Made by a program: the position numbers and the translations under genes
NCBI GenBank assembly: GCA_039815145.1
Contig: JBCBZW010000033.1
Location: 1 to 45,360, forward strand
DNA from: Pseudomonadota bacterium
Lineage (GTDB): Bacteria > Pseudomonadota > Gammaproteobacteria > Steroidobacterales > JBCBZW01
Direction: 5' to 3'
DNA: 45,360 nt
Notes under the pieces: generated by a model
Databases searched by the model: none
The model's input: the letters and a program-made list of their open reading frames with translations, nothing else
Told to the model about the DNA's origin: nothing
Shown here: positions 1 to 45,360 of the stretch, piece after piece
Layout of the letters: each line of letters starts with the position of its first letter
Numbering within the stretch: position 1 is the stretch's first letter

Positions 1-968
1 GCCACCACGTCGGACACGTCCTTGCCTTCCGCTTCCGCGTGGAAGTTCAGGAGCACGCGATGGCGCAACACGGGCAACACCATGGCCTGCACGTCCTCCT
101 GCGTCGCCCCGTAACGTCCGCACAGGAGCGCCCGCGCCTTGGACGCCAACGCCAGGGCCTGGCCCGCGCGGGGCCCCGCCCCCCACTTGATCCACTCTTT
201 CACCGCTACCACGGACGAGTGCTGGGGCCGCGTGGCGCGCGTGAGGGTGACGATGTACTCGAGCAAGGCCTCGCTGAGGCTCACCTCGCGCACGAGGCCC
301 TGCAGCGCGATCACGACCTCCCGCGCGAGCACCGCGCTCACCGAGGCTTCGCCACCACCCGTGGTGCGCGCGATGATCTCGCGCTCCTCGGCCTCGCTCG
401 GGTAGTCGATGTGCACGTTCAGCAGGAACCGATCGAGCTGGGCTTCGGGCAACGCGTAGGTGCCGGCCTGCTCGATCGGGTTCTGGGTGGCCAGGACGAA
501 GAACGGTGCTTCGAGCACGTGGCTCTCGCCGGCGTAGCTGACGGACCGCTCCTGCATCGCTTCGAGCAAGGCCGCCTGAGTTTTAGGAGGCGTGCGATTG
601 ATCTCATCGGCGAGCAACAGGTGGGTGAACACGGGCCCGCGCTGGAAGGTGAAGACGCGCCGGCCGGTGGTGTGATCCTCCTCGAGGATTTGCGTGCCGA
701 TCACGTCCGAGGGCATCAGATCTGGCGTGAACTGGATGCGCCGGAAATCCAGCGAGAGAGACTGGGCGAGGGTCTTCACCAGCAAGGTCTTGGCGAGACC
801 GGGCACCCCCTCGAGCAGGCAGTGACCACCCGCTAACAAGGCCACCAGCAACTGCTCGACCACCTCCTCCTGGCCCACGATCACCTTGGCTACGTTCTCC
901 CGCACGCTTTGCAGCTGGGCGAGGAGCGCATCGATCTGCTGCGCACTCAGGTTCGTTGGATCACCCAT
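1..968 (-). CDS. MoxR-family AAA+ ATPase (3' end cut by window)
   Basis: MoxR ATPases are AAA+ chaperone-like proteins that act on neighbouring gene products, often in maturation of metalloenzymes or envelope complexes. About 322 residues are visible, starting from the ATG at 968; the C-terminus runs off the left edge. Walker A is GVPGLAKT (about residues 54-61), Walker B is LLLADEINR, and the conserved ATQNPIEQ segment follows with the family's LPEAQLDRF. These are diagnostic of MoxR rather than other AAA+ groups. It is the last visible gene of a minus-strand operon, starting 9 bp after the stop of the DUF4159 gene, so co-expression is likely. MoxR genes are often followed by DUF58 and von Willebrand-A genes; here those would lie outside the window. 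Family assignment is firm; the client protein is not known. Confidence 0.95.
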
Positions 969-977
969 CGGTAACAC

Positions 978-1730
978 TCAGCGCATCAAGGCGTACATGG
1001 CGATGTTGACGGCGAAGCGCGTGTTGTCCTCGGCCAGCCAACGCTTGTTGCGGTAGTCGTAATCCCATTCGCAGCCGTAATCCTTGTTGCTGTAGAGCAC
1101 CCCGACGCGGCCGTCGATCTCGATCGCCTTGAGGTAGTCGTGGACCAGATCGTCGCCCCAGCCGTTGAGCTCGAAGGTGGTGGTCGGAGGACCGTCCTCG
1201 AAGGTGAAGAAGCTGCGGTATAGGGGGTGATCGTTGGAAAGTTTGGTGAGCGCCTCGTCGCCAAACAGGCGCGCCATCTGCGCTTCGAAGCTGCGCGCGA
1301 AGAGCCCGTCGATGTCGTGATTGCAATCGTCGACGAAGACGAAGCCGCCGTTGCGCACGTAGCGCTCGAAGTTGCGCCCCTCATCCTGGCTGAACTCGAC
1401 CAGGCGGTGCCCGGCGAGATAGCAGAACGGTGCGGCGAGCATCTCGGGATCGGCGAGGGGCAGCACGTGCTCGTCGGGATCCACGCGCACGCTGGTGTAC
1501 TCGATCATGGAGTTCAGGAAGTTCGCCGGCATGCGCTGGTCGACATCCCAATCCCCAGACTCGTACATGAGCCGGGTGAGGGAGAAGTCGTAGGCGTTGG
1601 CGGCCACGACGTGGGTGCCGGGAACGGCGACGGCGCCGAGCCCGCAGAGTGCTTCGAGGAGCTGCCGCCGAGTCACGCGATCGACGCGGCGCGGGGACGC
1701 GCAATCCTGCCCCCGCGCCGCCTGCCTCAT
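978..1730 (-). CDS. DUF4159-domain protein with Tat-like signal
   Basis: 250 residues. An N-terminal TRRQLLE stretch (about residues 20-26) followed by a hydrophobic run (LCGLGAVAVPG) looks like a twin-arginine signal, so the protein is probably exported. The body, including GGFVFVDDCNHD, a later FELNGWGDD and GVLYSNKDYGCEWD, matches the DUF4159 pattern, a glutamine-amidotransferase-like fold often found beside MoxR genes. No catalytic role is established. The start at 1730 is supported by a 4-bp ATGA overlap with the stop of the TldE-like gene upstream (1727-1730), a sign of translational coupling. A GTG start just before TRRQLLE is a possible alternative. It lies between the TldE-like and MoxR genes in one operon. 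Confidence 0.82.
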   Translation of the reverse strand: MRQAARGQDCASPRRVDRVTRRQLLEALCGLGAVAVPGTHVVAANAYDFSLTRLMYESGDWDVDQRMPANFLNSMIEYTSVRVDPDEHVLPLADPEMLAAPFCYLAGHRLVEFSQDEGRNFERYVRNGGFVFVDDCNHDIDGLFARSFEAQMARLFGDEALTKLSNDHPLYRSFFTFEDGPPTTTFELNGWGDDLVHDYLKAIEIDGRVGVLYSNKDYGCEWDYDYRNKRWLAEDNTRFAVNIAMYALMR

Positions 1731-3088
1731 ACGGCGTCCGAGAGGGAGGAGAAAGTGAACTCGCGGATCTTCATCGGCGGCATCATCACCGGCGTGGTGC
1801 TGATGCCGAAGCCGCCGAAGATGTTGCCGCCGCCGATGGTCACGCGCTCCGGCCGTCCCAGCTCTTCGAGGTTGTTGAGCATGATCACGGGGCTCTCGTT
1901 GAAGCGGAAGTTCTTCACGGGATAGCGGATCTTGCCGTTCTCGATGTAGAAGGTACCGTCGCGGGTGAGGCCCGTGTACAGCTGGGACTGGGGATCCACC
2001 GAACGGATATACCAGGTACGGGTGACCAGCACGCCGCGCTCCGTGTCCTCGATCATCTCCGCGAGGGACTTATCGCCGCCGGTCATGATGCCGTTGGTGG
2101 GGTTGGGGATCGATGGGTAGTCGTGCTCCCGGGCCCAGTAGCGCGAGCAGACGACGTTCTTCACCACGCCGTTCTCGATCCACTGCACCGGCTCGACGGG
2201 GCGGCCGTCGCCGGACCAGGTGCCCCCTGGGGCGCCCGCGTAGCTCGGATCGGAATAGAGGTTCACGCGCTCGTCGAAGAGCTTCTGACCGATCTTGGTC
2301 TTGCCCTCGCCCGCGGAGAGGAAGCTGCGCCCCTCGTCGGCGAGGCGCGCATCGAAGGCGCCGATCATGTTGCCGATGAGGCCCACGCTGGCCGCGGGCT
2401 CGAGGATCACCGTGTACTTACCGGGCTCCAGGGCCTTGGCGCCGCGGGAACGCACGGCCTTGTCCAGGGCCACCTCCGACGCGCCAGCGGCGTCGAGCTT
2501 GGCGATGTCGTTGGCATCGCGTGTCGCCCAGCCGGACCCTTGACCATCGTCGGTGCGCATGGTGACGGTGAAGTTGGCGTTGGTGGCGCTGTGATAGGCG
2601 AACAACCCCTTGTGGTTCATCATCGCCTGGAAGAACGCGGTGTCGTTCAGAAAGCCCGCGGCCGTCGCCTTCTGCTTGACCGCCGGGTTAATGCTGCTGG
2701 CGGCCGCCTCAGCGCGTAACGCCGGTTGGATGTTGGCCGTGCGCTCCACGAACGCATCGCTCTTTTCGAACTTGCTCGGCCCCTCCACGCTCACCCATTC
2801 CGGATTCTCCGGCGCCAGGCGAGCGAGCTCCTCGGAGCGGCGCACGGCCTTCTCCAGGGATGCATCGTCAAACTCGTTGATGGTGGCGCTGCCGAGCTTC
2901 TTGCCGTAGCTCGACTGCACCACCAGCTGCACGTCGTCGACGATGCCCGAGGTGGTGACCTTGTTCAGCGCGTAGCGGATGTTACCGGCGACGCCGCCGG
3001 AGAGATTGGCTTCGCATTCCTCCGCCTGGGAGAGCTTCATCACCCGTTCCAGGATCGCCCGCGCTTCGCCTTCGCTAATGATTGCCAT
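1727..3088 (-). CDS. TldE/PmbA-like protein (non-catalytic partner of TldD)
   Basis: 453 residues, about the length of PmbA/TldE. TldD and TldE form a heterodimeric metalloprotease that unfolds and cleaves small peptides such as microcin precursors and antitoxins; TldD carries the zinc site and TldE does not. This protein lacks an HExxxH motif, as expected for TldE, and has a family-like C-terminal half (NLYSDPSYAGAPGGTWSGDG, then GGGNIFGGFGIS near the end). There is no signal peptide, although its presumed partner encoded just upstream has a clear Tat signal. The ATG at 3088 has a purine-rich site (GAGAGGA) upstream. It starts 39 bp after the TldD-like stop and overlaps the DUF4159 gene by 4 bp, so the group forms one transcription unit. 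Confidence 0.88.
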   Translation of the reverse strand: MAIISEGEARAILERVMKLSQAEECEANLSGGVAGNIRYALNKVTTSGIVDDVQLVVQSSYGKKLGSATINEFDDASLEKAVRRSEELARLAPENPEWVSVEGPSKFEKSDAFVERTANIQPALRAEAAASSINPAVKQKATAAGFLNDTAFFQAMMNHKGLFAYHSATNANFTVTMRTDDGQGSGWATRDANDIAKLDAAGASEVALDKAVRSRGAKALEPGKYTVILEPAASVGLIGNMIGAFDARLADEGRSFLSAGEGKTKIGQKLFDERVNLYSDPSYAGAPGGTWSGDGRPVEPVQWIENGVVKNVVCSRYWAREHDYPSIPNPTNGIMTGGDKSLAEMIEDTERGVLVTRTWYIRSVDPQSQLYTGLTRDGTFYIENGKIRYPVKNFRFNESPVIMLNNLEELGRPERVTIGGGNIFGGFGISTTPVMMPPMKIREFTFSSLSDAV

Positions 3089-3127
3089 GTCCTTGTCGTC
3101 CTCTCGAATCTGTTGCGACGGGGCGCG

Positions 3128-4756
3128 TTAGCCCAGCTTGCGCGCGGTGTTGATCACGTTGACGCCGTCGAAGCGGGCCGTGGAGCTGCCGTGGGACACG
3201 GCGCTCACCTGCGAGGGTTGCCCCTTACCGTCGAAGAAGGAGCCGCCGAGGCGATAGTCCGACTCGTCGCACAGGGCTGAGCACGAATTCCAGAACTCCT
3301 GCGTGTTCGACTGGTAGGCCACGTCCTCCACCTGGCCGGCGATCTCGCCGTCCTTGATCTCGTAGAAGAGCTGGCCGCCGAACTGAAAGTTATAACGCTG
3401 CTGGTCGATGGAGTACGACCCGTTGCCAACGATGTAGATGCCGCGCTCCACGTCCTTGATCATGTCATTGACGCTGTACTCTTGCTTGCCCGGCTCGAGG
3501 GAGACGTTGGGCATGCGCTGGAACTGCACGGAGGACCAGCTGTCGGCGTAGCAGCAGCCGTGGGAGCTCTTCTCGCCGATGATGTGGGCCTGATCGCGAA
3601 TCGCCTGGTAGTTCACCAGTACCCCGTCTCGCACCAGATCCCAACCGCGCGTCTTCACGCCCTCGTCATCGTAGGCGACGGCACCGAGGGAGCCTGCTTG
3701 CGTCTTGTCCGCCACGAGGTTCACCAGCTTCGAGCCGTAGTTGAACTTCTTGGTCTCCCACTTATCGAGGGTCGCGAAGCTCGTGCCGGCGTAGTTGGCT
3801 TCGTAGCCGAGCACGCGGTCGAGCTCCAGCGGGTGGCCGACCGACTCGTGGATGGTCAGCCACATGTGCGTGGGATCGAGCACGAGATCGTACTTGCCGG
3901 GCTTCACGGACGGCGCCTTGAGCTTGGCCTGCACTTCCTTGGCCGCGTTGCTCGCATCCTCGATCATGTCGTAGGAGCGGTTGTAGGTGGTGGTGACGAC
4001 ACGCGTCTTATCCTCTTCGCGCCCGTCGAGGTACTCCCAGCCCATGCCCACGGGGGTGGAGAGGCTGTTGCGCGTGCGGAACTTGCCCGACTCGCGATCG
4101 ACGCCGGTGGCGAAGAAGGGCGTCCACAGGCGATGCACGTCCTGGTCGACGAAGGAGCCATCCGTAGAGGCGAAGTACTTGCGCTCGTTGACCAGGAACA
4201 CGATGGAGTTGATGAAGCTCGCGCCGTTGCTCAAGGCGGCGTCGTTCACCTCCATGAGCATGTCGACCTTCTCCTTGATCGGCACTTCCATGGCGTTCTT
4301 CACGATCGGCGTGCGCCACTTCACCTCGCCGGCACCCTTGACCGGTGCGAGCTGTACGGGCTCGGTCTGGTACTTGGAATTGGCCTTGGCGATGGCCACG
4401 GCGCGCTTCGCCGCGTCAGCAACGGCGCCGGGGCTCAGCTGGTTGGTGGCCGCGAAGCCCCAGGTGCCGTTGGCGATCACGCGGATGCCCACGCCGACGG
4501 ACTCCGTATTCACGATGTTGTCCACCTGGCGTTCGCGGGTCACCACGAACTGCTGCCGGTAGCGCCCGATGCGGGCGTCGGCGTAGGTGGCGCCGCCCTT
4601 CTTGGCGGCCGTGAGGGCAGCTTCGGCGAGGACGGCGGCGCCGACGATCTCGTTGTTCGAGGTCAACTCCTCCGCCTCTACGGCCCGACCGCGCACCGGC
4701 AACATGATGGCTGCCATGCCCGCGCTGGACACCTTCAGGAAGTCCCGCCTCTCCAT
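3128..4756 (-). CDS. TldD-like zinc metallopeptidase with Tat signal
   Basis: 542 residues. The zinc-binding motif HESVGH (about residues 303-308) matches TldD's HExxxH, and GHPLELDRVLGYE continues the family pattern, so this is the catalytic subunit type. The N-terminus MERRDFLKVSSAG is a near-perfect twin-arginine motif followed by a hydrophobic stretch and VRGRAVEAEE, which implies folded export to the periplasm. Classical TldD is cytoplasmic and about 480 residues; the extra length is mostly the signal and N-terminal extension. I chose the ATG at 4756 because GGAGGAGAT lies directly before it; the upstream in-frame ATG at 4768 overlaps that ribosome binding site. It is the first gene of the minus operon with the TldE-like, DUF4159 and MoxR genes. 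The substrate is unknown. Confidence 0.92.
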   Translation of the reverse strand: MERRDFLKVSSAGMAAIMLPVRGRAVEAEELTSNNEIVGAAVLAEAALTAAKKGGATYADARIGRYRQQFVVTRERQVDNIVNTESVGVGIRVIANGTWGFAATNQLSPGAVADAAKRAVAIAKANSKYQTEPVQLAPVKGAGEVKWRTPIVKNAMEVPIKEKVDMLMEVNDAALSNGASFINSIVFLVNERKYFASTDGSFVDQDVHRLWTPFFATGVDRESGKFRTRNSLSTPVGMGWEYLDGREEDKTRVVTTTYNRSYDMIEDASNAAKEVQAKLKAPSVKPGKYDLVLDPTHMWLTIHESVGHPLELDRVLGYEANYAGTSFATLDKWETKKFNYGSKLVNLVADKTQAGSLGAVAYDDEGVKTRGWDLVRDGVLVNYQAIRDQAHIIGEKSSHGCCYADSWSSVQFQRMPNVSLEPGKQEYSVNDMIKDVERGIYIVGNGSYSIDQQRYNFQFGGQLFYEIKDGEIAGQVEDVAYQSNTQEFWNSCSALCDESDYRLGGSFFDGKGQPSQVSAVSHGSSTARFDGVNVINTARKLG

Positions 4757-5030
4757 ATCTCCTCCCATAGGATGACGCCCGTCTCATGCGGCGTCGTTCG
4801 TGAATACCCCTTGCGCCTCGCCGGCCACGGGAGCCCGTGGCGATGCGCGGCGCTCGATGAGCTGCGAGCACTGTTGCTGATCTTGTGCGCGCTTGCCAGC
4901 GCTAGGGCGATCGGTGCGACAAAGCTTCCCGACCCCTCGTCCGTGCAGCTCGCCAATCCTGATGCCGCACCGGACTGATTGGACGCGCCGACACCGCCCG
5001 GCGGTGCGCTACGCGGTAAGGTGATCGGCG

Positions 5031-6296
5031 ATGACCCATGTCGATCGAGTACTCCTGCGCCTGCTGGGGTTGCCTCTCCAGCGGCGCCTGCTGCCCGCCT
5101 TTGCCGCGCTCCTGCTGGGGGTGGGCCTGGCCGACCCCATGATCGACTGGACGATCCTGCGCGCCGAGCTCAGGGCGCAAACTGCCGTGGCCTCGACGCT
5201 GCAGATCAGCACCCTGATCGGCATCTGGGTGCTCACCGTCGCGGTGGCCCTCGCGCCTGCCTGGCAGGCGGCGAGTGCCGCGTATCTTGTGCGCCAGCCG
5301 ATCGGTCGCTGGCGCTGGGTGCGATTCCTGCTGCCCTCGCTGGCACCGGCACTGCTCCCGATCGTCGCGGTGTGGTGGCTGATGCCGCTGGACTCGGTCC
5401 CGACGCTGCTCGCCCTGTCGGCAAGCGCCGCCGCGATGATGATCGCCCTCTCTGCACCTCGGCTCGACACCGTGCTTACCGCGGTGCTCGCCTTCATGGT
5501 CACCGGCCTCGTGACCTACGGTGCGCTGACGTCGATGCCAGGGCACGGGGTCCTCGCCCTCGCCTCGCTCGCGCTACTGCCTCTGGCCTGCACGGGGCTG
5601 CGCGGGCGACGCGCGGGCGCCGGCGCGCGCGCAGGCCAGGAGCGGAATCTCCTGCGCAGCGCCACGCCCTGGATGGCCATCGCCCGTCGCGACCTTCTTT
5701 GCATCGTGCGCTGCGCGCCCGGGCAGCTGCGTCAACTCGCCCTCTTCGCCGTGCTCGCCGGTGCCTTCCTGCTCGCGTTGCGGATCAACGGTGGCTTCGC
5801 CGGGCGAGACCTGTTCCGGGCGGCCTGCGTGCTCCAGATGTTGGCGTTGCTGCCGCTCTACGACGTGCTGGTGACGCTGCAGCAACATCTCGGGCCCGAC
5901 GTGTACCGGCGTCACTGGCCCGTCTCCCGCGCCCAGCGCGCGGCAGGTCTGCTGGCCCTCGCCGGACTCGCAGCGGGCCCGAGTAGCGTGGCGATACTGC
6001 TGGCGGGCTACGCCATGGGATCAACATGGATAGTACTTTTGCTAACACTGACATTCACCCAGATGCTCGTCCTGGTCGCCCTGTTCACCAACGCCGGCCC
6101 GCGCGCCGGCATTGCCCACGGTTGGAGCTTGTGGACGTGGCTCGCGCACACGATCGTGGCCTGCGTTCTAGCGCCTGCGGCTTACGGCGCCGGCGCGCTG
6201 GTGGCGGCGGCGCTGGCCTGGCAGCAGTCCCAGCGGGGGCTCGCACGCATCGCCGAGGATGGGGCGCAGGGGCGCCTGCGCGCACGTACCGAATGA
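5031..6296 (+). CDS. Polytopic membrane protein, probable ABC exporter permease
   Basis: 421 residues with about ten hydrophobic stretches spread along the length (for example LLPAFAALLLGVGLADP, ISTLIGIWVLTVAVALAP, MIALSAPRLDTVLTAVLAF) and Arg-rich cytoplasmic loops. No family motif is recognisable. The role is inferred from its partner: the stop overlaps the start of the downstream ABC ATPase by 4 bp (ATGA at 6293-6296), so the two are translationally coupled and presumably form one transporter. The substrate is unknown and no periplasmic binding protein is encoded nearby, which favours an exporter. The ATG at 5031 follows GGTAAGGTGATCGGCG. It is transcribed divergently from the tldD-like operon across a 274-bp intergenic region containing a short GC hairpin (4992-5006). 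Confidence 0.72.
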   Translation: MTHVDRVLLRLLGLPLQRRLLPAFAALLLGVGLADPMIDWTILRAELRAQTAVASTLQISTLIGIWVLTVAVALAPAWQAASAAYLVRQPIGRWRWVRFLLPSLAPALLPIVAVWWLMPLDSVPTLLALSASAAAMMIALSAPRLDTVLTAVLAFMVTGLVTYGALTSMPGHGVLALASLALLPLACTGLRGRRAGAGARAGQERNLLRSATPWMAIARRDLLCIVRCAPGQLRQLALFAVLAGAFLLALRINGGFAGRDLFRAACVLQMLALLPLYDVLVTLQQHLGPDVYRRHWPVSRAQRAAGLLALAGLAAGPSSVAILLAGYAMGSTWIVLLLTLTFTQMLVLVALFTNAGPRAGIAHGWSLWTWLAHTIVACVLAPAAYGAGALVAAALAWQQSQRGLARIAEDGAQGRLRARTE

Positions 6297-6904
6297 GCAC
6301 GCCACGCCTTCAGGTCAAACAACTCACCGTGCGCTTCGGCAAGGCCTTCACGATGGGGCCCCTTAAGTTCGATGCGGAGCATGGCGTGATCCACCTGGTC
6401 GGCCCCAACGGCAGCGGCAAGACGACCGCCCTGCGCGCCATGTGCGGTGAACTGCTGCCAGCGTCGGGACAGGTGCTGGTGGAGGGGGTCGACGTGCACC
6501 GGGTGCCGTCCGCGAGACGCCGTATCGCCCTGGTCCCGTCCACGCCGGAGCTGCCACCGTTCCTGACCGTGCGCGAGGCGTGGCAATTCACCTGCTCGCT
6601 GCGCGGGGCACCGGCCTGGGATGGCAGCGCGCTCTGCGACGCCCTGGCGCTCCCGCCGCACCTGCCCTTGGGGCATGGCAGTGCCGGGCAACGGCGCAAG
6701 GCCGAGCTGATCTGCGCCCTGGCCGGGGATCCGTCGATTCTGCTGTTGGACGAGACCTTCGCTCACCTCGATCGTGATGCAGTGCAGTGGCTGGCAACCT
6801 ACATCAGCGACGCCGCCCGAGATCGGCTGGTGCTGCTTACCCACCACGGGGAAGCGCCTGTGCCGGTGGCACGCGAGATCCAGGTGGTGGCCGTACCGGA
6901 GTGA
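6293..6904 (+). CDS. ABC transporter ATP-binding protein
   Basis: 203 residues, at the short end for ABC ATPases. Walker A is GPNGSGKT (residues 37-44), Walker B is ILLLDE (149-154) followed by FAHLD, and the switch histidine is in LLTHHGE. The signature normally reading LSGGQ is GSAGQ (129-133), then RRKAEL, so it is degenerate but in the right place. The length and compact layout resemble CcmA-type or ABC-2 exporter ATPases. The start at 6293 comes from the ATGA overlap with the permease gene. Nothing in the sequence names the substrate. The short intermediate region and missing C-terminal extension fit a simple exporter. Confidence 0.9.
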   Translation: MSTPRLQVKQLTVRFGKAFTMGPLKFDAEHGVIHLVGPNGSGKTTALRAMCGELLPASGQVLVEGVDVHRVPSARRRIALVPSTPELPPFLTVREAWQFTCSLRGAPAWDGSALCDALALPPHLPLGHGSAGQRRKAELICALAGDPSILLLDETFAHLDRDAVQWLATYISDAARDRLVLLTHHGEAPVPVAREIQVVAVPE

Positions 6905-7303
6905 TGGACTCGCCTCAGCCACCGAGCGAGGCAGCTCATGCTGCACCTGCTCAGAGCAGATGCACTGCAGGGCATTCGGCGACTGCACCTTGCCGCTGCA
7001 AGGTCATTGGTACCGATTGTGGTGTGTGCCTGAGCGTGTATCGCTGCAACGCAACCAGGTGCACGTCACCGACGCCACGACCTCTTGATCGACGCGCTTC
7101 CATACCTGCACAGACAGCGCCGACGACGGCTACCGAATTGCTGCACTAGCGTTATCCCGTGAGCCCAATCGCACAAAAATTGAGCGATATGTTCCCTACG
7201 TGCGCATCGGCGTATAGTGGCGGAGCCCGATGTGCTATCGGCATGGGCGAAGATGCCAACTACTAAAGTTCCGTCCCCCAGGGACAGAAGGGGAACACAC
7301 TCA
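6905..7303. other. Intergenic region (399 bp) upstream of the abundant secreted protein
   Basis: No convincing gene. The first 250 bp have mixed composition and no open frame with a plausible start and ribosome binding site. The last 90 bp look like a promoter and leader for the gene at 7304 and are listed separately. No terminator with a T-run follows the ABC ATPase. Confidence 0.6.
7213..7295 (+). promoter_or_regulatory. Probable promoter -10 box and hairpin-rich leader
   Basis: TATAGT at 7213-7218 resembles a sigma-70 -10 box; no good -35 box is seen at the right spacing. Between it and the ATG at 7304 lie three short inverted repeats: CCGAT/ATCGG, GGCAT/ATGCC and GTCCC/GGGAC. An AAGGGGAA ribosome binding site follows. 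The hairpins could stabilise or regulate the mRNA of a highly expressed secreted protein. The promoter call is a guess from sequence shape. Confidence 0.35.
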
Positions 7304-9280
7304 ATGACAATTAAACTACGCAACGCAATCGGCACCGCGCTTGCCGTGGGCCTGCTTTCTGCAGGCGCTACGCAAGCTGCCGAATATGGATCCGCCAAAC
7401 GATTCGACCGCACCAACCTGACCGCTCCTGAACTGATGGAGCTGCTGCCAGCAGAAGCTCGTCGCGCTGGCAACGAAGCCATCCCCAACCGTCTGAACAC
7501 GCCTCTCGAGCGCCGTGCACCCACGGACCTCGAGCGTGATCCGCTGGCTGAGGGCGGCGTGAACGGTGGCGTCGCCTCGCCGACTCCAGGCGTCGACTTC
7601 ATCACGGTTCAAAGTGACGACAACTCCGAAGTGCTCGGCTTCCGCGTCCAGCCGCCTGACACCAACGGCGACACGGGCCTCGAGAACGTCGTGAGCTACA
7701 TCAACCTCACTTGGCAGGCCTACGACAAGATGGGTAACCCCGTCAGTCCCGCCATGCCTGGCAACACCTTCTGGGCAGGCTTCGGCGGCCCCTGTGAAGC
7801 TAACAACAACGGTGACCCCGTTGTGCTTTACGACGAAGAGGTCAACCGCTGGGTCTTCAACCAGTTCTCGCCCAACGAAAGCATTCAGTGCTTCGCCATC
7901 TCCGACGGCGAGGATCCGCTGGGTCCCTACACCCGTTACGAGTTCGAAGTCTCGCCGGGCGAGTTCAACGACTATCCGAAGTCGGGCATCTGGCGTACGG
8001 CAGACGGCTCGCAGAGCGCCTACACCTACACCGGCCGTCAGTTCAGCCTGCCGTTCTTCGGCGCCCTGGGCATCGACGCGGTCCTGTTCGATCGTGACGC
8101 CATGCTGGCTGGCGATCCCAACGCAGGGTTCGTCCGCGAAGCTCGCGTGCCGGGTGGCTTCAGCACCTACGACGGTCTGATGCCGGGTCACATGGACAAC
8201 GACGCAGCACCGGCCGGTGCCTGCCCGCTGTTCGCCGTGGCCGAAGCGCCGACCCGCTACCGCTTCTTCGAGTTCTGCGCTGACTTCGCCAACGAGACCG
8301 GTACGCTCAGCGAGCTGCCGTCCGTGACGACCGCGAACTTCGACGACAATGTCGGTGACGTGCCCCTGCCCGGTGGCGACGCCGTCGACACGTTGGCGTT
8401 CTTCACCTACAACGCGGCTAACGCCCGTAACCTCGACAGCAGCGGCCACACGCTGACCCTCGGCCACACCGTGGACGTGGGCGGTGACCGTGCCGGCATC
8501 CGCTGGGCGATCCTCGACATCAACGACTACAACAACATCAGCATCAGCGACACCGGCACCTTCGCGCCGAACGACGGTCGCGAGCGCTGGATGGGGTCGG
8601 TGACGCTCGATGACGACGGCAACCTCGGCATGGGCTACACCGTGGCCGGCAACGGCACCTTCCCGGACGTCGCCTACACTGGCCGCGAGGCTGGCGACCC
8701 CGCGGGCACCCTGCGTGACGAAGTGATCTGTGAGCCCGGCTCGGGCGCGCAGACCGGCGGCGGCGGCCGTTGGGGTGACTACTCCAGCACCACCATCGAC
8801 CCGGCTGATGGCTGCACCTTCTGGACCTTCCAGGAGTACGTGGTGCAGACCGGTAGCTTCGAGTGGGATACGCGCGCTTGCTCGTTCTCCTTCGACAGCT
8901 GTGGCGACGGTGGCGGCGGTGACGATCGTCAGTACTGCATCACCTTCGACAACTTCTGCGATTCCATCAGCGTCGTGAACGGCGTTGGCCAGTGGGATTA
9001 CACCTGTGACGGCGTCACGCTGGCGGAAGGCGAGCAGCGCTCGCTGACCCAGGCAGCTGAGGCCTTCATCTGCACGGGCGAGTCCTGCCCGTTCGGTCCG
9101 GGTGCTGCAGAGGACTGGTCCTTCGTGTTCCGCGGCGGTCTGACGGGTGGTTTCAACCTGTTCAACCTGACCCAGGGCATTCAGTTCCAGGACGGCTCGC
9201 CCTACACCGTGTTCCCGGGCCAGACCTGCCCGTTCGGCGCACGTAACGGCAAGCCCGCTCTGCTGAGCCAAGGCCAGTAA
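7304..9280 (+). CDS. Large secreted protein of unknown function
   Basis: 658 residues. A signal peptide is clear (MTIKLRNAIGTALAVGLLSA, then GATQAAE). The mature part begins with an Arg/Glu-rich pro-region, then a long Asp/Gly/aromatic-rich domain (about 95-530) whose pattern (for example QPPDTNGDTGLENVVSYINL, PVVLYDEEVNRWVFNQFS) suggests a beta-propeller-like fold. A Gly/Asp linker (CGDGGGGDD, near 532) leads to a C-terminal domain of about 118 residues with several cysteines, probably disulphide-bonded outside the cytoplasm. I do not recognise the family and give no function. The ATG at 7304 is preceded by AAGGGGAA and starts exactly at the signal peptide. Codon use is richer in CGT and GCT than in neighbouring genes, and a very strong terminator follows; both suggest high expression. 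Confidence 0.85.
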   Translation: MTIKLRNAIGTALAVGLLSAGATQAAEYGSAKRFDRTNLTAPELMELLPAEARRAGNEAIPNRLNTPLERRAPTDLERDPLAEGGVNGGVASPTPGVDFITVQSDDNSEVLGFRVQPPDTNGDTGLENVVSYINLTWQAYDKMGNPVSPAMPGNTFWAGFGGPCEANNNGDPVVLYDEEVNRWVFNQFSPNESIQCFAISDGEDPLGPYTRYEFEVSPGEFNDYPKSGIWRTADGSQSAYTYTGRQFSLPFFGALGIDAVLFDRDAMLAGDPNAGFVREARVPGGFSTYDGLMPGHMDNDAAPAGACPLFAVAEAPTRYRFFEFCADFANETGTLSELPSVTTANFDDNVGDVPLPGGDAVDTLAFFTYNAANARNLDSSGHTLTLGHTVDVGGDRAGIRWAILDINDYNNISISDTGTFAPNDGRERWMGSVTLDDDGNLGMGYTVAGNGTFPDVAYTGREAGDPAGTLRDEVICEPGSGAQTGGGGRWGDYSSTTIDPADGCTFWTFQEYVVQTGSFEWDTRACSFSFDSCGDGGGGDDRQYCITFDNFCDSISVVNGVGQWDYTCDGVTLAEGEQRSLTQAAEAFICTGESCPFGPGAAEDWSFVFRGGLTGGFNLFNLTQGIQFQDGSPYTVFPGQTCPFGARNGKPALLSQGQ

Positions 9281-9316
9281 CGCGTAGGCCTTCGGGCCGA
9301 ACGTAGCCAAAAAGAA

Positions 9317-9348
9317 GGGCCCCGGTGGCGACACCGGGGCCCTTTTTT
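9317..9348. terminator. Strong Rho-independent terminator, probably bidirectional
   Basis: Perfect 11-bp stem GGGCCCCGGTG/CACCGGGGCCC (9317-9327 and 9332-9342) closed by a GCGA tetraloop and followed by six T on the plus strand. On the minus strand the same stem is followed by TTCTTTTT, so it can also end transcripts of the convergent gene at 9376-10296. It lies 36 bp after the stop of the large secreted protein. Confidence 0.93.
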
Positions 9349-9375
9349 CATGGCTCGCCTTAGCGTGTGGTAAGC

Positions 9376-10296
9376 CTAACGGCTGGGTGAGGCGCGCCCC
9401 TCGCGCAGCAGCAGCACTTCGATCGACTCGATCGCCGTGCGCACCACCTTCGGTGCGTTCGACCCGAGAAACGGCACCAGGGATTGCACATCCTCGGCCG
9501 TCCCGTGGTCTGCGATGGCCTCCAATGCTGCTGTCGCCAGTTGGGGCCCGTGCGTTTCCAATGCGAATTGAGGCTCGAGCTCGGCGATCACCTGGCGGCA
9601 GGCGTCACGCAACCACCGCTGAGAGCGATCCGGGAACGCCACAGCAGCCTCCAGAAGGAAGGCACGCAGCTCTTGCGTAACCTCAGGGTCGCTCACCACC
9701 TTCGCCACTCGCTCGCCTTGGCGGGGACGCATGCTCGCGTGCAGATCCGGGCGCAGCAAGAGTTCCACGACTACCAGTGCGCGCGTGCGCGCATCGGCGC
9801 GCGCCATCTGGCGGGTGAGCGCTTCCAGAACGTCGCGGCGATCGGGAGGCACCTCACGGGTAGCTGACTCGAACAGAAAACGCGTGTCGGGTGTGTCCTC
9901 GAAGAGCGCAGGATCGCCGAGTCCGCGCACGGTGATCATTCGCGGCCCCTCGGGATCCTCAAACTTCGATTCTCGAAACTGGGGGTCGCTGGTGAAGTAG
10001 GAGAAGGCGACGATGTAGGACTGCCCTTCCTGCACGTCGGCAAAGGTCTGCTCGTCCTCCATGCGCAGCACCACACTCTCCTCGACGTCCCCGGCGTAGG
10101 CCACCTGGCGCTCGAAGCGCACCTTGTTCGGGGCTATTTTCTCCGCCACCTTGCCGGCCATCACCTGGTTGTAGGGGTTGCCGGTGAACTCGGCTAAGGG
10201 CGGTTGAACCGGGCGCGCCGCGTGGGCGAGCGGCAGCATCGCAATGGCGAGGATGCCGAAAAGAGCTGCGAGGGGGGAGCGTCGAGTAGTAGTCAC
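9376..10296 (-). CDS. Secreted protein with helical-repeat-like C-terminus, unknown function
   Basis: 306 residues starting at GTG (10296) with GGAG upstream. A signal peptide (RRSPLAALFGILAIAMLPLAHAA) precedes a beta-rich region with VRFERQVAYAGDVEESVVLR and a YIVAFSYF segment. The second half (about 150-300) is Leu/Ala-rich and helical, with HEAT-like spacing (ATAALEAIADHGTAEDVQSL and SNAPKVVRTAIESIEVLLLR). A protein-binding role in the periplasm is possible, but this is only inference from shape. It is transcribed towards the secreted protein gene on its left and shares its terminator. The next minus gene upstream ends about 120 bp away, so co-transcription is uncertain. Confidence 0.78.
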   Translation of the reverse strand: MTTTRRSPLAALFGILAIAMLPLAHAARPVQPPLAEFTGNPYNQVMAGKVAEKIAPNKVRFERQVAYAGDVEESVVLRMEDEQTFADVQEGQSYIVAFSYFTSDPQFRESKFEDPEGPRMITVRGLGDPALFEDTPDTRFLFESATREVPPDRRDVLEALTRQMARADARTRALVVVELLLRPDLHASMRPRQGERVAKVVSDPEVTQELRAFLLEAAVAFPDRSQRWLRDACRQVIAELEPQFALETHGPQLATAALEAIADHGTAEDVQSLVPFLGSNAPKVVRTAIESIEVLLLREGRASPSR

Positions 10297-10413
10297 TGCA
10301 TCTTTCTCCGTGATTATTGGCGTGGCAGCGGCGTGTTGTCTGGGGGCGCATCATAGCGAGATGCGCCGTTGCCAGCATGGGGCGTTGCACCGGCAGGCGG
10401 GGTGGCTGTCCGC

Positions 10414-11034
10414 TCAGGTCAGCTGGCGCAGGAAAGTGTCGATCGCTTCGAGCGCCTCGGTAAGGTTGGCCTCGTGGGTGGTGCCGCTGGCCTTGCGCGG
10501 CTTGAGGTCGTGGTTGCCGTCCGGGCACCAATGCACCCGGATCGCGGGCGACAGCGAGTAACTCTCCACCTCAGCCCGGTTGCCGAGGGCATCACGCTCG
10601 CCTTGGACGATCAAGGTGGGTGTACGCAGCGCCTCGAGGTGCGCGGTGCGCAAGCGCTCGGGTTTCCCCGCGGGATGGAACGGGTAGCCTAGGCACACGA
10701 GCCCCGCCACCTCGAGTTCGTCGGCTAGCAGACTTGCCATGCGCCCGCCCATGGACTTGCCACCGATGATCAGCTGTTGCGCGGGCGCACTCGCCAGATC
10801 GACCGCCTCTCGCCACGTGTCCAGCAGCTTCTTCTGGGAACTAGGCGGTCGGCGGCGGCCGTCCTCGCGACGCGCCGCCATGTACGGAAACTCGAAGCGA
10901 AGGCACCGATAGCCCCTGGCACCGAGATCCTCCGCCACACCATTCATGAATGGACTGTCCATAGGTGCCCCGGCTCCGTGCGCCAGAATCACCGTCAGCT
11001 GCGCCCCCTGCGGGCCGTCCTTCAGGATTTCCAT
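10414..11034 (-). CDS. Small alpha/beta hydrolase (dienelactone-hydrolase/Tex30-like)
   Basis: 206 residues. The nucleophile elbow is GGKSMGG with Ser94; Asp148 (GERDALG) and His175 (DGNHDLK) complete a plausible catalytic triad. LAHGAGAPMDSPF near residues 18-29 forms the oxyanion region typical of the KANL3/Tex30-like group of small bacterial alpha/beta hydrolases. There is no signal peptide, so it is probably cytoplasmic. The substrate is unknown. The ATG at 11034 is the only in-frame start giving the full first strand (VILAHGAG). It appears to be a stand-alone gene, divergent from the gene at 11274 across 239 bp. Confidence 0.88.
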   Translation of the reverse strand: MEILKDGPQGAQLTVILAHGAGAPMDSPFMNGVAEDLGARGYRCLRFEFPYMAARREDGRRRPPSSQKKLLDTWREAVDLASAPAQQLIIGGKSMGGRMASLLADELEVAGLVCLGYPFHPAGKPERLRTAHLEALRTPTLIVQGERDALGNRAEVESYSLSPAIRVHWCPDGNHDLKPRKASGTTHEANLTEALEAIDTFLRQLT

Positions 11035-11273
11035 TGAACCATTCTGCCCCCTCGGGGCTACCTACTGGCAAGAGCCGCTGGCCACCCTGTCGACAGCCCC
11101 GCACGAAGCGCGACAGTTGACGCCGAATCAGACACTTAAGGTGTGCAGGTGACGGGGTGTGGTCAGGTGGATGGATCTTTTCACCGTTGCGATGGTCAAC
11201 CTAGTTAACCCTCGAGCAACGTGTGGCAAGCCTTCGGTCGATCAGACGTCGCTTCAAGATGAGAGGAAATCGA

Positions 11274-11678
11274 ATGATGCGGACATCAACCACTTTTGCA
11301 GCCCTAGTGACCCTGGCCGCCGCGCTCGGTGTCTCGACGACCACCAGCGCCAGCGAAGCCGTGGACGAAGAGGTGGTCTCCAGCGCCACCTTCGACACCA
11401 CCGGCGATGAGCTGCAGTGCCTCACCTTGCGCACGATCCGAGATGTGCAGTACCCGAGCGACGATAAGCTCGTGTTCGAAATGCGCGGTGGCGCTCGCTA
11501 CCTGAATGAACTCAGCGGCGTATGCAACGGTCTACGTAAAGAACGGCGCTTCGATGCCAACGGCGCCAACGTCGGTCGCCTGTGCAAAGGCCAGGTAATC
11601 ACGGTGACGGACCAGCTTGGCATCGTGCGTGGATCCTGCGGCCTCGGCGACTTCCAAGAGTTGGTGACGAGCCGCTAA
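11274..11678 (+). CDS. Small secreted four-cysteine protein (resembles DUF6491)
   Basis: 134 residues starting at the ATG at 11274, chosen because AGAGGAAAT lies just before it and it begins a good signal peptide (MMRTSTTFAALVTLAAALGV, cleaved near TSASEA). The mature part has four cysteines (QCLTLRTIRDVQ, GVCNGLR, RLCKGQ, GSCGLGDF) that could form two disulphides. YLNELSGVCNGLR and a CGLG ending resemble small periplasmic DUF6491-type proteins of gammaproteobacteria. The function is unknown. It is monocistronic, with a hairpin downstream shared with the convergent gene. Confidence 0.78.
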   Translation: MMRTSTTFAALVTLAAALGVSTTTSASEAVDEEVVSSATFDTTGDELQCLTLRTIRDVQYPSDDKLVFEMRGGARYLNELSGVCNGLRKERRFDANGANVGRLCKGQVITVTDQLGIVRGSCGLGDFQELVTSR

Positions 11679-11716
11679 CCACCACTCCCCTTTCCCCTGC
11701 CCCCCTGGCGCGAAAA

Positions 11717-11750
11717 GGGCGGGCGCGTCTTCCCCTCGACGCGCCCGCCC
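11717..11750. terminator. Perfect 13-bp hairpin between convergent genes
   Basis: GGGCGGGCGCGTC (11717-11729) and GACGCGCCCGCCC (11738-11750) pair perfectly around an 8-base loop. On the minus strand the stem is followed by TTTT, so it should terminate the gene at 11794-12525. On the plus strand there is no T-run, but the stem could still act as an mRNA 3' end for the gene at 11274. Confidence 0.75.
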
Positions 11751-11793
11751 CTGAGCGGGCACCCGCCCGCGTGCTATCGCCTTAACCAGACGA

Positions 11794-12525
11794 CTACTCG
11801 CCGACGCGGGTCTCGATGACGGCCTGGATCGCGTCGCCGTTGCGCGTCAGCACGGCGCGGGCACCGGCCAGCGGGCTGGCGGGATCGGCGAAGCTGTAGA
11901 CCGCGTCCTCACCTGACTCGCCCGCCCCGAACACGGCGAACTGCACGTCGGCACACAGGTTGTCGCCAGCGAAATAGCCGAGGTTGGGATCGGAGCAGTA
12001 GGGATCGAGGAAGTTGGCCACCTGGGCGAAGGCGTCACCGCGCTGGACATCACCGTGGGTGCGCACGATCAGGTGCACCTCCGCCTCCGGGTTGTCCAGG
12101 GCTCGGCGCAGGCCCATCGGATCGATCAGGCTCGGGCCTGCCAGGTCGAGGGCCACGCCGGCCTCGCTCTTGTAGAGGCTTGCCACCAGGCGCACGTTGC
12201 CGCGCGGGCTGGTCACCGCGCCGGTGCCGTGGATGACGGCGAGGCCTGCCTCCAGGTTGGGACTGATCAGGGCCGGATCGGGGCTGCCGTTGGCGACCGA
12301 GTCCAGGTACGCCTGACCGAACACATCCACGCTGCCGCACTGCTCGAGGCCACCGGGATTGAAGGTGCAAGCGTCGGGGCTGTTGAAGATCACCCACCAC
12401 ATGGTGAGGGCCTGCGGCGTCTGGGTGGGCACGGGCACGGCGGCATCGGCCATGAAGGGCACGAACAGGGCAACGGACGAGGCGAAGGCGGCGGCAGTAA
12501 GAGAGATGAGCTTGTTGGCACGCAT
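11794..12525 (-). CDS. Secreted protein of unknown function
   Basis: 243 residues. A clean signal peptide (MRANKLISLTAAAFASSVAL, then cleavage near MADAAVP) is followed by a domain with four cysteines in the mature part (CTFNPGGLEQC, and DPYCSDPNLGYFAGDNLC) and alternating hydrophobic strands (GLAVIHGTGAVTS, VRLVASLYKS, AEVHLIVRTHG). The pattern suggests a small beta-rich extracellular domain. I do not recognise the family; a CHRD-like fold is possible but the diagnostic His-containing motif is not seen. The ATG at 12525 begins the signal peptide. It stands alone, convergent with the gene at 11274. Confidence 0.8.
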   Translation of the reverse strand: MRANKLISLTAAAFASSVALFVPFMADAAVPVPTQTPQALTMWWVIFNSPDACTFNPGGLEQCGSVDVFGQAYLDSVANGSPDPALISPNLEAGLAVIHGTGAVTSPRGNVRLVASLYKSEAGVALDLAGPSLIDPMGLRRALDNPEAEVHLIVRTHGDVQRGDAFAQVANFLDPYCSDPNLGYFAGDNLCADVQFAVFGAGESGEDAVYSFADPASPLAGARAVLTRNGDAIQAVIETRVGE

Positions 12526-12859
12526 GATGTGTACTCCTATCGACTAACGTGTTTGACGGTTGATTCAGCGAAGCTCGTCGCTTCGTGAGGCCAGTCTCCA
12601 CGTCAGCCGCTGGGCACACTTGACCGCGGCGTGATCATCCCCTGACGGTTTCCTGACCGTCAGATTTCCCCATTCAAATCAGTCTATTGCAGATCGTTCA
12701 GGCGGTGAGTGCCGTTGCGAAAATTCTCGACGGCCTGCGACAGCTCCTCCCGAGAGCACATGACGAAGGGCCGTAGCGGGCCCCGGGCTGGTCCTAGGCC
12801 TTGGCATCGACCACGAGGCACGCACTGTGCTCGTGCTCACGCCGTCTTCGTCGCCTGAT
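12526..12859. other. Intergenic region with one inverted repeat
   Basis: No gene is supported. The one structured element is CTGACGGT (12642-12649) and ACCGTCAG (12656-12663), an 8-bp perfect inverted repeat with a 6-base spacer. It lies 117 bp upstream of the secreted-protein start and about 200 bp downstream of the glycosyltransferase stop. With no T-run it could be an operator or a weak terminator; neither can be decided from sequence. Confidence 0.5.
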
Positions 12860-13684
12860 TCAGTGCGATGCCCCCTTGGTCTGATCATCGTCTCCGCGAG
12901 GGTAGCGTCGCAGTCCCATCAGCTCCAACGCCAGGTGAAAGACAAACTGCGGCCCCTGGACCAGGGTGCGCCGCCAGAGCTTGCGCGGCTCCGCGGCCAG
13001 GCGCCAGGCCCATTCCAGGCCGAAGCGGCCAACCCAGGCCGGTGCCCGCGACACGCGACCGCTGGCGAACCCGAAGGCCGCCCCCACGCCCATGGCCACC
13101 GGCACCTGCAGGCGGTGGCGGTGCTCGGCGATCCAGCGCTCCTGCTTAGGACAGCCCAAGCCCACCCACAGCACGTCGGCCCCGCTCGCGTTGATCGCAT
13201 CGATCATCGCCTGGGTCTCCTCCGGCGCGAGGGGACGGAACGGCGGCGAACAGGTGCCGGCGATGACGTGGCCGGGGTAGAGGCGCTGCAGGTTGTCCTC
13301 GAGGGCATCGAGGGTCTCCTGCGTGTCACCGAAGAAATAGCTTCGGTAGCCCCGCTCGTCGGCACGGGCGAGAAACGCGCGCAGCACATCCGGCCCGGGT
13401 ACGCGCTCGGGGATGGGCTCCCCCCGCAGGCGCGAGGCGATCACCGGCGCGATGCCATCAGCACAGGAGATGTCGGCGCTATTGATCACACGGCGGAAGC
13501 TCGCATCGCGATGGCCTTCCCAGATACCGTGGAAGCCGGTGGCGACCACGTAGCGGGCGCCCTTGTGGCTATCGCGCTCGGCGATCCACCGTTCTATCTC
13601 ATCGATCGTCTGCTGCAGGGTCAGGCGGTCGACCCCCGCTCCCAGCACGTAAGCGCGCGCTCCCATTCGCTCATTATCCTTCAT
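12860..13684 (-). CDS. WecG/TagA/CpsF-family glycosyltransferase (GT26)
   Basis: 274 residues. Family members transfer N-acetylmannosaminuronic acid, ManNAc or related sugars to an undecaprenyl-linked acceptor at the inner face of the membrane during surface-polysaccharide synthesis. The signature VGLGCPKQERW (about residue 173) and the upstream SADISCADGIAPVIASR and GDTQETLDAL segments match GT26. The C-terminus (VGRFGLEWAWRLAAEPRKLW) is typical, including the membrane-associating tail. The start at 13684 follows from a 4-bp ATGA overlap with the DUF3187 gene upstream, indicating coupling. A second ATG at 13666 has AAGGA upstream and is an alternative. The donor sugar cannot be told. It lies far from the main polysaccharide region at 36-44 kb. 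Confidence 0.93.
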   Translation of the reverse strand: MKDNERMGARAYVLGAGVDRLTLQQTIDEIERWIAERDSHKGARYVVATGFHGIWEGHRDASFRRVINSADISCADGIAPVIASRLRGEPIPERVPGPDVLRAFLARADERGYRSYFFGDTQETLDALEDNLQRLYPGHVIAGTCSPPFRPLAPEETQAMIDAINASGADVLWVGLGCPKQERWIAEHRHRLQVPVAMGVGAAFGFASGRVSRAPAWVGRFGLEWAWRLAAEPRKLWRRTLVQGPQFVFHLALELMGLRRYPRGDDDQTKGASH

Positions 13685-14685
13685 CGCGAGGTGGCGCCCT
13701 GGCGGGTCCATTGCAGCCGGAAAATGACATCCGGGTGGCTCGATACCAACACGTCCTCGCTGAAACCGAAGCGCACGGTGTGGCGCGGGGCCAGCGTGAG
13801 GGCGACGCCGACGTGCAGCACGCCGGCCAGGCCGTCCAGGTCCGGCACGTCAGCCTCCACCACGGCGCTGCGCAAATCCAGGCCTGCCCCCAGGCTAACC
13901 CGAGGACCGACCCGATAGTCTATGGCGCCGCCACCGAAGCCCGTCCAGGACAGAAGGTCGGCGCCCAACACCTGGCCGTCGCCAAGGCGCGCGATGCCCG
14001 CGTGGGCCTGCAGGCGCAGGCGATCGACCGCGAAGGCGCCCTCCCGATGCCAGTGGGCGGTGAGCGAGAGATCCAGGCCGTCGCTGCCGGTCAGGCGCTC
14101 GGCATCGCCCGTGGGCAGCTCGGCCCGAAGGCTCAACCAGGTCTCCCCCTGCCCGTCGTCCCGCGCACCGAGGCGCCGCGCCAGCATCAGGCCGACATCG
14201 CCTACACTTGAGGTGTCCTCGACGAGGCGGCCCACCGCGATGCCCTGGCGGGCGTACTCGAGGTTGAGCTGACCGCGGGGCACGTCGTCGCGTATCCCAT
14301 CGGGCAAGCCGAAGGCGCTGTGCCAGGTGTCGATGACGCCGTCGAGCACACCGCCGCCCCAGCTGATCCAGGGCACCTGGGCCCCCACCCGCCAATGCTC
14401 GCCGAGGGCCCACAGGCCGGCCAGCTGCAGCTGGGTACTCTCGCCATCGAACAGGTAGGCGTCGAACTCGCTGGTCTGGGTGGAGGCGTGGCTCGCGATG
14501 GCGAGGCAAGTGCTGATGCCGGGATCGCTCGGGTCCAGCGTGCTCGGGCCCGCCACGGCCACCAGGCTGGCGATGGGTCCCATGGGTGTGCGGCAGGTGA
14601 GCGCCGTCGCGTGGGCGCTCGATCCAACCATCAACAACAGTGACAAGGCGCCGCACGCGCTGGCGAGGCGGGCTAGCATGGTCAT
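13681..14685 (-). CDS. DUF3187 family, predicted outer-membrane beta-barrel protein
   Basis: 334 residues. A signal peptide (MTMLARLASACGALSLLLMV, then GSSAHA) is followed by a barrel-like sequence rich in alternating strands and ending in an aromatic-containing strand (VIFRLQW). The block VPWISWGGGVLDGVIDTWH followed by AFGLPDGIRD is the DUF3187 hallmark. The function is unknown; outer-membrane location is inferred from strand pattern. I chose the ATG at 14685; an ATG at 14679 is also possible, and more upstream starts would bury the signal peptide. The stop overlaps the start of the GT26 glycosyltransferase (ATGA, 13681-13684), so the two proteins are made together. This may link the barrel to envelope polysaccharide. 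Confidence 0.85.
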   Translation of the reverse strand: MTMLARLASACGALSLLLMVGSSAHATALTCRTPMGPIASLVAVAGPSTLDPSDPGISTCLAIASHASTQTSEFDAYLFDGESTQLQLAGLWALGEHWRVGAQVPWISWGGGVLDGVIDTWHSAFGLPDGIRDDVPRGQLNLEYARQGIAVGRLVEDTSSVGDVGLMLARRLGARDDGQGETWLSLRAELPTGDAERLTGSDGLDLSLTAHWHREGAFAVDRLRLQAHAGIARLGDGQVLGADLLSWTGFGGGAIDYRVGPRVSLGAGLDLRSAVVEADVPDLDGLAGVLHVGVALTLAPRHTVRFGFSEDVLVSSHPDVIFRLQWTRQGATSR

Positions 14686-14735
14686 CGGGGACGGCCGCTC
14701 ACTCGGGCGGCATGGGTTAATCAAGGAGGAACACC

Positions 14736-14984
14736 ATGGGTATGCTTTCCTGGGCCCTGCTGGGGTTGATCGTCGGCGCACTGGCCAAGTTCTTGATGCC
14801 GGGGAAGGATCCCGGCGGCATCCTCGTCACCATCGGCATCGGCATCGCCGGCGCCTTCGTCGGCGGTTACCTCGGCACCTTGCTCGGCATCGGTGGCGTG
14901 GGGGGCTTCGACCTCATGAGCATCGCCATCGCCACCGGCGGCGCGATGTTACTACTGTTTGCTTACCGCAATTTGAAGCGCTGA
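14736..14984 (+). CDS. GlsB/YeaQ/YmgE-family small membrane protein
   Basis: 82 residues with three hydrophobic segments rich in glycine (LSWALLGLIVGALAKFLMPG, GGILVTIGIGIAGAFVGGYL, MSIAIATGGAMLLLFAY). The GALAKFLMPGKDPGG stretch is typical of this transglycosylase-associated or stress-response family. The exact function is unknown; members are induced by envelope stress in several bacteria. The start is well supported by AAGGAGGAACACC before the ATG. It is a single gene divergent from the DUF3187 gene and convergent with the M24 peptidase gene. Confidence 0.95.
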   Translation: MGMLSWALLGLIVGALAKFLMPGKDPGGILVTIGIGIAGAFVGGYLGTLLGIGGVGGFDLMSIAIATGGAMLLLFAYRNLKR

Positions 14985-15043
14985 GAGGCGAGGCCGCTGC
15001 GCGGGCGTGGCACGGGTCCGCGTCGCGCCCCGGCGCCGCTCGC

Positions 15044-16408
15044 TCAGCGCACCACGTGCCATTGGGTCTGTCGACCCGCCAGGTAGATCACTCGCTCGCC
15101 GTCGAAGCACGCGTTCTGCTCCAACTTGATCTGCACGTACTGCTCGCCCCAGGCGCCCACCGGGCTCTTGATGTTGCCTTCGATCGCGTAGCAGGTGTTC
15201 TCGTGCAGGGGCCAATCACCGCGAATCGGGGTGCCGTCCTGGTCGTCCCACATGCCGATCGTCGGGCCCGGCGCATGGCCGAAGAAGCCGATCGGATGGG
15301 TGTAGGTGCTGCAGATCATGTCGGCCTGGGCGCAGGCGACGCGGGTCTGGGCCAGGATCTCGTTGCCCGTCCGCCCACTGACGAACGCATCCGTTAGCAT
15401 GTCCTGCCAGCGGTTACCCGTGGCCAGGGCGCTGACGAGGGCCGGCGGCACGCCCTCCTCGCCCAGGCGCGGCACGTAGGCCATCTCCTGCGTGTCCGTG
15501 CATAGCTTCAGGTAGCACACGCCCACGTCCGTGTGCAGCACATCCCCCGCCTCGATCACACCGCCGCTGCCGCAGAAGGGCGAGTCGGCCTCGCAGGTCT
15601 GGCCGGCGCGCTGCAGGTTGACGTAGGGCATGAACCAGGGCGCGAGGTTGAGATCTTCGAAGCGCTGGCGGATGTACCACGCGACGTCGGCCGTGGTGGT
15701 CGCCCCCGGGGTGATCACCTGCGGCGAGAAGGCCTCGCCGATGACCATGCGGGCGAGGCTCACGATGTGGGCGTAGGTCTCCATCTCCGAGGCCGTGCGG
15801 GTCTCAGCCCAGCGCACCACGAGATCCTCGGCGGAGGTCAGCCGCGCCACGTACTCGGGCGGCAGCACCGCCACCAAACGCTCGTGCAAGGCGTGAGTCA
15901 GGCCGTCGGCGACGGGCCAATCGCGCGAGACGTCGATCCCGATCCGCGCCGGATCGCGCGCCACGATCAGGTCCCCCAGCGCTTGCCATTGATCATCGAG
16001 ATCACCGCCCTCCCAGGCGGACTCGTAGGGGTCGCCCAAGGGATAGCGATTCACCGTGAGGCGCTCCACGCCTTCGTCCGTGCGATGGAACACGAGCATG
16101 GTGATGCGGCGGGCGGCGAAGGTGGGCTGGGGCACCAGCGAGAAGTAGATCGGATCCTCCGCATACTCCCGTGCGAGCACCAACCACATGTCGAGCTCGG
16201 TCTCCGCCATCAGCTGCGGCAACAGCGTGGTCAGACGCTCCGCCAGATGGCGGTTCTCGACCTCGGGCCGGGCGCGGTACGCGAGGACGTCGCGCGGCCC
16301 ATTCACCACCCTACCCTGGGCGCCGTCGCCGGCCACGGCGACCGCACCCGTCAGTAGGAGTGCTGGCAGTAAGGCCCACTGCAGCAGGTGACGCATGGCA
16401 TTGCTCAT
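15044..16408 (-). CDS. Secreted M24-family metallopeptidase (Xaa-Pro aminopeptidase-like)
   Basis: 454 residues. M24 peptidases use two metal ions to remove N-terminal residues, often before proline. Expected ligands are visible in order: Asp in HTDVGV and Asp eleven residues later in CTDT, His in THPIGFFGH, Glu in AIEGN and Glu in IKLEQN. An N-terminal hydrophobic stretch (LLQWALLPALLLTGAVAVAG) indicates export. The N-terminal half is the creatinase-like non-catalytic domain. I chose the ATG at 16408 because GGGAG precedes it by about five bases; a GTG at 16414 overlaps that site. The next gene upstream, rarD, ends 25 bp away, so the two may be co-transcribed. Peptide substrate is unknown. 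Confidence 0.92.
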   Translation of the reverse strand: MSNAMRHLLQWALLPALLLTGAVAVAGDGAQGRVVNGPRDVLAYRARPEVENRHLAERLTTLLPQLMAETELDMWLVLAREYAEDPIYFSLVPQPTFAARRITMLVFHRTDEGVERLTVNRYPLGDPYESAWEGGDLDDQWQALGDLIVARDPARIGIDVSRDWPVADGLTHALHERLVAVLPPEYVARLTSAEDLVVRWAETRTASEMETYAHIVSLARMVIGEAFSPQVITPGATTTADVAWYIRQRFEDLNLAPWFMPYVNLQRAGQTCEADSPFCGSGGVIEAGDVLHTDVGVCYLKLCTDTQEMAYVPRLGEEGVPPALVSALATGNRWQDMLTDAFVSGRTGNEILAQTRVACAQADMICSTYTHPIGFFGHAPGPTIGMWDDQDGTPIRGDWPLHENTCYAIEGNIKSPVGAWGEQYVQIKLEQNACFDGERVIYLAGRQTQWHVVR

Positions 16409-16433
16409 CTCCACTCCCTAGCTTGGATTTCGG

Positions 16434-17369
16434 TCAGGTCGGCGGCGTTTGCGGTCGGCGGCGCCACGCGTCGAAGGCGAACAGGCACACGGCGGACCAG
16501 ATGCACGCGAAGCAGATCGCGAACGGTAGGGTCAAGGTCTCACCGAAGAGCAATCCCATCAGGAACTGCAGGGTGGGCGCCAGGAACTGCACGAAGCCTA
16601 GCGTGGCCAAGGGCAGGCGGCGCGCCGCCAGGGCGAACAGCAACAAGGGCAACACGGTGACAGGCCCCGCCAGCAACAGCAATACGGCCATTCCCGGTGC
16701 CTCAGGGCCGAACGTAGACGTGCCCGCGCCGATCAGGCTCGCTAGATAGAAGCCCGCGACGGGCAGCAGCACCAAGGTCTCGACGAACAACCCCGGCATC
16801 GCCCCCACCGGCACGGCCTTACGGATGACCCCGTAGACGGTGAACGAGAGCGCTAGGGTGATGGAAATGATGGGAAAGCCATGGCCGACCGTGGCGAGCA
16901 CCATCACGCCGACGGCGGCGAGGCCGACGGAGATCAGCTGCGTGCGATTCAACCGCTCCCCGAACAACGCCACGCCCGCCACCACCGACACCAGCGGATT
17001 GATGTAGTAGCCGAGGCTGGCCTCGAAAATGTTGTCGCTCAGCACGGCGCGGATGTACACCAGCCAGTTGATCGCGATGAACGCCGCCGAGGTGGCCAGC
17101 AGGGCCAGGGTGCGCGGGTTGCGCACGGCATCCCACACATCTCGCCGTTGCCCCCGCAGAGCGATGATCAACACACCGAAGGGCACGGCCCAGACGATGC
17201 GATGGGCGAGGATCTCGAGCGCGTCGACCGACGCCACGAGCTTGAAATAGACCGGCAGCACGCCCCACAGGAGGTACGCCCCGAGGGCCGCGGCAAGCCC
17301 TTCGCGACCGGAGGCGGCTTGGGCAGCGGCATCGGCCGGCGCGGAGGTGGAGGGGTGGGCGGCGCTCAT
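16434..17369 (-). CDS. rarD: RarD-type EamA transporter
   Basis: 311 residues with ten predicted membrane spans, as in the drug/metabolite transporter superfamily. LWGVLPVYFKLV near the start, NWLVYIRAV and LGYYINPLVSVVAGV in the first repeat, and QFLAPTLQFLMGLLFGE in the second are classic RarD sequences. In other bacteria RarD is named for chloramphenicol sensitivity, but its physiological substrate is unclear. The N-terminus has about 25 extra Ala/Ser-rich residues before the first span, so a later start is possible though no better start codon is visible. It sits 25 bp upstream of the M24 peptidase gene on the same strand. Confidence 0.93.
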   Translation of the reverse strand: MSAAHPSTSAPADAAAQAASGREGLAAALGAYLLWGVLPVYFKLVASVDALEILAHRIVWAVPFGVLIIALRGQRRDVWDAVRNPRTLALLATSAAFIAINWLVYIRAVLSDNIFEASLGYYINPLVSVVAGVALFGERLNRTQLISVGLAAVGVMVLATVGHGFPIISITLALSFTVYGVIRKAVPVGAMPGLFVETLVLLPVAGFYLASLIGAGTSTFGPEAPGMAVLLLLAGPVTVLPLLLFALAARRLPLATLGFVQFLAPTLQFLMGLLFGETLTLPFAICFACIWSAVCLFAFDAWRRRPQTPPT

Positions 17370-17429
17370 GACGCGGCATGGTACGCGCCCTGGAGCCCTT
17401 GTCGAGCCAGCAGTCCCCCGCTTCGCGAC

Positions 17430-18317
17430 TCAGGCCACTCGCGTGCTGCGCAGATCGTTACCAACCGGCGCGGGGCCATCGAGGAATTCCGCCAGCACGC
17501 GGGCGTAGGCCTGGGTCTGTTCCACCTGCACGCTGTGTCCCGCGCCCTCGAACACGTGCAGCTGCGCGTGGGGCAGCTGCTCGGTGGTCTCGCGCACCAA
17601 CGCCAGGGGCACCATCTCATCGAGGGCGCCCGCCATCACCAGCGTGGGGGTACGCACCGTGCGCAGTCGCTCCATCGCGTCGTAGCCGTCGATCGCTCGC
17701 AGGGATCGCGCGAGGTCCGCGCAGCGTCTATGCAGATGCACGCGAACGGCGGGCCAGGTGGTGAGGGCGAGACAATCGTTCAGCCAACGGGCGCGCTGAG
17801 GGTAGCTCTGATGGACCACGGCGCGAGCGAAGGCCAGGTACTCGCCGCGCTCCAGCTGGGCCGTCCACCCACGAGCCTCGTCCTGCTTGGCCGGATCCCC
17901 CCGCGCCGCGCACTGTTGCAACACCAGCCGGCGCAGCAACTGCGGGTGATCGAGAGCGAACTGCATGGCGAGGCAGCCACCGAAGGAAGCGCCTGCGATA
18001 TCGATGCGTTCATCAACGATATGTTCCTGCTCGATGATCCAGCGCGCCGCGTCCGCGTAGTCGGCGGCCATCTGCACCATGCCCCAGCCCTCGGGAATCG
18101 GTCGCCGACGGCTGAGGATGTACACGGTGCGCAATGCCGCCCACGGACCGAACAGCTTTTGTCGTCGCTTGATCAACTCCTTGGGCGAGAAGGTGGCGTC
18201 GATCAATCCCGGAAAGTAGATCAGCGTTTTGGCCTCGTCTCCCTGCAGGCGCAGGAACTCCAGCCCCGACGGGGTCTGCCCAAGCGTACTCAGCGGCGCG
18301 AACTTCGCTCGATCCAT
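17430..18317 (-). CDS. Alpha/beta-fold hydrolase
   Basis: 295 residues. The nucleophile elbow is GASFGG (Ser111), with Asp233 in GALDEMVP and His261 in GAGHSVQ completing a normal catalytic triad. YFPGLID near residue 35 supplies the oxyanion region. No signal peptide is present, so it is cytoplasmic. The cap region (about 130-200) is helical and Arg-rich. It resembles general esterase or meta-cleavage hydrolase proteins; the substrate cannot be assigned. It is divergent from the rep gene, with 88 bp between starts. Confidence 0.9.
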   Translation of the reverse strand: MDRAKFAPLSTLGQTPSGLEFLRLQGDEAKTLIYFPGLIDATFSPKELIKRRQKLFGPWAALRTVYILSRRRPIPEGWGMVQMAADYADAARWIIEQEHIVDERIDIAGASFGGCLAMQFALDHPQLLRRLVLQQCAARGDPAKQDEARGWTAQLERGEYLAFARAVVHQSYPQRARWLNDCLALTTWPAVRVHLHRRCADLARSLRAIDGYDAMERLRTVRTPTLVMAGALDEMVPLALVRETTEQLPHAQLHVFEGAGHSVQVEQTQAYARVLAEFLDGPAPVGNDLRSTRVA

Positions 18318-18405
18318 GGCCGTTCTTTACTGCATCGTCCGCCCCGGCGCAAGGCGTCGGCGGCACCTCGAAACCCCCTCGAGCTGCTGTACAATCCCCG
18401 CCCCT

Positions 18406-20433
18406 ATGGCTTCCCCCCTCTCCGACCTCAACCCGATCCAACAACGCGCCGTGCGCCACACGCAGGGGCCGTTGCTGGTGCTCGCCGGCGCCGGGTCGGG
18501 CAAAACCCGCGTCATCACGCGCAAGATCGCGTGGCTGATCCTGAACGACGGCCTCGCCCCCGAGCAGGTCACCGCCGTCACCTTTACCAATAAGGCGGCG
18601 CGCGAGATGCAGGCGCGCGCCGGGGCGCTGCTGGGCCCCAAGGTGGCGGGGGCGGTGCGGATCAGCACCTTCCACAAGCTGGGGCTCAACATCCTGCGCC
18701 GCGAATGCTCGCGCTTGGGTTACCGCTCAGGATTCAGCATCTTCGATGCGGAGGACGCGGCGACGGTGGTGCGCGAGCTCGTGCGCCGCGCCGGCGGTGA
18801 CCCGAAGAAAAACGCCGTGCCGATGCAGTGGCGGATCTCGGCCTGGAAGAACGATCTGGTGAGCCCCGAGCAAGCACTCTCGAGCGCTGAGGAAGGGCTC
18901 GACGTGGCCGCCGCCAAGCTCTACGCCGACTACGAGCGCAGCCTCAAGGCCTACAACGCCTTCGACTTCGACGACCTGATCGGCCTGCCCGTGCGCCTGT
19001 TCGTGGAAGACGCCGGCGCCCTCGCCGCCTGGCGCGAACGCATCCGCTATCTCCTGGTGGACGAGTATCAGGACACCAACCTCGCCCAGTACCGGATGAT
19101 GCAACTGCTGGTGGGCGACGCCGCCCGCTTCACGGTGGTGGGTGATGACGATCAGTCGATCTACGCCTGGCGCGGCGCGCGGCCGGAGAACCTGCAGCAG
19201 CTGGCGGAGGATTTCCCGAGCCTTGAGGTGGTGAAGCTCGAACAGAACTACCGCTCCTCCAGACGCATCCTCGGCGCCGCCAACCAGCTCATCGCCAACA
19301 ACCCGCACCTGTTCGAGAAACGCCTGTGGAGCGACCACGGCCTCGGTGAGCGCATCCGCATCCTCGCCACCAACGACGGCGATGACGAAGCCCTGCGCGT
19401 GGTCGCCGAGCTCGTCACCCACCAGGTGAAGATGCGCTCGCGCTACGGCGATTACGCCATCCTCTACCGCTCCAACCACCAGGCGCGGGCCTTTGAAAAA
19501 GGCTTACGCCATCATCAGGTGCCCTACAAGGTGTCGGGCGGTACGTCCTTCTTCGAGCGCTCGGAAGTGCGCGATGTCGTCGCCTACCTGAAGCTGCTGG
19601 TGAACCCCGATGACGACGCCGCCTTCCTGCGCGTGGTCAACGTGCCCAGGCGCGAGATCGGCGCCACCACCATCGAGCAGCTCACGGAGCTGGCGACTGC
19701 CCAACGCGTGTCCCTGTTCAACGCGGCCGAGTTGCCGGACCTGGACGAGCGCCTGCGGCCGCGCCAGGCCGCCTCCCTGCGCGAGTTCGTCGCGCTCCTG
19801 CGCGAGAAGGCCCGCGTGGCCGATGCCGACCCCCTCCTCGCCGTGCGCGAGTTGGTGGACGAAGTGCGCTACGAGCACTGGCTGCGCGAGACCACCGACG
19901 ACCCCGTGCGCGCGGGCCGACGCCTGGAGAACGTGGCCGAGCTGGTCGGCTCGATCGAGCGCATCGCCAACAAGCACATGGGTGAGGACGGCGAAGGGTG
20001 GAGCCTCGCGGAGATCCTGGCCCACATGAGCCTCCTCGACATGCTGGACAACCGCGACGAGGAAGACGGCAACCAGGTCACCCTGACCACCCTGCACGCG
20101 GCCAAGGGCCTCGAGTTTCCCTTCGTGTTTCTCGTGGGCATGGAGGAGGGCATCCTGCCCCACCAGAACTCCATCGATGGCGGCACCATCGAGGAGGAGC
20201 GACGGCTCGCCTACGTGGGCCTCACCCGCGCCCAGCGCGAGCTGATGATCAGCTACACGCGCGCCCGCCGACGCTTCGGCGAGACGGTGCTCACCGAGCC
20301 CAGCCGGTTCCTGGAAGAGCTGCCCATCGACGAACTCGAGTGGGAGGGGCGCACGGAGAAGCCGCCGGAAGAGGTGCGCCAGCAGCGCGGCGAGGATGCC
20401 CTGGCGGCCATCCGCGCCCTACTCAACCGCTGA
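18406..20433 (+). CDS. rep: ATP-dependent DNA helicase Rep (UvrD/Rep family)
   Basis: 675 residues, very close to E. coli Rep (673). Rep is a 3'-5' superfamily-1A helicase that helps replication forks move past bound proteins. Motif I GAGSGKT (28-34), Ia TFTNKAA, II VDEYQDTN (about 220), III GDDDQSIYAWRGA, IV QNYRSS, V TLHAAKGLEF (about 560) and VI YVGLTRAQ (about 602) are all intact. The start ATG at 18406 is the only one that begins with the conserved LSDLNPIQQRAV segment. A TACAAT (18390-18395) just upstream may be part of its promoter. The stop lies one base from the stop of the convergent CoA-ligase gene. Confidence 0.96.
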   Translation: MASPLSDLNPIQQRAVRHTQGPLLVLAGAGSGKTRVITRKIAWLILNDGLAPEQVTAVTFTNKAAREMQARAGALLGPKVAGAVRISTFHKLGLNILRRECSRLGYRSGFSIFDAEDAATVVRELVRRAGGDPKKNAVPMQWRISAWKNDLVSPEQALSSAEEGLDVAAAKLYADYERSLKAYNAFDFDDLIGLPVRLFVEDAGALAAWRERIRYLLVDEYQDTNLAQYRMMQLLVGDAARFTVVGDDDQSIYAWRGARPENLQQLAEDFPSLEVVKLEQNYRSSRRILGAANQLIANNPHLFEKRLWSDHGLGERIRILATNDGDDEALRVVAELVTHQVKMRSRYGDYAILYRSNHQARAFEKGLRHHQVPYKVSGGTSFFERSEVRDVVAYLKLLVNPDDDAAFLRVVNVPRREIGATTIEQLTELATAQRVSLFNAAELPDLDERLRPRQAASLREFVALLREKARVADADPLLAVRELVDEVRYEHWLRETTDDPVRAGRRLENVAELVGSIERIANKHMGEDGEGWSLAEILAHMSLLDMLDNRDEEDGNQVTLTTLHAAKGLEFPFVFLVGMEEGILPHQNSIDGGTIEEERRLAYVGLTRAQRELMISYTRARRRFGETVLTEPSRFLEELPIDELEWEGRTEKPPEEVRQQRGEDALAAIRALLNR

Positions 20434-20434
20434 C

Positions 20435-22303
20435 CTAACTCAAGCGTTCGGCGATATCGTTGAGGATCTGCGGATCATCGATGGTCGCGGGCACCTCGTA
20501 GGGTTCGCCGTCGGCGATCCGGGCAAGGGTTCTGCGCAGGATCTTGCCGGAACGGGTCTTGGGCAGGCGGGCGACCACCACCGCCCGCTTGAACGCCGCC
20601 ACGGCGCCCACCTGCGCACGCACCAGGGCGACGCACTCCTCCACGATCTCCCGCTCGGGCCGCTCGCATCCCGCCCGCACGCAGATGAAGCCGAACGGTA
20701 GCTGTCCCTTGACCGCATCGCGCACCCCGGTGACGGCGCACTCCACCACGTCCCCGTGCAGGGCGATCGCCTCCTCGAGGGCGCCCGTGGACAGGCGGTG
20801 GCCGGCCACGTTGATGATGTCGTCCGTGCGCGTCATGACGAAGAGGCAACCGTTCTCGTCGAGGTAGCCGGCGTCGCCTGTCTCGTAGCAGCCGGGATAG
20901 GTGCTGAGGTACGCCTCGACGAATCGATCCTCCGCCTGCCACAGGCCCGCGAGCGCCCCCGGTCCCAAGGGCAGTCGGCAGACGATAGCGCCGATCGTGC
21001 CAGGCGCTACTTGCTGGCCTGCCTCGTCCAGCACCTCGACCTCCCAGCCGGGCATGGGCTTGCCGGCGGAGCCCTCGGGCACCGGCTCTAAGCCGAAGCC
21101 CAGCGTGTTGCCCGCCACGGACCAGCCGGTTTCCGTCTGCCACCAGTGATCGATCACGGGCACGCCGAGTTGCTCAGCCGCCCAGCGTTGGGTAGGCGGA
21201 TCGCACCGCTCACCTGCCAGAAACAGGGCGCGCAGCGAAGAGAGGTCATTGCCCCGCGCGTGAGTACCCTCGGGGTCCTCCCGGCGGATCGCTCGGATCG
21301 CCGTGGGCGCGGTGAACAGAGCCCTCACCCGGTGCTTGGCCACCAGGCGCCAGAAGGCGCCCGCGTCGGGCGTACCCACCGGCTTGCCCTCGTACATGAG
21401 CGTGGTGGCGCCGCGCAGGAGCGGTGCGTACACGATGTAGGAATGGCCCACCACCCAGCCGATGTCGGACGCGGCCCAGAACACATCGCCCGCGTCGATG
21501 TCGTAGACCGCCTTCATGGACCAGTGCAGGGCCACGGCGTGGCCCCCGTTGTCGCGCACGATGCCCTTGGGTTGCCCGGTGGTGCCGGAGGTGTAGAGCA
21601 GGTAGAGGGGCGCCTGCGCCGGCAGGCTCACGCAGGGCGCTGGCGGCGCACCCTGCACGAAGTCATGCCAATCGATATCGATAGGTGACTCCAGCGAGGC
21701 TGTGTAGGCATCGCGCTGTAGCACGACGTGCCGGCTCGGTGCGTGCTCACACAGGCGCAAGGCCTCGTCGAGGAGCGGCTTGTACTCGACCACGCGGTTC
21801 GGCTCGAGACCGCAGCTCGCACTCAGGATGAGGGTCGGTCGCGCGTGGTCGATGCGGGTAGCCACCTCGCGCGCGGCGAAGCCCCCGAACACGACCGAGT
21901 GCACGGCCCCCAGGCGCGCACAGGCGAGCATCGCGATCACCGCCTCGGGGATCATCGGCATGTAGATCAGGACACGGTCGCCCGTGCCCACCCCGCCGCG
22001 CGCCAAGGCCCCGGCCAGGTGGGCGACCCGATGTTGGAGGTCACGGTAGCTGAGCGTTTCCTGGCGCCCGGTCATGGCCGACTCGAAGATCAGGGCGGCC
22101 CGATCGCCGTGCGCTCCATCGGCGTGGCGATCCACGGCGTTGTAGCAGGTGTTGAGCTCGCCGCCGGGAAAGTACCGACCGGCGCCGTCATCCGCATCGA
22201 GCACCCGGTCCCAGCGCCGATCCCACACGAGCGACGCCGCGGCCGCGGCCCAAAAGCCGTCCCTGTCACCCTGCCAGTCGGCTCGGGCCTTCGTGTAGCT
22301 CAC
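20435..22303 (-). CDS. prpE: Propionyl-CoA synthetase-like acyl-CoA ligase
   Basis: 622 residues, the usual PrpE length. The enzyme activates a short-chain acid through an acyl-adenylate to acyl-CoA. The AMP-binding signature YTSGTTGQPKGIV (about 235-247), HWWQTETGW, the YETGDAGYLDENG hinge region, and the C-terminal catalytic lysine in KTRSGKILR (about 585) are intact. RVVEYKPLLDEAL and WASDIGW-type sequence (AASDIGWVVGHSYIVY) are closer to PrpE than to Acs. Propionate as substrate is family inference; no prpBCD genes are nearby. The start is a GTG at 22303 with a poor ribosome binding site. It is convergent with rep with no room for a terminator between them. Confidence 0.88.
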   Translation of the reverse strand: MSYTKARADWQGDRDGFWAAAAASLVWDRRWDRVLDADDGAGRYFPGGELNTCYNAVDRHADGAHGDRAALIFESAMTGRQETLSYRDLQHRVAHLAGALARGGVGTGDRVLIYMPMIPEAVIAMLACARLGAVHSVVFGGFAAREVATRIDHARPTLILSASCGLEPNRVVEYKPLLDEALRLCEHAPSRHVVLQRDAYTASLESPIDIDWHDFVQGAPPAPCVSLPAQAPLYLLYTSGTTGQPKGIVRDNGGHAVALHWSMKAVYDIDAGDVFWAASDIGWVVGHSYIVYAPLLRGATTLMYEGKPVGTPDAGAFWRLVAKHRVRALFTAPTAIRAIRREDPEGTHARGNDLSSLRALFLAGERCDPPTQRWAAEQLGVPVIDHWWQTETGWSVAGNTLGFGLEPVPEGSAGKPMPGWEVEVLDEAGQQVAPGTIGAIVCRLPLGPGALAGLWQAEDRFVEAYLSTYPGCYETGDAGYLDENGCLFVMTRTDDIINVAGHRLSTGALEEAIALHGDVVECAVTGVRDAVKGQLPFGFICVRAGCERPEREIVEECVALVRAQVGAVAAFKRAVVVARLPKTRSGKILRRTLARIADGEPYEVPATIDDPQILNDIAERLS

Positions 22304-22337
22304 TTCAGCAACCAGTGCTGGTGAAGGAATCCCCTAG

Positions 22338-24071
22338 CTACCTGCAGGCCTCCGGCACGCCACCGGTCGCCCCGGGCACGGCGTAGCTCAGCACCTGTGA
22401 GCGCTCGAAGCGATCACCGCCCTGGGTGACACCCGTGATGGTCAGGGCCAGGTTGTAGACGCCCGGCTCCGCGAGGGGCACACGCAGGTCTTGCGCGTTG
22501 TCCGCGGAGAAGGCGCCGACGGCCACCGCCGGCCCCGCCGTCGAGATCCTACGCACCCGCGCTTGCGTGCGCAGAGTGCGCACGTCGCTTGCCACCGCCA
22601 GGTCGACGCCACCGGCCGCCGCTAGCGTGCGTGCAGCCGGCGAGACCACGGCCACGGACAGCGGACTCGTCACGTTCACCAGCACGGCGTAGGCGTCGTC
22701 CGCACTGGCCGTGAAGCGCAGCTGCCATTCCCCAGCGCTGCGACGCAGGGCACGACGCTCGACCCGGGCGCCGCTCACGTAGCTCCCCGCGAAGTACTCG
22801 CTCTTCGACGCCGCCGCAGCACTGAGCGTGTGGGTGCGACCGCTCGGCGACACCAACTCGATCCGCGTGTCCGCCCGCGCCGTGAGCACGCGAACATCCA
22901 AGCCCGTCACGCCCGCCTCCAAGGGGAAGCTCACGGTGCTGACGCCCGCACCGAGCGCACCGCCGCGCAAGATGTTGCCCGCGACGGCCGAACGCTGCCC
23001 CTGGCTCCGCGCCGGTGTGGCGGCGACCGGCGCCTGCGGCAGGTTGGCGTTGAACTGGCCCGCGTAGGGTTCGATGGAATCGAACACCGGCACGTAGCAG
23101 TCGTCCGGCTCCCAGAACCAGAAGAAGTCGAAGAAGCCGTTGCCCCGGCGGATCTTGTCGTGGTCCACCTCGAAGTCCGGGCTGCTCACGTCCCAGATCA
23201 GTCGATGGGTGCCGGTGACGTTGCCAGACGCGTCCCGCGATAGGGGATGACGCGCGTGCTCGAGGCAGACCACGCCGTCGTTCTCACCATCGGGGCACTG
23301 GGTGTAGAGGTAGAGTCCACCGAACTCCAGGGCGCTCAGGAACGGTCCCCAGCCCGTGCCGCCCGCCGTGTAGTAGTGCATGCGGTTGTTGACGGGATTG
23401 GCGTCGAGGAAGCCACGCACCAGATCCATGCACGCGGTTTGCATGAACTTCGTGCCCGCGTCGTTGAAACCGATCAGCTCCGCCAGCCATTCGAGCCAAT
23501 CGGTCTGTGCGAGGTCGGCCAGGGGCGATCCGTAGTGGGCCCCGCCCAGGGTGACCACGCTATCGATGGGGGCGCCGAAGAGCGCAGCGAAGTTCGCATC
23601 GGGGCCGCCCTTGCTGTGGGCGACGATGTTCACCGCGTCCACGCCCCAGTAGCTACGAATCGCGTTGATCTGCTGGCGCAGCAACACGCCGTTGGTGATC
23701 GAGGACTCGGCCTCAGCGCCGACGTCGTAGAGATCGACGAAGAAGGTCTTGTAGCCGGCGGCGTAGGCCGTGTCGTACATGTCGTTACGACCGTAGTACA
23801 TGGTCTCGCCGAACCAGCCTTCGCCGGTGCCGTTCAGGCCATGAACGAACACCAGCACGGGACGGTTCGGATCGAGATCCGCCGGCGTGGCACCCTCGTA
23901 GATCGCACGCGGTAGCCCCGTGGTGAGCGCCTGCGGCGCCGGTGCCACGGCGGGCGGCACGAAGTCGTCCTCATCGATGCAGACGATGGGATCGGTGGCG
24001 AAGGCGGCCTGGCTCAGGCTGAGCCAAGCGGCCAAGGCGATGAGCAACGGCGTGCGGCGCGGGTGCAGCAT
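22338..24071 (-). CDS. Secreted lipase-like alpha/beta hydrolase with C-terminal beta domain
   Basis: 577 residues. A signal peptide (LLIALAAWLSLSQAAFA) is followed by an alpha/beta hydrolase domain: oxyanion HGLNG (77-81) and nucleophile AHSKGG (Ser153), in a layout like PGAP1/triacylglycerol-lipase-type esterases. TLGGAHYGSPLADL is the lipase-like segment after the elbow. From about residue 370 the sequence changes to Ala/Val/Thr-rich beta strands, a probable immunoglobulin-like or jelly-roll appendage of about 200 residues that may bind substrate or surface. The start at 24071 has GGGAGGGAT upstream. It is 34 bp upstream of the CoA-ligase gene on the same strand, so the two could be co-transcribed; a link between an esterase releasing short acids and an acyl-CoA ligase is attractive but speculative. 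Confidence 0.85.
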   Translation of the reverse strand: MLHPRRTPLLIALAAWLSLSQAAFATDPIVCIDEDDFVPPAVAPAPQALTTGLPRAIYEGATPADLDPNRPVLVFVHGLNGTGEGWFGETMYYGRNDMYDTAYAAGYKTFFVDLYDVGAEAESSITNGVLLRQQINAIRSYWGVDAVNIVAHSKGGPDANFAALFGAPIDSVVTLGGAHYGSPLADLAQTDWLEWLAELIGFNDAGTKFMQTACMDLVRGFLDANPVNNRMHYYTAGGTGWGPFLSALEFGGLYLYTQCPDGENDGVVCLEHARHPLSRDASGNVTGTHRLIWDVSSPDFEVDHDKIRRGNGFFDFFWFWEPDDCYVPVFDSIEPYAGQFNANLPQAPVAATPARSQGQRSAVAGNILRGGALGAGVSTVSFPLEAGVTGLDVRVLTARADTRIELVSPSGRTHTLSAAAASKSEYFAGSYVSGARVERRALRRSAGEWQLRFTASADDAYAVLVNVTSPLSVAVVSPAARTLAAAGGVDLAVASDVRTLRTQARVRRISTAGPAVAVGAFSADNAQDLRVPLAEPGVYNLALTITGVTQGGDRFERSQVLSYAVPGATGGVPEACR

Positions 24072-24228
24072 GGTGGAGATCCCTCCCTAGGGACGAGCCG
24101 ACTCGCACAAAAGGCAGGCAAGCCCTCCGGCATGTCGACAATGAAGCGCGTAGCTGTAGCCTATAACGAATGGTCGGCGTGCGGGAGAGCCGAGCGTCAG
24201 TTGCTCATGCAACGCGCAGGGGACGCCG

Positions 24229-24852
24229 CTAGTAGGGTTGCACGTCGATCAGCGTGGTCCACGAGGGTGGCACCTCCGCCTCGATGAGCGGCGCGATGGC
24301 GCTGAGCGCAGCATCTTCCGCATATAAGGTATCGGCGAATGCGGCGCTCACGAGCGAATAGAACTCTCGCCCACCCACGGCCAACCCCACCTTGTAGCGA
24401 TCGATGGTGTCGAGGACGGCCGCCACCTGCTCGTAGGCGTAGGCGATCGCCGCGGATTCCTCCGGATCGACACGCGCGAAGATGGCCGCGCTCAGGGCCG
24501 TCTCGTAAGCGGCACGGGTCACCGTTGGCGTGCCGAAGCCCCGATAGGCGGGCACCGAGCTCGGCACGTCGCCCGCCGCATCCTGCAGCGCCGCATCTCT
24601 CGCCGCCACGATCGCGGGCAACAGCGAGAGATGGTAGGCGCGGCTCTGTTCGATGCGTGAGAAGTTCTCGCGCAGCTCGGCCAGCATCACCTCCTGGCTG
24701 CGGGTGACGAACTCGGCGAGCTCGCGATCCTCGCGGCGCTCGTCGAGCCACAACCCGAGCAGGACGCCAAGCACGATGAGCGCGACCTCGGCGATCAATA
24801 CCGGTAGCCGGCGTGTCCACGATGTGTTCGGCGACGTTTCGCTAGCGCGCAT
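24229..24852 (-). CDS. Membrane-anchored protein of unknown function
   Basis: 207 residues with one N-terminal transmembrane helix (LIAEVALIVLGVLLGLWLDE) right after a short basic region, then a long helical, Glu/Ala-rich domain likely in the periplasm. This N-terminal pattern is common in small uncharacterised proteins of xanthomonads and related marine bacteria. No catalytic motif is visible. The ATG at 24852 gives the natural start before the helix. It starts 36 bp after the stop of the DUF2834 gene and may share its transcript. Confidence 0.75.
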   Translation of the reverse strand: MRASETSPNTSWTRRLPVLIAEVALIVLGVLLGLWLDERREDRELAEFVTRSQEVMLAELRENFSRIEQSRAYHLSLLPAIVAARDAALQDAAGDVPSSVPAYRGFGTPTVTRAAYETALSAAIFARVDPEESAAIAYAYEQVAAVLDTIDRYKVGLAVGGREFYSLVSAAFADTLYAEDAALSAIAPLIEAEVPPSWTTLIDVQPY

Positions 24853-24888
24853 ATGCGTGTGTTGGATCTCCCAAGGACGGGGGCAGAC

Positions 24889-25218
24889 TCACACGGCGGG
24901 GGCCGCCTTGTCGAGGGCGGCTGCGTCATCGCGGGCGGCACAGAAGTACAGGTAGGCCGGCAGCGCGCAGGACAGGCCGATGGCCAGGTTGATCGCCACG
25001 AACGGCAGCGGGTTGGGGCCGCGGCGGGAGAGCATGAAGACGAGGAAGGTGATCGAACTCAGGATGAGATCGGCGGAGAGCCCGCTCACGGCGCCGTTGG
25101 CGAACCACGCGTCGACGAAACCGCCGAGGGCCACGCCATCGCTCCTCATGAAGTCGATAAACCCGAGGTAGGGTACGATCGCCCCGACCACCGCAAGCAG
25201 CAGATACACTCGTTTCAT
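24889..25218 (-). CDS. DUF2834 small membrane protein
   Basis: 109 residues with three hydrophobic segments. The N-terminus MKRVYLLLAVVGAIVPYLGF and the later FANGAVSGLSADLILSSITF match DUF2834, an uncharacterised family of short inner-membrane proteins. The ATG at 25218 is chosen because CGAGGAG lies about eight bases upstream; longer frames upstream have no support. The gene is divergent from an XRE/MmyB-type regulator gene, with a palindrome in the 128-bp gap, so control by that regulator is likely. Confidence 0.88.
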   Translation of the reverse strand: MKRVYLLLAVVGAIVPYLGFIDFMRSDGVALGGFVDAWFANGAVSGLSADLILSSITFLVFMLSRRGPNPLPFVAINLAIGLSCALPAYLYFCAARDDAAALDKAAPAV

Positions 25219-25281
25219 GGCGCACTCCTCGTCGCGTTCTTCGATGGCACCACACGCTACCGGGTGCGTCGAAGGAGGCCA

Positions 25282-25298
25282 ATGACCTATGAGGTAAT
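25282..25298. promoter_or_regulatory. Palindromic candidate operator between divergent genes
   Basis: ATGACCTATGAGGTAAT is a near-perfect inverted repeat (ATGACCT and AGGTAAT around ATG, 6 of 7 pairs). It lies 64 bp from the DUF2834 start and 49 bp from the regulator start, where a repressor or activator of both could bind. The regulator at 25347 is the obvious candidate. No second copy was seen upstream of the operon at 26331. Confidence 0.5.
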
Positions 25299-25346
25299 GG
25301 CGACGCCCACACGCGCGCCGCGACGACCGATGCTGAGGACACACTG

Positions 25347-26180
25347 ATGGCCGCTCCCCGCGCACGCTCAGAACCGACCGTCGATTTCGGCGCACTCCTG
25401 CGCGACTGGCGCCGGCACCGCCAGATCAGCCAGCTCGCTCTGTCGGCGGCCTCCGGCATCTCCCAGCGCCACATCAGCTTCCTCGAGAACGGCCGCGCTC
25501 GCCCGAGCCAGGGCATGGTGGTGGCCCTGGCCGACGCCCTCGACGTGCCCCTGCGCGAGCGCAACACGCTCCTGATCAGCGCGGGCTACTCGGCCAACTA
25601 CGCGACACAGGCCCTGCAGGGCGGCCAGCTCGCCGTGTTTCGCCAAGCCATCGATGCCCTGCTGGCGCAACAGGAGCCCTACCCCGCCATCGTCCTCGAC
25701 GGTCGCTGGAACCTGGTGCAACTCAACGCGGGGGCCACCCGCTTCTTCGGCAACTTCATCGAGCTGCCGGCCCCCCAGTCCCCTGCCACCGGCGACTTTC
25801 AGCTGGTTCACCTGTGCCTGCAGGACGAGGGACTACGCCCGGCCCTGATTAACTGGGAAGAGGTGGTGCACGCGTTCTTGCAGCGCGCCCGACGCGCCCT
25901 GCTCGTGAACCCACGAGATCGCGCCTTGGGCGCACTGGTGGAGATGATCCTGCATCACCCGGATGCGCCCGAACGGTGGCACACCCCAGACTGGGACGGC
26001 GAGCCTGCGCCGGCGATCACCCTACGCCTCGAAGACGGGGGCGAGCGCTTCGAACTGCTCACCATGCATGCCCACTTCGCCGGCTCGCAACAGGTGTCCC
26101 TCGAAGAGCTCACGGTGGAATTGTTCTTCCCGGCGAACGCCCACACGGCCGCCTGGTTCGCCGCACCGCCGACCGACTGA
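25347..26180 (+). CDS. XRE-type HTH regulator with MmyB-like ligand-binding domain
   Basis: 277 residues. The N-terminal helix-turn-helix (about 13-67: LLRDWRRHRQISQLALSAAS, then GISQRHISFLENGRARPS) is a standard XRE/Cro fold that binds palindromic DNA. The remainder (about 90-270) matches the MmyB-like domain: YPAIVLDGRWNLVQLNAGA, a central NFIELP region and the C-terminal EELTVELFFPA. MmyB-like domains have a PAS-like fold and are thought to bind fatty-acid-like ligands, though few are studied. It is divergent from the DUF2834 gene and lies 150 bp upstream of the Rieske operon on the same strand, so it could control either. Confidence 0.93.
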   Translation: MAAPRARSEPTVDFGALLRDWRRHRQISQLALSAASGISQRHISFLENGRARPSQGMVVALADALDVPLRERNTLLISAGYSANYATQALQGGQLAVFRQAIDALLAQQEPYPAIVLDGRWNLVQLNAGATRFFGNFIELPAPQSPATGDFQLVHLCLQDEGLRPALINWEEVVHAFLQRARRALLVNPRDRALGALVEMILHHPDAPERWHTPDWDGEPAPAITLRLEDGGERFELLTMHAHFAGSQQVSLEELTVELFFPANAHTAAWFAAPPTD

Positions 26181-26267
26181 CCTCACCTACGCATAGCATT
26201 AGCTCGAGCACTCAAGCCCTTCAGGAGGACGTTTCAGGGGCCATCGAATCGCCTACCCGGCGGCGAG

Positions 26268-26296
26268 TTGTAACCGTCAAGCCCCACTGGAATACT
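26268..26296 (+). promoter_or_regulatory. Candidate sigma-70 promoter of the Rieske operon
   Basis: TTGTAA (26268-26273) and AATACT (26291-26296) are separated by 17 bp; each matches four of six consensus bases. The predicted transcription start is about 30 bases before the first small gene at 26331. This is a pattern match only. Confidence 0.35.
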
Positions 26297-26330
26297 GATG
26301 CTACGTGACCCAAAGGGGGGATGGGGAGCG

Positions 26331-26486
26331 ATGATCGAGTGGTTCGAGCTCGCCGCGGTGGCTGTGGCGCTGGCCGCCGTTACCGTGCTGATCCGCACCT
26401 TCCTGAGCGTCTCCCTATCCGTGCAGCTGCACGGCCCTTGGTCGAGGCAAGCGCCGACACCTTCCACGACCACCGCAGGAGACTAG
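26331..26486 (+). CDS. Small single-span membrane protein heading the Rieske operon
   Basis: 51 residues. MIEWFELAAVAVALAAVTVLIRTFLSV-type sequence gives one transmembrane helix close to the N-terminus, followed by a short polar tail. The ATG at 26331 is preceded by GGGGAGCG; an upstream in-frame ATG at 26298 would add a polar segment with no ribosome binding site. The stop lies one base before the GTG start of the Rieske-ThDP gene, which supports it as a real first gene of the operon. No family is recognised; it may anchor or recruit one of the soluble redox proteins. Confidence 0.6.
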   Translation: MIEWFELAAVAVALAAVTVLIRTFLSVSLSVQLHGPWSRQAPTPSTTTAGD

Positions 26487-26487
26487 C

Positions 26488-28461
26488 GTGGCCCTTTCCT
26501 GGACTCGCGTTGCTGACCTGGACGAGCTGCCCAACGGTCGCGTCAAGACCGTCACCGTCGGCACCCGCTCGATGGCCCTGGTGCACTTCGACAACCAATA
26601 CGCCGCCATGGACAACCGCTGCCCCCACCAGGGAGGTCCCCTCGGCGAAGGCTCCATCGAGCGCGGCGTCGGTGGTGAATGCTGGCTGCGCTGCCCCTGG
26701 CACGGGTGGGACTTCCACCCGCTCACGGGACAACCGCCCGGTGGCCACGAGGACAGCGGCCAGGAGATGTTCCCCGTCGAGGTTCGCGACGACGGCATCT
26801 ACGTCGGCGTGGAGGTCGAGCCGCCGCACACTCGCACGGTCACGGACGTGATGGCCGAGACGATGGTCAACTGGGGCGTGAAGCGCGTCTTCGGCATGGT
26901 GGGCCATTCCAACCTCGGCCTCTCCGACGCCCTGCGCCGGCGGGAGGTGGACGACGAGCTCAGCTACATCGGGATTCGCCACGAAGGGGCTGCCTCCTTC
27001 GCCTGCTCCGGCTACGCCAAGCTCTCCGGCAAGCCCGCCGCCTGCTTGACCATCGCCGGTCCGGGGGCCACCAACCTGATGACCGGCCTGTGGGATGCCA
27101 AGGTGGACCGGGCGCCGGTCCTGGCCCTCACCGGTCAGGTGCAGGTGCAGGTGTTCGGGCCCGGCGCCTTCCAGGAGATCGATCTCGCCACCGCCTTCGC
27201 ACCCGTAGCGCGCTTCAGCCAGGCCGTGCTGCACAGCTCCAACCACGCGGAGCTCATGTCCCTCGCGTGTAAGAACGCCATCGTCGAGCGAGACGTGGCC
27301 CACCTGATCTTCCCGGACGACGTGCAAACCCGCCCCGCCGCGGAGGACGCCCCGGCCGGATCGCCTGCCGGACGGCTGGGGGATCACGCCATCGCGCCCG
27401 CGGCGGACGCCCTCGATCAGGCGGTGGAACTGATCCGCCGCGCCGAGCGACCGATGATCGTCGTCGGCTACGGCGCGCGCGATTGCATGGCGCCGATCGT
27501 GCGCCTCGCCGAGCGGCTGCAAGCGCCCGTGGTCACCACCTTCAAGGGCAAGGGGCAGATCCCCGATGCGCACCCGAACGCCGCGGGCGTGCTCGGGCGC
27601 TCGGGAACCCCCATCGCCAGCTGGTTCATGAACGAGTGCGACCTGATCATCGCCTTAGGCTCGTCCTTCTCCAACCACACGGGCATCGAAGCGAAGAAAC
27701 CCATCATTCAGGTGGATTTCGAAGCGATGCAGCTCGGCAAGCTCCACCCGGTGGAGGTGCCGATCCTCGGCGAGATCGCCCGCACCACGGAGCTCATCCT
27801 GGAGGCGCTGCCGAGCGAACTTAGCGTGCAGGACCAGCGCCCGGAACTGGCCCAGCGCTGGGCGGCCTGGCGGGAGGAGAAGGAGGGGCGTGCCAAGGAC
27901 GACAACCTCCACGGCGTGAACTCCGCGGCTATCTTCGCCGCCCTCACCCGCCTGGCGCCCGAGGATGCGGTGATCGCCGTCGACGTTGGCAACAACACCT
28001 ACTCTTTCGGTCGCTACTTCGAGTGCGCCGGCCAGGCGGTGCTCATGTCCGGCTACCTAGGCTCGATCGGCTTCAGCCTGCCAGCGGCCATCGGCGCCTG
28101 GTGCGCCACCCAGGACTTCGATGAGCATCGCGGACGCAAGGTGATCTCCGTCTCCGGCGACGGTGGCTTCGGCCAGTACCTGGCCGAGTTCACCACGGCC
28201 GTGAAGTACGGCATGAACATCACCCACATCCTGCTCAACAACGGCGAACTCGGCAAGATCTCCAAGGAGCAACGCGCCGGGGAGTGGGAGGTGTGGCAAA
28301 CGTCCCTGCACAATCCGAGCTTCGCGGCTTACGCCGAGCTATGCGGCGGGCTCGGCCTGGAGGTGCGCGCTCTCGACGATCTGGACGCGGCCATGCGCAA
28401 GGCCCTCGCCCACGACGGCCCCGCCCTGCTCGAAATCATGACCGATGCCGAGCTCGTGTAG
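26488..28461 (+). CDS. Rieske [2Fe-2S] domain fused to a thiamine-diphosphate enzyme
   Basis: 657 residues. The N-terminal 110 residues are a Rieske domain: Cys45-x-His47 (RCPHQGG) and Cys69-x2-His72 (CPWHGW) ligate a [2Fe-2S] cluster. From about 115 it is a full ThDP enzyme of the acetolactate synthase/pyruvate oxidase/sulfoacetaldehyde acetyltransferase type: catalytic Glu166 (RHEGAAS), GPGATNLMTGL, a central domain (LIIALGSSFSNHTG) and the ThDP/Mg motif from SGDGGFGQ to LLNNGEL. Such enzymes cleave C-C bonds next to a carbonyl. A fused Rieske cluster suggests electrons leave or enter the reaction, as in oxidative decarboxylation, but the substrate is unknown. The start is a GTG at 26488 with AGGAG six bases upstream. 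It is the first large gene of the operon. Confidence 0.9.
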   Translation: MALSWTRVADLDELPNGRVKTVTVGTRSMALVHFDNQYAAMDNRCPHQGGPLGEGSIERGVGGECWLRCPWHGWDFHPLTGQPPGGHEDSGQEMFPVEVRDDGIYVGVEVEPPHTRTVTDVMAETMVNWGVKRVFGMVGHSNLGLSDALRRREVDDELSYIGIRHEGAASFACSGYAKLSGKPAACLTIAGPGATNLMTGLWDAKVDRAPVLALTGQVQVQVFGPGAFQEIDLATAFAPVARFSQAVLHSSNHAELMSLACKNAIVERDVAHLIFPDDVQTRPAAEDAPAGSPAGRLGDHAIAPAADALDQAVELIRRAERPMIVVGYGARDCMAPIVRLAERLQAPVVTTFKGKGQIPDAHPNAAGVLGRSGTPIASWFMNECDLIIALGSSFSNHTGIEAKKPIIQVDFEAMQLGKLHPVEVPILGEIARTTELILEALPSELSVQDQRPELAQRWAAWREEKEGRAKDDNLHGVNSAAIFAALTRLAPEDAVIAVDVGNNTYSFGRYFECAGQAVLMSGYLGSIGFSLPAAIGAWCATQDFDEHRGRKVISVSGDGGFGQYLAEFTTAVKYGMNITHILLNNGELGKISKEQRAGEWEVWQTSLHNPSFAAYAELCGGLGLEVRALDDLDAAMRKALAHDGPALLEIMTDAELV

Positions 28462-28464
28462 GGG

Positions 28465-28704
28465 ATGGAAGCGTTCGTCCGCGCAGCCCTGCTCGCCACC
28501 GCCGTCTACGCGCTCCTGGGGGCGCTGTTCGGCCTGTGGTTCGTCAGCGCTGGCCATCGGCGCCTGGACCAGGCGCCGATGAGCGTGTGGGGGCGCATCA
28601 TGATCTTCCCCGCCAGCGCCGCCCTGTGGCCACTTCTGCTCGTCCGTGTGCTCACCGTGCGCGTACCCTTGAACGCCGTCGACGGAGGCGACATCGCCCC
28701 ATGA
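28465..28704 (+). CDS. Small two-span membrane protein
   Basis: 79 residues with two hydrophobic segments (ALLATAVYALLGALFGLWFV and MIFPASAALWPLLLVRVL) joined by a short polar loop containing SAGHRRLDQ. The start is 3 bp after the Rieske-ThDP stop, and its own stop overlaps the next start (ATGA, 28701-28704). No family is recognised. Position suggests a membrane subunit or assembly factor of the redox system. Confidence 0.72.
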   Translation: MEAFVRAALLATAVYALLGALFGLWFVSAGHRRLDQAPMSVWGRIMIFPASAALWPLLLVRVLTVRVPLNAVDGGDIAP

Positions 28705-28865
28705 TGCAAGCTCACCGCCACTGGCATCTGGCGCTCTGGTTGCTCCTCGGACCCACCATGCTGCTCGTCATCTGGTTCGCCCTGGCGCTGCGTCCGCCCG
28801 CCGCGGTCAACGACTCGCTGCCCCCCAGCCTCACCACCGCACTCGACGAGGCGACTGATGAGTGA
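28701..28865 (+). CDS. Small single-span membrane protein
   Basis: 54 residues; one transmembrane helix (LALWLLLGPTMLLVIWFALAL) after a short His-rich start (MMQAHRHWH), then a polar tail. Starts within a 4-bp overlap with the previous gene and overlaps the next gene by 8 bp (28858-28865). The tight overlaps on both sides support it as a real gene despite its size. Histidines near the membrane could bind a cofactor, but this is not shown. Confidence 0.65.
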   Translation: MMQAHRHWHLALWLLLGPTMLLVIWFALALRPPAAVNDSLPPSLTTALDEATDE

Positions 28866-29934
28866 GGGCTACGGCGCCGTCGGCTGGAACGGTTTCAAGC
28901 GACGCTACGACCTGTCGATCGCTGGCGGCGCGATCACCTATCTGGTCGTCTTTGTTGCGGTCACACTCCTGACCCGGCCCGCCGATCAACCGATGGCGGA
29001 GCTGCAGCTGCTGATCCGCGCCTTCGGCAGCCTGTCCTTTTTGATGCTGACGCTGATTCTGTGCATCGGCCCCTTGGCACGCTTCAGCCCCCGCTTCAAA
29101 CCCATGCTGTACAACCGTCGTCATCTCGGCGTCACGACGTTCTTCATCGCCCTGGTGCACGCCATCGCGGTGTTGATTTGGTACCACGGCTTCGGCGTGA
29201 TCGACCCGATCACGTCGCTCTTCGTCTCCAATCCACGCTACGACTCGATCGCGGGCTTCCCCTTCGAGAGCCTCGGCGCCCTGGCGCTCGCCATCCTCTT
29301 CCTGATGGCGGCGACCAGCCACGACTTCTGGAATGCCAACCTCGGCCCGGCCCTGTGGAAGGCCTTGCATATGGGCGTGTACCTGGCCTACGCCGCACTG
29401 GTCGGCCACGTAGCCCTGGGGGTGATCCAGTTCGAGAAGGACCCGCTCTACGTGACCGCTCTCGGGGCCTCGGTGGTCACCGTCACGGCCCTGCACCTGG
29501 CGGGTGCGTTTGCCAGCGCGCAGGGCAAACGCTCGCCGGCCGCCGACGGGTGGCTGGACGCCGGGCCCGCGCTCGAGATCCCCGACACACGCGCCGTGAT
29601 CCTGACACCGCCCGAGGGCGAGCGCATCGCCGTGTTCCGCGACGGCCTGCAGGTGATGGCCGTCTCCAACGTGTGCCGCCACCAAGGGGGCCCCCTGGGC
29701 GAGGGGCGCATCCTGGACGGTTGCGTCACCTGCCCCTGGCACGGCTTTCAATACGATCCCGCGAACGGGCGCTCCCCGCCACCCTTCAACGAACGTATCG
29801 CCACCTACCAGACGCGCTCGGCGGATGGACGCATCTGGGTGAACCCACAGGGTAATCCTCCCGGCACACCGGTCGCCCCAACCCTTCTGCCGGCAGCAAA
29901 GGCAGACCAACAGCCCCCGGAGCGCCAGCCGTGA
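28858..29934 (+). CDS. Ferric-reductase/MsrQ-like haem membrane domain fused to a Rieske domain
   Basis: 358 residues. About six membrane spans cover residues 18-220. His101 (LVHAIAV), His171 (ALHMGVY) and His184 (VGHVAL) fit the haem-ligand pattern of ferric-reductase-like proteins; the last two are 13 apart, as in MsrQ. After residue 240 there is a complete Rieske domain: Cys273-x-His275 (CRHQGG) and Cys292-x2-His295 (CPWHGF). So one chain can carry electrons between a membrane haem and a [2Fe-2S] cluster. Family members normally have a C-terminal FAD/NAD domain or none at all, so this arrangement is unusual. It overlaps neighbours on both sides (8 and 4 bp) in the operon. Confidence 0.88.
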   Translation: MSEGYGAVGWNGFKRRYDLSIAGGAITYLVVFVAVTLLTRPADQPMAELQLLIRAFGSLSFLMLTLILCIGPLARFSPRFKPMLYNRRHLGVTTFFIALVHAIAVLIWYHGFGVIDPITSLFVSNPRYDSIAGFPFESLGALALAILFLMAATSHDFWNANLGPALWKALHMGVYLAYAALVGHVALGVIQFEKDPLYVTALGASVVTVTALHLAGAFASAQGKRSPAADGWLDAGPALEIPDTRAVILTPPEGERIAVFRDGLQVMAVSNVCRHQGGPLGEGRILDGCVTCPWHGFQYDPANGRSPPPFNERIATYQTRSADGRIWVNPQGNPPGTPVAPTLLPAAKADQQPPERQP

Positions 29935-30689
29935 GCGACGACAACGACTACTTCATCGGCTACGCCGCCGAAACACCCGCGCGCGACCGACGCTTCATGC
30001 TCCGGCTCGGTCTCAGCCTGACCTTGGGCTGCGGCGCGCTTGGCGCCGGCCTGGCCGCCTTCCAACGCCAGCCAGGCAACGGCACCTGGGACGTCGAAGA
30101 TCGGCAATGGCAGGGCGTCGTCCACGCGGATCCCTTCCCTATGCTGCGCACGCGAGACGTGGACGGCACCGTGCGCAGCCTCTGGTTGGTATGCCCCTTC
30201 AAATGCGGCGTGCGCACGATCGTGAGCGCCTACGACGGCCAGGCGGTGACCCTGCGCGGTAGCCTCATCGCGCGCGATGGCTTCTACATGCTGGCCGCCG
30301 CCGAGGGCTCGGATTGGATCGCGCCGGCATCGTCGACCGCGGAGCCCGCATTAGGGTTACCGGCAGCGGAGTCGCTCGAACGCGTGACGCTGGTTGGCGA
30401 GATCCTCGACATGAAGTGCTTCGCGGGCGCCATGCGTCCGTCCACGGGCAAGCCGCACAAGGCCTGCGCCTCCCTGTGCATTCGCGGCGGCGTTCCGCCG
30501 GCGTTGTTCGCCCGTGATCGCCGCGGTGCCTATCGGCCTCTGCTGCTGGTGGACGAAAACGGCGAGGCGCACAGTCCCGAGCCCCTGCTCCCCCTGGTCG
30601 CCGATCCGGTGCGTATCGAGGGCCAGCTCCTGCGCCGTAAGGACACCCTGTTCCTCAGCTCACCTATCGCTGACATTCGTCGAACCTAA
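29931..30689 (+). CDS. Membrane-anchored Cys-rich protein of unknown function
   Basis: 252 residues starting at a GTG overlapping the previous stop by 4 bp. One transmembrane helix (about 22-44) is followed by two similar beta-rich segments, each ending near a small OB-like strand pattern (VTLRGSLIARDGFYML and VRIEGQLLRRKDTLFL). Cysteines are at 88 and 92 (CPFKC) and at 163, 179 and 183, the latter with His176 inside DMKCFAGAMRP and KPHKACASLC. The clustering suggests a metal, haem or disulphide centre outside the cytoplasm. I know this Cys motif only from uncharacterised proteins. Its place next to the haem-Rieske protein implies a role in the same electron path. Confidence 0.82.
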   Translation: MSDDNDYFIGYAAETPARDRRFMLRLGLSLTLGCGALGAGLAAFQRQPGNGTWDVEDRQWQGVVHADPFPMLRTRDVDGTVRSLWLVCPFKCGVRTIVSAYDGQAVTLRGSLIARDGFYMLAAAEGSDWIAPASSTAEPALGLPAAESLERVTLVGEILDMKCFAGAMRPSTGKPHKACASLCIRGGVPPALFARDRRGAYRPLLLVDENGEAHSPEPLLPLVADPVRIEGQLLRRKDTLFLSSPIADIRRT

Positions 30690-30721
30690 GCCACCTACAC
30701 GCGCCTGACCGAGAACACGCC

Positions 30722-32338
30722 ATGAAGAAGACAGCCATCCTCGACTGGTCCTCCCTTGCCGACCGCGACCCCACCTACGCCCTGGTCGCCAACGTCGACC
30801 TCGTCGTGGTGCGCTTCGACGAGCGCGTCTCCGTGCTCTACGGCCGCTGCGCTCACCGCGGCGCGCTGATGTCGGACGGTCATATCGACGGCGACAATCT
30901 GATCTGCGGCGTGCACAACTGGGACTATCGCTACGACACAGGGGTGAGCGAGTACAACAACGCGGAGACCCTGCCCAAGTTCTCCGCGTGGGTAGACGAG
31001 GGCAAGGTCTGGGTGGACGAGGATGAGATCGCCGCCTGGCACGACGCCAACCCGCAACCCTATCGGCGCGATGAGTACCTCGGCCTCTACGCTGACCCCG
31101 TCGGCGCGGAGGAGGAGCCGCACGTCAAGCTGATCCAGCACTACGCCGAACACGGCCTGTCGCAAACCGGCCACCACGGGATGACCGCCGCCATGGGCGT
31201 CCCACGCCAGGAACTGCCCAGTTGGGACGACCTGCAGTTCATCACGGCGCAACTCCATCGCCTGCCCCTCCTGGACGATGAGGCCGTCGCCACGGAGACG
31301 GTCATCGGCCCCGAGGCAGCCAAGCCCCTGCGCCTGGAGATTCCGCTCTTCGTGTCGGACATGAGCTTCGGCGCCCTGTCGGAAGCGGCCAAGGTCTCGC
31401 TGGCCCGCGGCGCGGAGCTGGCGGGTACGGGCATCTGCTCCGGCGAGGGCGGCATGCTGCCGGAGGAGCAGGCCGAGAACTCACGCTATTTCTACGAGCT
31501 CGCGTCGGGCCGCTTCGGCTGGCACATGGACAAGGCGCGCCAGGTGCAGGCCTTCCACTTCAAGGGGGGCCAGGGCGCCAAAACCGGCACCGGCGGCCAC
31601 CTGCCCGGGGCCAAGGTGCAGGGCAAGATCGCCGAGGTGCGCGGGCTTACGCCCGGCACCGCCGCCATCTCACCGCCTCGCTTCCCCGATTGGACGGAGC
31701 TGAGCCAAATCCGTGACTTCGCGAACGAGGTGCGCGAGGCGAGCGGTGGTATTCCGATCGGCTACAAGCTCTCCGCCCAACACATCGAAAAGGACATCGA
31801 TGCGGCACTCGAGGTGGGCGTGGACTACATCATCCTCGACGGCCGCGGCGGTGGCACGGGCGCGGCGCCCCTGATCTTCCGCGACAACATCTCCGTGCCC
31901 ACGATTCCAGCCCTGGCCCGTGCCCGCCGCCACCTCGATGGCCTCGGCCGCGACGACGTCACGCTGGTCATCACCGGCGGCTTACGCAAGCCTGCCGACT
32001 TCGCCAAAGCGCTGGCCCTCGGCGCCGATGCGATCGCCGTCTCCAACGCAGCCATTCAGGCCATCGGCTGCCTAGGCATGCGCGCCTGCCACACCAACAA
32101 CTGCCCGGTCGGTATCGCCACCACTAACCCTGAGCTGACCGCCCGCCTGGAGATCGAGCGCTCGGCCGAACGCCTCGCGCGCTTCTTCAGCACCAGCGTG
32201 GACCTGATGAAAATCCTCGCCCGCGCCTGCGGCCACCGCTCGCTCGCCGAGTTCCGGCGTGACGACCTGGTGACCTGGAAGGAGTCGATGGCGCGCCTGG
32301 CTCACGTGAACTTCGGCGGCGACGCACCTTCCCCCTGA
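30722..32338 (+). CDS. Rieske domain fused to FMN-binding glutamate synthase-type domain
   Basis: 538 residues. The first 100 residues form a Rieske domain with Cys43-x-His45 (RCAHRG) and Cys62-x2-His65 (CGVHNW). From about 130 the chain matches the glutamate synthase central/FMN domain: SDMSFGALSEAAK, GEGGM, KGGQGAKTGTGGHLPG, and ILDGRGGGTGAAP for FMN phosphate. Cys450-x5-Cys456-x4-Cys461 has the exact spacing of the glutamate synthase [3Fe-4S] cluster. The glutamine amidotransferase and C-terminal GXGXG domains are absent, so it cannot by itself be an ordinary glutamate synthase. The reaction is unknown: perhaps amination or oxidation using electrons from the Rieske centre. Last gene of the operon, 32 bp after its neighbour. 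Confidence 0.9.
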   Translation: MKKTAILDWSSLADRDPTYALVANVDLVVVRFDERVSVLYGRCAHRGALMSDGHIDGDNLICGVHNWDYRYDTGVSEYNNAETLPKFSAWVDEGKVWVDEDEIAAWHDANPQPYRRDEYLGLYADPVGAEEEPHVKLIQHYAEHGLSQTGHHGMTAAMGVPRQELPSWDDLQFITAQLHRLPLLDDEAVATETVIGPEAAKPLRLEIPLFVSDMSFGALSEAAKVSLARGAELAGTGICSGEGGMLPEEQAENSRYFYELASGRFGWHMDKARQVQAFHFKGGQGAKTGTGGHLPGAKVQGKIAEVRGLTPGTAAISPPRFPDWTELSQIRDFANEVREASGGIPIGYKLSAQHIEKDIDAALEVGVDYIILDGRGGGTGAAPLIFRDNISVPTIPALARARRHLDGLGRDDVTLVITGGLRKPADFAKALALGADAIAVSNAAIQAIGCLGMRACHTNNCPVGIATTNPELTARLEIERSAERLARFFSTSVDLMKILARACGHRSLAEFRRDDLVTWKESMARLAHVNFGGDAPSP

Positions 32339-32497
32339 GCTGAGCCACCCTTTCTACCTCTCCTCGCCGGCGCGCATTGCCGGCGGGCTCGCTTGGCGCA
32401 TCTGCCACTCGCGCCCTCTGTCGCCGTCTTAGCGTTGCACCTGGCTGCCCGCCGACCCCCGCGATTGCGCACATTCAAGCGGTGACATGGATTGCGC

Positions 32498-32650
32498 GCA
32501 ACAGCGTCTCCGTTCATGCGCTTCGCAACATTTTAGTGTTTTCAGCAACATACCCTCTGACACGCTACAATTTAGCTACAAAAGCAACACTTTCGCTTGC
32601 ATAACAACAAACCACCTCCATATGCTCGGCCGCACTGGAGAGAATGTTGC
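32498..32650. repeat. Cluster of GCAACA repeats upstream of the TonB receptor
   Basis: GCAACA occurs at 32498, 32525, 32545 and 32584 on the plus strand and once inverted (TGTTGC, 32645-32650) within 153 bp. The first spacings are 27, 20 and 39 bp, so they are not a strict array. They could be half-sites for a regulator of the receptor gene at 32777, but may be chance in an A-rich stretch. Confidence 0.4.
32597..32626 (+). promoter_or_regulatory. Candidate promoter of the TonB receptor gene
   Basis: TTGCAT (32597-32602) and TATGCT (32621-32626) with an 18-bp spacer give a weak sigma-70 match inside the AT-rich region. It would leave a leader of about 145 bases before the ATG at 32777. Confidence 0.28.
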
Positions 32651-32776
32651 GAATACACCAATGATTTTTAGCGGCAAAACAGATAGAACGATATCTTTCG
32701 TTGCCTTTTCACAACACTCTTCAGGCCTAGCCACGTCACATCCCGCTCGCAAGGTGGGAGCCGGAGGAGTCTAGAG

Positions 32777-35743
32777 ATGCAACGACTGAACCTATCGCGA
32801 GCTGTCCGCCACAGCCTTTTCTCCGCAGGCCGCAGGGCCGCGCTGGCCGGTGCCTTCCTGGCGTCCGCCAGTGTGCTGGTGCCTGCGACCGCGCAGGAGG
32901 CGCCCACCGAGGTCGAGGAGGTGGTGGTCACCGGATCGCGCCTGACCGACCCGAACCTGACCCAATCGAGTCCCGTCGCCACCGTCACCTCGGAGCAGGT
33001 GGAGCTGCGCCAGGCCAACTTCGTGGAGGAGTTCATCCGCGAGATCCCGGGCGTAGTGCCGAGCATCGGCGCCCAGGTCAACAACGGCAACGGCGGCTCC
33101 ACCTTCATCAACCTGCGCGGCCTCGGCTCAAACCGAAACATCACCCTGCTGAACGGCACGCGAGTGGTGCCGGCCGACCTGCAGGGTCGCACCAACCTGG
33201 ACATCATCCCCATCGCCCTGGTCGAGCGAACGGATGTACTCACCGGCGGCGCGGGCTCCACCTACGGCGCCGACGCCATCTCGGGCGTGGTGAACTTCAT
33301 CACCCGGCAGAACTTTGAGGGCTTCGACCTGCGCGTGACGGGCGCGCGAACGGCGGAAGGAGACGGCGATACCCTGCGCATCGACCTGACCACGGGCGGC
33401 AACTTCGACGGTGGGCGTGGTAACGCGGTGTTCAGCGTCGGCTATACGGATCGTGAGGCGATCCTCCAAGGCGATCGCGACTTCGGCGTCGAGAACCTCT
33501 CCTCCGCGACGGGTGCACCGGGCGGGTCGAGCACCACCGTGCCCACGGTGCTGACCTTCCCGGGCAGCGGCGGCACGGTGCAGGTCTCCCCCGACGGCGA
33601 CTCGGTAATCCCCTTCTACCAGCCCTTCAACTTCAACCCCTTCAACCTGTTCCAGCTGCCCCTGGAGCAGTACCGCTTGTACGGCTCAGCCCGCTACGAA
33701 CTCGACAGCGGCATCGAGATGTACACCGAAGCGTTCTATTCACAAAGCACCAACCGCACGCAGATCGCGCCCTCGGGCACCTTCCGCAACGTCTTCACGA
33801 CGCCGCTGTCCAATCCGTTCCTCCCCGCGGGGATTCGCAACCAGATCTGCGGCGCGGACTCTGACGCGGCCACCGACGGTGTCCAGCCGAACTTCTCCCA
33901 AGCGGAGTGTGACGCTGCCGCCCTGGCGACGGACCCGAACGACCCTGCCTACCGCACGATCGATCTCGACTACGGCCGACGCTTCGTCGAACTCGGCACG
34001 CGCGATAACGAGCGCCAAAGCCGCGTCTGGCAGTTGAAGGCGGGCGCCCGCGGCGATCTCGTCTCGAACCTCTCCTGGGACGCCTTCTTCGCCTACGGCG
34101 AAAGCGACCTGCGCGGCTCCCAGTCGGGCAACGGCACGCGCACCCGTCTGCAACAGGCCCTGCTGGCCACCGACCCGAACGCGTGTCTGGACCCATCCGG
34201 CGGCTGCGTGCCCATCGATCTGTTCGGCCCCCTGGGCAGCATCACCAACGAAGTCGGCGCGTTCCTCGATGTGGGCAACACCTCGAACCAATTCACCACC
34301 CTGCTCCAAGGCCAAGCGTTGGTGAGCGGCGATGTGAACACGTCCATGCCCTGGGCAGAATCGCCGATCGGCTTTGCCGTGGGTGCGGAGTACCGCGATT
34401 ACGAGGCTGGCTTCGCCAACGACCTGCTGACGCAGACGCCGGGCGAAGTGCTGGGCAACGGCGCCGCCGCACCTAATGTCACCGGCAGCTACGACGTTCG
34501 TGAGGTGTTCACGGAGGTCAACGTGCCGCTGGTGCAGGGCGCCGCCTTCGCCGAAGAGGTCAGCCTCCAGGCTGGCGCTCGCCTCTCCAACTACAGCACC
34601 ACCGGAGATGAGAGCACCTGGAAGGTCGGCGGCACCTGGAGCCCCGTGGGCGGCTTCCAGATCCGCGGTAACCTGCAGCGGGTGACCCGCGCGCCGAACA
34701 TCAACGAGCTGTTCGCCCCGCAGGTCACGGGCCTGAACAACTTCGCGACCGATCCCTGCACGGGCAACGCGCCGCTGGAGAACGAGGATCTGCGGCAAAT
34801 CTGCCTGGCCCAGGGCGCGCCGCTCGGCACCATCGGCAGCATCATCGTCGACCCCGCTGGCCAGGTGAACGCCACCACCGGTGGCAACCCCAACCTCGAC
34901 GCGGAGGACGCCGACACCTGGACCATCGGCTTCGTCATGCAGCCCGACTTCGCGCCGAACCTGGCGGTGACCCTGGACTACTACAACATCGAGGTCAGCG
35001 ACGCGATCACCAACCCGAACCCGGGTGACGTGTTCGCGGCCTGCTTCGGGCCTGACTTCGAGGACGGGACGCTCGCGATCAGCGGTGCCTCCGCCTCGGA
35101 CCCGGCCTGCACGGGCATCCGTCGCAACCCGGCCACGGGCAACCTGTTCGGCGACGTATCCACCACCGCCGGCCTACCGTTGGTGTTGAGCAATCAGGGG
35201 GCCCTCGCCACCAGCGGCATCGACGTGTCCCTGAACTGGCAGGGCGACCTGGGCTTCGCCCGCTTCTCCAACAGCTTCAACGGCAACTGGACCCAGGAGT
35301 CTGTGTTCAACGCCAACGTCGACAACCCCGACTCCATCGATCGTGATTGCACGGGCTTCTACAGCATCAACTGTGCCTCGATCCAACCCGAGTTCAGCTT
35401 CTCCAACCGGGCGACGCTGAGCTTCGACGGCATGGATCGTCCGGTGGACGTTTCTGTGTTCTGGCGCTGGATCGATGCGGTGGAGGCGGAGCCCGAAGTG
35501 GCGGACACCTTCCTCGAGGAATTCCGGGAGATCGATGCGGAGAACTACATCGACCTCACGGCACGGGTGCAGCTGACGCAGCGCCTGCAGTTGACCGGTG
35601 CGGTGCTCAACGTGTTCGACAACTTGCCCACAATCGTCGGCAACAACATCGGCACCACGGCCTTCAACTCGGGCAACATCTACCCGAGCACCTACGATCC
35701 CCTGGGTCGGCGCTTCTCCCTCACCGTGCGTCATACCTTCTAA
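32777..35743 (+). CDS. TonB-dependent outer-membrane receptor
   Basis: 988 residues, the size of large receptors for siderophores, carbohydrates or peptides. A signal peptide (residues 1-40, ending PATAQ) is followed by EVEEVVVTGSRL, the usual TonB-box-like start of this group, and a plug domain with FINLRGLGSNRNITLLNGTR and GGAGSTYGADAISGVVNF. The remainder is a 22-strand barrel pattern ending in a terminal Phe (RRFSLTVRHTF), as required for BAM-mediated insertion. It needs TonB-ExbB-ExbD from elsewhere. Extracellular loops contain several Cys pairs (for example QICGADSD and EAECDAA-like QAECDAA). The ATG at 32777 has GGAGGAG upstream. It stands alone, so the ligand cannot be guessed; no lipoprotein or degradative enzyme is adjacent. 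Confidence 0.95.
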   Translation: MQRLNLSRAVRHSLFSAGRRAALAGAFLASASVLVPATAQEAPTEVEEVVVTGSRLTDPNLTQSSPVATVTSEQVELRQANFVEEFIREIPGVVPSIGAQVNNGNGGSTFINLRGLGSNRNITLLNGTRVVPADLQGRTNLDIIPIALVERTDVLTGGAGSTYGADAISGVVNFITRQNFEGFDLRVTGARTAEGDGDTLRIDLTTGGNFDGGRGNAVFSVGYTDREAILQGDRDFGVENLSSATGAPGGSSTTVPTVLTFPGSGGTVQVSPDGDSVIPFYQPFNFNPFNLFQLPLEQYRLYGSARYELDSGIEMYTEAFYSQSTNRTQIAPSGTFRNVFTTPLSNPFLPAGIRNQICGADSDAATDGVQPNFSQAECDAAALATDPNDPAYRTIDLDYGRRFVELGTRDNERQSRVWQLKAGARGDLVSNLSWDAFFAYGESDLRGSQSGNGTRTRLQQALLATDPNACLDPSGGCVPIDLFGPLGSITNEVGAFLDVGNTSNQFTTLLQGQALVSGDVNTSMPWAESPIGFAVGAEYRDYEAGFANDLLTQTPGEVLGNGAAAPNVTGSYDVREVFTEVNVPLVQGAAFAEEVSLQAGARLSNYSTTGDESTWKVGGTWSPVGGFQIRGNLQRVTRAPNINELFAPQVTGLNNFATDPCTGNAPLENEDLRQICLAQGAPLGTIGSIIVDPAGQVNATTGGNPNLDAEDADTWTIGFVMQPDFAPNLAVTLDYYNIEVSDAITNPNPGDVFAACFGPDFEDGTLAISGASASDPACTGIRRNPATGNLFGDVSTTAGLPLVLSNQGALATSGIDVSLNWQGDLGFARFSNSFNGNWTQESVFNANVDNPDSIDRDCTGFYSINCASIQPEFSFSNRATLSFDGMDRPVDVSVFWRWIDAVEAEPEVADTFLEEFREIDAENYIDLTARVQLTQRLQLTGAVLNVFDNLPTIVGNNIGTTAFNSGNIYPSTYDPLGRRFSLTVRHTF

Positions 35744-35778
35744 GGTCGCTTCAGGCAGCTGAAGACACCCCCCTGTCA

Positions 35779-35808
35779 GGGCCCGGAGTTCCTCCGGGCC
35801 CCTCGTTT
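35779..35808 (+). terminator. Terminator hairpin of the TonB receptor gene
   Basis: GGGCCCGGAG (35779-35788) pairs perfectly with CTCCGGGCCC (35792-35801) around a three-base TTC loop, followed by CTCGTTTG. The T-run is short and broken, but position (36 bp after the stop) and stem strength fit a Rho-independent terminator. Confidence 0.7.
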
Positions 35809-36434
35809 GTCGCGCCAAGTCTCCTCCCTCCGATCAGCCTCCTGCCCATCGCGTGAGATTCCGAGGCCCCCGGCGACACTAAGAGGTTAGCGGGCACCAG
35901 TCACGCACCGATCAGGGCTCGGACAAATCCCACCCCCGCGCCCATTTTCCGGTCTCGAAATTCGGCAACTGCGCTGGCCCGCACGTTCGCGCGCCGAGGT
36001 TGCCCGCCGGCACGCCGCCAGCCCCAGAGGATCGGTCCCAGCTGCCGCCGAGCCGGGCTGCGGATTTCCTGGCGCACCATAAGTAAACGAACCGCGTTCA
36101 GTCCCGTTAGGCAAAGACAGAATCAAAAAACCGGTCGGCAGGCGGCCCAATGGAAAGTGAACTGGTGCGCAGATCTTATGCAATAGTGTGCAAAGACACC
36201 GAAAATGGCGGCAACCGCCTGATTTTCCGTGGTTCACCTCTAGGCAACCCCTTTCCTAGGAGGTACCCTGTCCACCTTCCGTGGGAGGGTGCTATGCAGC
36301 ACGCCGGCAGACGGGTGGTAGCACCGCTACGACAAACCCCTCTGGTGACCCGCCCGACTTCCTGGGCACCGCCCATCGTCCTGCCAGATTCGTGCTGGCT
36401 GGGCCCCAAATGACGCTTGGATTGGAAACATAAG
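35809..36434. other. 626-bp intergenic region before the polysaccharide genes
   Basis: Short open frames exist on both strands but none has a ribosome binding site or recognisable protein. The left half shows nothing notable. The right half holds a series of hairpins (36197-36330, listed separately). I saw no JUMPstart/ops element and no clear promoter. Confidence 0.55.
36197..36330 (+). ncRNA. Candidate structured leader RNA upstream of the sugar dehydratase gene
   Basis: Five consecutive hairpins can be drawn by hand. (1) 36197-36231: CAC.GAAAAT.GGCGG pairs with CCGCC.ATTTTC.GTG around a CAA loop. (2) 36236-36264: ACCTCTAGG with CCTA(G)GAGGT, one bulge. (3) 36265-36290: ACCCT/AGGGT enclosing CCAC/GTGG. 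(4) 36289-36302: GTGCT/AGCAC, which competes with (3) for two bases. (5) 36314-36330: GTAGC/GCTAC, which competes with GGTG/CACC. There is no T-run. It matches no riboswitch class I know, and could equally be a DNA element or act on the other strand. Strand is assumed from the downstream gene. Confidence 0.4.
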
Positions 36435-38432
36435 ATGCTGGACGATCGGCTCCTCGCGACGGTCATAACGAAGGCACGCCGGCTTGCGCTTGGCATGCCC
36501 CGCCCGATGAAGCGCACCATGCTGGCAGCGGCGGATATCTGCCTGGTGTCCGCGGCGTTTCTGGCCGCTTGGTGGATCGTCTACCGGAACACGCAGAGCG
36601 CCGCGATGCCTTGGGCCCTGCTGGTCGCCGTCGCCGGCACCACGGTGGTCTTCTGGGTTCAGGGCCTCTACCGCTCGATCACCCGCTTCGTCGATGCCCG
36701 ACTCGCCGTTCGCGTGTTGCGAGCCCTGCTGTACGTCGGCGTCGCCGGCGCACTGCTCGCGAGCGTCCTCAGCATTGGCGAGCCGATCGAGGCTGCCGCC
36801 CTAGTGGCCGTGTTCACCGCGTTCACAGCCATCAGCACCAGCACCGTGCGATTGATCGTTCGCAGCTTCCTGCTCCGTCCGCGCAGAGGCTGTGAGCGAG
36901 TGCTCATCTACGGCGCCGGCCAGGCGGGCATCGCCCTCGGTACCAATCTGATGCGCCAGCGCTCCTTCTATCCCGTCGGCTTCGTCGATGACGATCCGCG
37001 GCTGCAGGGTAGTTTCATTAGCGGACTGCCCGTCATTTCCCCGAACGACATCCTACGCGTGGTTCACCGCGAAGGCGTGCGCAGAGTGCTGCTGGCGCTG
37101 CCCACGGCCACCCGTGACCGGCGCCGAGAGATCCTCGACTTCCTCGAGGGGCTTCCCGTGCGCATCCAGACCATGCCGAACATCCACGACCTCATCTCAG
37201 GTCGCTCGCACCTCGCGGAACTGCGCGATGTCTCCGTGGGCGATATCCTCGGCCGCGACCCGGTGAAGGCTGACCGAGATATCATGCGTGCGCATGTCCA
37301 TGGCAAGACCATCCTGCTGACGGGTGCCGGTGGTTCGATCGGCTCCGAGCTCGGCAGGCAACTGGTGGTGCACGAGCCGAAACGCATCTTGCTGTTCGAG
37401 CAGTCGGAACTCGCGCTCTACAACGCGGAGCGCAGCTTGCGTAAGTTGGCCGCCGGAATTGGTGCCGAGACGGAACTCGTGCCGCTGCTCGGCAGTGTTC
37501 AGGATCATCAACGGGTCGATTCGGCACTTACCACCTACGCCGTCGACACGGTCTACCACGCGGCCGCTTACAAGCACGTGCCGATCGTCGAACACAACAT
37601 CTCCGAGGGCATCCGCAACAACGCGCTCGGCACGCGCGTCGTCGCCGAAGCCGCGCGTCGCCACGGTGTGGGGGTGTTCGTGCTCGTGTCGACAGACAAG
37701 GCGGTCGCTCCCACCAGCGTCATGGGCGCCACCAAACGCTTTGCAGAACTGATCCTGCAGGGCATGCAGAAGCTCGAAGGCAAGACCAAGTTCTGCATCG
37801 TGCGCTTCGGCAACGTGTTGGAGTCTTCCGGGTCAGTGGTTCCGCTGTTCCGCGAGCAGATCCGTTCTGGTGGACCCGTAACGGTCACCGATCCCGAGGT
37901 GACGCGCTACTTCATGACCATCCCGGAAGCATCACAGCTGATCATCCAGGCCGGCGCGATGGGCCGCGGCGGTGACGTTTTCGTGCTGGAGATGGGCCAA
38001 CCTGTGCGCATCGCCGACCTGGCGACACGCATGATTCGTCTCATGGGACGCACCGTGAAGGACGCCAATCACCCCGAGGGTGAGGTGGAGATCCAGTACA
38101 CCGGCCTGCGCCCGGGTGAGAAATTGCACGAGGAACTGCTGATCGACAGCGCCGTCGAGCACACGGATCACCCGGAGATCATGCGCGCGATGGAACGTTC
38201 CCTGAGCTGGGATCGGGTGAGCATGGTCATCGAGAAGATGCGCGAAGCACTCGATTCGGAGAATCTGGATGAGGTTCAAGGCCTGCTCGCCTCGGTCGTC
38301 GATGGCTACGCGCCTGAGAAACTCGATGACTACCTGATGGGAACTGCCCACGCGTCCAAGCCCGACGGTGCGTCGATCACCTACATGTCCGGAAGCTCAC
38401 CGCTGCGGGTGGTCAACGCGCCACCGGAATGA
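36435..38432 (+). CDS. CapD/WbpM/PglF-type nucleotide-sugar 4,6-dehydratase
   Basis: 665 residues. These inner-membrane enzymes convert UDP-GlcNAc (or a relative) to a 4-keto-6-deoxy sugar, the first step to bacillosamine, QuiNAc or FucNAc. Four transmembrane helices (about 30-135) precede a first Rossmann domain (YGAGQAG, about 159) and the catalytic Rossmann domain (TGAGGSIGSE, about 296). VSTDKAVAPTSVMGATKR has the Ser-Met-Lys arrangement of the WbpM type, where Met replaces the usual Tyr. I chose the ATG at 36435 (GGAAACATAAG upstream) over a TTG at 36417. Its stop overlaps the Wzi gene by 4 bp. The sugar product is inferred from family only. Confidence 0.93.
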   Translation: MLDDRLLATVITKARRLALGMPRPMKRTMLAAADICLVSAAFLAAWWIVYRNTQSAAMPWALLVAVAGTTVVFWVQGLYRSITRFVDARLAVRVLRALLYVGVAGALLASVLSIGEPIEAAALVAVFTAFTAISTSTVRLIVRSFLLRPRRGCERVLIYGAGQAGIALGTNLMRQRSFYPVGFVDDDPRLQGSFISGLPVISPNDILRVVHREGVRRVLLALPTATRDRRREILDFLEGLPVRIQTMPNIHDLISGRSHLAELRDVSVGDILGRDPVKADRDIMRAHVHGKTILLTGAGGSIGSELGRQLVVHEPKRILLFEQSELALYNAERSLRKLAAGIGAETELVPLLGSVQDHQRVDSALTTYAVDTVYHAAAYKHVPIVEHNISEGIRNNALGTRVVAEAARRHGVGVFVLVSTDKAVAPTSVMGATKRFAELILQGMQKLEGKTKFCIVRFGNVLESSGSVVPLFREQIRSGGPVTVTDPEVTRYFMTIPEASQLIIQAGAMGRGGDVFVLEMGQPVRIADLATRMIRLMGRTVKDANHPEGEVEIQYTGLRPGEKLHEELLIDSAVEHTDHPEIMRAMERSLSWDRVSMVIEKMREALDSENLDEVQGLLASVVDGYAPEKLDDYLMGTAHASKPDGASITYMSGSSPLRVVNAPPE

Positions 38433-39973
38433 CCAGCGGGTTGATCGGCGACGCCACCCTACGTTTCTCGACCGTGCGTGCGAGAACGGTGGTGGCGGTC
38501 TGCGCGACCTTAGCGCTGGCCATAGCCGCGCTCGGCGACGCCATGGCGGGCCCGCTGATTCCAGCTGGCGATCTCACGCTGCGCCACGACATCGAGTTGT
38601 TGGCCGACAGTGGCGTAATCAGGGGCCCGATCAGCACCTGGCCCCTCGCCTGGGGGCCGATCCTGCAGGACGTGGATTCCGCTGACATCACCCACCTGTC
38701 CCTGACCGCCCTGCAGGCCCTCGGTCGTGTACGTGAGCGCGCCGAGTGGGAAACGCGAAGCAACGAGCTGCTACTGAGCGCCAGAACCGGAGCGGCGCTG
38801 AACCCGACCCGAATCCGGTCCTTCCAGTACACCCCACGCGGCGAGGGTGAGGTGTCCATCGGAGCCGATGCCACCTTGGCCTGGGCCGCGATCGACGTGA
38901 ACCTCCAGTACGTCGGTGGCGACGGTGACAGTCAGCGTATTCGCTTCGACGATAGCTACGCCGCAGTCGTCCTCGGCAACTGGGCGTTCGGACTGAGCAC
39001 GCAGCAGCGCTGGTGGGGGCCCGCGTGGGACGGCAGCTTGATCCTGTCGAACAACGGCCGTCCCTTTCCAGCGATCACCATCGATCGGGTGTTCACCGAT
39101 CCCTTCGACATTCGATGGCTGCGCTGGATCGGTCCCTGGGACCTGTCGTTGATATTCGGGCGCCTTGAGTCCGACCGTGAGATTCCAAACCCACAGTTCT
39201 TTGGCGCAAGGGCCACGTTTCGCCCCCACAGTTCTCTCGAGATAGGCATTTCCCGATCAGCGATGTGGTGTGGCGAGGGCCGCCCCTGCAGCGTGGGCAC
39301 CTTTGTCGATCTCCTGCTAGGACAGGACAACGTTGGCGACGGCGGCATCGACGACAGCAACGAACCGGGCAATCAACTCGGCGGTTTCGATCTGCGCTGG
39401 ACGCCGCCGGGGTTCGGACGTTCAGTATCGCTTTACGGGCAATTCATCGGCGAAGACGAAGCGGGTGGCCTGCCCAGTCAGTACCTGGGTCAGTTGGGCG
39501 CCGAATGGTCTGGCACGGTGGCGGAACGCTGGTCGACGCGTTTGTTCGGCGAGTACAGCCGCACCAGCTGCGACTTCTTCGGCGCGAGCGATTTCGTAGG
39601 TAACGGGGGCTTCAACTGCGCCTACAACGGCGTGTTCCCGGACGGGTACCGCTTCCGAGGCCGATCGATCGGCCACGGTGCCGACAACGATGCTGACCTG
39701 TTCACCTTCGGCGCGGTCCTGGTCAACGAGAAACACACGCGTTGGCAGGCCCAGGTCAGGACCGGCACCCTCAACGCCAACGGCCCACCGGACAGTAGAA
39801 ACTCCCTCACGCCAACGCCGCAAGATCTCCTCAGCGTTGACGTATCCCACAGCCGCAGGTTTCGCTACGGCACCTTCGAGGTCGGTGCGGGAATCGAGTT
39901 TATCGACGATCTCGAGAGCGGCGAAACCACGCAGGAAGGCCGTCTGTTCCTGCAGTTTACGACCGGGTTTTAG
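38429..39973 (+). CDS. Wzi-family outer-membrane capsule assembly protein
   Basis: 514 residues. Wzi is an 18-strand outer-membrane barrel that helps hold capsular polysaccharide on the cell surface. An N-terminal export signal (VVAVCATLALAIAALGDAMA) is followed by LIPAGDLTLRHDIELLADSG, the conserved Wzi opening, and the central STQQRWWGPAWDGSLILSNN motif that is diagnostic. The last strand ends in Phe (LFLQFTTGF). The start at 38429 overlaps the dehydratase stop (ATGA), so the two are coupled. A Cys-containing loop (RTSCDFFGASDF, GGFNCAYNG) is predicted on the outside. Confidence 0.92.
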   Translation: MTSGLIGDATLRFSTVRARTVVAVCATLALAIAALGDAMAGPLIPAGDLTLRHDIELLADSGVIRGPISTWPLAWGPILQDVDSADITHLSLTALQALGRVRERAEWETRSNELLLSARTGAALNPTRIRSFQYTPRGEGEVSIGADATLAWAAIDVNLQYVGGDGDSQRIRFDDSYAAVVLGNWAFGLSTQQRWWGPAWDGSLILSNNGRPFPAITIDRVFTDPFDIRWLRWIGPWDLSLIFGRLESDREIPNPQFFGARATFRPHSSLEIGISRSAMWCGEGRPCSVGTFVDLLLGQDNVGDGGIDDSNEPGNQLGGFDLRWTPPGFGRSVSLYGQFIGEDEAGGLPSQYLGQLGAEWSGTVAERWSTRLFGEYSRTSCDFFGASDFVGNGGFNCAYNGVFPDGYRFRGRSIGHGADNDADLFTFGAVLVNEKHTRWQAQVRTGTLNANGPPDSRNSLTPTPQDLLSVDVSHSRRFRYGTFEVGAGIEFIDDLESGETTQEGRLFLQFTTGF

Positions 39974-40064
39974 GCGCCTGGTAGGGCTCGTGCCTCGGTG
40001 CGCGACTCGTGGGCGTAAGCGATAGCCTCGATCCATCCGCCGCACCACCAGCTCGGACACGTGC

Positions 40065-41285
40065 ATGCTAGACACCGAACTCGCTCCGTGGCCCTCGTTC
40101 ACCCAGGAGGAAATCGACGCCGTTAGCTGCGTGTTAGCCTCCAATCGTGTCAACTACTGGACCGGAGAGGAAACCAGACGCTTCGAGGAGGAATTCGCCG
40201 CCGCCGTGGGATGCGCGCACGCCGTTGCCGTCGCCAACGGCACCCTCGCCCTAGACCTGGCCTTGAAGGGCTTGCAGATCGGCCCAGGCGACGAGGTCAT
40301 CGTCCCCGCGCGCAGCTTCATCGCATGCGCATCATGCGTGGTCGCCGCCGGCGCGGCGCCCGTCTTCGCCGACGTCGACCCGCACTCAGGGAACCTCTCG
40401 AAGGCCACAATCGAGGCGGTAGTGACGCCGCGAACGAAAGCGATCATCGCCGTGCACCTCGCCGGTTGGCCTTGCGACATGGATGCCATCATGGCACTCG
40501 CTCGCGAGCAGGGACTTCTCGTCATCGAGGACTGCGCCCAAGCCCACGGCGCCCTGTACAAGGGCCGCTCAGTCGGCTCCATCGGTCATGTCGGCGCGTG
40601 GTCGTTCTGCCAGGACAAGATCATGTCCACGGGAGGAGAAGGCGGCATGGTCACCACAAACGACCCGGCGCTTTGGTCTCGCATGTGGTCCCACAAGGAG
40701 CACGGGAAGAGCTGGCAGGCCGTGCACGAGCGCCATCATCCACCGGGCTATCGCTGGCTCCACGAATCCTTCGGCACGAACTGGCGAATGACCGAAATGC
40801 AGGCAGCAATCGGACGCATACAACTGCGCCGTCTGCCGACCTGGTCAGCCGACCGCGCAGCTAACGCCCGCGCGCTGGAGCGGACCTTGGAACCCTACGC
40901 CCACCCCAATGGCCCGATTAAAGCGCCCGTCAAGGCCCGCTGCGATTCCCCGGCTTGCAACGACGAAAGCTGTTGCCGCCACGCCTACTACAAGTACTAC
41001 GCATATGTGGACACCGACGGTCTTCGCCCTGGCTACGATCGAGACGAGATCATTGCGGATATCGTGGACCAGGGCATTCCGTGCGATCAGGGAACGTGCG
41101 CCGAGGTCTATCGCGAGCGCGCCTTCGCCGACACGCCCTGGCTCCCCTCCCAACGACTCCCGGTCGCCCAGCGTCTCGGCGAATCGAGCCTGATGTTCCT
41201 GGTCCATCCCACGCTCACCGAGGAGGACATGCGCCGCACATGCGCCGCCCTGGGCAATACCCTGGCTAAGTGCACCATCGGTTAG
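40065..41285 (+). CDS. DegT/DnrJ/EryC1/StrS-family sugar aminotransferase
   Basis: 406 residues. PLP enzymes of this family transfer an amino group from glutamate to keto sugars. [22 protein letters not shown] and the PLP lysine in [15 protein letters not shown] (Lys185) are clear, and [16 protein letters not shown] is the usual family segment. A 4-keto sugar made by the upstream dehydratase is the likely substrate. Unusual is a Cys cluster, Cys293-x4-Cys298-x4-Cys303-Cys304 (in [19 protein letters not shown]), just before the YYKYYAYV strand; it could bind a metal. The start ATG at 40065 has a weak upstream purine site. It lies 91 bp after Wzi and 104 bp before hmgA. Confidence 0.93.
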
Positions 41286-41389
41286 CGGATCCTCCCATCG
41301 CGCCCACCCGCGGAGCCAGCTCCGCAGAGGCACCACAGCCCCTGGAGCTGTGCGAAAATCCGCACACCAGTAGACGCCAAGGACGCGCT

Positions 41390-42685
41390 ATGCGCCAGTA
41401 CCTCACCGGTTTCGGTAACGAGCATGCGAGCGAGGCGCTCGCCGGCGCCCTCCCGGAGGGTCGCAACTCCCCGCAACGCGTCGCCCATGGGTTGTACGCG
41501 GAGAAGCTCAGCGGCACGGCCTTTACGGCGCCGAGGGCGCGCAACGCACGCACGTGGTTCTACCGCATCCGTCCCTCGGTCGCCCACCTCGGGTTCGAGC
41601 CTTGCGACATCGCACCTAACTGGCAGACGGCCCCACTTGACGGGACGACCACCCCGGCGGACCCCCTTCGGTGGGACCCCCAACCGCTTCCCGATCATCC
41701 CGTCGACTTCGTCGAGGGCATGTACACCGTCGCTGCCTGTGGCGACGCGCTGGCACAAACGGGAGCGAGCATCCACGTCTACCGCGCCAACCAGTCGATG
41801 ACCTCACGCTACTTTGCCAACGCCGATGGGGAGTTGCTCATCGTCCCGGAGCAGGGACACCTCACGCTGCACACCGAATGCGGCGTGCTCAGCGTGGAGC
41901 CGCAACAGATCGCCGTGATCCCCCGCGGGATGCGATTCCGCGTCGGCCTGGAGGACTCGGCAGCACGCGGTTACGTGTGTGAGAACCATGGGGCGCTGTT
42001 CGAGCTCCCAGAGCGTGGCCCCATCGGCTCAGATGGCCTCGCCAACGAACGTGACTTCGAGTATCCGGCCGCTGCCTTCGAGGATCTCGAGGGGCCGTTC
42101 GAGCTCATCTGCCGCCTGGCAGGCACTATGCAGAGAGCTCAACTCCAGCACTCGCCACTCGATGCGGTGGCCTGGCACGGCACGCTGGCACCGTATCGCT
42201 ACGACCTTCGACGCTTCAACGTCATCGGCTCGATCAGCTACGACCACCCCGACCCCTCGATCTTCACCGTACTGACCTCCCCCTCAGACACGGCGGGCAC
42301 GGCGAACGTCGACTTCGTCGCCTTCGCGCCGCGCTGGCTGGTCATGAACGACACCTTCCGCCCACCCTGGTACCACCGCAACGTGATGTCCGAGTTCATG
42401 GGGTTGATCACCGGCGAGTACGACGCCAAGACAGGCGGTGGCTTCGCACCGGGCGGCGCCAGCCTGCACAACTGCATGGTGCCCCACGGCCCCGACGCGG
42501 ACGCATTTGAACGGGCGAGCAACTCAACGCTCACACCCCAGTATCTGGATGCCACGATGGCGTTTATGTTCGAGTCCCGCTACCTGATCCGGCCGAGCGC
42601 GCAAGCGCTGAATTCACCGGCGCTGCAGGGCGACTACATCGATGCCTGGCAACAGCTGACTCGGCACTTTCCGAACACCCCCTAA
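41390..42685 (+). CDS. hmgA: Homogentisate 1,2-dioxygenase
   Basis: 431 residues, the usual size. The enzyme uses Fe(II) to open the homogentisate ring, giving maleylacetoacetate in tyrosine/phenylalanine breakdown. [13 protein letters not shown] at the start, [17 protein letters not shown] with iron-binding His and Glu, and [15 protein letters not shown] with the last His ligand are all present, as is [13 protein letters not shown]. The start ATG at 41390 has CAAGGA upstream and matches the conserved N-terminus [12 protein letters not shown]. None of hpd, maiA or fahA is nearby; instead the gene sits among polysaccharide genes on the same strand, which is unexpected. Confidence 0.97.
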
Positions 42686-42728
42686 TGCGCCCGCGGACGC
42701 AGCCAGATCGCTCGCCTTGATGTAGATC

Positions 42729-42748
42729 ACTGCAATGGCACCTGCAGT
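42729..42748. promoter_or_regulatory. Short inverted repeat upstream of the sugar transferase gene
   Basis: ACTGCA (42729-42734) and TGCAGT (42743-42748) form a perfect 6-bp inverted repeat with an 8-base spacer, 43 bp after the hmgA stop. It could be an operator or a small hairpin; there is no T-run to support termination. Confidence 0.3.
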
Positions 42749-42937
42749 AGTCTAAGGTCAGCGACAGGATGCGTTGAGATCTGATTATGAGAAGCTCACA
42801 CCGAGTCGCGAACGCATCACGGCAGCGATACCACAGCGTGACAGGTGTATCTGGCGACCTATGTAAAGCGCCACACCGCAGCGCTACGTCGGGCCGTAGC
42901 GACACTCCCACGGTCACAAGTAACTGAAGCCTCCGCG

Positions 42938-43741
42938 ATGGGAACACCGAGACTCAGCCGCCTGAAGAACAGCGAGCACGGCACCTACGCCAGCGTATCG
43001 CGGGTTGCTGACTCCCCCTCATTGGGTGTCACTGCGGCCTCGCGCCCGCCGCCAGCGCCGAGCGTGCGCTGGACCGTGCACGCCCCCGACGAGCGCATCG
43101 TCAACGGCACCGGCGCCGCGCCTGACCTAGTACCTTCGTTAGGTTGGAAACGGGTGGCGGATGTGCTCGGCGCACTCACCCTGCTGGCGATCTTCATCGT
43201 GCCGATGGTGATCATCACCCTGCTCGCCCGCGCCGACGGCGATCGGGCCCTGTTTCGCCAGACCCGCATCGGCCACCAGGGCCGGCGCTTCACCTGCCTG
43301 AAATTCCGCACGATGCGCCCCAATGCCGAGCAGGTCCTCGAGGAGGTACTTGCCAAGGACCCAGCGGCCAAGGCCGAGTGGGAGCGCACCCGCAAGCTGC
43401 GCGACGATCCGCGCCTCACCCGCGTGGGTGTCTTCCTGCGCCGGACCAGCCTCGATGAGCTTCCCCAGCTGCTCAACGTGCTTCGGGGCGAGATGAGCCT
43501 GGTCGGCCCGCGCCCTATCGTGGAGGAGGAGCTCATGCGCTACGGCTCCCGCCTGCGTTGGTACGAAGCGGTGAGGCCGGGCATCACCGGCTTGTGGCAG
43601 GTGAGCGGCCGCAACGATACGAGCTATTCGCGCCGTGTGGCCCTGGACGTGCTGTACGTGAAGAACATGGGCTTGCGCTTCGACCTTCAGATTCTCTGGC
43701 GTACGGTCGGCGTGGTGCTCTTTGGCTGGGGCGCTTACTAG
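42938..43741 (+). CDS. Bacterial sugar-phosphate transferase (WbaP/PglC-like, initiating enzyme)
   Basis: 267 residues from the ATG at 42938. Enzymes of this type move a sugar-phosphate from a nucleotide sugar to undecaprenyl phosphate, starting a polysaccharide unit. One hydrophobic re-entrant helix (about 70-98: VADVLGALTLLAIFIVPMVI) precedes the catalytic core: KFRTMR, RTSLDELPQLLNVLRGEMSL, VGPRPIV and RPGITGLWQVSGRND. The Asp-Glu in LDELPQ is the catalytic pair. The start is uncertain: a GTG at 42845 would add 31 residues. The N-terminal 65 residues are polar and not conserved. It converges with the next gene, only 10 bp apart. Substrate specificity cannot be read; the dehydratase and aminotransferase nearby suggest an amino-deoxy sugar. 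Confidence 0.92.
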   Translation: MGTPRLSRLKNSEHGTYASVSRVADSPSLGVTAASRPPPAPSVRWTVHAPDERIVNGTGAAPDLVPSLGWKRVADVLGALTLLAIFIVPMVIITLLARADGDRALFRQTRIGHQGRRFTCLKFRTMRPNAEQVLEEVLAKDPAAKAEWERTRKLRDDPRLTRVGVFLRRTSLDELPQLLNVLRGEMSLVGPRPIVEEELMRYGSRLRWYEAVRPGITGLWQVSGRNDTSYSRRVALDVLYVKNMGLRFDLQILWRTVGVVLFGWGAY

Positions 43742-43751
43742 GCCGTAACCC

Positions 43752-44633
43752 TCACGGGAGGGCGCACTCGATGGCGCCGATCGCCACCAGCAGCGGCGCA
43801 AACACCGCCAGGGCGCGCCACAACGAACGCGTGGAAGTGCAGCGCGCCATCGTCCACGCAGCACACGCCGTCACCCCGAGGATCAGGCTGCTCACGCCGC
43901 CGATCACCCGCGCCTGCGCGCAGGCGACCGCCGCTGCCACATCGCCAGCCGAGGGCGCTACCAGGGCTGCCGCCCAGCGATAGCCGAGCGTGACCTCCAG
44001 GGTGGTCAGCGCCAGGTAGCCGCTTCCCAACCACAGCAGTTGATCGAAGCGGTCAGCGCTATCGTCGCTACCGGCAGCTTGCTCGTCGTTTCGCGATCGG
44101 AGCACAAGCGCGCAGAAGCCGAGCGCCAGCATGAAGATCAGGGTCGCAGCGCCGGTGTTTACGGCGACCGCTGCCGCCGTGAGGATGGGGCCCGATGGCC
44201 CCACCGGTAACGCCTGCAGCGCGGCGGCGAAGGGCCCGGCGAATTGCACTCCCGCAAGCCCAGCGACCAACATAGACGTGAGCACGACGGCGATCCCCAC
44301 CGCGTAGAGCTGGCGCATCGTTTTGCCGAACTCACCGCAAGCGCGTGTGTCGATCCAGAACAGACGCAGCAGGGCGCTCGCCGCAAGCACCTGCACCACC
44401 CACCAGCTCGCGTGGGCCAGCGCCCAGTGCAGGCGCCCAGCGATATCCGCCGCCATCGCCGCGCTGGTGTCGGGCACGAAGGCCTCGAAGCGGCCCTCGC
44501 CTAGTTCGAGCACGAGGGGGTGGGCGAAGCCGACCATCCGTGCGGCAGCGGCCATGGCGATGACCACCGCTAGGTTGGCGAGCGCGGGAAGGTAGACCGC
44601 TGTGACGGCTGAGCGTGACCTGGATTCCGTCAA
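43752..44633 (-). CDS. Polytopic membrane protein of unknown function
   Basis: 293 residues with seven or eight hydrophobic segments (for example YLPALANLAVVIAMAAAARM, YAVGIAVVLTSMLVAGLAG, NTGAATLIFMLALGFCALVL, LAVFAPLLVAIGAI). A polar insert with RSRNDEQAAGSDDSADRFD lies in the middle. No family motif is recognised. The ATG at 44633 gives a short basic N-terminus before the first helix. It is on the opposite strand to the polysaccharide genes and shares a short convergent boundary with the sugar transferase. Confidence 0.8.
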   Translation of the reverse strand: MTESRSRSAVTAVYLPALANLAVVIAMAAAARMVGFAHPLVLELGEGRFEAFVPDTSAAMAADIAGRLHWALAHASWWVVQVLAASALLRLFWIDTRACGEFGKTMRQLYAVGIAVVLTSMLVAGLAGVQFAGPFAAALQALPVGPSGPILTAAAVAVNTGAATLIFMLALGFCALVLRSRNDEQAAGSDDSADRFDQLLWLGSGYLALTTLEVTLGYRWAAALVAPSAGDVAAAVACAQARVIGGVSSLILGVTACAAWTMARCTSTRSLWRALAVFAPLLVAIGAIECALP

Positions 44634-44893
44634 ATCCCAGCCACTCCGAGATACGCAAGACAGGCATCACCGGCCATGCGGCCCAGTACCACGCCGCCCT
44701 CGAACCAGCCTGAAGAAAAAGAAATAAAAATTGGAATCAAAGTATTAGACATACTTCCAAGATTTTACATCATCACTAGAAGGCGGGGATGCGCCACCCC
44801 CTTGTTTCGTCGCATACGCTGGTCAACTATCTGCAGTAGGGGACTACAACAACTATTCGACCACTAACGGTCAATGCGACAGGGGATTATGCA
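44634..44893. promoter_or_regulatory. AT-rich upstream region with imperfect hairpin
   Basis: Bases 44711-44775 are strongly AT-rich against a two-thirds G+C background. Within it, TTGGA (44731-44735) and AGTAT (44741-44745) pair with ATACT (44751-44755) and TCCAA (44756-44760), giving a hairpin with a five-base loop and an internal bulge. A short open frame across the region has no ribosome binding site and is not called. It probably holds the promoter for the gene at 44894. Confidence 0.45.
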
Positions 44894-45360
44894 ATGGCAC
44901 TGGGGAGCTACGACGTACAGCCGCTATTCGCCGAGCCGTACTTCCGCACCAACATCGCCCACGCCATCAGCGAGGAGCAGGTGGCGTTCATCCGCGAGCT
45001 GACAATGGTGCAAAACCAATCGAACCTGATTTCCGAGAACCTCTACATCTTGGACGAGCCGGCCCTCGCCAGCGTCAAGGAGGCGGTATCAGAAGCGCTC
45101 GCGGTGTACGCCAAGGAGGTCATGGGGATCGACCAGGAACTGTACGTCACCCAGTCCTGGGCCCTGACCAATCCGCCCGGCGTGGGAATGCACGGACACT
45201 CCCATTCGAATTCGTTGGTGTCCGGATCACTCTACTACTGCGACCTGCCGGCGCCCGTCGCCAGCATGATCTTCGACAAGCACAACAATTATCAGCAGCT
45301 CGACCTGCACCCGGGCAAGGCCAAGCGCAACATCTACAACACGCCGATGAACGTGGTCAC
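44894..45360 (+). CDS. Putative 2OG-Fe(II) oxygenase (3' end cut by window)
   Basis: 155 residues visible. The sequence LTNPPGVGMHGHSHSNS with His100, His102 and His104, followed by SGSLYYC, is typical of the putative 2OG-Fe(II) oxygenase group (TIGR02466-like), where a His-x-His/Asp pair and a later His bind iron. The second half with the distal His and the 2-oxoglutarate-binding Arg lies outside the window, so activity cannot be judged. The ATG at 44894 has AGGGGA about eight bases upstream. Members are common in marine and surface-polysaccharide loci, where they are thought to hydroxylate small molecules or peptides; the substrate here is unknown. Confidence 0.75.
   Translation, partial: MALGSYDVQPLFAEPYFRTNIAHAISEEQVAFIRELTMVQNQSNLISENLYILDEPALASVKEAVSEALAVYAKEVMGIDQELYVTQSWALTNPPGVGMHGHSHSNSLVSGSLYYCDLPAPVASMIFDKHNNYQQLDLHPGKAKRNIYNTPMNVV

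Follow-up and report, generated by a model that had tools for sequence, protein, structure and literature searches.

Several described systems resemble parts of the locus analysed here. The pyruvate oxidase PoxB has a C-terminal membrane peptide. MsrPQ is a periplasmic repair system made up of a haem membrane protein and an external molybdoenzyme. We know of no function for the CDGSH relatives within the 'glutamate synthase-related' FMN family. PMC3591440 states that YedZ and STEAP are without the first canonical haem His, that Arg replaces this residue in the YedZ/MsrQ signature and, in a figure legend, that an architecture termed M4 has Rieske and FMN parts. Neither a Rieske-ThDP fusion nor the gene set reported below was found described in the literature covered, a scope with most subscription journals, preprints and supplements outside it.

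The window is a stretch of 45,360 nucleotides from a Pseudomonadota bacterium (contig JBCBZW010000033.1). The operon in it and the flanking genes are as follows.

25347..26180, + strand: XRE-family regulator with an MmyB-like ligand-binding domain (PF17765, 1.6e-25; PF01381, 1.5e-13)
26298..26486, + strand: S1, a 62-aa open reading frame with one predicted transmembrane segment (TM), doubtful as a gene
26488..28461, + strand: RTPP, N-terminal Rieske domain (26497-26736) and pyruvate-oxidase/AHAS-type ThDP enzyme (PF00355, hmmscan)
28465..28704, + strand: S2, small two-TM protein
28701..28865, + strand: S3, small one-TM protein
28858..29934, + strand: FRDR, six-TM ferric-reductase-domain protein with a C-terminal Rieske domain (29554-29772) predicted to be cytosolic (PF00355, hmmscan)
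29931..30689, + strand: CYS, TM-anchored protein without a family, with two predicted OB-like domains and C163/H176/C179/C183 (model pLDDT 90.4)
30722..32338, + strand: RGLT, N-terminal Rieske domain (30743-30964) and glutamate-synthase-type FMN/[3Fe-4S] domain (PF00355, hmmscan)
32777..35743, + strand: TonB-dependent receptor, 3′ of the operon (Pfam)

When the whole genome was searched with profile PF00355, eight matches were obtained, every one above the cut-off of 20.3 bits. Three of them lie in the operon, in RTPP, FRDR and RGLT (64.5, 53.3 and 46.0 bits, respectively), and all three proteins contain the complete C-x-H...C-x2-H motif, as the initial annotation had proposed. That annotation also described an overlapping operon with three tiny membrane proteins and a Cys-rich anchored protein. 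The genes indeed overlap or nearly abut, except for a 32-bp gap ahead of RGLT, and CYS agrees with the last description. The small proteins fared less well: S1 gave no match, nothing recognisable as its equivalent is present in the sister genome, and it may be no real gene, while S2 and S3 are probably the N-terminal and C-terminal halves of one split conserved subunit of about 125 aa, judging from alphaproteobacteria, where a single protein of roughly that length corresponds to both by position and weak similarity. The XRE-family gene is a candidate regulator of the operon; one is also present 5′ of the operon in the sister genome (L024:4328-5155), where a TonB-dependent receptor adjoins it too (L024:10321-13287). 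No RNA family was found in 24500-36500, and promoter and terminator scans of 26000-33000 gave no excess over shuffled sequences.

RTPP possesses the three TPP_enzyme domains (hmmscan, E from 4e-32 to 1e-35) and the ThDP Glu of pyruvate oxidases. PoxB, PQO and LpPOX are the closest solved relatives of its ThDP part, both by sequence (3eya, 1e-66; 27% identity) and by structural model (Z = 38.1, rmsd 3.1, 503 aligned residues; other ThDP enzymes Z ≤ 37), and its central domain is colinear with that of PoxB. Its best score against the pyruvate oxidase/PQO equivalogs is 381.9 versus a required 742, and it stays under the curated cut-off of every NCBIfam model among the 25 listed of 58. The Rieske ligands and residues K590, E594, E166, F228 and Q229 are invariant in 20 aligned sequences; an insertion with C65 occurs in the Rieske domain of all 15 proteobacterial sequences aligned and is missing from the 5 haloarchaeal/mycobacterial ones. 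The ThDP Glu, the FQ pair and a second Glu are common to RTPP and pyruvate oxidase; their roles and that of the active-site Phe, as mapped onto RTPP, are those that we take them to have in the latter. RTPP differs from pyruvate oxidase in (i) the added N-terminal Rieske domain, (ii) an invariant Lys at the position of the active-site Phe, because of which its substrate probably has an anionic side chain, and (iii) the absence of the PoxB membrane peptide, since RTPP stops at the position of PoxB residue 531 of 572; the Rieske domain would replace this peptide.

RGLT (538 aa) consists only of the Rieske domain and the FMN domain (Glu_synthase, hmmscan, 2e-88). It has the C-x5-C-x4-C [3Fe-4S] site of glutamate synthase (C450, C456 and C461 align with GltS) and keeps four of the five positions that we count as 2-oxoglutarate-site residues. 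It lacks a glutaminase domain and scores 128.9 against the GltB/GltS equivalog cut-off of 1047. Its FMN/[3Fe-4S] domain is 68–70% identical to that of the CDGSH relatives described in PMC3174974, and an N-terminal [2Fe-2S] electron-transfer module is present in both, but RGLT carries a Rieske domain where those relatives (Type 5 CISD) have two CDGSH motifs ahead of the FMN domain. The genome encodes a CDGSH form as well, in a gene of its own. A tree of FMN domains, in which row L141 was taken at wrong coordinates, did not resolve the Rieske and CDGSH forms.

The ThDP and FMN/[3Fe-4S] domains are thus two of the three fusion partners named in the initial annotation; the third had been called an MsrQ-like haem domain. 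The haem domain of FRDR is that of the ferric reductase superfamily (Ferric_reduct, hmmscan, 6e-14; PF01794, 52.7 bits versus 28, with paired TM histidines), whereas the MsrQ label was rejected. In 67 aligned FRDR sequences (the window's own, 60 from the 65-member FRDR cluster and six others), H89, H101, H171 and H184 in the TMs and the Rieske ligands are invariant, the first canonical haem His being kept instead of Arg, and the NCBIfam MsrQ score is 39.5 bits versus a cut-off of 130. FRDR thus resembles YedZ/MsrQ and other ferric-reductase-domain proteins in its PF01794 domain and predicted transmembrane electron relay, and is unlike YedZ/MsrQ in retaining all four haem His, in its C-terminal Rieske domain and in sharing an operon with RTPP, RGLT and CYS. 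Both termini of the protein are predicted to be inside by the positive-inside rule.

CYS has no Pfam or NCBIfam match and one predicted TM, and a fold search with its model returned general OB-fold matches only (best Z = 7.2). The four Cys/His residues are invariant and belong to the second OB-like domain, which we infer to lie outside the cell. With a haem protein in the membrane and an external partner next to it, the arrangement recalls MsrPQ, but the external partner in MsrPQ is a molybdoenzyme, whereas CYS has a double OB fold with Cys/His residues. We weighed a redox-stress or repair system, in which FRDR would pass electrons outward to CYS in an MsrQ-to-MsrP-like layout, reducing damaged thiols, metals or quinones, with RTPP and RGLT as cytosolic electron sources. 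The single TM and invariant Cys/His set of CYS are consistent with it, as are several gene neighbourhoods: lone Rieske-RGLT genes lie near pirin and nitroreductase genes at 2 of the 5 f55 loci examined, with GST-like, Oxidored_FMN and methionine-sulfoxide-reductase genes also close by at one of the two (L148); the CDGSH-form copy of the window's own genome abuts a GST-like gene; in Rhizobium the loci have sigma factor/NrsF genes nearby, and in one case peroxiredoxin-like and GST genes too; and a short CYS homologue is paired in two genomes with what is presumably an SCO1-like gene. Nonetheless, we judge this reading distinctly unlikely: none of those neighbours was seen at the other three f55 loci, apart from an open reading frame in L149 that looks like MsrA by eye, no MsrP-like molybdoenzyme is among the Pfam or NCBIfam matches of the operon, and what surrounds full operons otherwise varies (transporters, antiporter, TonB receptor).

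Part of the transporter labels at the CYS loci are our presumption. Since the kinds of transport gene differ between loci, the idea that adjoining transporters reveal the substrate was dropped. At 15 of 80 loci a PF00999 antiporter gene is found close by, directly ahead of RGLT in G605, and one is also present in the Halorarius and Mycobacterium abscessus records; the link is weak, as the archaeal antiporter is only remotely related to its bacterial counterparts and that of M. abscessus hardly at all. When the 80 loci were scanned by motif for other Rieske-tagged enzymes by FRDR-CYS, 18 open reading frames came up, which by eye are mostly chance matches in implausible frames, with a few resembling Rieske oxygenases and one truncated FRDR (L107).

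Had the genes rarely been found together elsewhere, the initial annotation's proposal of a single redox system would have been weakened; the opposite was observed. FRDR is present at 77 of 80 CYS loci. RGLT, FRDR, CYS and RTPP occur together at 28, in that order at 27 of these, and the named marine isolates Roseobacter sp. WL0113 and Roseivivax jejudonensis are among those with RTPP at the CYS locus. Two genome samples were searched; scoring was confined to the 3 to 8 top candidates of each genome, so that further copies may be missed. RTPP was found in 5 of 398 phylum genomes, all five with CYS and with Rieske-RGLT (hypergeometric P = 3e-10 and 1e-8, respectively). Among 179 genomes of one family (one per genus) RTPP was found in 12, of which 11 have CYS (1.3 expected) and 11 RGLT (1.2 expected); all three are together in 10. 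Beyond these bacteria, proteins about 60% identical to RTPP are encoded on four haloarchaeal plasmids, and on three of these Rieske-RGLT is present as well, 1.4 to 17 kb from RTPP. Co-occurrence far over expectation, often in one operon and also on haloarchaeal plasmids, makes the existence of one system well supported. Simple co-inheritance of genes with unrelated redox functions is very improbable: although any of the parts can be present while the rest are absent, the six- to nine-fold excess across family genera includes genomes with the parts at different loci, and RTPP and RGLT are together in Archaea as well.

The set is nevertheless modular, not obligate. FRDR and CYS are alone at 27 of the 80 loci; in the 13 of these for which the genome was checked, RTPP was elsewhere in 4 and not found in 9. 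In the family sample, one RTPP genome is without CYS and one without RGLT, 8 of 19 CYS genomes are without RTPP, and 7 and 6 of 18 RGLT genomes are without RTPP and CYS, respectively. In f55, RTPP was not found, and the 5 genomes checked have Rieske-RGLT but no FRDR. G008, the sister genome, has an interrupted RTPP frame, and a search of it for RGLT gave nothing above 37% identity. RGLT and RTPP adjoin each other apart from FRDR-CYS in G593, G596, G605, G611, G729 and G774, and also in G730, a genome without CYS; on the haloarchaeal and mycobacterial plasmids (the plasmids being the whole of the search) no homologues of FRDR (E ≤ 1e-20) or CYS (E ≤ 1e-5) were found. Such separable pairs would fit a redox-neutral arrangement in which RTPP oxidises a 2-oxo acid and the electrons travel by way of both Rieske domains to RGLT for reductive amination; FRDR-CYS would then be an independent module for overflow or priming that joined later. 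We regard this as unlikely, since RGLT was not detected in the RTPP genomes G597, G606 and G607 (picked for having CYS) and G761 (family sample, with CYS), Rieske-RGLT occurs without RTPP in the 7 family genomes mentioned, and, in a tree without support values, the Rieske domains of RTPP and FRDR are closer to each other than either is to that of RGLT.

Our preferred reading, on which we are evenly divided, is a modular redox system in which the Rieske domains of cytosolic RTPP and RGLT plug into the haem membrane protein FRDR. Oxidative decarboxylation of a 2-oxo acid, whose side chain is probably anionic, would be the task of RTPP, and that of RGLT would be amine chemistry of the glutamate/2-oxoglutarate type on its FMN/[3Fe-4S] centres. 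Their Rieske [2Fe-2S] domains, if occupied, would be plug-in electron connectors to the cytosolic Rieske domain of FRDR. From there two b-type haems of FRDR would take the electrons through the membrane, with either quinone or the external metal/thiol site of CYS as acceptor. On thermodynamic grounds electrons likely flow outward from RTPP; for RGLT they could run either way. More tentatively, and with rather more doubt than belief, the plan may be a general, hitherto undescribed wiring scheme, in which soluble oxidoreductases of unrelated folds are Rieske-fitted to a shared two-haem hub (FRDR-S2-CYS-S4). In it RTPP would be a Rieske-coupled analogue of 2-oxoacid:ferredoxin oxidoreductase with the scaffold of pyruvate oxidase, and CYS would represent a novel kind of external redox protein based on metal or thiol.

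The RTPP/RGLT/FRDR/CYS set looks like an undescribed electron route that connects cellular metabolism with the membrane, and its presence in named marine isolates makes it directly testable by deletion. CYS is hereby defined as a conserved protein outside Pfam and NCBIfam. If the proposed scheme is true, ThDP enzymes would have a third route of electron hand-over, besides FAD/quinone and ferredoxin-type clusters, and for those proteins of the 'glutamate synthase-related' FMN family that are fused to Rieske domains there would be a function to look for.

The operon lies on the + strand, from about 26488 to 32338, and its genes are the following:

26488-28461, +, RTPP, a Rieske-ThDP enzyme fusion
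28465-28704, +, S2, a small membrane protein
28701-28865, +, S3, a second small membrane protein
28858-29934, +, FRDR, a ferric-reductase-domain haem membrane protein with a C-terminal Rieske domain
29931-30689, +, CYS, a membrane-anchored Cys/His protein with two predicted OB-like domains
30722-32338, +, RGLT, a Rieske-FMN/[3Fe-4S] glutamate-synthase-type fusion

The sole gap of note (32 bp) precedes RGLT, the last gene. The initial annotation had described three Rieske proteins with different fusion partners in one operon, and both points were borne out: 3 of the genome's 8 PF00355 matches are found here, and Pfam assigns to the partners three TPP_enzyme domains, Ferric_reduct and Glu_synthase. 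For CYS and the small proteins, neither Pfam nor NCBIfam gave a match at E <= 0.01, and no counterpart of the small ORF S1 (26298-26486) was seen in the sister genome G008. In G008 (L024:5621-7593), the RTPP frame is broken and RGLT is missing, owing to decay or to an assembly error; the regulator, FRDR, CYS and TonB receptor genes are still present.

The nearest solved structure to RTPP is the pyruvate oxidase PoxB (1e-66 by sequence; Z 38.1 by model), with other ThDP enzymes close behind. The end of RTPP aligns with PoxB residue 531 of 572; it is therefore devoid of a PoxB-like C-terminal extension. E166, F228, Q229, K590 and E594 are invariant in 20 aligned RTPP sequences. A Phe lines the active site of the pyruvate oxidases PoxB and LpPOX; its replacement by K590 in the RTPP alignment suggests an anionic 2-oxo acid as substrate. 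Confidence in the structural model (mean pLDDT 79.7) is lowest at 218-231 and 588-608, regions which hold F228, Q229 and K590, so that the model is unreliable on that site. The RTPP Rieske domain is closer to that of FRDR than to that of RGLT in a tree without support values. It contains a short insertion with Cys65 in 15/15 aligned proteobacterial sequences, missing in 5/5 aligned haloarchaeal and mycobacterial ones, which might serve in docking to FRDR or simply reflect lineage.

FRDR has six transmembrane segments and is predicted N-in and C-in; its Rieske head would thus face the cytosol. Its earlier description as MsrQ-like had to be given up: the YedZ/MsrQ signature, as it appears in the part of PMC3591440 consulted, is absent, and H89, H101, H171 and H184 are invariant (67 aligned sequences), a set which, judged from sequence, would fit two haems. 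CYS is predicted to consist of one transmembrane segment followed by two OB-like domains (pLDDT 90.4), and comparison with solved structures gave general OB-fold matches only. All of 55 aligned sequences, three short homologues among them, keep C163, H176, C179 and C183. At L033:7533-9335 and L034:7631-9195, short CYS-like proteins share this C/H/C/C set; next to each come another Cys-containing protein and then a gene which we take to be SCO1-like, a trio that is possibly copper- or thiol-related.

In RGLT, alignment with Fd-GltS identifies the [3Fe-4S] cysteines as C450, C456 and C461. E903, K966, K972, Q978 and R992 of Fd-GltS have a role in 2-oxoglutarate binding; four of them correspond to E242, K281, K287 and R307 (E903, K966, K972 and R992, respectively), whereas Q978 is His293 in RGLT. 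In close relatives (FMN domain 68-70% identical), two CDGSH motifs replace the Rieske domain, an architecture published, in the part of PMC3174974 consulted, as the type 5 CISD (CDGSH-motif protein). The window's own genome has one (G000:C12:13392-14609; L141:1495-3018), with two CDGSH motifs and an FMN domain 68% identical to that of the window's RGLT, adjoining a glutathione-transferase-like gene.

Since no transmembrane segment is predicted in RTPP or RGLT, both are taken as cytosolic, on the side of the FRDR Rieske head. In the simplest reading, electrons would be exchanged Rieske-to-Rieske between RTPP/RGLT and FRDR, which would pass them through the membrane and on to quinone or CYS. As oxidative decarboxylation is strongly exergonic, RTPP probably releases electrons; RGLT may run in either direction.

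CYS was chosen as marker for the set because it lies outside any large superfamily. Among 398 phylum genomes, 9 have a CYS match at E <= 1e-8 (7 full-length, 2 short homologues only). RTPP (E <= 1e-100) was found in 5, all within the 7 full-length-CYS genomes, and Rieske-type RGLT is present in 5/5 of these. RGLT relatives at E <= 1e-80 occur in 51 of the 398, of which 12 match from the Rieske end onward (two partial or split); the hypergeometric test on this sample was run with these 12. A scan of genome contigs with CYS as query gave 381 relatives, the best 80 of which were retained. Judged by their record titles, these are alphaproteobacterial, mostly from Rhodobacteraceae-type genera, a bias due to the first query row coming from a Roseicyclus, and many of the loci end at contig ends. 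Among these best 80 of 381, 28 carry RGLT, FRDR, CYS and RTPP, RGLT is absent in 11, RTPP is absent in 10, 27 have FRDR and CYS only, 3 have CYS only and 1 has FRDR and RGLT, with CYS hidden in an overlapping reading frame. The order RGLT, FRDR, CYS, RTPP is found in 27/28 four-gene loci (in the exception, L101, RTPP comes first). As RTPP is first and RGLT last in the window, the order has been shuffled and the set kept. S2 (~125 aa, before FRDR) was clustered in 36/80 loci and S4 (~93 aa, after CYS) in 21/80. In L041 and some similar Roseobacter loci, the FRDR-CYS(-RTPP) genes are followed by a binding-protein gene, tentatively of tungstate type, with an ABC ATPase; the binding-protein cluster is present in 8/80 loci.

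A second sample took one genome per genus, 179 in all, from the family of G378 (RGLT threshold E <= 1e-200). RTPP was found in 12, CYS in 19, RGLT in 18 and all three in 10. RTPP and CYS occur together in 11 (expected 1.27; hypergeometric 8e-12), RTPP and RGLT in 11 (expected 1.21; 3e-12), and CYS and RGLT in 12 (expected 1.91; 5e-10), probabilities that ignore kinship and serve as guides only. Strict partnership is, however, countered by the lack of RTPP in 8/19 CYS genomes and by the RGLT genomes without RTPP (7/18) or without CYS (6/18). Where both genes are present, RTPP is within 5 kb of RGLT in 9/11 genomes and of CYS in 7/11. RGLT and RTPP are neighbours in G611, G729 and G774, with CYS at another place, and also in G730, where CYS was looked for and not found. 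Two modules thus make up the system, [RGLT-RTPP] and [S2-FRDR-CYS-S4], and they are often joined. A further 18 genomes were drawn from the 80 loci: 13 whose locus has FRDR and CYS only, 2 whose locus includes RTPP and 3 whose locus includes RGLT. Searches of these 18 found RTPP in 7 and Rieske-RGLT in 6; for the 13, the figures are 4 and 3.

Proteins 60-63% identical to RTPP are encoded on four haloarchaeal plasmids, and one 54% identical on a Mycobacteroides abscessus plasmid. Rieske-RGLT (60-62% identical) is present on 3/4 of the haloarchaeal plasmids, at about 1.4 kb (Salinirubellus), 4 kb (Halorarius) and 17 kb (Halorubrum) from RTPP; that of Haloferax larsenii has RTPP only. No homologue of FRDR (E <= 1e-20) or CYS (E <= 1e-5) was found on these haloarchaeal and M. 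abscessus plasmids, the plasmids alone being searched. Because RTPP-RGLT pairs occur with no FRDR nearby, the main rival to exchange through FRDR is a self-contained couple in which electrons would pass from RTPP to RGLT.

The FRDR-CYS module and RGLT also occur in other company. On Rhizobium plasmids, FRDR-CYS is accompanied instead by a short-chain dehydrogenase and small proteins; on two of them (L022, L023) a divergent TPR / ThDP enzyme / OpgC-like block adjoins FRDR-CYS, and such a block, judged by eye, lies beside the short CYS homologue of L034 (G564). Rieske-RGLT is also carried by genomes of family f55; a search for RTPP found none there, and FRDR was likewise not found in 5/5 checked. 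Two lone Rieske-RGLT genes (L147, L148) are close to pirin and nitroreductase genes, and L148 also to YceI, cytochrome b561, methionine sulfoxide reductase, Oxidored_FMN and GST-like genes, which suggests a context of redox stress; no neighbourhood of this type is seen at three further f55 loci.

Each fusion partner is a member of a known family, and a Rieske-bearing FRD architecture is in print (in the part of PMC3591440 consulted). The literature searched gave no description of the Rieske-ThDP fusion, of the CYS family or of the conserved gene set, and the hub stands a real chance of being a distinct kind of system.
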